A stretch of 58,351 nt of DNA from Mariprofundaceae bacterium (GTDB lineage Bacteria; Pseudomonadota; Zetaproteobacteria; Mariprofundales; Mariprofundaceae): assembly GCA_015488115.1 (NCBI GenBank), contig WFOK01000029.1, forward strand, positions 1 through 58,351. The letters are read 5' to 3'. Shown here one piece after another: positions 1-58,351 of this stretch. Below the pieces are notes generated by a model. The model ran no database searches. It worked only from the letters and a program-made list of their open reading frames with translations, and was not told the origin of the DNA. Made by a program: the position numbers and the translations under genes. The stretch's first letter is position 1, and each line of letters starts with the position of its first letter.

Positions 1-118
1 CAATGGCGCGGACCTGCTTCAGGTTTGGCAGAAAGCGGCGACGGGTCACATTGTGCGCATGGCTGACATTGTTTCCTGCCATGGGACCCTTTCCACAAAT
101 TTCGCAACGTTTGGCCAT
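1..118 (-). CDS. rpmB: 50S ribosomal protein L28 (partial, 3' end outside window)
   Basis: Structural protein of the large ribosomal subunit. Read on the minus strand from the ATG at 118, the first 39 codons give [12 protein letters not shown] followed by a segment with NNVSHAHN and TRRRFLPNL, the typical L28 N-terminus including the CxxC pair. The gene runs off the left edge, so its C-terminus and any rpmG partner cannot be seen. It is divergent from the Fur-family gene, and the 119-237 spacer must hold both promoters. Confidence 0.95.
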
Positions 119-213
119 GACTGATACCTCCAAAAGCGGGCGCACTTTAGGTGATCGTTGGCTGCAAGACAAGAAAAAGATTCGGCATTTGATGTTGCTG
201 CTTGCATCTAGTG

Positions 214-236
214 TTGAGAATGATTATCGTTCTCAA
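214..236. promoter_or_regulatory. Fur-box-like palindrome
   Basis: A perfect inverted repeat TTGAGAA-N9-TTCTCAA whose centre reads TGATTATCG. Its overall shape matches the 7-1-7 Fur site (TGAGAAT-G-ATTCTCA-like halves). It ends one base before the proposed ATG of the Fur-family gene, so a bound repressor would block the promoter or start of the regulator and its coupled iron permease. The palindrome is seen directly; the identity of the bound protein is inferred. Confidence 0.7.
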
Positions 237-237
237 C

Positions 238-627
238 ATGAAAAGGCGTCTGACCCCGCAACGTGAGGCGATCCTCGAGCTTATTGGCAGCAGCGACCGG
301 CATTGGGACGCCGAAAGCATTGCCAAGATGCTTGCCCGGAAGGGGCGGGCCATTGGCTTGGCGACAGTGTATCGTGGCCTGGCGGTGTTGGAGGAAGAGG
401 GTCTTATTCACGCCATCCAGTTGACTGACGGCAAGAAGCGTTATGAGCGGGCGGGCAAAGAGCATCATGATCACTTCATCTGCAAGCTCTGCGGTTCGAT
501 CACTGAATTCTCCCATCCCGCTGAGGCCCGGATCCTCGAGCATCTGTCCCGCGAAACCGGGGCCGTTGTTCATGGACATGAGTTTGTCGTTTTCGGTGTC
601 TGTGCATCGTGCAGGGAGGCCTCATGA
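238..627 (+). CDS. Fur-family metal-responsive transcriptional regulator
   Basis: Predicted 129-aa DNA-binding repressor. An N-terminal winged helix starts with RRLTPQREAILELI and carries GLATVYRGLAVLEEEGLI, the recognition-helix region of the Fur family. The C-terminal part has the HHDHFIC metal site and CxxC pairs (CKLC, CASC) expected for structural zinc. The ATG at 238 is chosen because the Fur fold starts directly after it; in-frame TTG, GTG and ATG codons at 202, 211, 214 and 220 are alternatives, none with a clear Shine-Dalgarno. A palindrome abuts the start, suggesting autoregulation. The gene overlaps the downstream iron permease by ATGA, which favours Fur or an iron-linked role over Zur or PerR, but metal specificity cannot be settled by eye. 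Confidence 0.88.
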   Translation: MKRRLTPQREAILELIGSSDRHWDAESIAKMLARKGRAIGLATVYRGLAVLEEEGLIHAIQLTDGKKRYERAGKEHHDHFICKLCGSITEFSHPAEARILEHLSRETGAVVHGHEFVVFGVCASCREAS

Positions 628-1445
628 GTGCCGCGTTCCTGATCGTTTTTCGCGAGATGCTCGAAATGACGCTTATCCTTGGCATGCTCTTGGCCGTTTG
701 TCGTGATTGGGTCGATCGGGCCTGGATTGCTCTTGGTGCCCTGCTGGGGTTTTGTGGAGCATGGATTGTGGCCCTGTTCATGGAGCAGTTGGAAGGGGCC
801 CTGGACGGCAACGGGGAGTTTCTGTTCAATGCCGGCCTGCTTTTGATGGCTTCCGTGATGCTCGTTCTGACCATGATCTGGATGGGGCGCCAGGGGGTTG
901 CATGGCGGCAGCGGACACAGGCCGTGTCCAGGCAGCTGGAAAGCGGGCGGATGCCTGGCCTGCCGCTGGCCATGCTGGGCTTTGTCGCCGTCATTCGGGA
1001 GGGCGCGGAAACGGTCTTTTTCATGTTCAGTTTGTGGCATGAGCACCAGATGCAAGCATTGTGGACTGGGGGGCTGTTCGGTGCTGTCGCTGCATTACTG
1101 TTGGGAGCGGCCGTTTATCGACAGTTGATCAAGGTCCGGTTGAAGACTCTGTTTGCCCTCATGAGCTGGTTGCTGGCTTTTGTCGCTGCCGGTCTGGCCT
1201 CCCAGGCCGTCTATTATCTGGTGTTGATGGACTGGTTGCCGCCGTTGGTCGAACATGTCTGGGATTTCTCATCATGGCTGCCGCGCGAAAGCCTGGCGGG
1301 AACCCTGCTGAGGGTGCTCTTCGGCTATGATGAGGCTCCCAGTGGCATGCAAATGCTCACGTTCTTCCTCTATTTGGCGCTTGCGCTTGTGCTTGTGCGG
1401 CGGGTGAGACATGGGCGTGCCGAAGCAGCGCCTTCCTGTTCATGA
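624..1445 (+). CDS. FTR1-family iron permease (EfeU-like)
   Basis: A 273-aa polytopic inner-membrane protein of the oxidase-dependent iron transporter family. Two REXXE motifs that define FTR1 are visible: REMLE near residue 10 in helix 1 and REGAE about residue 120. Hydrophobic segments are spread over the whole length. The start at 624 overlaps the stop of the Fur-family gene (ATGA), so the two are translationally coupled and probably co-repressed by iron. No EfeO or EfeB partner gene is next to it. The 3' end overlaps the convergent malQ by 6 nt. Confidence 0.9.
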   Translation: MSAAFLIVFREMLEMTLILGMLLAVCRDWVDRAWIALGALLGFCGAWIVALFMEQLEGALDGNGEFLFNAGLLLMASVMLVLTMIWMGRQGVAWRQRTQAVSRQLESGRMPGLPLAMLGFVAVIREGAETVFFMFSLWHEHQMQALWTGGLFGAVAALLLGAAVYRQLIKVRLKTLFALMSWLLAFVAAGLASQAVYYLVLMDWLPPLVEHVWDFSSWLPRESLAGTLLRVLFGYDEAPSGMQMLTFFLYLALALVLVRRVRHGRAEAAPSCS

Positions 1446-2921
1446 ACGCGTGCGGCCATGGCGAAGGTTCAGTTCAGCGGACCTCGACCAGCAGTCGGCG
1501 GCCGCCTCGGGGATTTCCTTCAGTCGCCATGACCAGTTGCCGCGCAGTGTTCCGGGGGTGTTGAAACGCGCCTCGGAGCCGAGCGCAAGCAGGTCCTGCA
1601 TCGGGATGACGGACAGCAAGGCCGGGGATGATAAGGCAGCCTCGATCAATGGCCAGGGCATTTCCGCAGGATTGCACTGCAGGTATTCCAGCACGCGTTG
1701 CCTTGTGGGCCTGTCGAGGCCATGGAACCAGCCCAGGGTCGTGTCGTTGTCATGCGTTCCTGTATAGGCAACGGCATCGGGTTCATGGTGTTCGGGCAGA
1801 TAGGGATTCTCCGGGTTGCCGTCGAAGGCGAAGTGAAGAATTTTCATGCCCGGAAGCCCGTATTTCTTCCTTAGCGCCGTCACGTCTTCCGTGATTAGAC
1901 CGAGATCCTCCGCAACGAGTGGCAATCGTCCCAGTTGCTTCTGCAGCGTCGCCAGCAGCTTGTCCCCCGGGGCCTTGTGCCAGCAGCCCACCACGCCATC
2001 TGGTCGTTCGGCGGGGATGGCCCAGTAGGCGGCCAGGCCACGGAAATGGTCGATGCGGAGTATGTCCATGCGCGTCATTTGATGGGCGACCCGGCTGACC
2101 CACCAGTCAAACCCCTGTTGCTCGAGCCGATCCCAACGATACAGCGGGTTGCCCCAGCGTTGACCGGTCTTTGAGAAATAATCCGGGGGTACGCCAGCAA
2201 CGAGTTCGCATTGCCCATCATCCTTGAGCGTGAACAGCTCCGGGCAGGCCCACACATCGGCTGAGTCGTGAGCCACGTAGATGGGAAGATCCCCGAACAA
2301 TAGCACCTGTTGTTTTGCAGCGTAGCGCTTGAGCTCCTGCCATTGGTGTTCAAACATGAATTGTTCGAAATGGACCAGGCGAAGTGCAGCCTCGTGGTCG
2401 CGTGCAAAGGCCTGCAGGCTTTTACGGTCGCGCTTGCGCCATGGTGTGGGCCATTGCCACCAAGGCCTGTGCCGCTGTAGCTCCCGCATGACGGTGAACA
2501 GGGAAAAGTCATCGAGCCAATTGCGATGGTTTTCCAGAAAGGCCTCATAGGATGGGAAAAGTCCGGGGTCTGAGGCTTTCTTGTCGAAGAAGGCAGCGGC
2601 CGCCTTGGTGAGACATTGGCGATGCTCGTCATGACTCATGGACGGCTTGATGTCCGTGGCGTCGAGCAGGCCCATTCGGGCGAGTTCAAAAAGATCAATG
2701 TATTTCGGATTACCGGCAAACGAGGACATGGATTCGTAGGGCGAGCCATGTTCATGGGTCGGGCCGATGGGAAGGAATTGCCAGACGGAAAAACCCGCGG
2801 TCGACATGCGCCTGATGAAGAGGCGGGCCGTCTCCCCCAGCCACCCATTCGGTCCGGGGCCGGGCAGCGATGTCAGATGGAGTAGGACGGCGGAACGCCG
2901 GGTGTCAATCCAGGCGCTCAT
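1440..2921 (-). CDS. malQ: 4-alpha-glucanotransferase (amylomaltase)
   Basis: A 493-aa GH77 enzyme that transfers alpha-1,4-glucan chains between maltodextrins, releasing glucose. Visible family signatures are RSAVLLHLTSLPG at the N-terminus, SPYESMSSFAGNP, the nucleophile region ILRIDHFRGL, the acid/base region VAEDLG and GTHDNDTTLGW. Length is normal for the bacterial enzyme. The start overlaps the stop of the GH57 gene by 4 nt, so it is the last gene of a leftward glgC-GH57-malQ operon and probably works on the linear glucans made or trimmed by its neighbours. Confidence 0.96.
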   Translation of the reverse strand: MSAWIDTRRSAVLLHLTSLPGPGPNGWLGETARLFIRRMSTAGFSVWQFLPIGPTHEHGSPYESMSSFAGNPKYIDLFELARMGLLDATDIKPSMSHDEHRQCLTKAAAAFFDKKASDPGLFPSYEAFLENHRNWLDDFSLFTVMRELQRHRPWWQWPTPWRKRDRKSLQAFARDHEAALRLVHFEQFMFEHQWQELKRYAAKQQVLLFGDLPIYVAHDSADVWACPELFTLKDDGQCELVAGVPPDYFSKTGQRWGNPLYRWDRLEQQGFDWWVSRVAHQMTRMDILRIDHFRGLAAYWAIPAERPDGVVGCWHKAPGDKLLATLQKQLGRLPLVAEDLGLITEDVTALRKKYGLPGMKILHFAFDGNPENPYLPEHHEPDAVAYTGTHDNDTTLGWFHGLDRPTRQRVLEYLQCNPAEMPWPLIEAALSSPALLSVIPMQDLLALGSEARFNTPGTLRGNWSWRLKEIPEAAADCWSRSAELNLRHGRTRS

Positions 2922-4612
2922 GAATCTGAGCTGCGGCGCATGGTACCCCCGCCCTCGGCATCGCCGCCACCTGTGGAAATGACCTCCTGCAATTCGGGTG
3001 GAGCCGGTCTGTCGATCAGGGCATAGAGCTTGCGCAGGTGCTGGCGATAAAGTTGGTCGAAATCACGAACGACATCTCCCGGATTGTAGTCACCAAACCA
3101 CCAACACCAGTCCGAGCCCTCACAGATGAGCAGCTGGGCCTCTGCCGCCCGGCGCTTTTCAGCCGTGAGGCTGGGTAGAGCGGCGTCAAAGGCCCTCTTG
3201 GCTTCGATCAGCAGTTGCCAGCCCCTTGTCTTGGCGGGATCCCCGATCCAGGTAGACAGGTTGCCATAGACCCAAGAGCCGGAGACCAAGTGAGGCAGCT
3301 CATTCTGGGCCGGATGGGCGGAAAGGTAATCGCTGAATGTCGTCAGAACGTAGTCCGGGTGCTCAGCAATCCGCTGGTACAGCTCGGTGAGAAAGGGAAG
3401 CCCGTTCTGCTCATAGTGTTCCCAGGCATTTTCACCATCCATGATGACGCCCACCACTGGAGCATCCATGCCCTGGGTGCGATGCCTGATTTCGGCCAGC
3501 TCATGCATGAAGTGATTGACCGCATCGTGGCTGTTCCAACGCGAGTATTCGAAGCCGATCAGATCGGAAAGACGATCGTCGCGAAAGAAACAGGTGATGG
3601 CATCATCACCCTTGCCCACGATCCACGGATGATAAAGATCGCGGTTGCCCTGCTGTTCGCGCAGGTTATAGCGCAGCGAGTGGTGCAGCACCGCTTCGCC
3701 AGTGGCGCACCACTGGAAGCCGGCCCTGGCCAACAGGCGCAGCGTGTCTTCGGAAACGGCCCCTTCGGCGGGCCAGCAGCCGTTCGGTGTTTCGCCGAAC
3801 ACATGCCGGTGATGTTCCAGGGCAAGTGCGATGTGTTTCTTGGCGCGTTCTTCGCCGCCAGGATACGGCTCATCCGGAATCTCGGCATCCGGAACGGTCT
3901 CGCGCGCGCTCTGGAAGTCCAGCATCAGTGGAATGATGGGATGTGCATAAGGGGTTGTGCTCAGTTCAATTTTCCCCAGGTCACGTAGACGCTTGTACCG
4001 CGTCGGGATCTCATCCAGCAATGTGGCGATCAGGGTCAGCAGGTCGCGGCGGTCCTGGTGACTGAAATGGCGTCCCTTCTCGATCAGTCGCCTGGCAACG
4101 AAGCGTTGCTGGCGTACGGTTTCACCAAGCCATGCAAGATGGTACCAAGTGACCAGATCGGTAAAGAAACGCGGCCCGAGATAATCGATGGCGTCATGGT
4201 TGCGTGCGTGCTCGGCGATGTGCCACAGGCGGCTGTAGTCGGGATAGCGATGGAGGTTGCGTTCATGGTTCAGGCGGAAGCAGGCCTTAAGCAGGAATTC
4301 CCGCTGGCCTTTCGAGTATTCGCCGTCCGGTTGCGCCAGCGCTTCCAGCAGGGGATCGTTCAGCCGCTCGATCCTGCAATCGAGAAAGTCGCGCAAATGT
4401 TGCGCATAGTCCGCGATCTGTTCGCTGAGCGAAGGGACAAAATTGACGACAGCCCGGGCGCCGGGCACCTGTTCGATGATTTCCGCCATGTCGGTGTAAT
4501 CCTTGATGGCATGAAGGTAGACCCATGGCAGGTGATAATTGCCGGTGTCGGCCTCTCGATAAAAGGGCTGATGCATGTGCCAGCAAAACACGACGGACAG
4601 GGGACGAGTCAT
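2918..4612 (-). CDS. Glycoside hydrolase family 57 protein (alpha-amylase/glucanotransferase type)
   Basis: A 564-aa protein. It begins MTRPLSVVFCWHMHQPFYRE, the HQP motif of GH57, followed by LPWVYLHAIKDY. Further conserved blocks are GCWPAEGAVSEDTL and GVIMDGENAWEHYEQNG, and the C-terminal part contains GSDWCWWFGDYN. The ATG at 4612 is preferred over 4678 because GAGGAA lies just upstream and the family start coincides with it. It sits between glgC and malQ in one leftward operon, so a role in glycogen or maltodextrin metabolism is likely. The family covers amylases, amylopullulanases, branching enzymes and glucanotransferases, so exact activity is unassigned. Confidence 0.9.
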   Translation of the reverse strand: MTRPLSVVFCWHMHQPFYREADTGNYHLPWVYLHAIKDYTDMAEIIEQVPGARAVVNFVPSLSEQIADYAQHLRDFLDCRIERLNDPLLEALAQPDGEYSKGQREFLLKACFRLNHERNLHRYPDYSRLWHIAEHARNHDAIDYLGPRFFTDLVTWYHLAWLGETVRQQRFVARRLIEKGRHFSHQDRRDLLTLIATLLDEIPTRYKRLRDLGKIELSTTPYAHPIIPLMLDFQSARETVPDAEIPDEPYPGGEERAKKHIALALEHHRHVFGETPNGCWPAEGAVSEDTLRLLARAGFQWCATGEAVLHHSLRYNLREQQGNRDLYHPWIVGKGDDAITCFFRDDRLSDLIGFEYSRWNSHDAVNHFMHELAEIRHRTQGMDAPVVGVIMDGENAWEHYEQNGLPFLTELYQRIAEHPDYVLTTFSDYLSAHPAQNELPHLVSGSWVYGNLSTWIGDPAKTRGWQLLIEAKRAFDAALPSLTAEKRRAAEAQLLICEGSDWCWWFGDYNPGDVVRDFDQLYRQHLRKLYALIDRPAPPELQEVISTGGGDAEGGGTMRRSSDS

Positions 4613-4705
4613 GGCTTCCTCCGTGGAAGTCGGATGACCGGCTGCTGCCGGATGGGGCGCGCCATTCTCGGCGATCATGCTCGCGGCGCAAGCCGTTGCG
4701 GGAGA

Positions 4706-5971
4706 TCAGAGTTCATGCAGGCGTTGTCCCATCATTTCCGGGGTGACGAGAACGATGCCAGCTTCACTGACATAGAAGCGACGAGCGTCCTCCTCCGGAT
4801 CCTCACCGATCACCGTGCCTTCCGGGATCACGGTACCCTTGTCGATCACGCATCGGCGCAGCCGACAATGTCGGTGGATTTCGACATCCGGCAGAATGAC
4901 AGAGTCTTCGACCAGGGAATAGGAGTGCACGCGGACATTGGAGAACAAAACCGAATGGCGCACCTTGGATCCGGTAATCAGGCAGCCTCCCGAAACCAGC
5001 GAATCCACGGCGAATCCGCGCCGGTCATCATCATCGAAGACAAACTTGGCAGGCGGCAATTGTTCCTGGTAGGTCCAGATCGGCCAGTTTTCGTCATACA
5101 GGTTCAGTTCCGGCTCGATATTGGCAAGATCAATGTTTGCCTCCCAGTAGGCGTCGATCGTGCCGACGTCACGCCAGTACCCCGGCGCACCGGTATTTGC
5201 GTTCATGAAGCGGAAGGCAAACACGTTGGCTCCGTCGTCAATGGCATTTGGGATGATATCCTTGCCGAAGTCATGGGATGAGGTTGACTTGTTCGCATCC
5301 GCCTTCAGCCGCTCACGCAGAAACTGGGTGCTGAAAACGTATATGCCCATAGATGCCAGAGCCCGCTTCGGATCTCCAGGCATTGGCGTTGGATGCTCAG
5401 GCTTTTCCGCAAACTCGATGATGCGATGCTGCTGGTCCACGAGCATCACGCCAAATGCGCGCGCATCATCGATCGGTACAGGGATGCAACCCACGGTGAT
5501 GTCTGCGCCGCTGGCCGCATGGGCGGCAATCATTTTGCCGTAGTCCATCTTGTAGATGTGGTCGCCGGCCAGAATCAGGATGTACTCCGGTCCATAATGG
5601 CGGATGATGTCCAGGTTCTGATACACCGCGTCGGCCGTGCCTGCGTACCATCCTTCGCTGACGCGCTGTTGGGCGGACAGCACTTCCAGAAATTCTCCGA
5701 ACTGACCGGAGAGAAAACTCCAGCCGCGTTGAAGATGCCTTTGAAGCGAATGGGACTTGTATTGGGTGATCACGGAAATGCGGCGGATGCCCGAATTGAT
5801 GCAGTTGGACAGAGGAAAGTCGATGATGCGAAATTTTCCACCGAATGGAACGGCCGGCTTTGCCCGCCAGTCGGTCAGCGCCTTCAGGCGCGATCCGCGT
5901 CCGCCGGCCAGAACCAGCGCAACGGTGTTGGCCGTCAGCTTGCTGATGTTGCGTTCCATCGTCAGTTTCAT
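4706..5971 (-). CDS. glgC: Glucose-1-phosphate adenylyltransferase
   Basis: A 421-aa enzyme that makes ADP-glucose from ATP and glucose-1-phosphate, the committed step of bacterial glycogen synthesis. The nucleotidyltransferase signature [13 protein letters not shown] is followed by the [15 protein letters not shown] block and later by VEFxEKP-like FAEKPEHP. The C-terminal left-handed beta-helix ends in a normal position. GGAGGAG lies just upstream of the ATG at 5971. The gene heads the leftward glgC-GH57-malQ operon and is divergent from pgm across about 130 nt, which must contain two promoters. Allosteric control is usual for the family. Confidence 0.97.
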
Positions 5972-6034
5972 GTCATCTCCTCCCTGCCCGGTGGGGCTGA
6001 TGAATGAAAATCTAGCATGCCTTATGCCTCGTGA

Positions 6035-7735
<1,701 letters not shown>

Positions 7736-7748
7736 AGGAGATGTTGTC

Positions 7749-9935
7749 ATGAACCCAATGCCCTTGGACGAAATGGCGCAGGCCATCATTGAGGCTCGCT
7801 GTCACGACCCCTTCTGTTGGCTCGGTCGCCATCCGGCAGGGAATGGCAAGCCGGGCGTTGTGGTGCGGGCATTCAAGCCCCGGGCGGAGCGCATGTGGCT
7901 CATTCCCGATCAGGGCGAGGCAAGGGTCATGCAACGCATCGAGGGAACGGATCTGTTTGTCGTGCACTGGCCGGAAGGCAGCTTTGCCGCATCCTACAGG
8001 TTCGAGATCGAGAACAGGGAGGGTCACCGGTGGACGGAGGAGGACGTTTATCGCTTTTCCCCGGTTCTGGGAGATCTCGATCTGCACCTGATTGGCGAAG
8101 GCAATCATTTCGAGAAGTACAAGATCATGGGGGCGCACGTGCGCACGCATGAAGGCGTGCAGGGCGTCAGTTTTGCCGTCTGGGCGCCTGCAGCCGAGCG
8201 GGTCAGCGTGATCGGCAATTTCAATCATTGGGACGGTCGGGAGCACATGATGCGCGTGCGGGGCGATTCCGGCGTCTGGGAGCTGTTCATTCCGGGGTTG
8301 CAGGCGGGCGAAGTGTACAAATACGAGATTCGCGCAGGCGATGGTCGTGTGTTCGACAAGACCGATCCCTATGCCCAGCAGATGGAGGTGCGGCCGGCCA
8401 CGGCCAGCGTTGTCCATGATCCGCGCCGATATGAATGGCATGATGAGGAGTGGATGGCCAACCGGCTTGCGCGACAGGCGCTTGATCAGCCGATGAGCAT
8501 CTATGAGGTGCACCTGGGCTCATGGCGGCGTGCTGATGGCGCCTTTTTGGGGTACAGGGAGCTGGCCCATCAGCTTGTCGATTATTGCAAGTGGATGGGC
8601 TACACGCATGTCGAACTGCTGCCGGTCACCGAGCATCCGTTTGACGGATCCTGGGGGTACCAGACCGTAGGCTATTTTGCGCCGACCAGCCGATTCGGTT
8701 CTCCCGATGATTTCCGCTATTTCGTCGATTATTGCCATCAACACGGCATCGGCGTGTTTCTGGATTGGGTTCCCGCACACTTCCCAAAGGATGCTCATGG
8801 TCTGGCCCGTTTTGACGGCACGGCACTGTATGAGCATGAAGATCCCAGACTGGGCGAGCACAAGGATTGGGGCACGCTGATCTTCAATTATGGTCGCAAT
8901 GAGGTGCGCAATTTTCTTATCGCTTCAGCCCTGTTTTGGCTCGACCAATACCACATCGATGGCTTGCGCGTGGATGCCGTGGCCTCGATGCTTTATCTGG
9001 ACTATTCGCGCAAGGAAGGGGAGTGGGTTCCGAACCGGTTCGGTGGTCGTGAGAACCTTGAGGCCGTCGAGTTTCTCAAGCAGTTCAACTGCCTCGTGCA
9101 CGAGCGCTTTCCTGGTGCCGTGACGATGGCGGAAGAATCGACATCCTGGCCCATGGTCAGTCGTCCCGTGTATCTGGGAGGACTCGGATTCACGATGAAA
9201 TGGAACATGGGCTGGATGAATGACACGCTGAGGTATTTCTCGCATGATCCCATCTATCGCAGCTTTCATCACCATGAGCTGACCTTCTCCATGGTCTATG
9301 CGTTCAACGAAAACTTCATTCTTCCCTTTTCGCATGACGAGGTCGTGCATGGCAAGGGGTCGATGCCGGCGAAGATGCCGGGTGACGACTGGCAGAAGTT
9401 TGCCAACCTTCGCCTGTTGTATGCTTACATGTTCACGCATCCGGGCAAGAAGCTGCAGTTCATGGGGCTGGAATTTGGTCAATGGGAGGAATGGAACCAT
9501 GATGGCGAGCTGTCATGGGATCAGAGCAATTTCATGCCGCATCGGGGCTTGCAGTTGCTGGTTCGGGATCTGAACCGTCTGTATCGGGAGGTTCCGGCCA
9601 TGCATCAGCTGGATTTTGAGTCGCATGGCTTCGAATGGATCGATTGCAATGATGCCGATCAATCCATCATCAGCTACTTGCGTCGGGACCATGACGGCCG
9701 GTTCATCGTGGCAGTGCTGAATCTGACGCCCGTGGTGCGTGAACATTACCGCCTTGGCGTGCCCGAGCCCGGGTTTTACAGGGAACTGCTCAACACAGAT
9801 GCCGAGGCCTATGGCGGTTCGAACATCGGCAACCTCGGCGGGCTTGTGGCAGAACCGAAGGCATGGATGGATCGGGCCTACTCGATCGAGCTGACCCTCC
9901 CACCGCTGGCCTGCGTGATATTTCAGCCCGAATAG
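7749..9935 (+). CDS. glgB: 1,4-alpha-glucan branching enzyme
   Basis: A 728-aa GH13 enzyme that introduces alpha-1,6 branches into glycogen. It has an N-terminal region, a CBM48-type module ([19 protein letters not shown]), then the catalytic barrel. Active-site regions are visible: [11 protein letters not shown] (nucleophile Asp), MAEESTSWP (acid/base Glu) and [13 protein letters not shown] (transition-state Asp). Length matches the E. coli-type enzyme with a full N-terminal extension. AGGAG lies upstream of the start. With pgm it forms the rightward half of the glycogen cluster. No glgA or glgP is present in this window. Confidence 0.97.
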
Positions 9936-9990
9936 GACCTGTTAACAGTCTTTCCGTCGACTTGACAGGGGCCATGTCGCCGATCACGAG

Positions 9991-10125
9991 GTGCTCATCG
10001 GGTTTGCCGCACCCGGGGCTATCGGTCTGTTTCGTCAGTTCATGCTCTTGCTGACGTTTCCATTCGTCGTTTCGGTCGGACTGCTTGGCGCCTGGTTGCT
10101 GACCTTTGCTCGGCATGGGGTGTAG
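9991..10125 (+). CDS. Possible small membrane protein (44 aa)
   Basis: Within the 320-nt spacer after glgB there is an open frame from a GTG at 9991 to a TAG at 10125. It encodes a strongly hydrophobic stretch (FMLLLTFPFVVSVGLLGAWL) followed by a basic end (TFARHGV). The frame is open from an in-frame TAA just upstream, so the start is uncertain, and there is no good ribosome binding site. It could be a genuine small membrane protein, the tail of a decayed gene, or chance. It lies on the same strand just ahead of the LapA-like unit. Confidence 0.25.
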   Translation: MLIGFAAPGAIGLFRQFMLLLTFPFVVSVGLLGAWLLTFARHGV

Positions 10126-10255
10126 GCGGCCTGTTCACGCGCCCGTCCGATGGGCTGTCGCATCCGTCCCCGTCGTCCATGTGATATGTCCGTGTGACAA
10201 AACGACCGGCTTGCGCGTCTATATGGAAAAGAAGGGAAACGGAGGTCATGGTGAG

Positions 10256-10453
10256 ATGAATCGCGCGCGTTTGCGGTTGATCATCGTGCTGATGGTGACG
10301 GCTCTGCTGGGCTTTGTGGTCTGGCAAAACCTGCAGCCTGCGGCGTTCGGTGTGCTGGGCTGGCGCATCAAGGCCCCCTTGGCCATTTGGGTGGCCGGCG
10401 CCTTTGCGCTGGGCTTTGGCACGGGTTGGATGGCATGCCGGAGGCGCGCATGA
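10256..10453 (+). CDS. LapA-domain (DUF1049-type) small membrane protein
   Basis: A 65-aa protein with two hydrophobic helices (LRLIIVLMVTALLGFVVWQN, then an Ala/Gly-rich helix ending GTGWMACRRRA). The sequence between them, NLQPAAFGVLGW, fits the LapA/DUF1049 pattern (helix, QN-x-V-V linker, helix). GGAGG lies about 12 nt before the ATG. LapA of E. coli works with LapB in lipopolysaccharide homeostasis; here no lapB follows. Instead its stop overlaps a small unknown gene by ATGA, which overlaps an MscS-like gene, suggesting an envelope-related unit. Confidence 0.7.
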   Translation: MNRARLRLIIVLMVTALLGFVVWQNLQPAAFGVLGWRIKAPLAIWVAGAFALGFGTGWMACRRRA

Positions 10454-10701
10454 GTGGCCTGGAACGGGTCTCAGCCCAGATGGTGCTGAGGCGAATTGCG
10501 GACCTGAGAGGTACGGCGCCACCCGAGCCGGCCAGGGCAGGACGGCGCTTGGCGCGTCGGCTGATCCTGCGCGATGCGCTCGATGGTCTGGCTCGGATTT
10601 GGGTCGTGCTGGCCCGTCTACTGGCCCCTTGGCTTGCGCGCGCAGCATCTGTTCATCTTTCTCCATCCCGGAAACCAAGTCATGAGGAGGTGGATCAATG
10701 A
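10450..10701 (+). CDS. Hypothetical protein in LapA-MscS unit
   Basis: An 83-aa protein that I do not recognise. It is Arg/Ala/Leu-rich, with a basic N-terminal half (MVLRRIADLRG, ARAGRRLARRLIL) and an amphipathic or weakly hydrophobic stretch IWVVLARLLAPWLARAA, then a polar tail. It overlaps its upstream neighbour by 4 nt (ATGA at 10450) and its downstream neighbour by 4 nt (ATGA at 10698). Tight coupling on both sides and a GAGGAGG ribosome site for the next gene within its end support a real gene. A membrane-peripheral role is only a guess. Confidence 0.6.
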   Translation: MSGLERVSAQMVLRRIADLRGTAPPEPARAGRRLARRLILRDALDGLARIWVVLARLLAPWLARAASVHLSPSRKPSHEEVDQ

Positions 10702-11546
10702 ACGACATTTTGCATCAGGCCCAGGCCTATGTCATGGACCCCCTGAGCACGCTCTGGGCGCGGTTGGCGGCATTGTTGCCGAATCTCGCAGGGGCCGCGC
10801 TGATGATGCTCGTTGGCTGGTTGTTGGCCCGCTTGTCAACCGGTCTGACATCCAGGGTTGCTGCGGCCCTTGGCCTGGATGCATTCGCCGAGCGTGTGCA
10901 GCTGAGCCAGGCCATGGCCTGCCTGGGTGTGCGTGATACCTTATCCCGGCTGTTGGGCAGGTTGGTTGGTCTGTTCGTGTTCGTCGCTTTTCTACTTTCG
11001 GCACTTGATGCTCTGCACCTTTCGGCCGCATCCGAGGCCATGCGTGCATTCCTGCTGTATTTTCCGCGCGTGTTCGGGGCCTTGCTTGTGATCATTGGCG
11101 GTCTGTGGCTGGCGAAAGCCGCGGGCTCCTCGGCCGAGCGCGTTGCCGAGGGAGCGGGGGTGGATGCATCGCGCCTCATTGGGCGGATCATTCAGGGCTT
11201 TATGACCTTTCTGACCGTGATGTTGGCCGTTCGTCAGCTTCAACTGGATGTTGGGCTTGTGGCCGAGGTGCTGGGCATCGCGCTGCTGGCTGCGGGAGCA
11301 GCTACGGCACTGGCCTTGGGCCTGGGTGCCCGCGCTCTCGCCGGAGAACTTTTGGCCGGAGCCTATGTGCGGGAGCTGTTTGCTCCGGGCGATGAATTGG
11401 AACTCGATGGCGGTCGAACGGGCGAGGTTGTGGAGGTCGGCGCGGTGAAGACCGTGTTGCGCATGGGAGACGGACGCCTGTTGAGCCTGCCCAATCGGGA
11501 GCTCGTCGATCGGCCGGTGCTGCGCCGCGTGATGGAAGACAACTGA
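10698..11546 (+). CDS. MscS-like mechanosensitive ion channel family protein
   Basis: A 282-aa inner-membrane protein. The N-terminal half contains several hydrophobic helices with the TM-helix repeat pattern (LVGWLLARL, then FPRVFGALLVIIGGLWLAKA). A pore-type helix rich in Gly and Ala follows (AAGAATALALGLGARALAGELLAG split across residues about 200-225). It ends in a beta domain FAPGDELELDGGRTGEVVEVG with LLSLPNRELVDRPV, typical of MscS proteins. The large C-terminal vestibule of E. coli MscS is missing, so it belongs to the short channel class. It is the third gene of an overlapping unit and is followed 6 nt later by an ECF-type sigma factor, an unusual partner. Confidence 0.82.
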   Translation: MNDILHQAQAYVMDPLSTLWARLAALLPNLAGAALMMLVGWLLARLSTGLTSRVAAALGLDAFAERVQLSQAMACLGVRDTLSRLLGRLVGLFVFVAFLLSALDALHLSAASEAMRAFLLYFPRVFGALLVIIGGLWLAKAAGSSAERVAEGAGVDASRLIGRIIQGFMTFLTVMLAVRQLQLDVGLVAEVLGIALLAAGAATALALGLGARALAGELLAGAYVRELFAPGDELELDGGRTGEVVEVGAVKTVLRMGDGRLLSLPNRELVDRPVLRRVMEDN

Positions 11547-11552
11547 CGCTTG

Positions 11553-12089
11553 ATGATGCGTCGCAGGCTTTCTCAGCTTGCCGACGCTGAGCTTGTGGCA
11601 TTGGCCCGGGCGCATCCCCGGCGGCGGGATGCGTTCGAGGAGCTTGCGCGCCGGCACCTTTCCTTCCTGCACGATTATTGTTTCCGGATCTGCATGGATG
11701 CGGATATGGCGGCTGATTGCGCGCAGGAGGCCATGGTTCGCGCCTGGTTGCGCATGGGTGAGCTGCGCGATGATCACCGTTTTGTCGCTTGGTTGCGGCG
11801 GATTGCAACGCGCCTTTGTCTCGATGGCCTGCGACGCAGGCGCCGGGAGGAGGCGTTGCATGCCGGTCTTGTGGCTCCGGAGCCTGGCATGTCTCCCGAT
11901 GAGCATCTATTGTTGCGTCAGGCCCTGGCTTCCTTGTCGGCCGAGGATCGGGCGCTGGTCGTGTTGCGGGCGGATGGCGCGCGTTGGCGCGAGGTGGCTG
12001 ATGCGCTCGGGCTTTCGGAGTCGGCCGCCCGCATGCGCGGCAGCCGGTTGTTGAAACGGATGGCCACGATGCTCGACGCCAGCAGGTAG
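11553..12089 (+). CDS. RNA polymerase sigma factor, ECF-type (sigma-70 family)
   Basis: A 178-aa protein with a sigma region 2 (about residues 25-90, FEELARRHLSFLHDYCFRIC, AADCAQEAMVRAWLRM, FVAWLRRIATRLCLD) and a region 4 helix-turn-helix (LASLSAEDRALVVL, WREVADALGLSESAARMRGS). Regions 1.1 and 3 are absent, as in ECF factors. The start may be 11553 or 11556. It follows the MscS-like gene with 6 nt between, and converges on prfC. No anti-sigma gene (ZAS or similar) is adjacent, so control may come from transcription of the unit or from the membrane proteins upstream; that is inference. Confidence 0.88.
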   Translation: MMRRRLSQLADAELVALARAHPRRRDAFEELARRHLSFLHDYCFRICMDADMAADCAQEAMVRAWLRMGELRDDHRFVAWLRRIATRLCLDGLRRRRREEALHAGLVAPEPGMSPDEHLLLRQALASLSAEDRALVVLRADGARWREVADALGLSESAARMRGSRLLKRMATMLDASR

Positions 12090-12124
12090 GCCTTGTTCAA
12101 TGCTTCTTTCGGGCGGCTGCCTGC

Positions 12125-13708
12125 TCAGACATGCTCGCGCGTCTTATGAAAGCGGAGCTCGGGCCATTGCTCGATGATGTAATTCATCTTCCAGTCGCTT
12201 GGAGCCAGCAGGGTCAGAAAACCGTCCGCATCCTCGGCCAAGCTGGATGCATGCTGTCGGCAGAATCTTTCCAGCGCCTTTTCGTTCTCGCTGGTGATCC
12301 AGCGGGCTGCCTGGAACTCCGTGGCAGCATAGTCGGCATCGACATTGTATTCGGTGCGCAGTCGTTCCACGGTCACGTCGAACTGCAACGCGCCCACAGC
12401 GCCCAAGATATAATCGCCGCCAAGCTGGGTCTTGAAGACCTGGATGGCGCCTTCCTCGGACAATTGGGTCAATCCCTTGTGTAGCTGCTTGCGTTTCATC
12501 GGATCCTTCAGGCGGACCCGGCGGAACAGTTCGGGAGCAAAGTTTGGAATGCCAGTGAATTTCAGCTTTTCCTTGGCCGTGAATGTATCACCGATCTTGA
12601 TCGTGCCATGGTTGTGGATGCCGATGATATCGCCTGGCCAGGCCTCCTCGACATTTTTTCGATCCTGCGCCATGAACATCGTTGCCTTGGACAGACGGAT
12701 ATCCTTGCCGAGACGATGGTGCCGGACTGTCATGCCCTTGCTGAACTTGCCTGAGCAGATGCGGAAGAAGGCAATCCGGTCGCGGTGGGCCGGGTCCATA
12801 TTGGCCTGGATCTTGAAGCAGAAAGCCGAGAATGCTTCCTCTGTAGGATCGACCATGCGCTCCTCCGCCGCCCGCGGTCCGGGAGGTGGTGCGAGTTCGA
12901 CAAACGCATCGAGCAGCTCGCGTACGCCGAAATTGTTGATGGCACTGCCAAAGAATACCGGCGTCTGGGTTCCGTTCAGGAAGTCCTCATGGGCGAACGG
13001 ATTCGCCGCGCCTTCAAGGAGCTCGATGTCTTCCCGCAGGTCATCCGCCTGGGAACCGAGCAATTCATCCAGCCTGGGGTCGCTCAGGTCCTCGATGCGG
13101 AGATTCTCGGAATCGCGGGTGTCCGCTCCTGGTCGGAACAGGTTCAATTCCTTTTTGTAGAGGTTGTAGACGCCCCGGAAGGCCTTGCCCATGCCGATCG
13201 GCCATGACAACGGCGCGCACTCGATGGCCAGCTTGTCCTCGATTTCGGCCAGAATGTCCAGGGGTTCCATGCCTTCGCGGTCAAGCTTGTTGATGAAGGT
13301 GACGATCGGCGTGTTCCTCATCCGGCAGACTTCCATGAGTTTCTCCGTCTGTGGTTCCACGCCCTTGGCCGAGTCAATAACCATCATGGCCGAATCCACA
13401 GCTGTAAGCACGCGGTAGGTATCTTCGGAAAAGTCCTGATGCCCAGGCGTGTCCAGAAGATTGATTTCATGGTCCCGGTAATGGAATTTCATCACCGAAG
13501 AGGCGACCGAGATGCCGCGTTCCTGTTCAATTTTCATCCAGTCGCTGGTCGCATGGCGGGCGGCCTTCCGCGCCTTGATGGCGCCGGCCATCTGAATCGC
13601 TCCACCGAATAGCAGCAGCTTTTCCGTCAGGGTCGTTTTTCCTGCGTCGGGATGGGATATGATGCCGAATGTGCGACGCTTTCGGACTTCCTTGGCTATC
13701 TGGGACAT
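12125..13708 (-). CDS. prfC: Peptide chain release factor 3
   Basis: A 527-aa translational GTPase that recycles RF1/RF2 from the ribosome. G1 [15 protein letters not shown], switch [16 protein letters not shown] and G4 [10 protein letters not shown] are all visible, followed by RF3-typical downstream sequence. The ATG at 13708 is preceded by GAGGTG, making it better than 13759. Length is normal. It stands alone on the minus strand between the convergent sigma factor gene and a terminator. Confidence 0.96.
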
Positions 13709-13768
13709 GATCACCTCAACGAACGTCGGCAGGCTTTGGACTGGTTGGGCGTGCTTCAAGTCGGAAAT

Positions 13769-13801
13769 GAAAAATCCGGACGAGCGGATGCCGTCCGGAT
13801 T
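13769..13801 (-). terminator. Rho-independent terminator
   Basis: A 10-bp perfect stem (AATCCGGACG / CGTCCGGATT) with a 9-nt loop. On the minus strand it is followed by a run of T. It ends transcription of the small minus-strand gene at 13826-14002 and separates it from prfC. Confidence 0.85.
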
Positions 13802-13825
13802 GATCGGAGCTTGGAAAAAGCGGGC

Positions 13826-14002
13826 TTAGCTATTGTCGACTGAACAGGAAAGCTCTTCCTGGATCTTTCCGGACTCGACTTCCTCGATGATCTTCTTGTA
13901 GTGCTCGTTGATCGGGCAGCCGCAGGAATGCTGGCTGGTTGCATGCAAGCGAGCCTGTTCGATGTGCCACTGGGCGACTTTCAGGTGCTGGTCAACATTC
14001 AT
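13826..14002 (-). CDS. Small hypothetical protein with CGCP motif
   Basis: A 58-aa soluble protein, function not recognised. AAGGAGA precedes the ATG at 14002 at good spacing, and a strong terminator follows the stop, so the gene is very likely real. Visible features are a histidine/alanine-rich first half (HLKVAQWHIEQARLHATSQH), then SCGCP, then an acidic helix (KKIIEEVESGKIQEEL) and a late single Cys. The His and Cys content could suggest metal or redox chemistry but nothing proves it. Confidence 0.75.
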   Translation of the reverse strand: MNVDQHLKVAQWHIEQARLHATSQHSCGCPINEHYKKIIEEVESGKIQEELSCSVDNS

Positions 14003-14157
14003 ACTATCAGTCTCCTTTGGATTGAGGTCGAATTGATGCAGAATTGCATCACCGCGAATGATGGACCATTGACGGAAGGTCGTCCACCGTATGCCGAGCA
14101 TGGCTTTTGCCGGCTGCGGTGTCTGGCGGGAAGGTCCGGGCGGCCAGGAGGAAACAG

Positions 14158-14715
14158 ATGCCGATACGCAAGGCCTTGCGGGATTACTATGGCTGGTTGC
14201 GACAGCATGGCTGCAACGACTCTCACTCGGGCAATATCTCGGCTCGGGACGATGAAGTCTTCTGGATAACCCCGACAGGCGCCTGCGCAGACACGCTGCA
14301 GGCCGAGGATTTCATTGCATGTCCGGTATGGGGGGAGATCACCGCAGGTGCATCCGGCGATGCCCGGCTTCATCAGGCGATCTATCGGCGAAATGGCAAG
14401 GCTTGGGCTGTTGTGCACAGCCATTGTCCACATGCGGTCGCCTTGACCCTTGGTGGTGATGATTTCGTGCCTCCGGACTTCGAGGGACAGCTCTATTTCC
14501 CGCGCGTGCCAGTGCTTGAGGTCCCTTATGAGGAGTATTTCGAGCGGGCTGCCGAACAGGTAGCGGAAATGCTGCTTGCGCATCGGGTCTGTATCGTGCG
14601 TGGGCATGGCGTTTACGCCTGGGGTGAAAGCCTCGATCAGGCTTACAAATGGACCTGTTCGCTGGAGCTTTCCGCGAAGACGGCATTCATCGCGCGTCAG
14701 GCAGGGGTGATCTGA
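14158..14715 (+). CDS. Class II aldolase/adducin family protein
   Basis: A 185-aa zinc-dependent aldolase-type protein. The phosphate-binding region is HSGNISARDDEVFWITPTG, zinc ligands are in VVHSHCPHAVAL (HxH) and RGHGVYAWG (third His). Members cleave or dehydrate sugar phosphates (fuculose-1-phosphate aldolase, ribulose-5-phosphate epimerase, MtnB); no substrate can be assigned. AGGAGG lies 6 nt before the ATG at 14158, supporting this start over 14107. Followed after one base by the SirB2 gene, so they are co-transcribed. Confidence 0.88.
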   Translation: MPIRKALRDYYGWLRQHGCNDSHSGNISARDDEVFWITPTGACADTLQAEDFIACPVWGEITAGASGDARLHQAIYRRNGKAWAVVHSHCPHAVALTLGGDDFVPPDFEGQLYFPRVPVLEVPYEEYFERAAEQVAEMLLAHRVCIVRGHGVYAWGESLDQAYKWTCSLELSAKTAFIARQAGVI

Positions 14716-14716
14716 C

Positions 14717-15100
14717 ATGCACGCACCGCTGGAGGCACTGCGTCTGTTTCACCTTGGGTGTGCTGCAGGGTCACTGTCGTTGTTTGTCTGGCGAGGGGTG
14801 CGCCAGTGGCAGGGGCGACCCGTGCTTCATCGCCTGGGAAGGCGGATTGTGCCGGATGTCATTGACACGATGCTGCTGCTCAGTGGCTTGTCGATGGTGA
14901 TGGTGCTGCGACAGTATCCGTTTGTCGAAACCTGGATGACCATCAAGCTGTTTCTTGTCGCCGTCTATATCATGCTGGGATTCGTGGCCTTCCGCCTGGG
15001 CAAACATGCGCGGTTGCGTCGTGCTGCCTGGTGGGGGGCCCTCTTGGTTTTTGCCGGCATCCTTGCGATCGTCAGGGTGCATTTGTCGGGATATTTCTGA
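14717..15100 (+). CDS. SirB2 family membrane protein
   Basis: A 127-aa protein with four predicted transmembrane helices. Family patterns include LRLFHLGCAAGSLSLFVWRG, DTMLLLSGLSMVM and WMTIKLFLVAVYIMLGFVAF. Its biochemical role is unknown; relatives are common in gammaproteobacteria. The start follows the aldolase stop after a single nucleotide. Confidence 0.88.
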   Translation: MHAPLEALRLFHLGCAAGSLSLFVWRGVRQWQGRPVLHRLGRRIVPDVIDTMLLLSGLSMVMVLRQYPFVETWMTIKLFLVAVYIMLGFVAFRLGKHARLRRAAWWGALLVFAGILAIVRVHLSGYF

Positions 15101-15177
15101 GTCCGTACCCGGTGTGCGTTTATTGACCGGACACAATCCGCTAGGTTTGCGACAAACGTAGAACGGAGGTTGAGACC

Positions 15178-15732
15178 ATGGCACTTGTTGCTTCCATTCA
15201 TGTTGATCTGGGCTGGGCGCTGCCTGATTTCACGCTTGAGGATCCGGATGGCAGGGTTCATTCGCTGCATGATGAACTGGGACCGGAGGGACTTCTGGTG
15301 GCGTTTACCTGCAACCACTGTCCGTATGCGCTGGCGGTCTGGCCGCGGCTGATCCGTCATGCCAAGACCTTGCGCGCCATGGGCATCCATACGGTCGCGA
15401 TCAATCCGAACATTCATCCCGATTATCCTGAAGATTCCATTCCCGCGATGAAGGAAAAGATCAAGGAATGGGGCATTGATTTTCCATATCTCGCCGACAA
15501 GACCCAGGAGGTAGCCAAGGCCTTCGATGCTCAGTGCACGCCGGATTTGTACCTGTTCGACAAGCATGGCAAGCTTTATTATCACGGCCGCATCGATGAC
15601 TATTGGAAGGACGAAAGCAAGGTGACGCGTCAGGAGCTCATTCCCGCGGCCGAGTCCATGGTTCGGGGCGAGCCGGCCCCGCAGCCCCAGCACCCGACCA
15701 TCGGCTGCTCAATCAAGTGGCTGGATGATTAG
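15178..15732 (+). CDS. Thioredoxin-like/AhpC-TSA family protein
   Basis: A 184-aa cytoplasmic protein with a thioredoxin fold of the redoxin class. N-terminal LPDFTLEDPDGRVHSLHD leads to the active region VAFTCNHCPYALAVWPRL, where CxxC is CNHC. Later PDLYLFDKHGKLYYHGRIDD and the C-terminal PTIGCSIKW are typical of this family. A thiol-reductase or peroxiredoxin-like role is likely, substrate unknown. GGAGG lies before the ATG at 15178, and a terminator follows the stop, so it is a single-gene unit or the end of one. Confidence 0.88.
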   Translation: MALVASIHVDLGWALPDFTLEDPDGRVHSLHDELGPEGLLVAFTCNHCPYALAVWPRLIRHAKTLRAMGIHTVAINPNIHPDYPEDSIPAMKEKIKEWGIDFPYLADKTQEVAKAFDAQCTPDLYLFDKHGKLYYHGRIDDYWKDESKVTRQELIPAAESMVRGEPAPQPQHPTIGCSIKWLDD

Positions 15733-15756
15733 CTTCGGCAGGGAGCCGGACCAAGG

Positions 15757-15783
15757 GCGGGTACCGCGTGTGCCCGCTTTTTT
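15757..15783 (+). terminator. Rho-independent terminator
   Basis: An 8-bp stem GCGGGTAC / GTGCCCGC (one G-T pair) with a 5-nt loop, followed by TTTTTT. It lies 24 nt after the stop of the thioredoxin-like gene. Confidence 0.85.
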
Positions 15784-16404
15784 GTCATGACCAGTGGTTG
15801 CCTCAGCGTCTGCTTCTTTTGGCGCTGTCCAGGCGCCTTGGAGGGGGCAACAGACGCAAATACGCCTTCGGGGTGATTGGCTGTTGCGCATAAACCATGC
15901 GAGGCACACCGAGTTTTTGTATGCGGGATTCCATCATGGTCGCAGCAACGGCCGGGTCGATACCAATCGCGGATTTGTCCACTTGCGCCACCGCAGCCGA
16001 TTTTCGGCAAGTCGGCCATGGGAGCTCTTTGCCCATTAGCCGCGACATCTTCGGTCAGTTGTCCAAGCGCATGCTGGCGGAGGATTGAGGCAGGACTTGC
16101 TGTCTCCGGGAAAAGCGACCGCTTTCTTGGTTTCGGGATCTTTCGGGACGAGGAGCGACTGACCCTGGCTCCAGGCGCGGTCGATTCAGGGAGCATCTTC
16201 CGAGTGAACAGTTATGCAGGGCTTGTCTATTCCCTGAATGCAACTCGTCTGCCAATGCCATTTTCCAACTGGCAACTGGTGCCCGCTGATTGTTGCACGC
16301 CTGCCTTCTGGCGCTGAACATCCGCATGGGCCAGGGAATCGGTGCTATCCTCCATCCCTTTGATGTCATTCCCGCTTCGCCCTCCTAGCCAGGCGACTTT
16401 TCTC
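15784..16404. other. Gene-poor spacer, no recognised gene
   Basis: About 620 nt with no protein I can identify on either strand. On the minus strand, frames at 15803-16048 and 16049-16196 show fragments with protein-like composition (for example GIDPAVAATMMESRIQKLG and HALGQLTEDVAANGQ), but they are in different frames with stops between and no good ribosome site. It could be a decayed gene or long leader/upstream DNA of the manC promoter. Confidence 0.4.
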
Positions 16405-16433
16405 CCGACATGTCGCTTTCTTTGGACTATAAT
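16405..16433 (+). promoter_or_regulatory. Sigma-70-type promoter for GDP-fucose operon
   Basis: A perfect -10 TATAAT at 16428-16433 is preceded after a 17-nt spacer by CCGACA (4 of 6 match to TTGACA). Predicted start of transcription is near 16440, leaving about 95 nt of leader before the AAGGAG ribosome site and ATG at 16534. Confidence 0.65.
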
Positions 16434-16568
16434 GCGCTCATGCATGAGGGGGATGCAGGACCTTTAGGAGGCGCCCTTTGTATGCAGCTTTAGCCTTGGG
16501 ACTGGAATCCTTGATACATCGGAAAGGAGCCATATGAAGATGACAGGAGATGCAAAAGGGCATGTCGA

Positions 16569-17972
16569 CTGCATGCCGTCGTGCTTGCGGGCGGGTCTGG
16601 GACACGGCTCTGGCCGCTTTCGCGCCAGCAATTGCCGAAACAGTTCCTCTGCCTGGAGGGGACGGAAAACCTTCTCGATGCCACGGTGGGCCGGTTGCAG
16701 CCGCTCATTGGGCCGGAGAACGTCATGGTTGTCACGGCCGAGGCTCATGCATCGGGAGAAGCCTTTGACCTGCTGGAGAAATACACGACCCTGCTGGAGC
16801 CGGTTGGCAGGAACACGGCTCCCGCCATTGCTGTTGCGGCGGCCTGGCTGCTTGATCAGCTCGGGCGGGATCCGGTCATGGTCGTGCTACCCGCGGATCA
16901 CTTGATTCGAAATGTCCAAGGGTTCCACGACTGCCTGCGCCTTGCAGCCATGGAGGCAGAGAAGGGGGCTTTGGTGACATTCGGAATCCTGCCTACCCGG
17001 GCCGATACCGGCTTTGGCTATATCCAGGTGAAGCCTGGTCCGGGGGCGATCTTCGATGTTCTCCGCTTTACGGAAAAGCCAGACCTGGAGACGGCCGAGC
17101 GCTTTCTCGAGCAAGGCGGCTATTTCTGGAATTCGGGCATGTTTGTCTGGAAGGCCTCGGTGATCCTTGAGGCCATCAGGGAGCATTTGCCGGCAGTGCA
17201 CGAGGTTCTGCAGCGCATCAGGAAGCTGTGGAGCGTGGATGAGCATCCCCAGGAAGTCCTGCGAAGACATTTTGGTGACATGCCATCGATTTCCATTGAT
17301 TACGGCGTCATGGAGAAGGCCGGCAATGTCCGACTCGTGCCCGCCGATATCGGTTGGTCGGATGTTGGAAGCTGGGATGCCGTTTATGATATTTCGCAAA
17401 AGGATGAGGCGGGCAATGTCATTGATGGTGATGTGCTTGCGCTGTCCTGTTCCCGTTCCCTGCTGCGGAGCCAGCGTCGCCTGCTTGCCGCCGCTGGGCT
17501 GGAAGACATTATCGCGGTCGAGACCGATGATGCGATTCTGATCTGTCGACGGGGAGACAGCCAAGCCGTTCGAAAGATTGTCGATGTGCTGAAGCAACAG
17601 GGCCGGAATCATCATATCGAGCATGTGACGGTCAGGCGTCCATGGGGAAGTTATACGGTGCTTGAGGATCATGCATCCGGTTACAAGCTCAAGCGGCTGG
17701 AGGTCAAGCCTGGCGCCAGCCTCAGCCTGCAGGCGCATCAGCATCGTTCCGAGCACTGGGTGGTTGTATCGGGAACGGCGACCGTGACCAATGGCGAGCG
17801 TACTTACACGGTCGCCAAGAACGAAAGCACGTATATCCCGATCGGACAGACCCACCGGCTGGCGAACCGAGGCAAGATCCCGCTGCAGATCATCGAGGTT
17901 CAGGTGGGTGATTATCTGGGCGAGGATGATATTGAGCGTTTCGAGGACCATTATGGGAGGGCAGGCGAATGA
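16569..17972 (+). CDS. manC: Mannose-1-phosphate guanylyltransferase / mannose-6-phosphate isomerase
   Basis: Bifunctional enzyme of about 467 aa making GDP-mannose. N-terminal GTP-transferase motifs [14 protein letters not shown] and FTEKPDLE are intact, and the C-terminal cupin carries [19 protein letters not shown], the isomerase/type II signature. The 5' end is odd. A strong AAGGAG plus ATG at 16534 reads in a different frame from the conserved LHAVVLAGG start, and no ATG, GTG or TTG lies between the in-frame stop at 16512 and that start; the first GTG (16581) would cut into the first beta strand. I place the boundary at CTG 16569. A one-base change in the interval would restore the frame. 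It overlaps gmd by ATGA. Confidence 0.88.
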
Positions 17973-19060
17973 CGCGGAAAAGAAGGGCCTTGATCACTGG
18001 GATTACGGGTCAGGATGGTGCGTATTTGGCGGAGTTTTTGCTGGGAAAGGGTTATGAGGTTCATGGGATCAAGCGTCGGACGTCGCTGTTCAACACGGAC
18101 CGGATTGACCATTTGTATCAGGATCCGCATGAGAGCGATCGTCGATTTATTCTGCACCATGGAGACATGACGGATTCGTCGAGTCTGATTCGGATTATCC
18201 AGCAGGTTCAGCCGGACGAGATATACAATCTGGCTGCGCAGTCGCACGTGGCGGTGAGTTTTGAGGAGCCGGAGTACACGGCGGATTCGGACGCATTGGG
18301 GGCGCTGAGGATTCTGGAGGCGATCCGGATTTTGGGTTTGGAAGGGAAGACGCGTTATTACCAGGCGTCGACATCGGAGTTGTACGGCAAGGTTCAGGAG
18401 ATACCGCAGAAGGAGACGACGCCGTTTTATCCGCGTAGTCCGTATGCGGTGGCGAAGCTGTATGCGTACTGGATCACGGTGAACTACCGTGAGGCGTACG
18501 GGATCTATGCATGCAACGGGATTTTGTTCAACCACGAGTCGCCGCTTCGGGGTGAGACGTTTGTGACGCGGAAGATCACGCGTGCGTTGGCGAGGATCAA
18601 GCTTGGTCTTCAGGAGTGTTTGTATTTGGGGAACCTGAACGCGAAGCGCGACTGGGGTCATGCGCGGGACTATGTGCGCATGCAGTGGCTGATGCTGCAG
18701 CAGGATGAGCCGGAGGATTTTGTGATAGCGACTGGGGTTCAGTACTCGGTTCGGGATTTTGTGGAGGCTGCGGCATCGGAGGTTGGCCTTGAGATCCGGT
18801 GGGAGGGCTCGGGCGTGGACGAGAAGGGTTATGATCAGCACGGGCGCTGTATTGTGGCGGTGGACCCACGTTATTTTCGGCCGACGGAGGTTGAGACGTT
18901 GCTTGGCGATCCATCGAAGGCGAAGGAGAAGCTTGGCTGGGAGCCTGAGGTGACGTTTGAGGAGTTGGTGAGCGAGATGATGCGCGAGGATCTGAAGGAG
19001 GCGGAGCGCGATGCCCTGGTGAAGGATCACGGGTATCGTGCGTACAATCGCCATGAATAG
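17969..19060 (+). CDS. gmd: GDP-mannose 4,6-dehydratase
   Basis: A 363-aa short-chain dehydrogenase-like enzyme converting GDP-mannose to GDP-4-keto-6-deoxymannose. The Rossmann motif [15 protein letters not shown] is at the N-terminus and the catalytic [10 protein letters not shown] (YxxxK) is near residue 155. Substrate-binding [17 protein letters not shown] is present. The ATG overlaps the manC stop by 4 nt. Codon use is strikingly biased to G-ending codons (GCG, ACG, TCG, TTG, GGG) compared with manC before it and with genes beyond fcl, suggesting acquisition or gene conversion. Confidence 0.97.
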
Positions 19061-20096
19061 GGGATCGAGGATTTATGTTGCCGGGCACCGTGGTCTGGTG
19101 GGCTCGGCCATTGTGCGCAGGCTCCGGAAGGAAGGCCATGACAACCTTGTGCTTCGCAGCTCAAGCGAGCTGGATTTGCGGGACCAGAAGGCTGTGGACG
19201 CCTTCTTTGCCGAGGAGAAGCCGGAGTACGTGTTTCTGGCTGCGGCGCGTGTGGGCGGCATTCACGCGAACGACAGCCGTCCTGCGGATTTCATTCGTGA
19301 CAATTTGCAGATACAGACGAACGTGATTGATGCGGCCTGGCGGCATGGGGTGAGGAAGCTGTTGTTTTTGGGTTCTTCGTGCATTTATCCGAAGCATGCG
19401 CCGCAGCCGCTTAAGGAGGAGTATCTGCTGACGGGGCCGCTTGAGCCGACGAACGAGTGGTATGCGGTGGCGAAGATTGCGGGGATCAAGATGTGCCAGG
19501 CCTATCGTCGGCAGTACGGTTTTGATGCGATCAGCCTGATGCCGACGAACTTGTACGGTCCGGGAGACAATTTTGATTTGGAGTCTTCACATGTGTTGCC
19601 TGCGTTGCTGCGCAAGTTTCATTTGGCGAAGCTGGCTGGAGCGGGTGATCTTGAGGCCATTGCCCGTGATGAGGATCATGATGGCCGGATACCTGACGGC
19701 GTGCTTGCGATGCTGGGTCTTGAGCGCACAAACGGCGGCTTCCGGCGCACGGGCGTGGAGCCGAAGGTTGTGCTGTGGGGCACGGGGAGTCCCCGGCGCG
19801 AGTTTCTGCATGTGGACGATTTGGCCGATGCCTGCTTATTCCTGATGCAAAATTACAGCGACGAGCAGATCGTCAATGTCGGCGTTGGCAAGGACATCAC
19901 GATTCGGGAGCTTGCCGGGATGGTACGCGATATTGTGGGATTTGAGGGCGAGCTTGTCTGGGATGCGAGCAAGCCGGACGGCACGCCGCGCAAGCTGATG
20001 GACGTCTCAAGGCTCCATGCGCTGGGATGGCAGGCCTCCATCCCTCTGGAGCAAGGTATCCGAAACGTCTACGAACATGATCTGAAAGACCGATGA
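19053..20096 (+). CDS. fcl: GDP-L-fucose synthase
   Basis: A 347-aa epimerase/reductase completing GDP-L-fucose synthesis after gmd. The cofactor motif [13 protein letters not shown] starts the protein, SSCIYPK and [14 protein letters not shown] carry the catalytic Ser and YxxxK. An insertion of about 30 residues (around residues 196-235, containing [13 protein letters not shown]) is present as in many bacterial homologues. The ATG at 19053 overlaps the gmd stop by 8 nt; the earlier frame from 19038 is less likely. The first half shares gmd's codon bias; the last third does not. Confidence 0.96.
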
Positions 20097-20329
20097 GGGA
20101 ATTGATCCGTTCGGAAGAGATGGTGTTTTTGCGCCTGCTCAGCGCGGAGCTGGCCGCGCGCGGCATTGAGCATCGTCTGGAGGGGGAGGCTGTGAGTGCA
20201 TTGATGCCCATCGGGGATTTGCTGGCCCCCCGCGTGTTGGTGGAGGAGGCGGACATGCATGCCGCCATGCGCGTACTCGAGGATCTCAGGAAGGTCGGCT
20301 GTGACGTTCGCCGTGCGAGGGCACGCTGA
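20093..20329 (+). CDS. DUF2007 domain protein
   Basis: A 78-aa protein resembling DUF2007 small signal-transducing-like proteins: two short strand-helix units, with LLSAELAARGIEHRLEGE followed by PRVLVEEADMHAAMRVLEDL. Function unknown. It overlaps the fcl stop by ATGA and its own stop overlaps the next start, so it belongs to the same operon although its role in fucose metabolism is doubtful. Confidence 0.75.
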   Translation: MRELIRSEEMVFLRLLSAELAARGIEHRLEGEAVSALMPIGDLLAPRVLVEEADMHAAMRVLEDLRKVGCDVRRARAR

Positions 20330-21033
20330 TGCTGCGGGGGATACTGGCTTTCGTTTCCGGATTCAGGCGCTTGCTGTCCGAAAGAGAACTCCGGCGGCTG
20401 GTGCTGAAGATGAGTGCCGTCTTGCTGTTGCTGATGGTGGTGCTCGGTTCAGGAACGGTGTGGCTGACCGGTATGCTCCTTGGCCAGTTCGTGCCCGAGG
20501 GGCATGCATGGTATGCACAACTGCTGGACATCCTGGTCTGGCTGTTAGCCGCAGCCCTTGGGTTTCTCGTCGGCTTGCTCGCATACATGACATTGGGGTC
20601 GGTCATGGCCTCCGCATGGTTGGAGGATCTGGTTGCGATTGTCGAGGGACAACATGCACGGCGGCAGGTTTCGTTCTGGCGCAGCATGTTGCAAAGCATG
20701 AAAAGCATCGTCATGCCCTTGTTGCAGTTTCTTCCCTTTGCCCTGCTTGCGTGGATTGCGTTGGCTGTACCGGTCATTGGCGGGGTCTTGGCGGGCCTGG
20801 TTTGGACTTATGCCGGATTTCGGCTGCTTGCCTATGAGATCATGGATGTGTCAGCAAGCCGGAGGGGCTGGGACTGGGGGCGTCGAAAACAGGAGTTCCT
20901 GCGACATCGGGGGTTTTATCTTGGGTTGTGCGCTGCTGCCACGGCGGCGATGATGCTGCCAGTGATCAATCTGCTGGCTTTGCCGGCTGCTGTGGTCGGC
21001 TTGGCGCAATGGCTTCATCTCAGGGGCGAATAA
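20329..21033 (+). CDS. EI24 domain-containing membrane protein (CysZ-like superfamily)
   Basis: A 234-aa protein with about four long hydrophobic segments (LLLLMVVLGSGTVWLTGMLL, ILVWLLAAALGFLVGLLAYM, PLLQFLPFALLAWIALAVP and a C-terminal one). A central segment, VAIVEGQHARRQVSFWRSML, and FRLLAYEIMDVSASRRGWDW match the EI24/CysZ pattern. CysZ proteins are sulfate permeases, but distant members like this are uncharacterised. It is the last gene of the fcl run, and its 3' end overlaps the convergent L,D-transpeptidase gene by 14 nt. Confidence 0.78.
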   Translation: MLRGILAFVSGFRRLLSERELRRLVLKMSAVLLLLMVVLGSGTVWLTGMLLGQFVPEGHAWYAQLLDILVWLLAAALGFLVGLLAYMTLGSVMASAWLEDLVAIVEGQHARRQVSFWRSMLQSMKSIVMPLLQFLPFALLAWIALAVPVIGGVLAGLVWTYAGFRLLAYEIMDVSASRRGWDWGRRKQEFLRHRGFYLGLCAAATAAMMLPVINLLALPAAVVGLAQWLHLRGE

Positions 21034-21484
21034 GGACCGTTTCGCCTGTGCGGCATCGATCAAAAAGCTCCAGGATGTCGGTGTTGCGCATGCGGATGCA
21101 TCCATGGGATGCCGGTGTGCCGATGCGTTCTTCATCATGCGTGCCATGGATATAGATGTAGCGCGCGCGCGTGTCCACACGCCCCCGACGGTTGAAGCCC
21201 GTTTCACATCCTTCAAGCCAGAGGATCCGGCTGAGGATCCAGTCCTGCTGCAGGTCGTCTAACGAGGGATTGTACAAACCCACGGGCTTGCGTCCGCGGA
21301 ACACCGTCATCGGCGGGCATCCCTGACCAATCCGGGCATAGATCCTGTGGCGGCCCAATGGTGTGCACAGACTGTCTCGAAGGTTGCCCGGCCCGATGGC
21401 GGACGTGGACACCGGATAGGTCCGCCACGTTCCTTGCGGGAGGCGATGCAGCAACATCTGGTTCTGGATCGAGACGATGATCAT
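21020..21484 (-). CDS. L,D-transpeptidase (YkuD) family protein without visible signal peptide
   Basis: A 154-aa protein (166 aa if started at 21520). The YkuD active site is clear: YIYIHGTHDEERIGTPASHG followed by the catalytic Cys in GCIRMRN. YkuD enzymes form 3-3 cross-links in peptidoglycan or attach lipoproteins and normally act outside the cytoplasm. Neither possible start provides a signal peptide or membrane helix, which is unusual. The start at 21484 is chosen because MIIVSIQNQMLL resembles the usual beginning of stand-alone YkuD domains; no strong ribosome site distinguishes the two. Confidence 0.83.
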   Translation of the reverse strand: MIIVSIQNQMLLHRLPQGTWRTYPVSTSAIGPGNLRDSLCTPLGRHRIYARIGQGCPPMTVFRGRKPVGLYNPSLDDLQQDWILSRILWLEGCETGFNRRGRVDTRARYIYIHGTHDEERIGTPASHGCIRMRNTDILELFDRCRTGETVLIRP

Positions 21485-21582
21485 CGCAGCCCAGTCTAAC
21501 GGTTTCCGCAAGCTGGCCATACCGATTTTTGCTTGTGCGGGCTGATCCTGCGTATAGGGTGGGCGCTTTGAAGGAGAACATC

Positions 21583-22071
21583 ATGTCCATAGAACACATT
21601 CAACCGAACACGGTTGTCACCATTCACTATGTCCTGACCAACGATGCGGGCGATATTCTGGACTCGTCGCAGGGCGACGAGCCCTTGCAGTATCTTCATG
21701 GTGCGGACAATATCATTCCAGGCTTGGAAGCCGAGCTTGCGGGCAAGCGCGTGGGCGATCACATCAGCGCCGTCATCGAGCCGGAGAATGCATATGGTCC
21801 GTATCAAGAGTCCCTGACCCAATGGGTGCCCAGGGATCTCTTCCAGGGCATTGATACGATCGAACCGGGCATGCAATTCCAGGCTCAGACCGACGCCGGC
21901 GTGCAGGTGGTTACGGTCGCTGATGTGCGCGATAATGAGGTTCGGGTGGACGGCAACCATCCCCTTGCCGGCCAGCGTTTGCATTTTGAGGTGGATGTCG
22001 TGGCCATCCGCGAGGCGACGGCGGATGAGTTGAGCCATGGTCATGTCCATGGCGAGGGCGGTTGCGCCTGA
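21583..22071 (+). CDS. slyD: FKBP-type peptidyl-prolyl isomerase, SlyD type
   Basis: A 162-aa folding catalyst. The FKBP part (VVTIHYVLTNDAGDILDSS, LPGLE-like IIPGLEAELAGKRVGD) is interrupted by the SlyD insert-in-flap domain (about residues 70-130). The C-terminal tail is short but histidine-rich (HGHVHGEGGCA), consistent with metal binding; E. coli SlyD has a longer tail and supplies nickel to hydrogenases. AAGGAGA precedes the ATG at 21583. It converges on prmC with 7 nt between stops. Confidence 0.9.
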   Translation: MSIEHIQPNTVVTIHYVLTNDAGDILDSSQGDEPLQYLHGADNIIPGLEAELAGKRVGDHISAVIEPENAYGPYQESLTQWVPRDLFQGIDTIEPGMQFQAQTDAGVQVVTVADVRDNEVRVDGNHPLAGQRLHFEVDVVAIREATADELSHGHVHGEGGCA

Positions 22072-22078
22072 GCCTGTG

Positions 22079-22924
22079 TCAGTCCGGTCTTGCGCGGGCA
22101 TAGACAGCGCCGCGCAATTGCCCGGAAAGATCGCGAATCACTTCCAGTCTGTGCAGGCCGCGCGGCGTTTCGGGGAGACCGCATGTTCCGGTCTCCACGA
22201 TGATGCGTCCGGTTTTTCGAAGGAACATGCCGCCTGATGTCAGGATGCTTCTAATGTAACTCATACCGTCCTTGCCATCGGTTAGGGCATGGCGGGGTTC
22301 GTAACTTAGCTCGGGCTCAAGGCCGCTCATTTCATCGGCCGCGACATAGGGTGGATTGGCAACAATGAGATCGAAATGGTCACCCATGCTGAAGGCCGAA
22401 AGCATGTCGGACTGAAGCAGGTGCAGCCGTTTCGAAACACCATGTCGTTCGACGTTTCTGCGTGCGCACCGAAGGGCTTCAAGATCGATGTCACAGCCGA
22501 TGCCCTTCGCATGCGGATACTCAAGGGCCAGCGTGATGGCAATGCAGCCGCTGCCTGTCCCCAGATCGCAGAACCGGAGCTTCATGTTCCGGTCCGGAAA
22601 GTGGCGAAGCGTCGCCTCGATCAAGTGTTCCGTTTCAGGGCGGGGGATCAGCGTCGCCGGCGAGACCTTGAAATCACGCGACCAGAATTCCCGGCATCCG
22701 GTGATATGTGCCAAGGGCTCGCGCCTTGCCCGACGTGAGATCAGGGTTCTGAATCTGTCGAGCACTTCTTCGGGGATGGGGTCTTTCGTGCGCGTGAAAA
22801 GCTGGGAGCGAGTCAGGCCCCAGGCATGGGCCAGCAGACACTCGGCATCCAGGCGCGGCGTGTCGCATCTCGCCTCATCAAGGATGGCGGCCGCATGTCT
22901 TAGCCATGCGCCGGCGTTCATCAT
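22079..22924 (-). CDS. prmC: Release factor glutamine methyltransferase
   Basis: A 281-aa SAM-dependent methyltransferase that N5-methylates the glutamine of the GGQ motif of RF1 and RF2. The substrate-binding NPPY is visible in [12 protein letters not shown]; the SAM motif is [27 protein letters not shown] is also family-typical. The ATG overlaps the stop of prfA (ATGA), the classic prfA-prmC arrangement, so enzyme and substrate are co-expressed. Confidence 0.96.
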
Positions 22925-23994
22925 GCGGCTTGCTGGGCCAGCAGCTCCGTTTGTTCGTGCATGCGCAGCGCATCCACAAGCTCCCCGAGTTCGCCATTCA
23001 GGATCTGCTCGAGTTTGTAGAGCGTGAGGTTGATGCGGTGGTCGGTGACCCTGCCCTGAGGGAAGTTGTATGTTCGTATGCGCTCGGACCGGTCGCCGCT
23101 GCCGACAAGCATGCGTCGGGTTTCGGATCGTTCGTTTTGTCTGGCGCGCTGCTCGGCATCATAGAGCCTGGCCTGGAGGACTTTCATGGCCTTGGCCTTG
23201 TTCTTGTGCTGGCTTGATTCATCCTGGCAGGTGACCACGATTCCGCTTGGAATGTGCGTGATGCGAACGGCGGATTCGGTCTTGTTCACATGCTGCCCGC
23301 CTGCTCCGGAGGCACGATAGACATCGATGCGCAGGTCTTCGGGGCGAATATCAATCTCCACATCCTCGACCTCGGGCAGCACGGCGACGGTGACGGCCGA
23401 GGTATGAATGCGTCCGCCTGACTCGGTTTCCGGAACGCGTTGTACGCGATGGACGCCAGATTCGAACTTGAACAGGGAGTAGGCGCCTTTCCCCATGATC
23501 TGTGCAATGATTTCCTTGAAGCCGCCAATGCCCGTTTCATTGGCTGACAGAACCTCGACCTTGAGCCCCCTGGATTCAGCGAAGCGCGCGTACATGCGAA
23601 AAAGGTCGGCTGCAAACAGGGCGGCTTCCTCGCCTCCCGTGCCGGCTCGGATTTCCAGGATGACATTGCGGTCGTCGTTGGGGTCCTTGGGCAGTAGCAG
23701 GATGCGAAGGCGTTCCCTGCATGCATCGCGTTCGGTTTTCAGTCGGCTGATGTCCTGACGGATCAGGGAACGGAGCTCGCTGTCACATTCGGGGTCTTCC
23801 AGCATTTGCTCTTGCTCGGCCAGTTCCCTGGCGATGTTTCTCAGGCGCTCGATTTCCGCTGCAATGGGGGCTAGCTCGGCAAGCTCCTTGGAAAGCCTGC
23901 TGAACTCCTTGGGATTGCCTGCAATGTTTGGGTCGGCAAGCAGGCATGTGATTTCATCATGCCGCCGAAGGATGTCATCGTAGCGGCTGTTCAT
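22921..23994 (-). CDS. prfA: Peptide chain release factor 1
   Basis: A 357-aa factor that terminates translation at UAA and UAG. The catalytic GGQ is in [20 protein letters not shown]. The codon-recognition P-x-T tripeptide appears as PET in [15 protein letters not shown], where E. coli has PAT. Length and order are normal. The ATG at 23994 aligns with family N-termini; its beginning overlaps the end of hemA by 20 nt. Middle gene of the hemA-prfA-prmC operon. Confidence 0.97.
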
Positions 23995-25300
23995 CTGTCC
24001 CCTTGCGAGCATGTTCGGATAGCGTGACGGAGTCGGACTCAAGGCCGAAAAGCCGGCTTGCCGATCCCATGAGCAGATCCCCCTCCATATCGGCCGGGAG
24101 CGATTTGAGCGTTTTCAGCGCTGGATGCATGAAGCGTTTCATCAGGGCGCGGCTGAAGCGTTCGACAGCCGCCCGTTGTTTTTCATCCAGACCACGGAGA
24201 AGGTACTTTTCCGCCTTGGCCAATTCTTCCCGCCGTATGGCCTCCATCTGCGTCTGAATGCTGCGGATCAGGGGAACGGTCTCCAGAGACTTGAGCCAGC
24301 GCAGGAAAATCTCGGCTTCTTCCTCGAGAATGGCCCTGGCCTTTCTGGCTTCCTGCTCACGCTGCTCCCGATTGCCCTGGACGACCTGCTGCAGATCATC
24401 AATGTCATAGAGGTAGATATCGTCCAGGTCGCCGATTCGGGGGTCGATGTCGCGGGGTACGGCGATGTCGACCAGAAACATCGGCTTGCCCTGGCGTTTG
24501 GCCATCGCACGGCGTACGACATCAGGTAGTAGCACAAAGGTGTTGGCTCCCGTGCTTGAGAGAACGATGTCGGCCGCATCAAGATAGTGCTCGAGCTCGT
24601 CAAGCACCAAGGCATGACCGTCAAAGCTCCGGGCCAGGCGTTTTGCACGTTCCAGTGTCCGGTTGGCCACAAGGATGTTCGTGCATCCCTGTCCCCGGAA
24701 ATGGGTTGCGGCCAGTTCCGCCATTTCTCCAGCGCCGATCAGCATGACCGTCTTGCCGCTCAGGTCTCCGAAGATGTGTTTGGCCAGCTCTACGGCGCAC
24801 GAGGAGATGTTCACGGCCTGCTTGCCGATACCCGTTTCACTGCGCGCGCGCTTCGCGGCGGCAAAGGTCGACTGATAGAGGCGGTGAAGGACATGCCCGG
24901 CTGTGCCTGCATCCAGCGCATACTCATAGGAAGCCTTGACCTGGCCAAGGATTTGAGGTTCGCCAAGCACGAGGGAGTCCAGGCCGGCTGCAACGGCATA
25001 CAGATGCCTTACGGCATCGTCTGTCGTGTATGAGTAGAGGTGGCTGATGACCTGCTCGAGGTCCATGGCCGCCTTGTTGGAGAACCATTCGTGTAATGCC
25101 GCGATGGCTGCATCAGGATCATGCGTGACGGCTGTCATTTCCACCCTGTTGCAGGTCGAAAGGAGAGCGGCCTCGCGGATGGCGGGATGGGCAACGATGC
25201 CCTGCAGAATCCGCGTAATGTCCTGGGATGAAATGGCCAGGCGCTCGCGCAGCTCGACCGGCGCGGTTTTATGATTCAGCCCCACATAGCAGATGCGCAT
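23975..25300 (-). CDS. hemA: Glutamyl-tRNA reductase
   Basis: A 441-aa NADPH-dependent enzyme starting tetrapyrrole synthesis from glutamyl-tRNA (C5 pathway). [19 protein letters not shown] begins the protein, the catalytic Cys is in [10 protein letters not shown], and [16 protein letters not shown], the nucleotide-binding [14 protein letters not shown] and a C-terminal dimerisation helix region follow. It is followed directly by prfA as in many gammaproteobacteria, and is preceded by a small JAB-like gene on the same strand 17 nt upstream. Confidence 0.96.
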
Positions 25301-25317
25301 GGCGGAAAGCTAGCGGT

Positions 25318-25734
25318 TCAGGTCGCTGCGGACCAGCAGCCGTCTTCTTCCAGCTCCTCGCTGACGGGTCTGCATTGTTCGTTATCGGCCAGAAAGGCGT
25401 GAATCTCGATTCTCCCCTCGGTATCAGTGCCAAGCCCCAGGCATAGCAAGCTCCTGTTGCATGCCCGGGCCAGGGAGCAAAACGCCTCGGTTTCCATGGG
25501 CGTGCCGTGGAAATGGGTCTGATAAACGGCCTGGACGGGTTGCTTCACATCTTGCACCGCCTCCAGCAGGCATTCCAGGGGGCCAACCGTATGAATGGTC
25601 AGGCCCTGGCTTTCTTTCTCGAGCACAAGGCCGTATTCGGGATGCTTGCTGTTCAACGCCGCAGAGAACAGCGATTGGGCCAAGTGCCTGGGGATATGAC
25701 AGGATGCGTCAGGTTGATCTTGTAGACTCAGCAT
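25318..25734 (-). CDS. Uncharacterised protein with degenerate JAB/Mov34-like region
   Basis: A 138-aa cytoplasmic protein. Its layout (LAQSLFSAALNSKHPEYGLVL, then LLEAVQDVKQPVQAVYQTHF, HGTPMETEAFCSLA) resembles the JAB/MPN+ isopeptidase core, where HxHP...SxxD binds zinc. Here the loop is shortened, HxH is kept as HFH, but Ser and Asp are replaced (METE), so it is probably not an active metalloprotease, or it belongs to another fold. It ends 17 nt before hemA and may be co-transcribed with it. Similarity is judged by eye only. Confidence 0.55.
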   Translation of the reverse strand: MLSLQDQPDASCHIPRHLAQSLFSAALNSKHPEYGLVLEKESQGLTIHTVGPLECLLEAVQDVKQPVQAVYQTHFHGTPMETEAFCSLARACNRSLLCLGLGTDTEGRIEIHAFLADNEQCRPVSEELEEDGCWSAAT

Positions 25735-25869
25735 GGGGTTAGCCTAGGAAAGCCTGGGCGTTCGTCAAATGGAAGGCGCGGCGGGACAAGGCCACCATCT
25801 CTGCCCGGGGCGGATTTACAAGACCTTGTTCATAACTTATATTAGTCCATACCTGAGCGGGGAGGAAAG

Positions 25870-28167
25870 ATGAAAGACAACCCACTGAGCATTCGTGGCC
25901 GGCAGCTCGGCCTTCAGTTCAGGGTCTGCGCCTTGCTTATCATTCTGATACCGCTTGTGGCTTTCCTTTACCTCTTGGTTCGCCATGGCTTGGTGGATCG
26001 GCTTTCCACGCCGGATGTCATTCTGCTGCTGTTGGTTGGCGTGATCGTGCTGGGGGCCTTGGCCCTTCTGCAATCCGTTTTCAATGCGCTCAACGCGCTT
26101 GCCTCGACCATTCAGCAAGGCGATGGCGGTGGCGTTGCCTCGCTGGATGAGCTCGAGGTGGCCGAAGAGCTCCGTGACATTGCCCAAGGCTTTCAACAAC
26201 TGCTCGAGGCCTATCACCGGACCGAACAGAATCTGGAAAGAAAAACGAAGGAGCTGCAGGAGCTGAGCTCATTGCCGGATGATCTGGCAAAAACGCTGGA
26301 CCTTGATGCGCTTTTCTCCATGGTATTGAGCAGGCTCGTGCAGCTCACACATGCAGCCGGCGGCCTTGTCTACAGGATTGAAGACGAAGGGCGGCGCCTG
26401 AAGGTTGTGGCCTTTCAAGGGCACAGGCTTGTGAAGCTGCACGGCGAGCATATCGACACGGATCGCTCCTGTGTTCAGTGGGTGGTTGAAAACCGGCGGT
26501 CCATGTTGGTCGAGAAGATCAACGAGGATGGGCGCGTTCCACAAGACTGCGAGCCCGCTTGTCTGTCAGGCTCCTTTCTGGCATTGCCCGTTATCGTGCG
26601 CGACAGACTGCTTGCCGTTGTCCAGTTGCTAACTTGGGACAACGGTCGCGTGTTTGCCGATGCCGATCTGCAGGCTGCCCGCACGCTCTTGCGACATGCC
26701 CGCATGGCCTTGGAAAATGCCTGGACATATCGCAGCCTCGAGGAGGCCGTGGTTGAGTTGGAGGAGCGGAACCGGCAGCTTGAATGTGAGGTGAATCGCC
26801 GGAAGAAAGTGGAGCAGTACCTTGAGCACCTTGCCCACAAGGACCGCTTAACCGGCCTGGCCAACCGGTACATGTTCATGGACAAGCTCGAGATGATGCT
26901 GCGCCAAGCCCGCCGCCATGGCACGAAGGTCGCGGTCATGTTTGTTGACCTTGACCGGTTCAAGAACATCAATGACACGCTCGGGCATGGTGCCGGCGAC
27001 GCCATACTGCAGGAGATCGCCGGTCGCCTGCAGGCATCCCTGCGGGATGCAGATCTTGTGGCTCGCTATGGAGGAGATGAGTTCACGCTGGCCCTTCCGG
27101 ATATTCACGATGTGGAAAGCGTCGGCGTCATCGCCAACAAGTTGGTTGCATTGCTTGCCGAGCCCGTCCGGCTTGAGAATCGCGAATATCATCTTGGAGG
27201 CAGCATAGGCATCAGCATCTTCCCCGATGATGCGACCACGGTTGAGGATCTGATCAAGCATGCGGATGCCGCCATGTATGTGGTCAAGCATCGCCGAGGT
27301 CAGGGATTTCATTTCTATACGCAGAGTCTCGGCATCAAGGTTGAGCACAGGTTGGAGATGGAGAACGACCTTCGGCAGGCGCTGAAGAACGAGGAGTTTG
27401 TCTTGTTCTATCAGCCCTTCCTGGATCTGGTGCAGGGCCGACTGGCTGGTTTCGAGGCGCTGGTTCGCTGGAATCATCCGCGGCATGGTCTCGTGCTCCC
27501 TCATCAGTTCATCGGCATTGCAGAGTCGACCGGCCTGATTCAGGGCCTGGGCGAATGGGTGCTCAAGGCGGCCTGTTCCCAGTTCCACGAATGGATCTCC
27601 GCGTTCCCCAAGGTCTTCTCGCAAGATGCGGTGATGGCCGTCAATGTGTCGGCCCTGCAGTTCAGGTCGGAGGACTTTGTCGGCCAGATCGATGATGCGC
27701 TGCGTCTAAGCGGCCTTCCGGTGCAGCGCCTCGAGCTTGAGATCACGGAAAGCATCGTCATGGACCAGGCCGATGTCTCCATCGACAAGCTGCACCGCCT
27801 CAAGGAACTGGGGATACGCATTGCCATAGATGACTTTGGGACGGGCTTCTCTTCACTGGTGTATCTCAAGCGATTTCCCATCGATACGATCAAGATGGAC
27901 CGTTCCTTTGTCTGCGGCGCTCCCGAGAACAAGCCGGACGAACTTATCGTGGGCGCCATTGCAGACCTGGCCCACAACCTGAACGTCAATGTGATTGCTG
28001 AGGGCATCGAAACCCGGGCGCAACTTGTCTGTGTGCAGCGTCATCACTGCGAGTGGGGCCAGGGGTATCTGTTTTCCCAACCACTTCCTGCCGAACGCAT
28101 AGGGGAGATGATCTCGGAAGGGCATGAATTGCGGGAGTGGGAGCAGCTCATCACGGGCGCTGGCTGA
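25870..28167 (+). CDS. Membrane GAF-GGDEF-EAL cyclic-di-GMP enzyme
   Basis: A 765-aa inner-membrane signalling protein. Two N-terminal helices (about residues 20-40, 50-70) are followed by a HAMP-like/coiled region, a GAF domain (about 145-290), a coiled coil, a GGDEF domain with ARYGGDEFTLA and an upstream RDAD inhibitory I-site five residues before it, and an EAL domain with FEALVRWNHP, ELEITES, DDFGTGFSSL and AEGIET. All catalytic residues of both domains that I can judge are present, so it could both make and degrade c-di-GMP. GGGAGGA precedes the ATG. It stands alone on the plus strand. Confidence 0.94.
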   Translation: MKDNPLSIRGRQLGLQFRVCALLIILIPLVAFLYLLVRHGLVDRLSTPDVILLLLVGVIVLGALALLQSVFNALNALASTIQQGDGGGVASLDELEVAEELRDIAQGFQQLLEAYHRTEQNLERKTKELQELSSLPDDLAKTLDLDALFSMVLSRLVQLTHAAGGLVYRIEDEGRRLKVVAFQGHRLVKLHGEHIDTDRSCVQWVVENRRSMLVEKINEDGRVPQDCEPACLSGSFLALPVIVRDRLLAVVQLLTWDNGRVFADADLQAARTLLRHARMALENAWTYRSLEEAVVELEERNRQLECEVNRRKKVEQYLEHLAHKDRLTGLANRYMFMDKLEMMLRQARRHGTKVAVMFVDLDRFKNINDTLGHGAGDAILQEIAGRLQASLRDADLVARYGGDEFTLALPDIHDVESVGVIANKLVALLAEPVRLENREYHLGGSIGISIFPDDATTVEDLIKHADAAMYVVKHRRGQGFHFYTQSLGIKVEHRLEMENDLRQALKNEEFVLFYQPFLDLVQGRLAGFEALVRWNHPRHGLVLPHQFIGIAESTGLIQGLGEWVLKAACSQFHEWISAFPKVFSQDAVMAVNVSALQFRSEDFVGQIDDALRLSGLPVQRLELEITESIVMDQADVSIDKLHRLKELGIRIAIDDFGTGFSSLVYLKRFPIDTIKMDRSFVCGAPENKPDELIVGAIADLAHNLNVNVIAEGIETRAQLVCVQRHHCEWGQGYLFSQPLPAERIGEMISEGHELREWEQLITGAG

Positions 28168-28267
28168 TCCGATTTTACATTGACCGTATCCATGGCAGCT
28201 ATAGCATGCCCGCGCACCACCCTTGCCGTTGGTGCGGAAAATGCTTTCAGGCTCGGGGGAAACCAAC

Positions 28268-29425
28268 TTGATCAAACAGTATCTTCTTTCACCAGGTCCA
28301 ACAGCCGTGCCGGAGCGCGTGATGCTGCGCATGGCCCATCCGATGATGCATCACCGTACCCCGCAATTCTCGGCCATTTTTTCCGAAACGAAGGCCATGC
28401 TCGAAAAGGTGTTTCAGACCCGCAACGATGCACTGATGCTCGCCTCCAGCGGTTCTGGCGCCATGGAAGCAGCCGTGACGAATCTCTGCTCCCCGGGCGA
28501 TACCATCATTTATGTCAATGGCGGCAAGTTCGGCGAGCGCTGGGGGAAGATTGCGGCCAAGCACGGCGTCAATGTCGTCGAGATCAAGGTGGAATGGGGG
28601 CATGCGGTCAGCGTCGATGCTGTGAGGGAAGCCCTCGAGGCTCACCCCCATGCACGAGGGGTTTTCGTTCAGGCATCGGAAACATCGACGACGACCGAGC
28701 ATCCGATCCGTGAAATTGCCGCCTTGACGCGGTCATTGCCGAAGTGTGCTCTCGTCGTCGATGCGATCACTGCGCTGGGCGTGATTGATATGCCGATGGA
28801 TGCATGGGGGCTGGATGTCGTGATTTCCGGCTCTCAGAAGGCATTCATGCTTCCGCCGGGGCTGGCGATGATCGCCTTGTCGGAAAAGGCCTGGGCCTTG
28901 ACCGAGGAGGCCAAGTGTCCGCGTTTCTATTTCGATCTCGCCGTTGAGCGCAAGAACCAGCAAAGAGGCAAGGATACAACGGCCTGGACACCGGCCGCCT
29001 CGTTGATCATAGGCCTGAACGAAGTGTTGAAGATGATGTTCGAGGAAGGCCTGGATGAGCTTTATGCGCGTCATGCACTGTTGGCTCGGGCTGCGCGGGC
29101 GGGGGTAAAGGCCCTTGGCATGGAACTGGTGTCCAAGGCCCCTGCGACATCGGCAACGGGGGCTTATGTTCCCGAAGGCATCGATGGCGGGGCATTCGTC
29201 AAGTATCTCAGGGATGTCATGGGAGTGACATTTGCCGGAGGCCAGGATCATCTGAAGGGCAAGATCGTGCGCATCGCTCATCTGGGATACTACGATGCGT
29301 TTGATATCACGACAGCGATGTCAGCCATTGAAATGGCTCTTGGCAAGTTCGGTCATCCCGTGAACATGGGGGCTGGCGTGGCTGCTGCTCAGGATGTATT
29401 GCTCGAGCGGTTCCCGAAGGCCTGA
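28268..29425 (+). CDS. Class V aminotransferase (alanine-glyoxylate / phosphoserine type)
   Basis: A 385-aa PLP-dependent enzyme of the serine-pyruvate/alanine-glyoxylate family. The beginning MIKQYLLSPGPTAVPERV, the PLP-binding region VDAITALGVIDMPMDAWGLD and the Schiff-base lysine in SGSQKAFMLPPG are clear. The TTG at 28268 is taken as start because GGGGGAA lies just upstream and the protein then begins exactly as relatives do; ATG 28241 is an alternative. It overlaps serA (TGATG), so it probably supplies the transamination step of serine synthesis in place of SerC, as proposed for related enzymes in other organisms. Confidence 0.9.
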   Translation: MIKQYLLSPGPTAVPERVMLRMAHPMMHHRTPQFSAIFSETKAMLEKVFQTRNDALMLASSGSGAMEAAVTNLCSPGDTIIYVNGGKFGERWGKIAAKHGVNVVEIKVEWGHAVSVDAVREALEAHPHARGVFVQASETSTTTEHPIREIAALTRSLPKCALVVDAITALGVIDMPMDAWGLDVVISGSQKAFMLPPGLAMIALSEKAWALTEEAKCPRFYFDLAVERKNQQRGKDTTAWTPAASLIIGLNEVLKMMFEEGLDELYARHALLARAARAGVKALGMELVSKAPATSATGAYVPEGIDGGAFVKYLRDVMGVTFAGGQDHLKGKIVRIAHLGYYDAFDITTAMSAIEMALGKFGHPVNMGAGVAAAQDVLLERFPKA

Positions 29426-31020
29426 TGACCATGGCGCGCGTGTGGATCGCCGATGCAATGTCAGCGCGTGCGCTGGCGGTGTTCAGGGATCACGGCATCG
29501 AGGTGGATTATCGGCCCGGACTTTCCGAGGATGAGAAGCGGGCCATTGCCGGTGCATACGATGGCATAGTCGTTCGATCGTCCACCCAGCTCAGGGGCGC
29601 GCTTCTGGATGCGGCAAAACGCGTCAAGGTCATCGGCCGCGCCGGCATCGGGGTGGACAACATCGATGTGGAGACCTGTTCTCGGCGCGGCATTGTTGTA
29701 ATGAACACGCCCCTGGGCAACACGATCACCACGGCCGAGCTGGCCATAGCCCATATCGTAGCCGCCGCTCGCATGATTCCCCAGGCCTGTGCTTCGACGA
29801 AGGCGGGCAAATGGGAGAAGTCCCGTTTCATGGGCAAGGAATTGACTGGCAAGAAAGCGGGTGTCATCGGTGCGGGCAACATAGGCAGTATCGTCTGTGA
29901 CCGGTTGAAGGGGCTTCACCTTTCCGTTTACGTCTATGATCCGTTCATCTCCGATGAGCGCGCCGAGGCCATGGGGGTCACGAAGGTGGGCAGCGTCGAG
30001 GAGCTGGCGGGCATGGTGGATGTCCTGACCATCCACGTCCCCCTGTTGCAGTCCACCCGGCATCTGATCAATGCGGATGTTCTGGCCAGCATGAAAAAGG
30101 GATCGATTCTCGTCAATTGCGCCCGGGGCGGCATCGTGGATGAGCAGGCCCTCTATGAAGCCTGCAAGTCCGGACATCTCTTTGCCGCATGTCTGGATGT
30201 GTATGAGCAGGAGCCTGCCAGGCAGCATCCGCTGTTTGAGCTGGATAACGTGATCTGTACCCCCCATATTGGCGCCTCGACCCAGGAGGCCCAGGAGAAC
30301 GTTGCCGTGCAGGTGGCCGAGCAGATGGTCAACTATCTTCTCCGGGGAACCATCACCAATGCCGTCAATGTGCCTTCGCTGAGCGAAGAGGAACAGCGGC
30401 TCTTGGCGCCCTATATGCTGTTGTGCGAGCGCATGGGGCAGTTTCTTGGCCAAACCATGCGCCCCGGTTATTCGAAGGTCACGGTGACGTTTGAGGGCCA
30501 GGCGGCGAGGCTGAACCGAAAGGCGCTGATCAATACCTTGCTCAATGGTCTGCTGTCACAGAGCTTTGAAGAGGTCAATGTTGTCAACGCGGCGATGCTT
30601 GCCCGCGATCGCGGCATTGAAATCACCGAGAAGGCCACGGATCGTTCCGCAAGCTTTGCCACCCTGATCCGTCTCGAGGTGGAGGGCGATGAGGGCGAGC
30701 GATGCGTATCGGGCACGTTGTTCGATGGGGAGCGTCCGAGATTGGTGAGTTTTGATACCTGCGAAGTGGAGATTGCGCCCGAGGGCAACCTGATTTACCT
30801 GCATAATGAGGACCGTCCCGGGGTCATTGCTGCCGTGGGCTCCATTCTTGCCGAGGCGGGCATCAACATTGGTGATTTCCGCCTGGGCAGGAGGGCTGAT
30901 ACAAGGCGTGCTGTGGCGCTTGTTCATGTGGACACGCCACCGGATCAGCGGGTTCTGGATCGGCTCGCCGAACTGCCGAGCATGCTGATGGTTCGTTACG
31001 CCGAATTGGGGGACATGTGA
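29425..31020 (+). CDS. serA: D-3-phosphoglycerate dehydrogenase
   Basis: A 531-aa NAD-dependent enzyme opening serine biosynthesis. The NAD motif GVIGAGNIGSIV and the catalytic block NCARGGIVDEQAL and TPHIGASTQEAQENVA are visible, followed by the long-type extra domain (about residues 315-450) and a C-terminal ACT domain with NEDRPGVIAAVGSILAEAGI, which binds serine in feedback inhibition. Coupled to the aminotransferase upstream (TGATG) and to hisZ downstream (GTGA). Confidence 0.97.
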   Translation: MTMARVWIADAMSARALAVFRDHGIEVDYRPGLSEDEKRAIAGAYDGIVVRSSTQLRGALLDAAKRVKVIGRAGIGVDNIDVETCSRRGIVVMNTPLGNTITTAELAIAHIVAAARMIPQACASTKAGKWEKSRFMGKELTGKKAGVIGAGNIGSIVCDRLKGLHLSVYVYDPFISDERAEAMGVTKVGSVEELAGMVDVLTIHVPLLQSTRHLINADVLASMKKGSILVNCARGGIVDEQALYEACKSGHLFAACLDVYEQEPARQHPLFELDNVICTPHIGASTQEAQENVAVQVAEQMVNYLLRGTITNAVNVPSLSEEEQRLLAPYMLLCERMGQFLGQTMRPGYSKVTVTFEGQAARLNRKALINTLLNGLLSQSFEEVNVVNAAMLARDRGIEITEKATDRSASFATLIRLEVEGDEGERCVSGTLFDGERPRLVSFDTCEVEIAPEGNLIYLHNEDRPGVIAAVGSILAEAGINIGDFRLGRRADTRRAVALVHVDTPPDQRVLDRLAELPSMLMVRYAELGDM

Positions 31021-31982
31021 ACGTTCGTCCCATTGCCGGCATCAGTGATGCCCTGGGCATTCGGGCGAGCCTGCTGCGCAGGCTCCAGCGCGCTCTGCAG
31101 GATCTCTACAATGATGCCGGCTACGATGAGGTGATCCCTCCAATCGTCGACCGCCCCGAAACGCTCAATGCAGGTGCTGGACGCTTTCTGGCCGACCAGA
31201 CCCTGGTGTTTTCGGATCCAGCCGATGCCGGTCTGCTTGCCATCCGTCCGGACATCACGCCACAAATTGCGCGGATTGCCGCCACGCGCCTACAGCATCA
31301 TGAGGTGCTGAAACTGCATTATTCGGGGCCGGTCATTCACGCCCGGCTTGATGCGCGCACCGGCTCCCGTCAGCAATGGCAGGCTGGCGTCGAATGCCTG
31401 GGGGTGCCGGGGTGCGAAGGTGACGTGGAGATTCTTGAGCTCGCCTCACGGTCCATGCTGACCGCCGGCTTTGAGCGGCCCGTGATGATGCTGGGGCACA
31501 TGGGTCTGATTCACGCGCTTGTGGAGGGAAGTCAGCACGAGGTTGAAACATGGGTGTCCCGCCTGTCACGGCGCTCTCCCGAGGATATTGAAAACCTGTT
31601 GGCTGACGACCGTTTGGATCGAGAACGGGGAACGCTGTTGCTGGATTTGGCTGCAGGCGTTGCAGGTATCGATTGGCTTCGTGCGCATGCCCATTCGGTC
31701 TCACGACATTTCGAGCAGGCCTCCGACGAACTGTTCCAGCTCTACTCTCTGGCCAGGGAACGTCTGCATGGACAGGTCGAGCTCGTCGTGGATGCGGCCG
31801 TCTTGCCCCGGTTTCTCTATCACAGCGGCATGGTTGTGCAAGGGTTTGCGGCAGGGGCTGCCCAGCCCCTGCTTCATGGCGGGCGCTACGATGCCATGAT
31901 GCATTCCCATGGGCGGGACATGCCGGCAACAGGTTTCTCATTCGATTTATGGAGCTGGCTGGATGCCGGCGCAGAGGTTTAG
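31017..31982 (+). CDS. hisZ: ATP phosphoribosyltransferase regulatory subunit
   Basis: A 321-aa histidyl-tRNA-synthetase paralogue without tRNA-charging function that activates short-form HisG at the start of histidine synthesis. Class II synthetase core motifs are seen: YNDAGYDEVIPPIVD, IRPDITPQIARIAATRL, then YSGPVIHA and RQQWQAGVECLG. The C-terminal anticodon-binding domain is missing, as expected. Start is GTG at 31017, overlapping the serA stop. It is followed after 3 nt by purA, a conserved pairing. Confidence 0.95.
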   Translation: MNVRPIAGISDALGIRASLLRRLQRALQDLYNDAGYDEVIPPIVDRPETLNAGAGRFLADQTLVFSDPADAGLLAIRPDITPQIARIAATRLQHHEVLKLHYSGPVIHARLDARTGSRQQWQAGVECLGVPGCEGDVEILELASRSMLTAGFERPVMMLGHMGLIHALVEGSQHEVETWVSRLSRRSPEDIENLLADDRLDRERGTLLLDLAAGVAGIDWLRAHAHSVSRHFEQASDELFQLYSLARERLHGQVELVVDAAVLPRFLYHSGMVVQGFAAGAAQPLLHGGRYDAMMHSHGRDMPATGFSFDLWSWLDAGAEV

Positions 31983-33274
<1,292 letters not shown>

Positions 33275-33275
<1 letters not shown>

Positions 33276-34453
33276 TGCATGCCTTTTCCTTTTCATCCAC
33301 GCCAAACATCCGGTTCGGCATCGGTGAGCGCGCCGCGCTGCCTGGTCTTGTCCGCGCATGGGGTCGTCGGGTTCTGCTGGTTACGGGGGCTCGTTCGTTT
33401 GACACCTCAGAACCCTGCAGGGAGATTGAACAGAATCTTCGGGAGCGTTGCGAACTTGAACGGCTTCGCATTGCCGGAGAGCCCTCACCGGAGACGGTTG
33501 ATGCAGCGGTGAAGGAATACGCGGCCTTCTCGCCGGATGTCGTGGTTGCGGTCGGTGGAGGCAGCGCCATGGATGCAGGCAAGGCCATCGCCGGGCTGAT
33601 TGCGTCGGGAAGGTCGGTCATGGATTTCCTCGAGGGCGTGGGGCGCGGTTGCACGTATGAAGGTCCGCCAACGCCCTTCATTGCCGTTCCCACAACCGCT
33701 GGAACGGGCGGGGAGACAAGCAAGAACGCCGTGCTGTCCGTGGTCGGCCCGGAAGGCTTCAAGAAATCATTTCGGGATGAAAGGCTCGTGGCCAGGCATG
33801 TTGTGCTGGATCCGGAACTGGGCGTGAGTTGTCCGCCGGGTCTGACGGCGTCTTGCGGCATGGATGCCTTGACCCAGCTTCTGGAGTCCTTTGTATCGAA
33901 TGGGGCAAATCCGATGACGCATGCGCTGGCCCGAGAAGGCCTCTGTTTAATCCGTTGGGCGCTGCCGCGCGCCGTGGAATGCGGAACGGATCTGGATGCC
34001 AGGGGTGCCATGCTGCTGGCAGCCACATTGTCCGGGCTGACACTGGCCAATGCCGGCTTGGGGGCCGTGCATGGGCTGGCCTCGCCGCTGGGAGCGTTTT
34101 TTCCGATCCCTCATGGAACCGTCTGCGGGGCATTGCTGCATGAAGCCACGAAGATGAACCTTCAAGCGCTCAGGCGCAGATGTCCACAACATCCGGCCAT
34201 GGAGCGCTATGCCGAAGCGGCAAGGATTCTTTGCCGGCAGTCCCTTCCGACCATGGAAGAGGCGCATGAGGCCCTGCTGGAGCGCTTGCAGGCATGGGAG
34301 AGCATGTTTGACATGCCCAGACTGGGGCGATTCGGTGTCAGGGCGGAAGATTTGGGCAAGATTGCCGCGCATTCAAGAGGCAACAGCATGAAGGGTAACC
34401 CGGTGGAACTAACGGATGCCGAACTGATCGAGGTGTTGCGACGTCGTCTTTAA
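33275..34453 (+). CDS. Iron-containing alcohol dehydrogenase
   Basis: A 392-aa group III dehydrogenase. NAD-binding VVAVGGGSAMDAGKAIAGL and PTTAGTGGETSKNAV are followed by the metal-binding residues in SCGMDALTQLLE and VHGLASPLGAFFPIPHGTVC. Substrate is unknown; members reduce aldehydes, lactaldehyde or related compounds. The start overlaps purA and the 3' end overlaps convergent pgsA by 4 nt. Confidence 0.92.
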
Positions 34454-35079
34454 TCAGCGGCCGAACGGCCGGGCGGGTTATCATCGAGTGGCAGGTCGGT
34501 TGATGGGGCTGAAGGGGTGCTGGCCGATGAGTCAGCGGGGGGCATCAGCTCGGCCCATGAATCACGCATGTATTCATAAGCGGACCACAAGGTCAGTCCG
34601 GCAGCCAGCCATAGCAGGATGATGCCCACATCATGCATGGAAATGCCCGCAATATCGCGATGGAGCAACAGGGCGATGATGGCGATCATCTGCAGTGCCG
34701 TTTTCCATTTGGCCAGTATCGAGACATGAATGACGCTTGCGCGTTCGGCCAGCCATTCGCGTAGGGCGCCGATCGTGATTTCCCTGCCAATGATGATCAC
34801 GGCCAGCAAGGCTGGGCAACGCTCATCAGCGACCAGGAGCACGAGCGCTGTGGCCACGATGAGCTTGTCTGCAACGGGGTCAAGGAAGCGGCCAAACGGG
34901 GTCACCTCATCGCGTCTTCTTGCAAGATAGCCGTCAAGCCAATCGGTTGCGGAGGCAATGGCAAAGATGATGGAAGCAGACCAGTATCCCAAATTGTCAG
35001 GCAGATAGAAGGCGGCGATCAGCGCTGGAATCAACAAGACGCGCGCCATGGTCAGGCGATTGGAAAGGGTCCATTGCAT
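34450..35079 (-). CDS. pgsA: CDP-diacylglycerol-glycerol-3-phosphate 3-phosphatidyltransferase
   Basis: A 209-aa inner-membrane enzyme of phosphatidylglycerol synthesis. The CDP-alcohol phosphotransferase motif D-G-x2-A-R-x8-G-x3-D-x3-D is complete in WLDGYLARRR through FGRFLDPVADK. The start ATG 35079 gives MQWTLSNRLTMARVLLIP, the normal family beginning. A Pro/Ser-rich C-terminal tail of about 30 residues (from PPADSSAS) extends beyond the usual length. Upstream lies a spacer of about 300 nt with DnaA-box-like sites. Confidence 0.95.
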   Translation of the reverse strand: MQWTLSNRLTMARVLLIPALIAAFYLPDNLGYWSASIIFAIASATDWLDGYLARRRDEVTPFGRFLDPVADKLIVATALVLLVADERCPALLAVIIIGREITIGALREWLAERASVIHVSILAKWKTALQMIAIIALLLHRDIAGISMHDVGIILLWLAAGLTLWSAYEYMRDSWAELMPPADSSASTPSAPSTDLPLDDNPPGRSAAD

Positions 35080-35378
35080 GATGCTGGAACGTAACGCAGA
35101 AACGGAGGCACTGCAATCGACAGTTGTCCACACAGCTTGTGGATAATGTTGTGGATAGAAAGCCGGATTTCATTGTTTTCATCCGCTTGAGCGGTTCATC
35201 AGAGGGGAGGCTAAAAAATAAGCACTTACATAAATATAGCAATATTGAAAGGTTGAAGCGATAAGCTAATCTAGAACATTATCGACTCCCAGTATGCGTT
35301 GAATAAGTTCTTGACAGAGGGAGAGCGGTGGATAAACCCACGATCAAAGGCAGCGCTTCTTTGCGATCCGTCCCTTTA
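35080..35378. other. DnaA-box cluster with AT-rich segment upstream of pgsA
   Basis: A 299-nt gene-free spacer. It contains a perfect DnaA box on the minus strand (TGTGGATAA, 35138-35146), near-matches TTGTCCACA (35124-35132), TGTGGATAG (35150-35158) and GGTGGATAA (35327-35335), and an AT-rich tract at about 35211-35282, in DNA otherwise GC-rich. Three boxes fall within 35 nt. Possible roles are DnaA-dependent regulation of pgsA, DnaA titration, or part of an origin. The sequence features are certain; function is not. Confidence 0.6.
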
Positions 35379-35867
35379 TTACTCCAATACAAGTGGAAAG
35401 AGCGGATGGTGGCGCCATTGGCGAAAGGCCTCATAAACGGCCACGGCGCATGCGCTGGAAAGGTTGAGCGAGCGCACCGGCGCATCCTGGCGCATGGGTA
35501 GCCGGACACAGTTCAGGCCGCCAAGCATGCCATCAGGAAGGCCCCGCGATTCCGGTCCGAACAGCAGTGCGTCCCCGGGTTCGAATCGACAGTCCCAAAG
35601 TGTTCGCCGCCCTTTGGTCGTGAAAGCATGCATGGTCCCCGGGATGCAATCGGCATCCAGAAAGTCCTGCCAGCAAGCATGTTCGGTCAGTGTCAGGTGT
35701 TTCCAGTAATCCAGCCCTGCGCGCCTCAAGGTACGGTCGCTGATCTCAAAGCCGAGGGGATGGATGAGGTGCAGATGGCAGCCCGTGCAGGCGCACAGGC
35801 GTGCGATGTTCCCCGTGTTTGGCGGGATTTCCGGTTGATAAAGGATGATGTTGAGCGGTGCAGTCAT
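35379..35867 (-). CDS. trmL: tRNA (cytidine(34)-2'-O)-methyltransferase
   Basis: A 162-aa SPOUT enzyme methylating the wobble ribose of tRNA-Leu species. N-terminal LNIILYQPEIPPNTGNIARL is diagnostic; LHLIHPLGFEISDRTLRRAG, LLFGPESRGLP and LPMRQDAPVRSLNLSSACAV form the trefoil knot and SAM site. Start ATG 35867 aligns with relatives; 35903 adds an atypical leader. Lies downstream of trxA on the same strand, separated from it by a terminator. Confidence 0.94.
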   Translation of the reverse strand: MTAPLNIILYQPEIPPNTGNIARLCACTGCHLHLIHPLGFEISDRTLRRAGLDYWKHLTLTEHACWQDFLDADCIPGTMHAFTTKGRRTLWDCRFEPGDALLFGPESRGLPDGMLGGLNCVRLPMRQDAPVRSLNLSSACAVAVYEAFRQWRHHPLFPLVLE

Positions 35868-35905
35868 GAAGGACAATGATGCAGCAAGCATGCCGAACGG
35901 CAAAG

Positions 35906-35936
35906 AAAAAGGGGGAGGAAGGTACCTTCCTCCCCC
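35906..35936 (-). terminator. Rho-independent terminator of trxA
   Basis: A perfect 26-nt palindrome: GGGGGAGGAAGG and its complement around TACC/GGTA centre at 35911-35936. On the minus strand it is followed by TTTTTC. It lies 24 nt after the trxA stop. Confidence 0.88.
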
Positions 35937-35960
35937 GAGGGTCAGTCTATCGGCTGGCCA

Positions 35961-36296
35961 TCAATCAAGGTGTTCGTCAATGAATTCGACAAGCTTGGCC
36001 TTGCTTACGGCTCCGACCTTGGTTCCCTGCACGTTTCCGTCCTTGAAAATCATCAGGGTCGGGATGCCCCGCACACCATACTTGCCTGGCGTGTTCGGAT
36101 TGTCATCGATATTGATTTTGGCAATGGTGATTTTTCCTTGCTTCTCCTTTGCAACATCGTCCAGTATCGGAGCGATTTGTTTGCAAGGGCCACACCATGG
36201 AGCCCAGAAATCGACAAGCACAGGGCCGTCCGCCTTGAGCACATCGTTTTCGAAGCTTTCATCGGTGACGTTGATAATGAAATCAGATGCCATCAT
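35961..36296 (-). CDS. trxA: Thioredoxin 1
   Basis: A 111-aa cytoplasmic disulfide reductase. The active site is [18 protein letters not shown], and [15 protein letters not shown] provides the cis-proline. AGAGGAA precedes the tandem ATG codons; either 36296 or 36293 may start. A strong terminator follows. Divergent from the MidA-like gene. Confidence 0.97.
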
Positions 36297-36356
36297 TTTC
36301 CTCTTTTTGAATTGGAATTACCGTTACGTTAGTCGCGAGCAGGGAGGACGTCAACC

Positions 36357-37508
36357 GTGACAAGGCAGCACATGCTGGAGAATCTGATCTGCCGGGAGAT
36401 TGAAGCCTGCGATGGATGGATCCCGTTTGATCGTTTTATGGAGCTCGCCCTCTATGCCCCGGGGCTTGGATATTATGAAAGGGAGCGCGTGTTTGGCGCG
36501 GATGGCGATTTTGTCACGGCGGCTGAAATGGGCTCATGGCTTGCGTCCGGCCTGGCCGACCTCGTGAAATGGTCGCTGGAGCAATTGGGGAAGCCCGGGC
36601 AGTGGGTGCTGATTGAACAAGGAGGGGGAGCAGGCGCAACGCTGGTTCGGTTGCTGCTGCTACTCGAGCATCTGGGCGTGGAGCCGCCCGAACGCGTGAT
36701 TGAAATCGAAAGGAGTGCCTGGTTGCGCAATCGGCAGCAGGAACTGTTTGAGCGGCATGGGCTCAGCGTGGAGCAATATGCTGACGCGGCGGCCCTGACC
36801 GGACTGGAAAACGTCGTTTTCTTCAGCAATGAACTGCCGGATGCGTTCCCCGTTCGAAGTTTCCGGTGGAGGCATGAACGCTTGTGGGAGCGTGGGGTTG
36901 TCTGCACGGATTCGGGGTTTGCATGGCATGAGGTGCCCATGACATTGGAAGGGCCGGAGATACCCGACCGGATGAGATCGGGCTGGCCCGACGGTTATAT
37001 CAGTGAATGGAACCCGAATCTTGATCCATGGCAGCGTGATCTGGCGAGCATGATCAAGCGCGGCATCATGATCACGGTCGATTACGGCTATCGGTGTCGT
37101 GAGTACTATCGACCGGGTCGGGCAACGGGAACCCTGATGGCCCACCATCGGCACACGGCCCAGGAGGATGTTCTCGCGGCGCCCGGCACCCGGGATATCA
37201 CGGCCCATGTCGACTTTACGGCCCTGGCGCGCAGCGGGCTGCGTTACGGGATTCGTCCCTTGCTTTGGACGACGCAGGGCGCATGGCTGGCCCACAGTCC
37301 CACAGTGCAGGCGCTTGTCCGAGAACTGGCCTCCGAGAGATCGTCTGAGAGCATGACCATGCTGGCATACGCCAAGCGCTTGATGCTTCCAACCGGCATG
37401 GGCGAGCTGTTCAAGCTGCTTGTTCAGGGCACGCATGAATGGCCGAGGCCGCCCTATCTCGGATCGGTGGACCGGCTGGCGCGACTGGACCTCGAGCCGG
37501 CAAGTTGA
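36357..37508 (+). CDS. MidA-type SAM-dependent methyltransferase (DUF185/NDUFAF7 family)
   Basis: A 383-aa protein of the family whose mitochondrial member methylates a complex I subunit arginine. N-terminal FMELALYAPGLGYYERERVF and FVTAAEMGSWLASGLADLV are family-typical; a glycine-rich SAM loop LIEQGGGAGATLVRLL follows, where many relatives have ExGxGxG; NELPDAFPV and VDYGY are also present. The GTG at 36357 has GGGAGG upstream; ATG 36372 is an alternative. Bacterial substrate unknown. The kinase gene begins 31 nt after it. Confidence 0.87.
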   Translation: MTRQHMLENLICREIEACDGWIPFDRFMELALYAPGLGYYERERVFGADGDFVTAAEMGSWLASGLADLVKWSLEQLGKPGQWVLIEQGGGAGATLVRLLLLLEHLGVEPPERVIEIERSAWLRNRQQELFERHGLSVEQYADAAALTGLENVVFFSNELPDAFPVRSFRWRHERLWERGVVCTDSGFAWHEVPMTLEGPEIPDRMRSGWPDGYISEWNPNLDPWQRDLASMIKRGIMITVDYGYRCREYYRPGRATGTLMAHHRHTAQEDVLAAPGTRDITAHVDFTALARSGLRYGIRPLLWTTQGAWLAHSPTVQALVRELASERSSESMTMLAYAKRLMLPTGMGELFKLLVQGTHEWPRPPYLGSVDRLARLDLEPAS

Positions 37509-37539
37509 CAACGGCTTCTCCAAGTTCAACAATCGTTTC

Positions 37540-39255
37540 ATGCGCTGTCCTGCATGTGGCTTTCAGAATGCGATCCGAAACGGATTCTGCAAAAATTGCG
37601 GCGCCGCTTATCTGGATGATGGGCAACCTCCTCGCTTGGGGCCCTATCTACTCAGAAAAAAGATTGGCGAAGGCGGCATGGGCATCGTCTACCAGGGCTA
37701 TGACGAGCGGCATCAGCGGGATGTCGCCATCAAGGTGCTCCACCCGCACTTGCTCAAGCATGAGAACCTGAAGGAGCGCTTTCGCAGGGAGGCGCGCGTC
37801 CATGGAAAGATCCGGCATCCGAACATCGTCAGGCTATTTGATCTTTTCGAGGATGGCGAACACATGGCCCTGGTCATGGAAATGGTCCAGGGCAGGAATC
37901 TGCGTCAGTACCTTGCCGAGCAGCCCTCGTTGAGTCTGGAGCATGTGCTCGAGATTGCGGACAAGATTCTTGTCGGTCTGCAGGCCTCGCATGAGGTCGG
38001 GGTCGTCCATCGGGACATCAAGCCTGGCAATGTTCTGTTGACGGAGGAAGGTGAGGTCAAGCTGATGGACTTCGGTCTGGCCAAGCCTCAGAGCGGCGAG
38101 GACGACCTGACCAAGAGCGGCGTCACCGTTGGTTCCTTTCGTTACATGTCGCCGGAGCAGATCCTGAACCAGCATGTCGATGTTCGGAGTGATCTGTACT
38201 CTTTCGGCATTCTTCTCTATGAAATGTGCACGGGACGCCTGCCTTTTGACGCCAGCGGGGAGGGAGCCGGCGAATTCGAGATCATGGAAAAGCAGGTGCG
38301 GGAAATGCCCGTGGACCCCAGAAAGCTGAATCGCTCACTGCCGAGGTCTCTGGCAGACTTGATCCTGAGCCTGCTGAGCAAGGACCCTGCAGCCAGGCCG
38401 GCTAGTTGCGAGGAGGTCAGGGACAGGCTGCGCAGCATTCGGAAGGAGGCGGAAGGGCGTTTCATTTCCCCATTACAGCGAAACGTTCCGCCCAAGCCGG
38501 GCAGAAAAAAGACGGCAGAGACAAAACGCAGGGCACCTCCACCAAAGACGGTCGGACCGTTGCGCATCTGGATGGGATTCTTGATTCTTCTGGCATTGCT
38601 GGGTCTGGGCGCCTATTTCTGGCTACATCGCCCGATTGCGGTGCTGGACGGCGGCTCTCGGGAGACAGCAAGGATCGATCAGTCTGAAACAATCGCAGCA
38701 CGCGTTGAGCAGCTCCGGGAGGAACGAAAAACGACAGCGGGAAGGCCCCTCGAGCCTGCCGCAGCCAGCGTCACGGCGCCTGTCAAGGCGCCCAAGCACG
38801 AGAAAAAGCTTGTGCCGGCATCCGTGACATTCAGCGAATCTCACCGTGTCATTCGCTTCGATGGCTCTTCGGCCGACATGGATCAGAAGCATGAGTTTCG
38901 TGGCGGTGCGCGCGTTTTTTTTCTCGATCTTGAGGAATATCCTTGGAAAGGGAAGCTGCGGTCGTACAAGCAGGGATGGACGCGTTTGGCTTTTCATCTT
39001 CCCGTGGAGGTCGATCGGATCGTCATTCACAAGGCCAGCGTGGGCGATCGGGATTTCCATGGCGGCCATATCAAGGTGCGGGTCGTGAACAGTCATGGAC
39101 AGTCCAGGCTCATCCTGGATCGGCAGGATCGTGATATCGATCGCCCGCTTTCGATCAAGCTTCCCCGTCAGTGGCGCCATGATCTCAAAGTGGTCGAGGT
39201 TCGTTTTCGTTCGCCCGAGCCGCTCACGATCGGTCCCATAGACCTTCTTCCCTGA
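37540..39255 (+). CDS. Zinc-ribbon Ser/Thr protein kinase with one transmembrane helix
   Basis: A 571-aa single-pass membrane receptor-like kinase. Residues 1-25 form a zinc ribbon (CPAC, CKNC at 3-6 and 17-20). The kinase domain (about 35-305) has the G-loop IGEGGMGIVYQG, the lysine in VAIKVLHPH, catalytic VVHRDIKPGNVLL, DFG in LMDFGLAKP and YMSPEQ, so it should be active. A basic Pro-rich linker leads to a membrane helix (MGFLILLALLGLGAYFWLH). The outer part (about 370-571) is basic then ends in a beta-rich domain with FHLPVEVDRIVIHKASVGD, resembling a carbohydrate-binding or discoidin-like fold. No phosphatase or substrate gene is adjacent. Confidence 0.88.
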   Translation: MRCPACGFQNAIRNGFCKNCGAAYLDDGQPPRLGPYLLRKKIGEGGMGIVYQGYDERHQRDVAIKVLHPHLLKHENLKERFRREARVHGKIRHPNIVRLFDLFEDGEHMALVMEMVQGRNLRQYLAEQPSLSLEHVLEIADKILVGLQASHEVGVVHRDIKPGNVLLTEEGEVKLMDFGLAKPQSGEDDLTKSGVTVGSFRYMSPEQILNQHVDVRSDLYSFGILLYEMCTGRLPFDASGEGAGEFEIMEKQVREMPVDPRKLNRSLPRSLADLILSLLSKDPAARPASCEEVRDRLRSIRKEAEGRFISPLQRNVPPKPGRKKTAETKRRAPPPKTVGPLRIWMGFLILLALLGLGAYFWLHRPIAVLDGGSRETARIDQSETIAARVEQLREERKTTAGRPLEPAAASVTAPVKAPKHEKKLVPASVTFSESHRVIRFDGSSADMDQKHEFRGGARVFFLDLEEYPWKGKLRSYKQGWTRLAFHLPVEVDRIVIHKASVGDRDFHGGHIKVRVVNSHGQSRLILDRQDRDIDRPLSIKLPRQWRHDLKVVEVRFRSPEPLTIGPIDLLP

Positions 39256-39264
39256 CTTCGATTC

Positions 39265-40515
39265 ATGTCTGCATGGGTGCCCGGCTTGCATGTCACGGGG
39301 GTTGCTGCTGACTTGCTTCCCGGCGGGGAGGTCGTGGTTCGTGCGGATGAAGGAAATGTGCTGGTTCGGGGAGGGCTGCCGCATGAGGAGCTCGAGATCT
39401 GCTTGACGGGGAGGCGACGCGGGGCTTGGCGGGGGCGCCTTGTCAGGGTGCTACGCGCCTCCACATCGCGCGTCGTTCCATGTTGTCCAGTGGCTGATCG
39501 ATGCGGCGGCTGCGCGCTTCAACATTGTGACCCTGCAGAGCAGTCGGCATGGAAGTCGCAATGGGTACGCAAGGCGTTTGCTCCCTGGATTCAGGGCGCA
39601 ACTGAATGGAGGTCGTGTGATTCCATCCATGCCGGTATCAGGCGGCGACGGGTGCGCTGGCATGTCGGTCACGATGACAAAGGCAGCTATCTGGGCTTTC
39701 GGGTTCATGCAGGCCATCAGGTCATCCGCCAGTCGGATTGCCCTGCAGTCATGCCTGAGCTTGTGAGTTTGCGCCGGAGCATAGAGTCGCGTATCCCGGA
39801 TGGCGTCAAGTCCGTGCAGGTGACAGTTTTGCACGATGGCGTCCACTTGGTCTGGGAGTCCGAGCAGCCCGTTGAACCGCTCGATGGTCTCGGAGTAAAC
39901 CAGTGGTGGCGGCGGGGAAGCAGGTCGCGGCCCTTGGGCGGGGTTCGAACCCTGCACGATTGTGTTCCGGCGGGAGGGCAGCGAATCCTGCTGGCCATAG
40001 GCCCCGATGCCTTCGTGCAGGGAGAAGGGATTGGCAATGTCGAGCTTGTGTCGCAGATTCAGGCATGGCTTCCCGATGATTGTCGATTGATCGCGGATCT
40101 TTTCTGCGGTGCAGGAAACCTGTCGCTTCCGGCTGCCGTCGCCAAGAAAGCCGAGGTTGTGGGGGCCGAGATCAATGGTGGTAGTCTTCGCGACGCCGCA
40201 TACAATGCGCGTCGCCTGAATGTGCAGGCTCGTTTTCTGGAGGCCGACCTTTTTGGGGATTTCAAGAGCGAGCCCTTTGCAGGCGCGGATGTGATGATCA
40301 TCGATCCGCCGCGCAAGGGCTGCCGTCAGGTATGCCGCATGCTTCCGAGAATGATGCCGCGCCGGGTGATCCTGGTCTCCTGTGACAGCGCATCGGCGGG
40401 TAGGGATGCGGCCCTGCTGCATGAGGCTGGTTATCGATTGCATGCGGTGCGGGCGCTGGATCTGTTTCCATGGTCGGGACATGTCGAGGCCATGAGCCTA
40501 TGGCTTCCCGCCTGA
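39265..40515 (+). CDS. RNA (uracil-5-)-methyltransferase, TrmA/RlmC/RlmD family
   Basis: A 416-aa SAM-dependent enzyme that methylates C5 of a uridine in rRNA or tRNA. The N-terminal TRAM-like region carries GGLPHEELEI; an Fe-S cluster motif is in CPVADRCGGCALQHC; the SAM site is LIADLFCGAGNLSLPAA; DPPRKGC and the catalytic VSCDSASAGRDAALL are at the C-terminus. Target base is undecided between RlmD-type and related paralogues. The stop overlaps the start of the next lipoprotein gene by 16 nt. Confidence 0.9.
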   Translation: MSAWVPGLHVTGVAADLLPGGEVVVRADEGNVLVRGGLPHEELEICLTGRRRGAWRGRLVRVLRASTSRVVPCCPVADRCGGCALQHCDPAEQSAWKSQWVRKAFAPWIQGATEWRSCDSIHAGIRRRRVRWHVGHDDKGSYLGFRVHAGHQVIRQSDCPAVMPELVSLRRSIESRIPDGVKSVQVTVLHDGVHLVWESEQPVEPLDGLGVNQWWRRGSRSRPLGGVRTLHDCVPAGGQRILLAIGPDAFVQGEGIGNVELVSQIQAWLPDDCRLIADLFCGAGNLSLPAAVAKKAEVVGAEINGGSLRDAAYNARRLNVQARFLEADLFGDFKSEPFAGADVMIIDPPRKGCRQVCRMLPRMMPRRVILVSCDSASAGRDAALLHEAGYRLHAVRALDLFPWSGHVEAMSLWLPA

Positions 40516-42050
40516 TTCTTTTCATGTTGCTCGGGGTTCTTGCCGCCTGCGGTCAGCCGGGAGAGCAGGAGTCTCGTGTCTTGACCATCGGCATGGCCCA
40601 GATGCCAGCGACTCTTGATCCAAGGTATGCGACGGATGCCTATTCGGTCAGGGTTCAGGAACTGATACACCGAGGGCTCGTGCGTTTGGATGAGCATTTT
40701 CGGGCGGTTCCCGACCTTGCCGAGGCATGGGAGCACCCTTCGAGACAAAGCATTCGCTTCCATTTGCGGCATGGTATCCGCTTTCATGACGGCAAGGAGC
40801 TTACGGCCAAGGATGTGGCAGCAACCCTGAAGGCGGTCTGTGACCCGGCCATGGGCAGCCCCTTGAGAAGCGGATTGCAGTCCGTGAACCGGATTGTCGT
40901 GGAAGACACATACACGTTACGGCTGGATCTCTCACGGCCGGATGCCGCGCTGCTTGCACATCTGAACCTGGGTATTTTGCCGGAAGCGTTGGCCTTGGCG
41001 CCGCAACAGGCGCGTTCAACGACGGGGTGTGGCGCCTACCGGGTCGGGGAATGGACGGATGCTCGCGGGTTGAAGTTGGAGCCAGCCTTTCGGAAGGAGC
41101 TGTACACGCTGCGTTTTCTGCGCGTCAAGGACCCTGTGACGCGTGTTTTGAAGCTCGTCAGAGGCGAACTCGATCTGGTTCAGAATGATTTGCCCATTCA
41201 TCTGATCCCTTTTCTCAGACGTCACAAGGCGATAACGGTTCGCCGGATGCCCTCAACGACATTCAGTTATCTCGGGCTCAACCTGCGCGATCCCCATTTG
41301 AAGGATGTTCGGGTTCGGCAGGCCCTGGCCTTAGCCATCGACAGGGAAAAGCTGAGGCGGGGTCTGATGGCCGGCATGCCCCGACTGGCAGAAACTGTGC
41401 TTCCGCCAGGACATTGGGCCGCAGCCCCGCTTCCCGCAACAGGGCATGATCCGGAAAGAGCCGAGAGACTTCTTGATGAGGCGGGTCTCCGCAGGGGGGA
41501 GGGTGGTGTCCGGTTCCGCCTGACTTATCGAACGAGCACGGATCCACTGCGCATGCGTCTGGCTGTGGCGATTGCGTCGATGTGGAAGCGAATCGGCGTT
41601 GAGACCCGCATCGAATCAATGGAATGGGGCGGATTCTATGCCCGCATCAGGCAGGGGGATTTTCAGGTTTATGCTTTGTCTTGGGTGGGCATCGTTGATC
41701 CCGACGTGTATCGCTGGATACTCCATTCGTCGATGTGGCCGCCCAAGGGGGCGAATCGGGGATGTTTCGCCGATCCAGAGGTGGATGCGTGGCTGGATCA
41801 GGCGGCCCGAGCCATCAATGCGGATGAACGCCGGCGATGGTATCTGCTTGTCCAGCGGAAAATGCATGAGGCCTATGTCTATATCCCGCTCTGGTATGAG
41901 GCGGTCGTGGTTGCGGCAGGTAAGCGGGCCAGCGCTTTCAGGCCTAGATCCGACGGCAGTCTGCTCGGTCTGCTGGAGCTGACTCAACCTCCTGCTTTTG
42001 GATCCAACAGGCTGTCCAGATCCGGAATCACGCCATCGAAGACGTGGTGA
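40500..42050 (+). CDS. ABC-type peptide substrate-binding lipoprotein (family 5)
   Basis: A 516-aa periplasmic binding protein of the DppA/OppA family. A lipoprotein signal ends in LLGVLAAC (lipobox), so mature residue 1 would be acylated Cys. Family features: MPATLDPRYATDAYSVRVQE, GIRFHDGKELTAKDVAATL, LRDPHLKDVRVRQALALAID. No permease or ATPase genes are adjacent, so it is an orphan; a partner transporter may be elsewhere. Start ATG 40500 overlaps the methyltransferase. The last 67 nt overlap convergent dapF. Confidence 0.9.
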   Translation: MASRLILFMLLGVLAACGQPGEQESRVLTIGMAQMPATLDPRYATDAYSVRVQELIHRGLVRLDEHFRAVPDLAEAWEHPSRQSIRFHLRHGIRFHDGKELTAKDVAATLKAVCDPAMGSPLRSGLQSVNRIVVEDTYTLRLDLSRPDAALLAHLNLGILPEALALAPQQARSTTGCGAYRVGEWTDARGLKLEPAFRKELYTLRFLRVKDPVTRVLKLVRGELDLVQNDLPIHLIPFLRRHKAITVRRMPSTTFSYLGLNLRDPHLKDVRVRQALALAIDREKLRRGLMAGMPRLAETVLPPGHWAAAPLPATGHDPERAERLLDEAGLRRGEGGVRFRLTYRTSTDPLRMRLAVAIASMWKRIGVETRIESMEWGGFYARIRQGDFQVYALSWVGIVDPDVYRWILHSSMWPPKGANRGCFADPEVDAWLDQAARAINADERRRWYLLVQRKMHEAYVYIPLWYEAVVVAAGKRASAFRPRSDGSLLGLLELTQPPAFGSNRLSRSGITPSKTW

Positions 42051-42733
42051 ACCTCGCCTTCAAGCCAAAGAGCGTCGGATGAGCCATGCACGAGTACGCG
42101 TCCTCCCGGCATCTCGATGGTCAAGGGGCGCACGTGTCCTTCTCTGCGCCAGACGGCTACAGCCGTGGCGCAGGCCCCAGAGCCGCAGGCCAGGGTTCTT
42201 CCCGCACCGCGCTCAATGATGTCGATCCACACGTGATCTTCGATCTGGGCCGACACCAACTCGATGTTTCTGTCTTCGGGCAAGGGCTCCGTGGCCTCAA
42301 AGACCACGCGATGCATGTTGCCGAGGTCAATGTCCGTATGCTTGTCCGTTTCCTCGAGGATCACTGCCTGGCCCATCATGACCCGGATGCCAGCCTCGCC
42401 CTGTTCCACCTCGACCGTACGATCTTCAAGCTCGATGCCTATCGGTGCAGGGATGCCATGCTTCATCAGCCAGAAGCCGGCGCATCGCAGGCCATTGCCG
42501 CAGTTCGCCGCTGTTGATCCGTCATTGTTGAAGATACGCATGCGAACATCGCATCGTCGGCCTTTTTCCAGGACAAGAATCTGATCGCATCCAATACCGA
42601 AGCGTCGTTGGGCTAGGGCACGAACGAGATCTTCCGACCAGAGGATCCGGTGCTCGCCCCGGAGATGCCTCTGATCCACGAGCACGAAATCATTGCCTTG
42701 GGCTTGCATCTTGGCGAAGGACAGCGCATTCAT
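41984..42733 (-). CDS. dapF: Diaminopimelate epimerase
   Basis: A 249-aa PLP-independent epimerase making meso-diaminopimelate for lysine and peptidoglycan. The two catalytic cysteines lie in [10 protein letters not shown] and [10 protein letters not shown]. The N-terminal [13 protein letters not shown] is typical. Last gene of the leftward dapE-queF-dapF operon; its start overlaps the queF stop by 4 nt. It is slightly shorter than the usual 270-280 residues. Confidence 0.96.
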
Positions 42734-43113
42734 GGGCGGTCCTTGTGGTACTCAACCTCAACCGTCGTGTAAATGCCACCGCGGACATTGAAGATTGCGG
42801 TGATCTTTAGATAGCGTGGATGCAGGACGCGGATCAGGTCGTCGGCGATTTGGTTGGTCACTGCCTCGTGGAAATGGCCTTCGTTGCGGAAGCTCCAGTA
42901 ATAAAGCTTCAGCGATTTCAGCTCGACACATAGCTGGTCGGGTACGTAATCCAGTTTGATCTCGGCAAAATCCGGCTGCCCGGTTTTGGGGCAGAGGCAG
43001 GTGAATTCCGGAGAGTCGATGCGGATGTGGTAATCCCGCTCCGGATTGGGGTTGGGAAACGTGTCGAGTTCGCGCGAAGGCGCATTGCGTTTGCTGCCAA
43101 GTTTTTCTGTCAT
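42730..43113 (-). CDS. queF: NADPH-dependent 7-cyano-7-deazaguanine reductase (short type)
   Basis: A 127-aa enzyme reducing preQ0 to preQ1 in queuosine synthesis. The catalytic Cys is in [16 protein letters not shown], the family motif [16 protein letters not shown] and HEAVTNQI follow. It is the unimodular class, as in Bacillus. GAGGTG precedes the ATG at 43113, which overlaps the dapE stop. It sits between two diaminopimelate genes. Confidence 0.96.
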
Positions 43114-44240
43114 CCGTTCACCTCGAAATCTCGGATCAGGGTTGCATAGATGGCCGACAATGCTGCCAGCTCCTCCAGCGCCACGCATTCGCCGATCTGG
43201 TGGATGGTGGAATTGGTCAGGCCGATTTCGGCAACAGCCACGCCGGCCTTGGCAAGGAAGCGCCCATCGGAGGTGCCACCGCCGGTGTCCAGCCGAGGCT
43301 CAGTTCCCACGGCCTCGCGGATGGCCCGGGTCACGCCATCAAGGAAGGGGCCATCCGCCGTGGAGAAAGCCTCGGCCACACGGTCGAATTTCAGTTCCAC
43401 ATGAACTCCGTTGCAGGCCTTTCGGATCATGGATTCAATCTCATCGGCCGTATTGGCCGGATTGTAACGGATGTCGAGCAAGGCATCGCAATGACCGGGA
43501 ATCACATTGCTGGCGCCAGTACCGCCGTTGAGGTTGGTAATCTGGCAAGTGGTTGGCGGAAAGCCCGGAGCCGGCTTTCCCCAGTCGAGGCCGATGACCC
43601 GTAGAAGGGCTGGGATAGCCCGATGAATGGCATTGTCGGCATCCTGGGGGTAAGCCGAATGGCCCTGTTTGCCGCCGAAACGGATTCGAATCTGCAGGAC
43701 GCCGCGGCGCCCGCGGCGAACGGTGTCGCCGACGCTGTGCTGGGACGAGGGCTCTCCGACAACGGCTGCATCTGGAAGCATGCCCTGACGCTGCAGATGA
43801 TCGACGAGGTGGACCGTGCCATCAATCGATTCACCTTCCTCGTCGGAGGTGATCAGCAATTGCATCGATGGCAAGGGGACACCATCGCGCAGCAGTCGCA
43901 TGGTCGCCGCAAGCCAGCAAGCAATGCCGCCCTTCATGTCCTGGGCACCTCTCCCGTGAAGCATGCCGTTTTCCACAACGGCCGCGAAGGGGTCATGCGG
44001 CCAATCGATCAGTGGACCGGTCGGGACGACATCCGTGTGCCCTGCGAAGGCAAGGCAGCCCGCTCGTTCGCCCTGTCGCAGAAAGATGCTGTTCGTAACG
44101 CCTCCGCGGTCGATGCGGATGCGCTGGAAGCCGTATGGCTGTAACAGGGCCTCGATATAGTCCTGGCATCCTCCATCTTCCGGGGTTACCGAAGGTCGAC
44201 GAATCAATTCGGCGGCGATTTCCAGCGCAAGATCCAACAT
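43110..44240 (-). CDS. dapE: Succinyl-diaminopimelate desuccinylase
   Basis: A 376-aa zinc hydrolase of the M20 family in the succinylase branch of lysine/DAP synthesis. Metal ligands are visible in [31 protein letters not shown] and [26 protein letters not shown] opens the catalytic domain, and [11 protein letters not shown] marks the dimerisation region. First gene of the dapE-queF-dapF operon, divergent from the tetR gene over about 105 nt. Confidence 0.96.
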
Positions 44241-44291
44241 GCCGGCAGGCTAGCGCGGACATTGCCGGAATGCAGCCGTCATTCGTCAGGC

Positions 44292-44336
44292 TTGACATTC
44301 AGGCTCGAGGGCTGAAAAACTACCGACCGTTCGGTA
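44292..44336 (+). promoter_or_regulatory. Promoter and TetR-type operator of efflux operon
   Basis: TTGACA at 44292-44297 is a perfect -35 box. At 44321-44336 lies a palindrome TACCGA-CCGT-TCGGTA covering the expected -10/start region, 11 nt before the tetR ATG. Operators of this shape are usual for TetR-family repressors, so the encoded repressor likely controls itself and the following pump genes. The -10 box is weak (AAAACT). Confidence 0.65.
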
Positions 44337-44347
44337 AGGAGGCTGAC

Positions 44348-44974
44348 ATGGGCGATGGTTTGGTTCGAGAAGGGCGTGAGCGCGTTCTTGAGGCAGCAGA
44401 GCAGCTATTTGCGGAACGTGGCTTCGCTGGAACATCGGTGCAACAGATCGCAGAGATGGCAGGGGTTTCAAAGGCGACGATTTTTCATCATTTTGAGAAC
44501 AAGCAGGCCCTGTACTGCGCGGTCGTCGAACGTGTCTGTGCGGGGACACGTCATGCGTTGGAGACCCTGCTTTCCGATGAGCACGGTCAGGCCCTGGATC
44601 AGTTACGAGCTTATCGGCGTCAGGACATGGAGGAAATGCTTACGCATGCCCGCGTCGTCCGCCTGATCCTGCGCGAGCTGACAATGGGGGAGGACGCGCA
44701 GGCCAAGGCGCTCGTCGATCAAGTGTTCGGTCAGCATTATCTGAGACTGAAGGCTCTGGTGATCCGTGCCCAGCGCGAGGGGATGCTGCGCGAGGATATC
44801 GATGCTGGTGTTCAGGCCGTGGCGGTGGCCAGTATCAATATCTTCCTGTTTCTGGTCTGGCCGGTTCTGCGACACTTACCGGAGTCGCCGTTTCATGACC
44901 TGTGCCGGTCGGGAGACAGCCTTTTCGAGCTTCTTTTGCAGGGCATGCGGGCTGAAGGACGGAGGACGTCATGA
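44348..44974 (+). CDS. TetR/AcrR-family transcriptional regulator
   Basis: A 208-aa repressor. The N-terminal helix-turn-helix reads VLEAAEQLFAERGFAGTSVQ then IAEMAGVSKATIFHHFENKQ, the TetR signature; the rest is a ligand-binding helical domain with no recognisable ligand. AAGGAGG precedes the ATG. It is upstream of and overlaps (ATGA) the efflux adaptor gene, and a palindromic operator lies before it, pointing to local autoregulation by pump substrates. Confidence 0.92.
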   Translation: MGDGLVREGRERVLEAAEQLFAERGFAGTSVQQIAEMAGVSKATIFHHFENKQALYCAVVERVCAGTRHALETLLSDEHGQALDQLRAYRRQDMEEMLTHARVVRLILRELTMGEDAQAKALVDQVFGQHYLRLKALVIRAQREGMLREDIDAGVQAVAVASINIFLFLVWPVLRHLPESPFHDLCRSGDSLFELLLQGMRAEGRRTS

Positions 44975-46053
44975 GGAGCCGGCCCCTGCTTGTCGCCATT
45001 GCCGTTTCATCAATGCTGTTGCTTGCCGCCTGTGATCGGGCCGAGGCACCTGCTTCCCGGCAAGCGGCCGTGCGGGTGACGACAGGACAGCCGGAACGAC
45101 TTGATATCCCCATCATTGAGCATGTCGTCGGCAGGATCGAGCAGACAGGGTTTGCGACACTGGCCGCGGAAGTGGCTGGCCGCATCACGGCTGTGGACGT
45201 TGAGGCAGGTGATCCGGTGGAGCAAGGGCAGCTTCTCGTTCGCATTGACGACCGGGACTATCGCTCAGCCGTGATTCGTGCGGAAAGCCGGTATGCCAGC
45301 CTGAAGGCTCAGTGGGCAGCGCAAAAGCGCCTGGTGAAGCGTCTCCGGCAGTTGCTACCGCAGCATTTCGTCACCAAAACCCGACTGGATGAGGCTCAGG
45401 CCCGTCTGACGCAGCTAGCGCAATCACTGCGGGCAGCCCAGGCCGTGCTGGCCCAGGCCCGCCATAATCTTGATCGCACACAGCTGAGAGCTCCATTTGC
45501 AGGTCGTATCCAGGCACGCTTCGTGTCTGCAGGCGATTTTATTGGGGTCGGTAAGCCATTGCTCAGTCTGTCGAGTTCGGCTGGCATGCATGCAAGGCTG
45601 CCGTTTCCGGAAACCCTGGCGGCGCGGATTCGCATCGGTCAACGGGTTCTGATGCATCGAAGCGACTCAAACGAGACGGTTGAAGGCAACATCAGCGAAC
45701 TCACTCCCCGCATCGATACACGAACTGGCTCATTTGTTGCCCGGGTGGATCTGCCTGCGGACAAGATCGATGCGCTGTGGCGCGCTGGGGGGAGCGTCGA
45801 GGCGGATGTGATCATCGAGACGCATCCAAATGCCGTGGTCGTGCCCGAGGCCGCCCTTGTGTTGCGACCCTCCGGCTATGTGGTCTATGTGATTGTGGAT
45901 GGCATCGCCCATGAACGGTCCGTGAAACCGGGTACGTTCCTCGACGGGAGGGTCGAAATTCTTCGTGGTCTGAGGGGTGATGAACGGATTGTCCTCGATG
46001 GCGCAGCCTATTTGAGTGATGGCGCCCGCGTCCAGGAGACAGGCGAGGCATGA
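44971..46053 (+). CDS. RND efflux periplasmic adaptor (lipoprotein)
   Basis: A 360-aa membrane-fusion protein. The signal peptide ends with LLLAAC, a lipobox. The biotinyl-lipoyl part GRITAVDVEAGDPVEQGQLLVRI (split around residues 70-92), a helical hairpin (about 100-165) and the matching lipoyl half TQLRAPFAGRIQARFVSAGD are seen. It links the RND pump to an outer membrane channel. Both ends overlap neighbours by 4 nt. Confidence 0.92.
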   Translation: MRSRPLLVAIAVSSMLLLAACDRAEAPASRQAAVRVTTGQPERLDIPIIEHVVGRIEQTGFATLAAEVAGRITAVDVEAGDPVEQGQLLVRIDDRDYRSAVIRAESRYASLKAQWAAQKRLVKRLRQLLPQHFVTKTRLDEAQARLTQLAQSLRAAQAVLAQARHNLDRTQLRAPFAGRIQARFVSAGDFIGVGKPLLSLSSSAGMHARLPFPETLAARIRIGQRVLMHRSDSNETVEGNISELTPRIDTRTGSFVARVDLPADKIDALWRAGGSVEADVIIETHPNAVVVPEAALVLRPSGYVVYVIVDGIAHERSVKPGTFLDGRVEILRGLRGDERIVLDGAAYLSDGARVQETGEA

Positions 46054-49000
46054 ACCTGCCAGAACTTTCCATTCGTCGGCACGTGCTGGCCTGGATGATC
46101 TCCGGCGTGCTGGTGCTCTTCGGGCTGATCGCCTATCAGCGGATCGGTGTCGACCGCTTTCCCGTCGTGGACTTTCCGATGGTGTCGGTGACGACGATTC
46201 AGGCCGGCGCAGACCCGGAGATTGTCGATGCCTCAATGACCTCGATCATCGAGGAAAAGGTCAACAGCGTGCCAGGAATCGAACATGTGGTGTCATATTC
46301 GTCGCCCGGGGTTTCCGTCGTCACGATCCAGTTCAAGCTGTCCAAGGATATCGACATAGCGTTCAACGAGGTTCAGGCCAAGATCAACCAGGTGTTGCGC
46401 GATCTTCCGACGGGCATTGACCCCCCCATCGTGGCCAAGGTCGAGATTGGCGCCGAACCGATCATGTGGCTGAGCTTGAGCGGCGATCGGACGCTGGTGC
46501 AACTCAACCAGTATGCGCGCAACGTGATCAAGAAGCGACTGGAGAACATCAGCGGCGTGGGCGAGATCCGCATCGGCGGAGAGCGGCGGCGTACGGTTCG
46601 GGTATGGCTCGACCTTGATCGCATGCAGGCCTTCGGCATCGGGATACCTGATGTCATCGCGGCATTCCATCGGGGGCACGTTCAGTTTCCTGGCGGATTC
46701 CTGACCGATCGAGCCCGAGAATACATGATCAAACTGGACATGGAGTTCCACGACTTGCGGCTGCTTCGACGGCTGGTCGTGGGAGCTGGCAGCAACGGTA
46801 CCGTGCATCTGGAGGATATCGCCACGATTGAAGACGGTCTGGCTGATTTCCGCCAGTTGGCGCGGTTCAATGGCGAGCCCGCCGTGGGACTGGGTATTGT
46901 GAAGGTTACAGGCGCCAACGTCGTGGCCATTGTTGACGAGGTCAAGCGCCGGCTGCGCGAGGAAATCCTGCCGCAATTGCCGCCTGGCATGCATCTGGAC
47001 ATTGCCTCGAACGATGCCGATATCGTGAGGGGCATTGTGGATGGGCTGAAAGAGCATCTGCTCGAATCGGTGATCCTGGCGACACTGATCGTGCTGGCTT
47101 TTTTGCGGAATGTCCGGGCCACATTGATTGTCTCGACGGCAATTCCCGTTTCGATGCTGGCCTCGATCGCGGTGGCTTATTTCTTCGGTTTTACACTGAA
47201 TTTGATGAGCCTGCTCGCGCTTCTGTTACTGATTGGCGTGGTTGTTGACGATGCCATCGTCGTACTGGAGAACATTTATCGTCATCGCGAACAGGGGCTG
47301 GCCAAAACCGCACGCGAGGCTGCGCTCAATGGCAGTCGGCAGGTCTCGTTTGCGGTGATGGCGGCCAGCCTGACCCTGGTTTCGATCTTCGCGCCGGTCA
47401 TTTTCATGGAGGGTATGGTTGGGCGCTTTTTCAATGCATTTGCCGTGACCGTGACCTTTGGCGTGCTCGCCTCCTTGCTGGTCGCACTGACCCTGGTGCC
47501 GATGCTATGTTCGCGCTATTTGAGCATCGAGGAAAACCCGGGGCGGGTGCTCCGTATGTTGGAGCGAATCTTTGCCGCCATGGACCGAATCTATCGACAG
47601 AGCTTGGACTGGGTGCTCGCCCATCGCTGGAAGACGCTTGGTCTGGCCGTGGCCATTTTTGTTGCAAGCACGTCACTTTTTGGCGTCATCGGCAAGGGTT
47701 TCGTGCCAAAGGAAGACGAGGGGCGCTTTATGATTCTGTTCAAGTTGCCGCTTGGCGCCTCCATACACGACAGCGATCGCAAACTGGCCGAGATCGAGGC
47801 CGTCTTGAGACAGGATGAGGATATTACAAGCTATTTCTCTACAATTGGCTCTGGTGCATTGGGCAAGGTCAATCAGGGCATCGTCCATGTGCGTCTGAAG
47901 CCGAAAGGCGAACGTCTGCGCAGGCAATGGGAAATTCGAGCCGAGATTCAGGAAAAGCTGGACCGGATCCCCGGCCTTCGTGCCTTTGCGGTCAAGGTGC
48001 CGATTATCGGAGGCGGACAGCGCGGTGAGCCGCTGCAGTTCTCGATTGTCGGCCCGAACCTTGAAAAGGTGGCCCGGCTATCGAAGGAAATGAAGCGTCA
48101 GTTGGACCGGATGCCGGGCATGGGCAAGCTGGACCTCGATCTGCAGCTTGATCTGCCTGAATTGCGCCTGATCGTGGATCGGGAGCGGGCTGCCCGGCTG
48201 GGACTGGCACCGGCGACCGTTGCACAGGCTGCCGCCGTCTTGGTCAGTGGTCTTGATGTGGCCAAATACAATGATGATCCCGGGGACGGGCGTCGCTATG
48301 ATATTCGTCTGCAGGCAAGGCCGGGATTCCTGTCGCATCCAGGCGATCTTGCCCGCATTCATCTCAAGACGCCGGCGGGAGAACTGGTGCGGCTGGACAC
48401 GGTGGCATCCTGGCAGCCCGGCCTGGGACCGGCGACGGTCGCGAAGATGGATCTCCGTTATGCAGGCATGTTCTTTTCCTCGCCGAGAATGCCGTTGGGC
48501 AATGCCATTGACATCGTCAATGCGATGGCCGAGGAGATGCTTCCACCGGGATACCGGGTCGTTTATACGGGACAGGCCTCCGAGTTCAAGAAAACGGCCA
48601 GAAACATGCTGTTTGCCTTTGTCGTTGCCATGATTCTCGTGTTCATGGTTCAGGCCAGCCAGTTCAATTCATTCGCTCAGCCCTGGGTGCTGATTCTGGC
48701 CCAGCCGATGGCTATTGCCGGAGCAATGGCCCTGCTTGTCGCCACTGGCCAAACCCTGAACATTTTCTCGATGATCGGGTTGGTTCTGCTCGTGGGGCTG
48801 GTGGCGAAGAATTCGATCCTGCTTGTGGATCTGACCAACCAGTTCCGGAGCGAGGGCTTGAGCATCGATGAGGCGCTGAAGAAGGCATGTCCGATTCGGA
48901 TGCGTCCGGTGTTGATGACCTCATTGACGGTGATCTTTGCAATGGTGCCGACTGCTCTCGGGCTTGGCTCGGGAAGTGAAATGACCGTGCCAATGGCTGT

Positions 49001-49115
49001 TGCGGTCATCGGTGGCATGTTGTCTTCAACGTTGTTGACATTGGCCGTCGTCCCGGCTGCATACTCGTTGCTCGAGCATGCCTTGCATCGCGGCGGTGCG
49101 AAGGAGGGCGAATGA
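46050..49115 (+). CDS. RND family efflux transporter permease (AcrB/MdtB-like)
   Basis: A 1021-aa inner-membrane proton antiporter with 12 predicted helices and two large periplasmic loops. N-terminal LSIRRHVLAWMISGVLVLFG and FPVVDFPMVSV are typical; helix 4 carries the proton-relay pair VVVDDAIVVLENIYRH; the second half has GLVLLVGLVAKNSILLVDL. Full-length HAE-type pump, more like MdtB/MexF-relatives than heavy-metal CusA types. Exports hydrophobic or amphipathic compounds; substrate unknown. Overlaps both adaptor and TolC genes by 4 nt. Confidence 0.94.
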   Translation: MNLPELSIRRHVLAWMISGVLVLFGLIAYQRIGVDRFPVVDFPMVSVTTIQAGADPEIVDASMTSIIEEKVNSVPGIEHVVSYSSPGVSVVTIQFKLSKDIDIAFNEVQAKINQVLRDLPTGIDPPIVAKVEIGAEPIMWLSLSGDRTLVQLNQYARNVIKKRLENISGVGEIRIGGERRRTVRVWLDLDRMQAFGIGIPDVIAAFHRGHVQFPGGFLTDRAREYMIKLDMEFHDLRLLRRLVVGAGSNGTVHLEDIATIEDGLADFRQLARFNGEPAVGLGIVKVTGANVVAIVDEVKRRLREEILPQLPPGMHLDIASNDADIVRGIVDGLKEHLLESVILATLIVLAFLRNVRATLIVSTAIPVSMLASIAVAYFFGFTLNLMSLLALLLLIGVVVDDAIVVLENIYRHREQGLAKTAREAALNGSRQVSFAVMAASLTLVSIFAPVIFMEGMVGRFFNAFAVTVTFGVLASLLVALTLVPMLCSRYLSIEENPGRVLRMLERIFAAMDRIYRQSLDWVLAHRWKTLGLAVAIFVASTSLFGVIGKGFVPKEDEGRFMILFKLPLGASIHDSDRKLAEIEAVLRQDEDITSYFSTIGSGALGKVNQGIVHVRLKPKGERLRRQWEIRAEIQEKLDRIPGLRAFAVKVPIIGGGQRGEPLQFSIVGPNLEKVARLSKEMKRQLDRMPGMGKLDLDLQLDLPELRLIVDRERAARLGLAPATVAQAAAVLVSGLDVAKYNDDPGDGRRYDIRLQARPGFLSHPGDLARIHLKTPAGELVRLDTVASWQPGLGPATVAKMDLRYAGMFFSSPRMPLGNAIDIVNAMAEEMLPPGYRVVYTGQASEFKKTARNMLFAFVVAMILVFMVQASQFNSFAQPWVLILAQPMAIAGAMALLVATGQTLNIFSMIGLVLLVGLVAKNSILLVDLTNQFRSEGLSIDEALKKACPIRMRPVLMTSLTVIFAMVPTALGLGSGSEMTVPMAVAVIGGMLSSTLLTLAVVPAAYSLLEHALHRGGAKEGE

Positions 49116-50428
49116 GAGTCTGGAGCTTGATGGTGTTGTTCTTTGGGTTCTTTGCGCTGACCATGACGGCGGAAGCCGATGTGTTGAGCCTGGAAAGGGC
49201 GGTGCATCTGGCCATGGAACGGGCGCCGGCGTTTCAGGCCGAAAGGGCGAGGCGGGCTGCCGCGAAAGAAGATGTTCTGCTGGCTCGTGCCTGGCTTCTA
49301 CCCTATGTGAAGGCCAGCGCAACCTTCCAACATCTCGAACAGAAGTACCGCTATGCCCATCCGTTGGCGATCCCCTTGCGTACCCGACTGAATTACAATC
49401 AGGGAACCATGAGCATTCAGCTGATTCAGCCGCTGTTCCGTCTGGACCGATGGGCGGCCTGGAAGCAGGGGATGGTTGCAGATGAGGCGGCTGCAACGGC
49501 GTTGCAGCTTGCGCGTCAGGCATTGATTCTCGAGGTCGCCGATCGTTACAGTGAGGTTCTGGTTGCGCGTATCGAGCTTTCCGCACTGCAGCGCAAGCGC
49601 GATGCGATGAAACGATCGTTCGAAATGGTCGATGCGCGGCTGCACTCGGGTTTGGCCACGCGCCCCGAACAACTGGAGGCCGAGAGCCGGGCGCGCCTTG
49701 CTCAGGCGGAATGGTTGGAGGCCAAGCAACACTGGGAGATTGCCCAGGCAAGGCTGGAATCGCTGATCGGGCATCAGCATCCACCATTTCCCGAGGAACT
49801 GCCGGAGATTGCGCCTCCGGAGGCTGGCCAGGACTGGTCCGAGCTGGCGCGCGAGAAAGCGCTTGGTGTCAGGCTTGCAAGGCTGCAGTACGAGATCGCG
49901 GAGAGGGAAGTCCAGCGCTCATTGGGCCAAGCCCTGCCCTCCGTGGACCTTGTGGCCGGCATCAGTCGCGACCGGACGACGGATGGGTTGTTCGGGGCTG
50001 GCGCCACGCGCAAGGATGAAATGATCGGTATTCAGGTCGAGGTGCCGATCTATGCCGGAGGTGGCACTTGGGCCCAGTTGCGCAAGTCCAAGAAACAGCG
50101 CATCGAATCGTCGTTTCGCCTGCTGGATGCCCAAAGAGAGGCAGTCTTGGCTGCCAGGGAGGCCGTCATGGACATGACCTCGGCCCAGGCTCGGAAGCAT
50201 GCGCTGCATGAGGCTGTGCTGGCGGCCGAAAGTGCGAAACATGCGGCCCTTGTCAGTTTCAATGCCGGCCTGTCAACGATTGTGACCGTGTTGGACGCGG
50301 AAAGCCGCTTGGCGGATGCGAGACGGGCCTGGGCCCAGGCAAAGCGGGCAGAATTGATGGCCAGGTTGCGTCTGGAGGCCAGCATCGGCAGGCTGGATAT
50401 TGATGCATTGCCCCTTCGCCGACAATAG
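49112..50428 (+). CDS. TolC-family outer membrane efflux protein
   Basis: A 438-aa outer membrane channel. A cleavable signal peptide (MRVWSLMVLFFGFFALTMTA) precedes two OEP repeats; LERAVHLAMERAPAFQAERA and later VSFNAGLSTIVTVLDAESRL match TolC-type helices. It sits between the RND pump and the HlyD-ABC exporter, with 39 nt to the latter, so it may serve both. Confidence 0.9.
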   Translation: MRVWSLMVLFFGFFALTMTAEADVLSLERAVHLAMERAPAFQAERARRAAAKEDVLLARAWLLPYVKASATFQHLEQKYRYAHPLAIPLRTRLNYNQGTMSIQLIQPLFRLDRWAAWKQGMVADEAAATALQLARQALILEVADRYSEVLVARIELSALQRKRDAMKRSFEMVDARLHSGLATRPEQLEAESRARLAQAEWLEAKQHWEIAQARLESLIGHQHPPFPEELPEIAPPEAGQDWSELAREKALGVRLARLQYEIAEREVQRSLGQALPSVDLVAGISRDRTTDGLFGAGATRKDEMIGIQVEVPIYAGGGTWAQLRKSKKQRIESSFRLLDAQREAVLAAREAVMDMTSAQARKHALHEAVLAAESAKHAALVSFNAGLSTIVTVLDAESRLADARRAWAQAKRAELMARLRLEASIGRLDIDALPLRRQ

Positions 50429-50467
50429 CATGCCGAAGGTCCGGTTCGGGCCGTTGAGGAGGAGGGC

Positions 50468-51301
50468 ATGAACTGGAACGCCGTGGCAGGAATCGCTCTG
50501 ATCGGGTTGGTCCTCGTCTCTTGCGAGCAGAAGCCGCCCGGGCGCTTGCATGGATATGTTGAAGCGGACTATCTGGATCTTGCGGCTTCTGTTGCCGGAC
50601 GCTTGCAGCATGTCATCCGCCGGGGAGAGCATGTTCGCCAAGGAATGACCTTGTTCGAGCTTGAGCAGGCGCCCGAGTCGCTGAACGTGGACCGCCTGAA
50701 GGCCGAATTGAGGGGCAATGCGGCCCAGCTTGCCGAGGCCGAGTTTGGCGTCCGGCTGGCGCAGCGTGCGCTGCAGCGCCTGCGCGCGCTTGCCGGCAAG
50801 CGATTTGTCAGCGAGGAGAAACTGGACCGGGCGAGCACGGTTGCAAGCCAGGCCAAAGCAAGGGTGGAACGTCTTCATGCCCGGGGTGACGTCATTCGCG
50901 CTGAACTGAAGCAACTGCAATGGGTTCTTGAGCAAAAGCGCCAGACGGCGCCTGTTGCCGGCTGGATCGAGGATGTGTTCTTCGAGACGGGAGAATGGGT
51001 AGGAGCGGGACGCCCCGTTGTCCGTCTGTTGCCCGAGGAAGGGGTGAAGATTCGCTTCTATGTGCCGGAGGGAGGTCTCTCCGACATCGATATCGGTGAC
51101 GCCGTGGACGTGCATGTTGACGGTGCCTCTGAAGCGCTGCGGGCTGAGGTGCGTTATATCGCGGACAGGGCAGAGTTTACACCGCCGGTGATCTATTCCG
51201 AGGATGTACGCGCGCATCTCGTTTATCGCGTCGAGGCCGTGCCGGTTGACTGGAAGCGCCCGCTGCATCCAGGCCAGCCGGTGGACGTCGAGCTTCGATG
51301 A
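50468..51301 (+). CDS. HlyD-family adaptor of ABC exporter (lipoprotein-like)
   Basis: A 277-aa protein. The N-terminus IALIGLVLVSC resembles a lipoprotein signal. The lipoyl halves GYVEADYLDLAASVAGRLQH and TAPVAGWIEDVFFETGEWVG flank a helical hairpin (about 65-160). This is the YbhG/YhiI-like class that pairs with ABC-2 exporters, and indeed an ATPase and permease follow immediately. GAGGAGG precedes the ATG. Confidence 0.9.
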   Translation: MNWNAVAGIALIGLVLVSCEQKPPGRLHGYVEADYLDLAASVAGRLQHVIRRGEHVRQGMTLFELEQAPESLNVDRLKAELRGNAAQLAEAEFGVRLAQRALQRLRALAGKRFVSEEKLDRASTVASQAKARVERLHARGDVIRAELKQLQWVLEQKRQTAPVAGWIEDVFFETGEWVGAGRPVVRLLPEEGVKIRFYVPEGGLSDIDIGDAVDVHVDGASEALRAEVRYIADRAEFTPPVIYSEDVRAHLVYRVEAVPVDWKRPLHPGQPVDVELR

Positions 51302-52203
51302 ACGCAATCGAGGTTGTCGGCCTCGGAAAGTCCTTTGCCGACCAGTGGGTGGTGCGCGATCTTACGTTATCGATTCGTCGCGGGGAAATCTTTGCCTTTC
51401 TGGGTCCCAATGGGTCCGGTAAGACGACGACGATGCGCATGCTCTCGGGCTTGCTGACGCCGGATGCGGGGCATGGTTTTTGCGTGGGGCATGATCTGGT
51501 GCGCGAGCGGCAGGCATTGCGGGAGCGCATCGGTTACGTGTCCCAGCATTTCAGTCTTTATGAGGACCTGACCGTCCGCGAAAACCTGGATTTTGTGCTG
51601 CGGATTCATGGAAAAGCCCGGCGAGTCCGGGAGAAGAGCATGGATCGTTTCGGTCTTCGTTTGTTGGCCGACCAGTTGGCAGGAAAATTGTCGGGCGGGT
51701 GGAAGCAAAGGTTGGCCCTGGCCTGCGCACTGGTTCATCGTCCCGATGTGTTGTTGCTTGATGAGCCCACCAGCGGCATCGATCCCGAGGCGAGGCGGTT
51801 TTTCTGGCGCGTGATCCAGGAGGAGGCCTCCACGGGCTGCACGGTGATGATCAGCACGCATTACCTTGATGAGGTGCAGCAGTATTGCGATCGACTGGCC
51901 TATTTGATGCATGGCCGCATGCTGATCATCGGCACGGTCCACGAAGTCATTGAAACTTCCGGGCTGGCGGCCGTCCAGATACTGCGCGCGGGCTTTGAGG
52001 TTGCAAGAAAGGCGGAACATCAGCCCGGCGTCGAACATGTCGCGCAGACGACATCAGGCGTCCTGCTGACCGGCCCGGACCTGAAATCGCTGCAGGCCTG
52101 CGCCGCGCGCATCGCACCGGCCTTGCCCGCTGAAGCGGTTGCTCCGCGGTTGGAGGAGGTGTTCCTTCACTTGGCAAGAAGTGACGGGAGGAATGCCGCA
52201 TGA
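51298..52203 (+). CDS. ABC transporter ATP-binding protein
   Basis: A 301-aa ATPase. Walker A GPNGSGKTTTMRML, Q-loop YVSQHFSLYEDLTVREN, signature LSGGWKQRLALA and Walker B VLLLDEPTSGIDPEAR are all intact. It has one nucleotide-binding domain where E. coli YbhF has two. C-terminal about 75 residues fit the DrrA/YbhF type. Overlaps both neighbours by 4 nt. Confidence 0.95.
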   Translation: MNAIEVVGLGKSFADQWVVRDLTLSIRRGEIFAFLGPNGSGKTTTMRMLSGLLTPDAGHGFCVGHDLVRERQALRERIGYVSQHFSLYEDLTVRENLDFVLRIHGKARRVREKSMDRFGLRLLADQLAGKLSGGWKQRLALACALVHRPDVLLLDEPTSGIDPEARRFFWRVIQEEASTGCTVMISTHYLDEVQQYCDRLAYLMHGRMLIIGTVHEVIETSGLAAVQILRAGFEVARKAEHQPGVEHVAQTTSGVLLTGPDLKSLQACAARIAPALPAEAVAPRLEEVFLHLARSDGRNAA

Positions 52204-53321
52204 GCCTCCGGATGCGCGCAGGGATGCGCCGATTGTTGGCGATCGTTGCAAAGGAATTCATCCAAATGCGCCGCGACCGGCTGACCTTCGCCATGATGAT
52301 CGGCATTCCGATCATCCAGTTGACATTGTTCGGTTTCGCCATCAATACCGATCCCAAGCATTTGCCTGCGGCCATTGTCGTTCACGAATCTTCGGCATGG
52401 AGTCGGGCGATTATTGATGCTGCGGCGCGTACCGGCTATTTCGATTTTCTTGACCGGTCGCTATCCCACCAGCAGGCGGACCGCTTGTTGCGTCGCGGTG
52501 AGGTTCAGTTCGTGCTCGAGTTCCCCGAGCAATTTTCCAGGAAGCTGGTGCGGGGGGAGCATCCATCGCTTTTGGTCATGGCCGATGCCACCGATCCGGT
52601 GACCATTGGCAATGCCCTTGGTGTGCTTGCGACAATGCCTGAGCAGTTGGCTGGCAGGTTTCCCGGGCATCCGAATGCTGCGTTTGGGGTTGTCATTCAC
52701 AGACAGTACAATCCGGAAGGCATCACCCAGTACAACATCGTTCCCGCACTGATGGGCGTGATTCTGACGATGACCATGGTTCTTGTGACTTCGGTCGCCA
52801 TCACGAGAGAGCACGAGCGCGGCACGATGGAATACCTGCTGGTCTCCCCGGTTCATCCGATCGAGGTCATGATGGGCAAGCTCCTGCCCTATATCCTTGT
52901 GGGTTATTTGCAGGTGGCCCTCGTCCTGCTGGCCGCAATTTTTCTATTCCATGTGCCGATCCGGGGCAGCATCGGATTGGTGCTGGCACTGATGCTTCCG
53001 TTCATTGCGGCCAATCTGGCCATGGGCATCACATTTTCAACGATGGCGCGCAACCAGATGCAGGCCATGCAGATGAGTTTCTTCTTCTTTCTACCATCCA
53101 TCCTGTTGTCGGGATTCATGTTCCCGTTTCGCGGCATGCCCGATTGGGCGCAATGGCTCGGTGAGGCTTTGCCATTGACCCATTTTCTTCGCATCGTGCG
53201 GGGCGTCCTGCTCAAGCAGGCCCAGGCCACGGAAGTGTTGGTGGAATTGTGGCCGATTCTGATCTTTTTCCTGTTGGCCATGGTTGTGGCCGTGGTGCGC
53301 TATCGTCGTACGCTGGACTGA
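52200..53321 (+). CDS. ABC-2 type exporter permease
   Basis: A 373-aa membrane protein of the YbhS/YbhR/YhhJ type. An N-terminal helix (MIGIPIIQLTLFGFAI) is followed by a large periplasmic domain (about residues 45-175) and five C-terminal helices, with EHERGTMEYLLVSPVHPIEVMMGKLLPYI as the conserved cytoplasmic signature split around residue 205. It partners with the ATPase just upstream. The 3' end overlaps the convergent endonuclease III-like gene by 22 nt. Confidence 0.93.
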   Translation: MSLRMRAGMRRLLAIVAKEFIQMRRDRLTFAMMIGIPIIQLTLFGFAINTDPKHLPAAIVVHESSAWSRAIIDAAARTGYFDFLDRSLSHQQADRLLRRGEVQFVLEFPEQFSRKLVRGEHPSLLVMADATDPVTIGNALGVLATMPEQLAGRFPGHPNAAFGVVIHRQYNPEGITQYNIVPALMGVILTMTMVLVTSVAITREHERGTMEYLLVSPVHPIEVMMGKLLPYILVGYLQVALVLLAAIFLFHVPIRGSIGLVLALMLPFIAANLAMGITFSTMARNQMQAMQMSFFFFLPSILLSGFMFPFRGMPDWAQWLGEALPLTHFLRIVRGVLLKQAQATEVLVELWPILIFFLLAMVVAVVRYRRTLD

Positions 53322-53989
53322 GGGGAGGCGGTCCGGGCGCTGTGTTCTATGGCGCGCGTGCAGCCGCCATGCAGCGGACAACCATTGCACAGGGGAGCAT
53401 GACGGCAGTGGCGTTTGGCATGCTCAACGATCAGGGCATGGAACTCGTTGAACATGTTCGAATCCCGGGGCAGATGCTCATGAAAAAGATCTTGGAGCTG
53501 GCCGTAGGATGCCTTGCCGGAAAGGATCCCGAGCCGGGCGAGAAGGCGCTTGGTATAAGCGTCAACCACGAAGACCGGGCGCGACCATGCATAGAGCAGC
53601 ATCGAATCGGCTGTTTCGGGTCCGATGCCATGGATGGCCAGCAGCATGGGCCTCAGTTCCTCCGTTTCCAGCCGGCCCAGTTCCGCGATGCCCCCATGAT
53701 CCGTGACGAAACCACAAAACGCCTTAAGCCGCTTGCACTTCTGGCGGAAGAAGCCGGCAGGGCGGATCAGGTCCATGAGACGTTCGGATGGGATTTGCCC
53801 CAGGGCTTCGGGATCAAGGGCATCTGCTTGACGCAGGCGAGCGATGGCCTTCTCGACATTGGACCAGTTCGTGTTCTGGGTCAATATGGCGCCGACGCAA
53901 ACCTCAAAGGGGGAGTCCGCCGGCCACCAGTGCTGCGGTCCATAGGCGTCGTACAGGCGCCGATAGAGGGTCAGCAGATCATGCCTCAC
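53300..53989 (-). CDS. Endonuclease III-like DNA glycosylase lacking the catalytic lysine
   Basis: A 229-aa helix-hairpin-helix GPD base-excision protein with a likely Fe-S cluster at the C-terminus (CRHAPLCNGCPLHGGC). The hairpin reads LAIHGIGPETADSML where endonuclease III has GVGRKTA; the lysine required for AP-lyase chemistry is replaced by Glu, while the catalytic Asp in FVVDAYTKRLL is kept. This is the MagIII-like monofunctional class, which removes alkylated bases such as 3-methyladenine. Start overlaps the end of rluB, so it is last in the trpS-scpAB-rluB run. Confidence 0.86.
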   Translation of the reverse strand: MRHDLLTLYRRLYDAYGPQHWWPADSPFEVCVGAILTQNTNWSNVEKAIARLRQADALDPEALGQIPSERLMDLIRPAGFFRQKCKRLKAFCGFVTDHGGIAELGRLETEELRPMLLAIHGIGPETADSMLLYAWSRPVFVVDAYTKRLLARLGILSGKASYGQLQDLFHEHLPRDSNMFNEFHALIVEHAKRHCRHAPLCNGCPLHGGCTRAIEHSARTASPQSSVRR

Positions 53990-54776
53990 GCAGGTGAACC
54001 ACTCTCTTCAATTGCCGGATTTCCTTACGCGTCAGATTCCGCCAGGCATTCCGGGGCATTTCCGGATCCAGGCGCAGCGGGCCGAAACGCGTCCGGATCA
54101 GACGGCGAACCGGATGTCCAAGGGATTCCAGTGTGCGACGGACCTCGCGCCAACGCCCCCTGTGAATCGTCAGGGTCAGCCAGCTATGGCTCCCCGATTC
54201 GGCATCGACGATAACCTCCCAGGGGTCGCTGGTTTCTCCCCGGCCGATATCAAGACCGCCGCGGCGCAGCATGGCCAGTTCCTCAAGTGACAGGTGACCC
54301 CGGATCCGGGCGCGGTATTCGCGGGGAAGGCGCATGCCGGGGCTGGTCAGCAGCCTGGCAAGCTCGCCATCATCTGTGAGGAGAAGCAGCCCTTCGGTGT
54401 CCATGTCCAGCCTGCCCACGCTCTGGACATTGGGGGGGACATCAAGCTGATCATAAATAAGCGGACGCCCCCGGTCATCCTTGCGTGAGCAGATCAGCCC
54501 CCTTGGCTTGTTGTACAGGATATAGGTATGCCGCGTTTTCGGTCCCACCGGGACGCCGTCAACACAAACCCGATCCTCGGGTCCCACGCGCAGGCCGGGT
54601 TGCTTGATAACCCTGCCGTTGATGCTGACCCTGCCTTCGGCGACCCAGGCGTCTGCAACCCGACGGGAGCATAGCCCGCATTGGGCGAGAAAACGATTGA
54701 TGCGAATATCCCCTGTTCGCCCTTCCTTTCGGGGCTTACGGCTTCTCTTGGGTTTCAACGGCTTCCTTCCTGGCAT
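53979..54776 (-). CDS. rluB: 23S rRNA pseudouridine synthase B type
   Basis: A 265-aa enzyme modifying 23S rRNA. After a basic N-terminal extension (PGRKPLKPKRSRKPRKEG) comes the S4 domain (RINRFLAQCGLCSRRVADAW), then the catalytic region SVGRLDMDTEGLLLLTDDGE with the Asp. Start ATG 54776 overlaps the scpB end by 41 nt; the open frame continues upstream but has no homology there. The scpA-scpB-rluB order is widely conserved in gammaproteobacteria. Confidence 0.92.
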   Translation of the reverse strand: MPGRKPLKPKRSRKPRKEGRTGDIRINRFLAQCGLCSRRVADAWVAEGRVSINGRVIKQPGLRVGPEDRVCVDGVPVGPKTRHTYILYNKPRGLICSRKDDRGRPLIYDQLDVPPNVQSVGRLDMDTEGLLLLTDDGELARLLTSPGMRLPREYRARIRGHLSLEELAMLRRGGLDIGRGETSDPWEVIVDAESGSHSWLTLTIHRGRWREVRRTLESLGHPVRRLIRTRFGPLRLDPEMPRNAWRNLTRKEIRQLKRVVHLREA

Positions 54777-55326
54777 CCGTGATGTTCTCGAGAACGAGCT
54801 GTTCGATTTCTCCTTCATCCAGAAGCTGGGAGGCATCGGGCAGGTCATCCAGTGAATTGAGTCCGAAGTCAATGAGGAACTGCCGGGTCGTGGCCAGCAG
54901 TTGAGGTCGTCCTGGAACCTCCTTGCGTCCGACGACCTTGATCCAGCCGCGTTCCTGCAATGTTGCGATGACGGAACTCGATGTCTTGATGCCGCGCAAT
55001 GCCTCGATTTCCGCGCGTGTGACTGGCTGCCGGTAGGCGATGATGGCCAGGGTTTCCAGCAGGGCGCGTGAAAGCTTCGGCGGGCGGGTCTCCCACAGGC
55101 GTCGCACCACCTCCGCCTGCTCCGGATCCGTCCTGAATTGCCAGCCCTCGGCAATTCTGCACAGGCGTATGCCGCGATCGGCGTAATCCGTTTGCAGTTC
55201 GGCCAGCGACTGATGAATCTCGTTGCTTGAGGCCTGTGTGAGCTCTCTCAGGCGTTGCAGGCTCAGCGGCACATCGGAGGCGAAGATGAGTGCCTCAACC
55301 TGTCGTTTCAGCATGTTCTTCCTCAC
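54736..55326 (-). CDS. scpB: Chromosome segregation and condensation protein ScpB
   Basis: A 196-aa winged-helix kleisin-associated subunit of the SMC-ScpAB complex. LKRQVEALIFASDVPLSLQR opens the protein and LAIIAYRQPVTRAEIEALRG is the typical core; GRKEVPGRPQLLATTRQFL is near the second winged helix. Starts at 55326 or 55314. Overlaps scpA by 32 nt. Confidence 0.95.
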   Translation of the reverse strand: MRKNMLKRQVEALIFASDVPLSLQRLRELTQASSNEIHQSLAELQTDYADRGIRLCRIAEGWQFRTDPEQAEVVRRLWETRPPKLSRALLETLAIIAYRQPVTRAEIEALRGIKTSSSVIATLQERGWIKVVGRKEVPGRPQLLATTRQFLIDFGLNSLDDLPDASQLLDEGEIEQLVLENITDARKEAVETQEKP

Positions 55327-56068
55327 GGCGCAGCAGCGTTATCGGACCATACGACTCGGATTGTATGACGACAATCGCCTGTTGTCTCCATAGCTCAAGC
55401 AGGGCCAACATGGTTGTGACCAAGGCCTCCTTGCCCGGTTGTTCTCCGAGGAACTCATGCAGATCAACCCGCCCCAGTTGCAGCCGTTCCAGCAGTCTTC
55501 CCATTTGTTCCCGGACGCTGATCGTTTCCGTGAAGATCCGATGCCTCACCTCGCCGCCTATGCGTCGCAGCACCCGGCGGAATGCGGTCAACAGCATGGA
55601 GAGGTCGGCCTCGGGGAGGGGGCGCTGGACCTCGTCGGCTTCGGGGAAGATCGGGCGCAGAAAAATATCCCGGAGAACTCGGGGGCGTTCATCGAGTTCG
55701 GCTGCGAGGGCACGGAACTGCTCATAGGCAATCAACTGGGCCACCAGTTCCTGGCGCGGGTCAATCTCATTGCCCTCATCGTCCGTTTCCTGGCGCGGAA
55801 GCAGCATGCGGGATTTCAGTTGCATCAATGTGCTGGCCATGACCAAGTAGTCCCCAGCGGCTTCCAGGTCAATGGCGGTTTGCCGTTCGAGAATCTCCAT
55901 GTACTGGCGGGCAATCAAGGCGATCGGGATATCGAAGATATCGAGTTCCTGGCTGCGAATGAGATGCAACAGGACATCCAGCGGGCCCTCGAACTGTTCC
56001 AGGCGCACATCGGGCAGGGCCCTGGCAGGCGCTTGGTGTTCCCGAAGTGTTTCGCCCGATGTCATCAA
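55295..56068 (-). CDS. scpA: Segregation and condensation protein ScpA
   Basis: A 257-aa kleisin. FEGPLDVLLHLIRSQELDIF followed by DIPIALIARQYMEIL is the family signature; the C-terminal winged helix (FLEL-type VDLHEFLGEQPGKEALVTT) binds SMC. The start overlaps the trpS stop by 4 nt. Confidence 0.95.
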   Translation of the reverse strand: MMTSGETLREHQAPARALPDVRLEQFEGPLDVLLHLIRSQELDIFDIPIALIARQYMEILERQTAIDLEAAGDYLVMASTLMQLKSRMLLPRQETDDEGNEIDPRQELVAQLIAYEQFRALAAELDERPRVLRDIFLRPIFPEADEVQRPLPEADLSMLLTAFRRVLRRIGGEVRHRIFTETISVREQMGRLLERLQLGRVDLHEFLGEQPGKEALVTTMLALLELWRQQAIVVIQSESYGPITLLRREEEHAETTG

Positions 56069-57099
56069 ACCCGATAGCTCATTTTCAATGAGCGTCTCAC
56101 CTTGTCCATGGTCCTCATGGCCAGGCGACGGGCCTTTTCGTTGCCCGCGCGAACGATATCGTGCAGATCATCGGGATGCGCGGCGATCTCGGAGCGCCGG
56201 GCGCGGATGGGCTGCAGCTCCTCTTCCAGATGCTTGAGCAGGCAGCCCTTGCACTCCAGGCAGCCGATGGCAGCCGTCGTGCAGCCTTCTTGCACCCATG
56301 CGCGCTCTTCCTCGCTTGAATAGACCTTGTGAAAGTCCCAGACAGGACAATTTTCCGGATTGCCGGGGTCGGTCCGCTTCACGCGGGCCGGATCGGTTGG
56401 CATGGTTTTGATCTTTTTTTCAGTGATTTTCCATTCTTCCGAGAGCTCAATGGTGTTCCCATAGGATTTGCTCATCTTGCGCCCGTCCAGGCCCGGGAGC
56501 TTGGAGGCGGGCATGAGCAGTGATGCCGGCTCGGGGAACAGTGGCGGTATGCCTTGTCGGTACAGGTGGTTGAAGCGGCGCGCGACTTCCCGTGTCAGCT
56601 CCACATGTGGAACCTGATCCTCGCCAACGGGTACGGCCTCGGCCTGATAGATCAGGATATCTGCGGCCTGCAGCAGGGGGTAACCGAGGAAGCCGTAGGT
56701 GCCCAGGTCCTTTTCCCTGAGTTGGTCGATCTGGTCCTTGTAGGTCGGCACGCGCTCCAGCCATGAAAGCGGCGTGATGAAGGAAAACAGCAGGTGAAGT
56801 TCAGCATGCTCCGGAACTTCAGACTGGATGAACACGATGGCCTTGCCGGGTTCGATGCCGACGGCGAGCCAGTCGATGAGCATGTCCCAGATCGTGGCGC
56901 GGACGATTTCCGGATTGGCGTAGTCGGTTGTCAGTGCATGCCAGTCGGCGGCGAAGAAAAGACATTGATGCCGGTCCTGCAAGGCCAGCCAATTCTCCAG
57001 CACGCCCTTGTAGTGGCCAAGGTGAAGCTTACCGGTGGGGCGCATGCCCGAGAGGACACGCAAGCGCTTAGCGTCTTTGGGTTGTGAATTCTGAGTCAC
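56065..57099 (-). CDS. trpS: Tryptophanyl-tRNA synthetase with Cys cluster
   Basis: A 344-aa class I synthetase charging tRNA-Trp. HLGHYKG is the HIGH motif and KMSKSYGN the KMSKS loop. An extra C-terminal cysteine set, one in PENCPVW, then EGCTTAAIGCLECKGC, fits the [4Fe-4S] motif (C-x21/22-C-x6-C-x2-C) described for Thermotoga maritima TrpRS. The start is likely the GTG at 57099, with AGGAG upstream; 57183 would add an atypical leader. First gene of the scpAB operon. Confidence 0.93.
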   Translation of the reverse strand: MTQNSQPKDAKRLRVLSGMRPTGKLHLGHYKGVLENWLALQDRHQCLFFAADWHALTTDYANPEIVRATIWDMLIDWLAVGIEPGKAIVFIQSEVPEHAELHLLFSFITPLSWLERVPTYKDQIDQLREKDLGTYGFLGYPLLQAADILIYQAEAVPVGEDQVPHVELTREVARRFNHLYRQGIPPLFPEPASLLMPASKLPGLDGRKMSKSYGNTIELSEEWKITEKKIKTMPTDPARVKRTDPGNPENCPVWDFHKVYSSEEERAWVQEGCTTAAIGCLECKGCLLKHLEEELQPIRARRSEIAAHPDDLHDIVRAGNEKARRLAMRTMDKVRRSLKMSYRV

Positions 57100-57228
57100 C
57101 GGCACACACTCCTGTTGCTGAAGGTGGGCGAACGATACCAAACCAGTTTGGCGAAAGCGACGGATAAGGCCATTGACGCGCACAGACCGGACACTAAAAT
57201 GCGGCCTTCCAAAGACAGCGATGTCAGA

Positions 57229-57305
57229 GGCGCTTTAGCTCAGTTGGTTAGAGCAGCGGAATCATAATCCGCGTGTCCGGGGTTCGAGTCCCTGAAGCGC
57301 CACCA
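57229..57305 (+). tRNA. tRNA-Met (CAT), elongator type
   Basis: A 77-nt gene with encoded CCA. Acceptor GGCGCTT pairs with AAGCGCC; D stem GCTC/GAGC; anticodon stem GCGGA/TCCGC with loop ATCATAA giving CAT; T stem CGGGG/CCCTG with TTCGAGT loop. The body is elongator-like rather than initiator (first pair G-C). tRNA-Ile2 with lysidine cannot be excluded. An integrase remnant abuts the 3' end. Confidence 0.93.
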
Positions 57306-57307
57306 TT

Positions 57308-57506
57308 TCAAGCCCCTGTAAGAACAGGGGCTTTTTCATTTTCTGGCCAACGCGTGTGACGAATTCGGGACATGCGGCCGAGTTCGACGCGGATGAGGTT
57401 CGGGTCATAGCTTTCGATATAGCGCGCATATTTCCGGTGAACCATTTGCGAATTGGTGTGCCCCATCTCCTGGGCGATCCAGGCTAGATTCTTGCCAGCC
57501 GAAAGC
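57308..57506 (-). pseudogene. Truncated tyrosine recombinase (integrase C-terminus)
   Basis: Only the C-terminal part remains. Reading minus from about 57506: SAGKNLAWIAQEMGHTNSQM, then VHRKYARYIE, the region of the last catalytic His/Trp box and the nucleophile Tyr. The coding end reaches within 3 nt of the tRNA CCA. The N-terminal two thirds are replaced by an IS3-type end. Typical of a tRNA-targeting integrative element; no longer functional. Confidence 0.87.
57310..57336 (+). terminator. Rho-independent terminator after tRNA-Met
   Basis: AAGCCCCTGT and ACAGGGGCTT form a 10-bp stem with a 4-nt loop, followed by TTT. It follows the tRNA 3' end by 4 nt and lies inside the end of the integrase remnant on the other strand. 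Confidence 0.85.
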
Positions 57507-57560
57507 TGAACCGCCCCGGGTTTGTCGGAGGCCAAAACACTTGAGAGGTTTGGCCGATGA

Positions 57561-57877
57561 ACAGACAAGCGAGATTATTCCCCGGAAGTGCGAGAGCGAG
57601 CGGTTCGATTGGTTCTGACGAGCGAGCCGGAGCATCCGTCCCAGTGGTCAGCGATTGTTTCGGTGCCATCGAAGATTGGATGCTCGCCGGAGACATTGAG
57701 AAAGTGGGTTCGGCGCTCGGAGATTGATTCGGGCGTCAGGGCTGGCGCGAGCTCGGAAGATCGCCAGCGCCTGAAGGAGCTGGAGCGGGAGAACCGCGAG
57801 CTCAGGCGCGCGAACGAGATCCTGCGCAAGGCGGCGGCTTTTTTCGCCCAGGCGGAGTTCGACCGCAAACGGAGGTG

Positions 57878-57878
<1 letters not shown>
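57561..57878 (+). pseudogene. IS3-family transposase OrfA (5' end disrupted)
   Basis: About 105 residues matching IS3 Orf[33 protein letters not shown] and a leucine zipper [19 protein letters not shown]. The natural ATG (57557) is out of frame with this conserved start and a TGA precedes the frame; a 4-nt insertion (AGAC) between ATGAAC and AAGCGA would explain it. A GTG at 57588 could still start translation. Confidence 0.8.

Positions 57879-58351
<473 letters not shown>

Follow-up and report, generated by a model that had tools for sequence, protein, structure and literature searches.

A probable distant member of the CfrX-CmpX-SigX kind, with a predicted promoter of its own, in a Mariprofundaceae bacterium

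The closest described counterpart of the locus studied here is the SigX module of Pseudomonas aeruginosa, in which cmaX, cfrX and cmpX lie directly upstream of sigX and oprF (PMC7641640). According to that report, CfrX is a protein of 84 aa with unknown function, CmpX is a homologue of MscS, and both cfrX and cmpX are SigX targets. Expression of sigX rises after membrane-altering treatment, and CfrX is named "one of the main candidates" for the control of SigX. The same report states that it is not known how SigX is regulated, and it regards the promoter consensus as "not precisely defined". In a sigX mutant of P. aeruginosa, the expression of cfrX, cmpX and sigX falls (PMC3832394), and overexpression of cmpX was described as leaving sigX and cfrX nearly unchanged (PMC10965496). 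A 2022 review assigns SigX to ECF102 and presents it as the only example studied of control by a "mechanosensing complex"; it describes CfrX as a soluble putative anti-sigma factor, gives a tension link from the channel to the sigma factor as the leading idea for Pseudomonas, that is, as a proposal, and mentions ECFs that have no anti-sigma factor (PMC8999054).

We analyzed a stretch of 58,351 nucleotides (contig WFOK01000029.1), hereafter the window, from a Mariprofundaceae bacterium of the Zetaproteobacteria. The first-pass annotation had placed four genes on one strand at 10256-12089, with 4-nt overlaps at two of the junctions and a 6-nt gap at the third, and these coordinates were reproduced (Table 1). 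One ATGA overlap joins the lapA-like and 83-aa reading frames, and another joins the 83-aa and MscS-like frames; the gap between the channel and sigma genes shrinks to 3 nt if an alternative TTG at 11550 is used. Pfam recognized LapA_dom in the first product (PF06305, E 4e-9, best stretch 38/64 positions), PF05552 in the channel (E 7e-17), and Sigma70_r2 (E 6e-15) and r4_2 (E 3e-7) in the sigma factor. The 83-aa protein had no match in Pfam or NCBIfam and no recognizable anti-sigma domain, and the NCBIfam search of the unit gave nothing specific. The flanking genes are, as we read them from their translations, presumably glgB upstream and a convergent prfC downstream.

Table 1 Features of the unit in the window.
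Feature	Position	Strand	Basis
5'-truncated remnant of a 90-aa membrane-protein gene, left edge of the gained or rearranged segment	9969..10125 (about)	+	Congener comparison
Predicted -35 element (TGTGAC) in the unit's promoter	10193..10198	+	Conserved across lineages
Predicted -10 element CGTCTA, 17-nt spacer	10216..10221	+	Motif comparison
Ribosome-binding-like GGAGG, 10 nt 5' of the lapA ATG	10241..10245	+	Sequence
lapA-like (DUF1049) gene, small membrane protein, 65 aa	10256..10453	+	ORF, Pfam
cfrX-like gene, 83 aa, candidate anti-sigma factor or adaptor, hydrophobic C-terminal helix	10450..10701	+	ORF, profiles, model
cmpX-like gene, MscS-family channel, 282 aa, ends after the beta-domain	10698..11546	+	ORF, Pfam, model
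ECF sigma factor gene, SigX-like, divergent, 178 aa	11553..12089 (ATG start)	+	ORF, Pfam, tree

The last three genes have the order, the tight coupling and the CmpX-type channel of the P. aeruginosa cfrX-cmpX-sigX module, and the small protein is of nearly the same length (83 aa vs 84 aa). In contrast, glgB and lapA are found upstream, where P. aeruginosa has the CorA-like CmaX, prfC is found downstream, where it has OprF, and the sigma factor and CfrX-like protein are very divergent from those of P. aeruginosa. An orphan sigma factor with no partner was considered and dropped, because these three genes match the module. We conclude that the unit is very probably a distant, rearranged member of the CfrX-CmpX-SigX (ECF102) kind. 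It resembles RpoE-RseA and zf-HC2 pairs in that an ECF sigma factor is co-encoded with a small, possibly membrane-linked protein and in its predicted autoregulation, but it differs from them in having no recognizable anti-sigma domain and in having an MscS-like channel as the membrane partner.

A CmpX alignment search of GTDB genomes gave 449 related loci, of which we retained the 80 whose CmpX is most similar to that of the window. These 80 are mostly Pseudomonadaceae, and two of them (L048 and L079) are apparently one locus. To count as CfrX-like and abutting, an ORF had to be 60-130 aa long and to end no more than 60 nt upstream or 100 nt downstream of the start of cmpX. Within the best 80 of 449, such an ORF abuts cmpX in 80/80 loci, and 80/80 have an adjacent sigma gene, downstream in 79 and upstream in one (Bdellovibrionales). 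The corA gene lies upstream in 69/80 and oprF downstream in 74/80, whereas lapA was found upstream in 0/80. The genes cfrX and cmpX mostly overlap or abut across loci. In the window, the cfrX-like gene is likewise directly 5' of the channel gene, with the sigma gene adjacent. All four genes recur in the same order in G021 (locus L047), a second genus of the window's family, whose CmpX is about 36-37% identical to the window's. The recurrence of the four-gene order and of the three-gene core is far beyond chance. The core of cfrX, cmpX and the sigma gene is thus kept well outside close relatives, contrary to the refuting outcome that the first-pass annotation had named (genes not kept together outside close relatives); lapA accompanies the unit in the window and G021 only.

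We also surveyed the wider distribution of such units. They were found in 3/300 genomes of the order of a Tepidimonas MAG and in 3/240 genomes of the phylum of the Bdellovibrionales MAG, each count including that MAG. The two new units of Bdellovibrionota whose context was examined both show the order sigma-cfrX-cmpX. In the window's order, 6/78 genomes match CmpX at E 1e-12, with the full score in the window's genome and G021 only; in a sample of the window's phylum, 25/398 genomes match CmpX at E 1e-40. Two loci from a family of this phylum (L186 and L187) read OmpA-domain gene-cfrX-cmpX-sigma. These comparisons show that CfrX, CmpX and the sigma factor always travel together, while CmaX, OmpA/OprF and LapA are swapped. 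The OprF and CmaX neighbors are a feature of Pseudomonadaceae and not of all units. OmpA-domain or OprF-like genes were repeatedly observed beside units, on either side (L047 1655-3659 in G021, L049, L082, L120, L186 and L187), and some of them share the unit's promoter region; the window has no such gene.

We evaluated the 83-aa protein by phmmer with a set of 90 sequences. The best match was the Tepidimonas CfrX (E 8.5e-8), followed by the CfrX proteins of L051 (9e-6), L183 (3e-4) and G021 (0.005). Of four profiles tried, the three non-Pseudomonas CfrX profiles each placed it first among the 492 ORFs of the window (E 1e-4 to 1.8e-4), and 0/2000 shuffles reached its score with them. A Pseudomonas-only profile missed it, with 522/2000 shuffles scoring as well, and a mixed profile ranked it second (E 0.56). 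The Pseudomonas and non-Pseudomonas profiles matched each other with a probability of 96 (E 5e-9), and a PDB sequence search with the CfrX-family alignment gave no match. One hydrophobic stretch near the C-terminus was present in 21/21 CfrX members inspected. Its mean hydropathy over 19 residues was 1.7-2.1 in 10/12 non-Pseudomonas members besides the window's, lower in L103 and L185, about 1.5 for the window's protein and between 0.8 and 1.5 for eight Pseudomonadaceae, suggesting that CfrX is membrane-associated in most lineages. The AlphaFold model of the 83-aa protein has two helices, 4-19 and 29-69 (mean pLDDT 71, pTM 0.33); in the hydrophobic helix the pLDDT reaches about 95.

Judged by these sequence comparisons, the 83-aa protein is a highly divergent CfrX and a candidate anti-sigma factor. 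The first-pass annotation had described a sigma unit without an anti-sigma gene. This is probably wrong, as CfrX is the candidate anti-sigma factor of SigX and was found only with sigma-linked channels: it was present in 80/80 of the loci kept and absent at 7/7 loci where a CmpX-like channel has no neighboring sigma gene. At a second CmpX-like channel without a sigma gene (L188 2996-3898, genome G862), a different ORF of 89 aa ends at the start codon of the channel.

The window's CmpX scored 259 bits with a profile built without the window, and the best of 14 non-linked MscS proteins scored 177. In the CmpX tree, the sigma-linked channels do not strictly form one group, since one non-linked channel from the Bdellovibrio phylum falls inside. 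In the channel model (mean pLDDT 84, pTM 0.54), long N-terminal helices precede a pore helix and a beta-domain that resemble those of MscS, after which the chain ends; the Pfam beta-domain is just below its cut-off (18.6 vs 20.2 bits). The pore helix and beta-domain are common to E. coli MscS and align with its residues 23-175, approximately (Foldseek E 4e-7). Unlike E. coli MscS, the window's channel has extra N-terminal helices and no C-terminal alpha/beta vestibule domain: the model stops after the beta-domain at 282 aa, and the MscS match ends at about residue 175. Without the vestibule, the cytoplasmic face of the pore would be uncovered in the predicted structure and might serve as a docking site.

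The 23 CmpX-linked sigma factors, the window's among them, formed one group against 19 other ECFs (support 94/90) and were a single group in 93% of bootstrap trees. In this tree, the window's sigma factor groups with SigX-type sigma factors. It has an unusual composition and sits on a very long branch (2.05). Against this grouping, with a profile made without the window it scored 101 bits, and two unrelated ECFs scored higher (117 and 105); eight other linked sigma factors tested by leave-one-out profiles scored 153-191 bits. The window's protein keeps 23/34 columns conserved at 85% or more.

We searched for a promoter of the unit. A scan for sigma-70 consensus promoters and terminators gave no plus-strand promoter before lapA. 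The motif TGTGAC-N15-18-CGTC occurs twice in the window against 0.37 expected. It was sought in a 360-nt stretch at the unit start, which was set by hand for the unit of L182, and was present in 8/14 representatives (shuffles: mean 0.017, at most 1 in 300) and in 70/78 Pseudomonadaceae, so that the Pseudomonadaceae units and the window have the same motif in front. When 369 dyads from the window's upstream sequence were compared, the promoter dyad was the best, being common to 7/13 other representatives; shifted versions of it were common to 5 and 3, and every other dyad to at most one. The motif stands before the units in Pseudomonas, Burkholderiales and G021 and before a neighboring ompA in other Gammaproteobacteria. 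In L186 and L187 it is located not at the unit start but before the unit's ompA gene. Near-matches only were found in L049, L082 and L071, and L184 had no promoter motif in the 360-nt stretch. In G021 it precedes both the unit and a divergent ompA gene, and an extra 170-aa ORF and this ompA-domain gene (PF00691) share the promoter region, unlike in the window. In 62/65 loci with a readable DPFE start, the distance from the end of CGTC to the cfrX ATG is 26-27 nt, which roughly agrees with the published cfrX leader of 13 nt (PMC7641640). A literature search on SigX, Pseudomonas and TGTGAC found no paper on this promoter, and a ChIP-seq study of 2015 reports a logo for a SigX motif (PMC4362757).

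We then considered the motif genome-wide. The full form TGTGAC-N16-18-CGTCTA gave 8 matches in 18 genomes, 6 of them at a unit, and at least one match in 6/10 unit-bearing genomes. It occurs once in the window's genome, at the unit, and once in G021, before the ompA divergent to the unit; eight further members of the family, where the search gave no close CmpX, have no match. A reversed-pattern control matched these genomes more often than the motif itself did; thus, position and not number carries the promoter evidence. A broad regulon in the window's genome was considered and rejected, as the relaxed motif (N17, CGTC alone) gave one further site there, inside an ORF read as uvrC. The uniqueness of the full motif suggests a small, self-activating regulon, and the direct regulon in this genome is probably the operon itself, whereas the SigX regulon of P. 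aeruginosa comprises hundreds of genes. The relaxed motif gave 6 sites in G021, of which four form two divergent pairs within about 5 kb. One pair lies between the unit and ompA. The other (L191 2332-5493) separates an operon with a CorC/CNNM gene, a second CmpX-like channel gene and an MgtE_N/CBS gene from an operon that we take to be RimK-type, suggesting from motif positions that further targets of the sigma factor may lie about 5 kb from the unit.

The standing of LapA was examined separately. The window's genome and G021 have one LapA each besides that of the unit, and G001, G002 and G003 have one each. LapA as a core part was rejected, since it was found in 0/80 of the best 80 of 449 loci and another LapA is present in the genome; it is an accessory in the window and G021 only, outside the conserved core. 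The two unit LapA proteins resemble each other (0/2000 shuffles), a result that is limited to this pair. Because each of them also has a comparably close match among other LapA proteins, the resemblance does not establish a shared origin of the pair. Literature searches on LapA/DUF1049 or Zetaproteobacteria together with mechanosensitive and sigma-factor terms found no such module among the papers listed.

In the congener G003, whose glgB is 87% identical, glgB and prfC lie on one contig and are separated by a short interval without the unit; in G001 and G002 the matches to glgB and prfC are on separate contigs. The G003 interval has an intact 90-aa membrane-protein-like ORF (L143 2510-2782, minus strand), of which the 5'-truncated remnant at about 9969-10125 in the window is a copy, and, where the window has the unit, a helix-turn-helix fragment (L143 2152-2331, minus strand), possibly an insertion-sequence remnant. 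The GC content of the unit is 63.9%, compared with 58.7% elsewhere in the window, and is higher than in any of the 1058 other stretches of equal length (largest 62.4%), whereas that of the G021 unit equals its surroundings. Because the unit is absent from the G003 interval and is GC-rich, it was probably acquired, with the window's lineage as the likely recipient and loss in G003 as the alternative.

A self-activating ECF operon whose sigma factor is held by CfrX at a CmpX-type channel is, in our judgment, probably the best explanation overall. Judging from the sequence, the sigma factor would transcribe its own operon from TGTGAC-N17-CGTCTA before lapA. The CfrX-like protein may bind the sigma factor and keep it at the membrane, through the C-terminal hydrophobic helix, beside the CmpX-like channel. 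A change in membrane tension or lipid packing would alter CmpX, CfrX would be loosened, and the freed sigma factor would amplify the operon, giving more channel and more inhibitor and hence a self-limiting response. LapA, a second copy in the place of CmaX, might conceivably act on the lipopolysaccharide or envelope side. Holding by CfrX together with release triggered by CmpX is a serious possibility that we place a little short of even, and these two steps are proposals in Pseudomonas as well. A simple titration model is not favored, because overexpression of cmpX was reported with almost no change in sigX or cfrX (PMC10965496). We put forward tentatively a further reading in which CfrX serves as a minimal anti-sigma factor anchored in the membrane, the vestibule-less MscS-type channel holds it, and tension gates the sigma factor directly.

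The same reported overexpression result (PMC10965496) also suits co-regulation only, by which the sigma factor would drive an envelope-repair operon (LapA, channel and small protein), nothing in the operon would sense or hold it, and its level would be set by transcription or proteolysis. An autoregulatory promoter would be enough to account for the linkage, and ECFs without an anti-sigma factor exist (PMC8999054). However, CfrX tracks the sigma factor (80/80 vs 0/7) despite changed gene order and accessory genes, and such strict tracking is not expected of a mere target gene; we thus regard co-regulation only as rather unlikely. CfrX could also be the sole anti-sigma factor, with CmpX a passenger osmolyte valve and no sensor, as a small protein with two predicted helices beside a sigma gene fits a minimal membrane-linked anti-sigma factor. 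The constancy of CmpX, equal to that of CfrX, and the mostly overlapping or abutting genes of the two make this unlikely. The long branch and unusual composition of the sigma factor, the absence of the unit from the congener's glgB-prfC interval, the high score in 2/78 genomes of the order only and the raised GC content would all suit a recently gained fragment in which the sigma factor and CfrX are decaying. Yet the unit has four open and closely coupled frames, regions 2 and 4 are recognized in the sigma factor, and its promoter, which occurs once in the genome, is undamaged. Decay is not expected to preserve such a promoter, so that a degenerating fragment seems quite improbable.

If the tentative reading of direct gating by tension is true, these units would form a distinct type of mechano-gated transcription switch that spans phyla, marked by a conserved promoter (TGTGAC-N17-CGTC) and by envelope accessories that can be exchanged: CmaX, OprF/OmpA and, in the window's lineage, LapA. 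The cfrX-cmpX-sigma module itself is known from Pseudomonas, and the recurrence of this promoter across lineages is new here. The cross-lineage set separates indispensable from swapped parts and provides a concrete promoter for testing. The window's operon is a pared-down form that probably has a single promoter in the genome, and a mechanism leading from tension to the sigma factor could be studied in it with few confounders.

The other ECF gene of the window's genome, on contig 35 (L002 1348-2294), has a small neighbor with a weak zf-HC2 match (E 5e-4, below the cut-off), which is likely an ordinary anti-sigma gene. The unit of L051 comes from a MAG labeled Chloracidobacterium, but its CmpX and sigma factor group with Burkholderiales-type units, for which gene transfer or a misbinned contig is possible.
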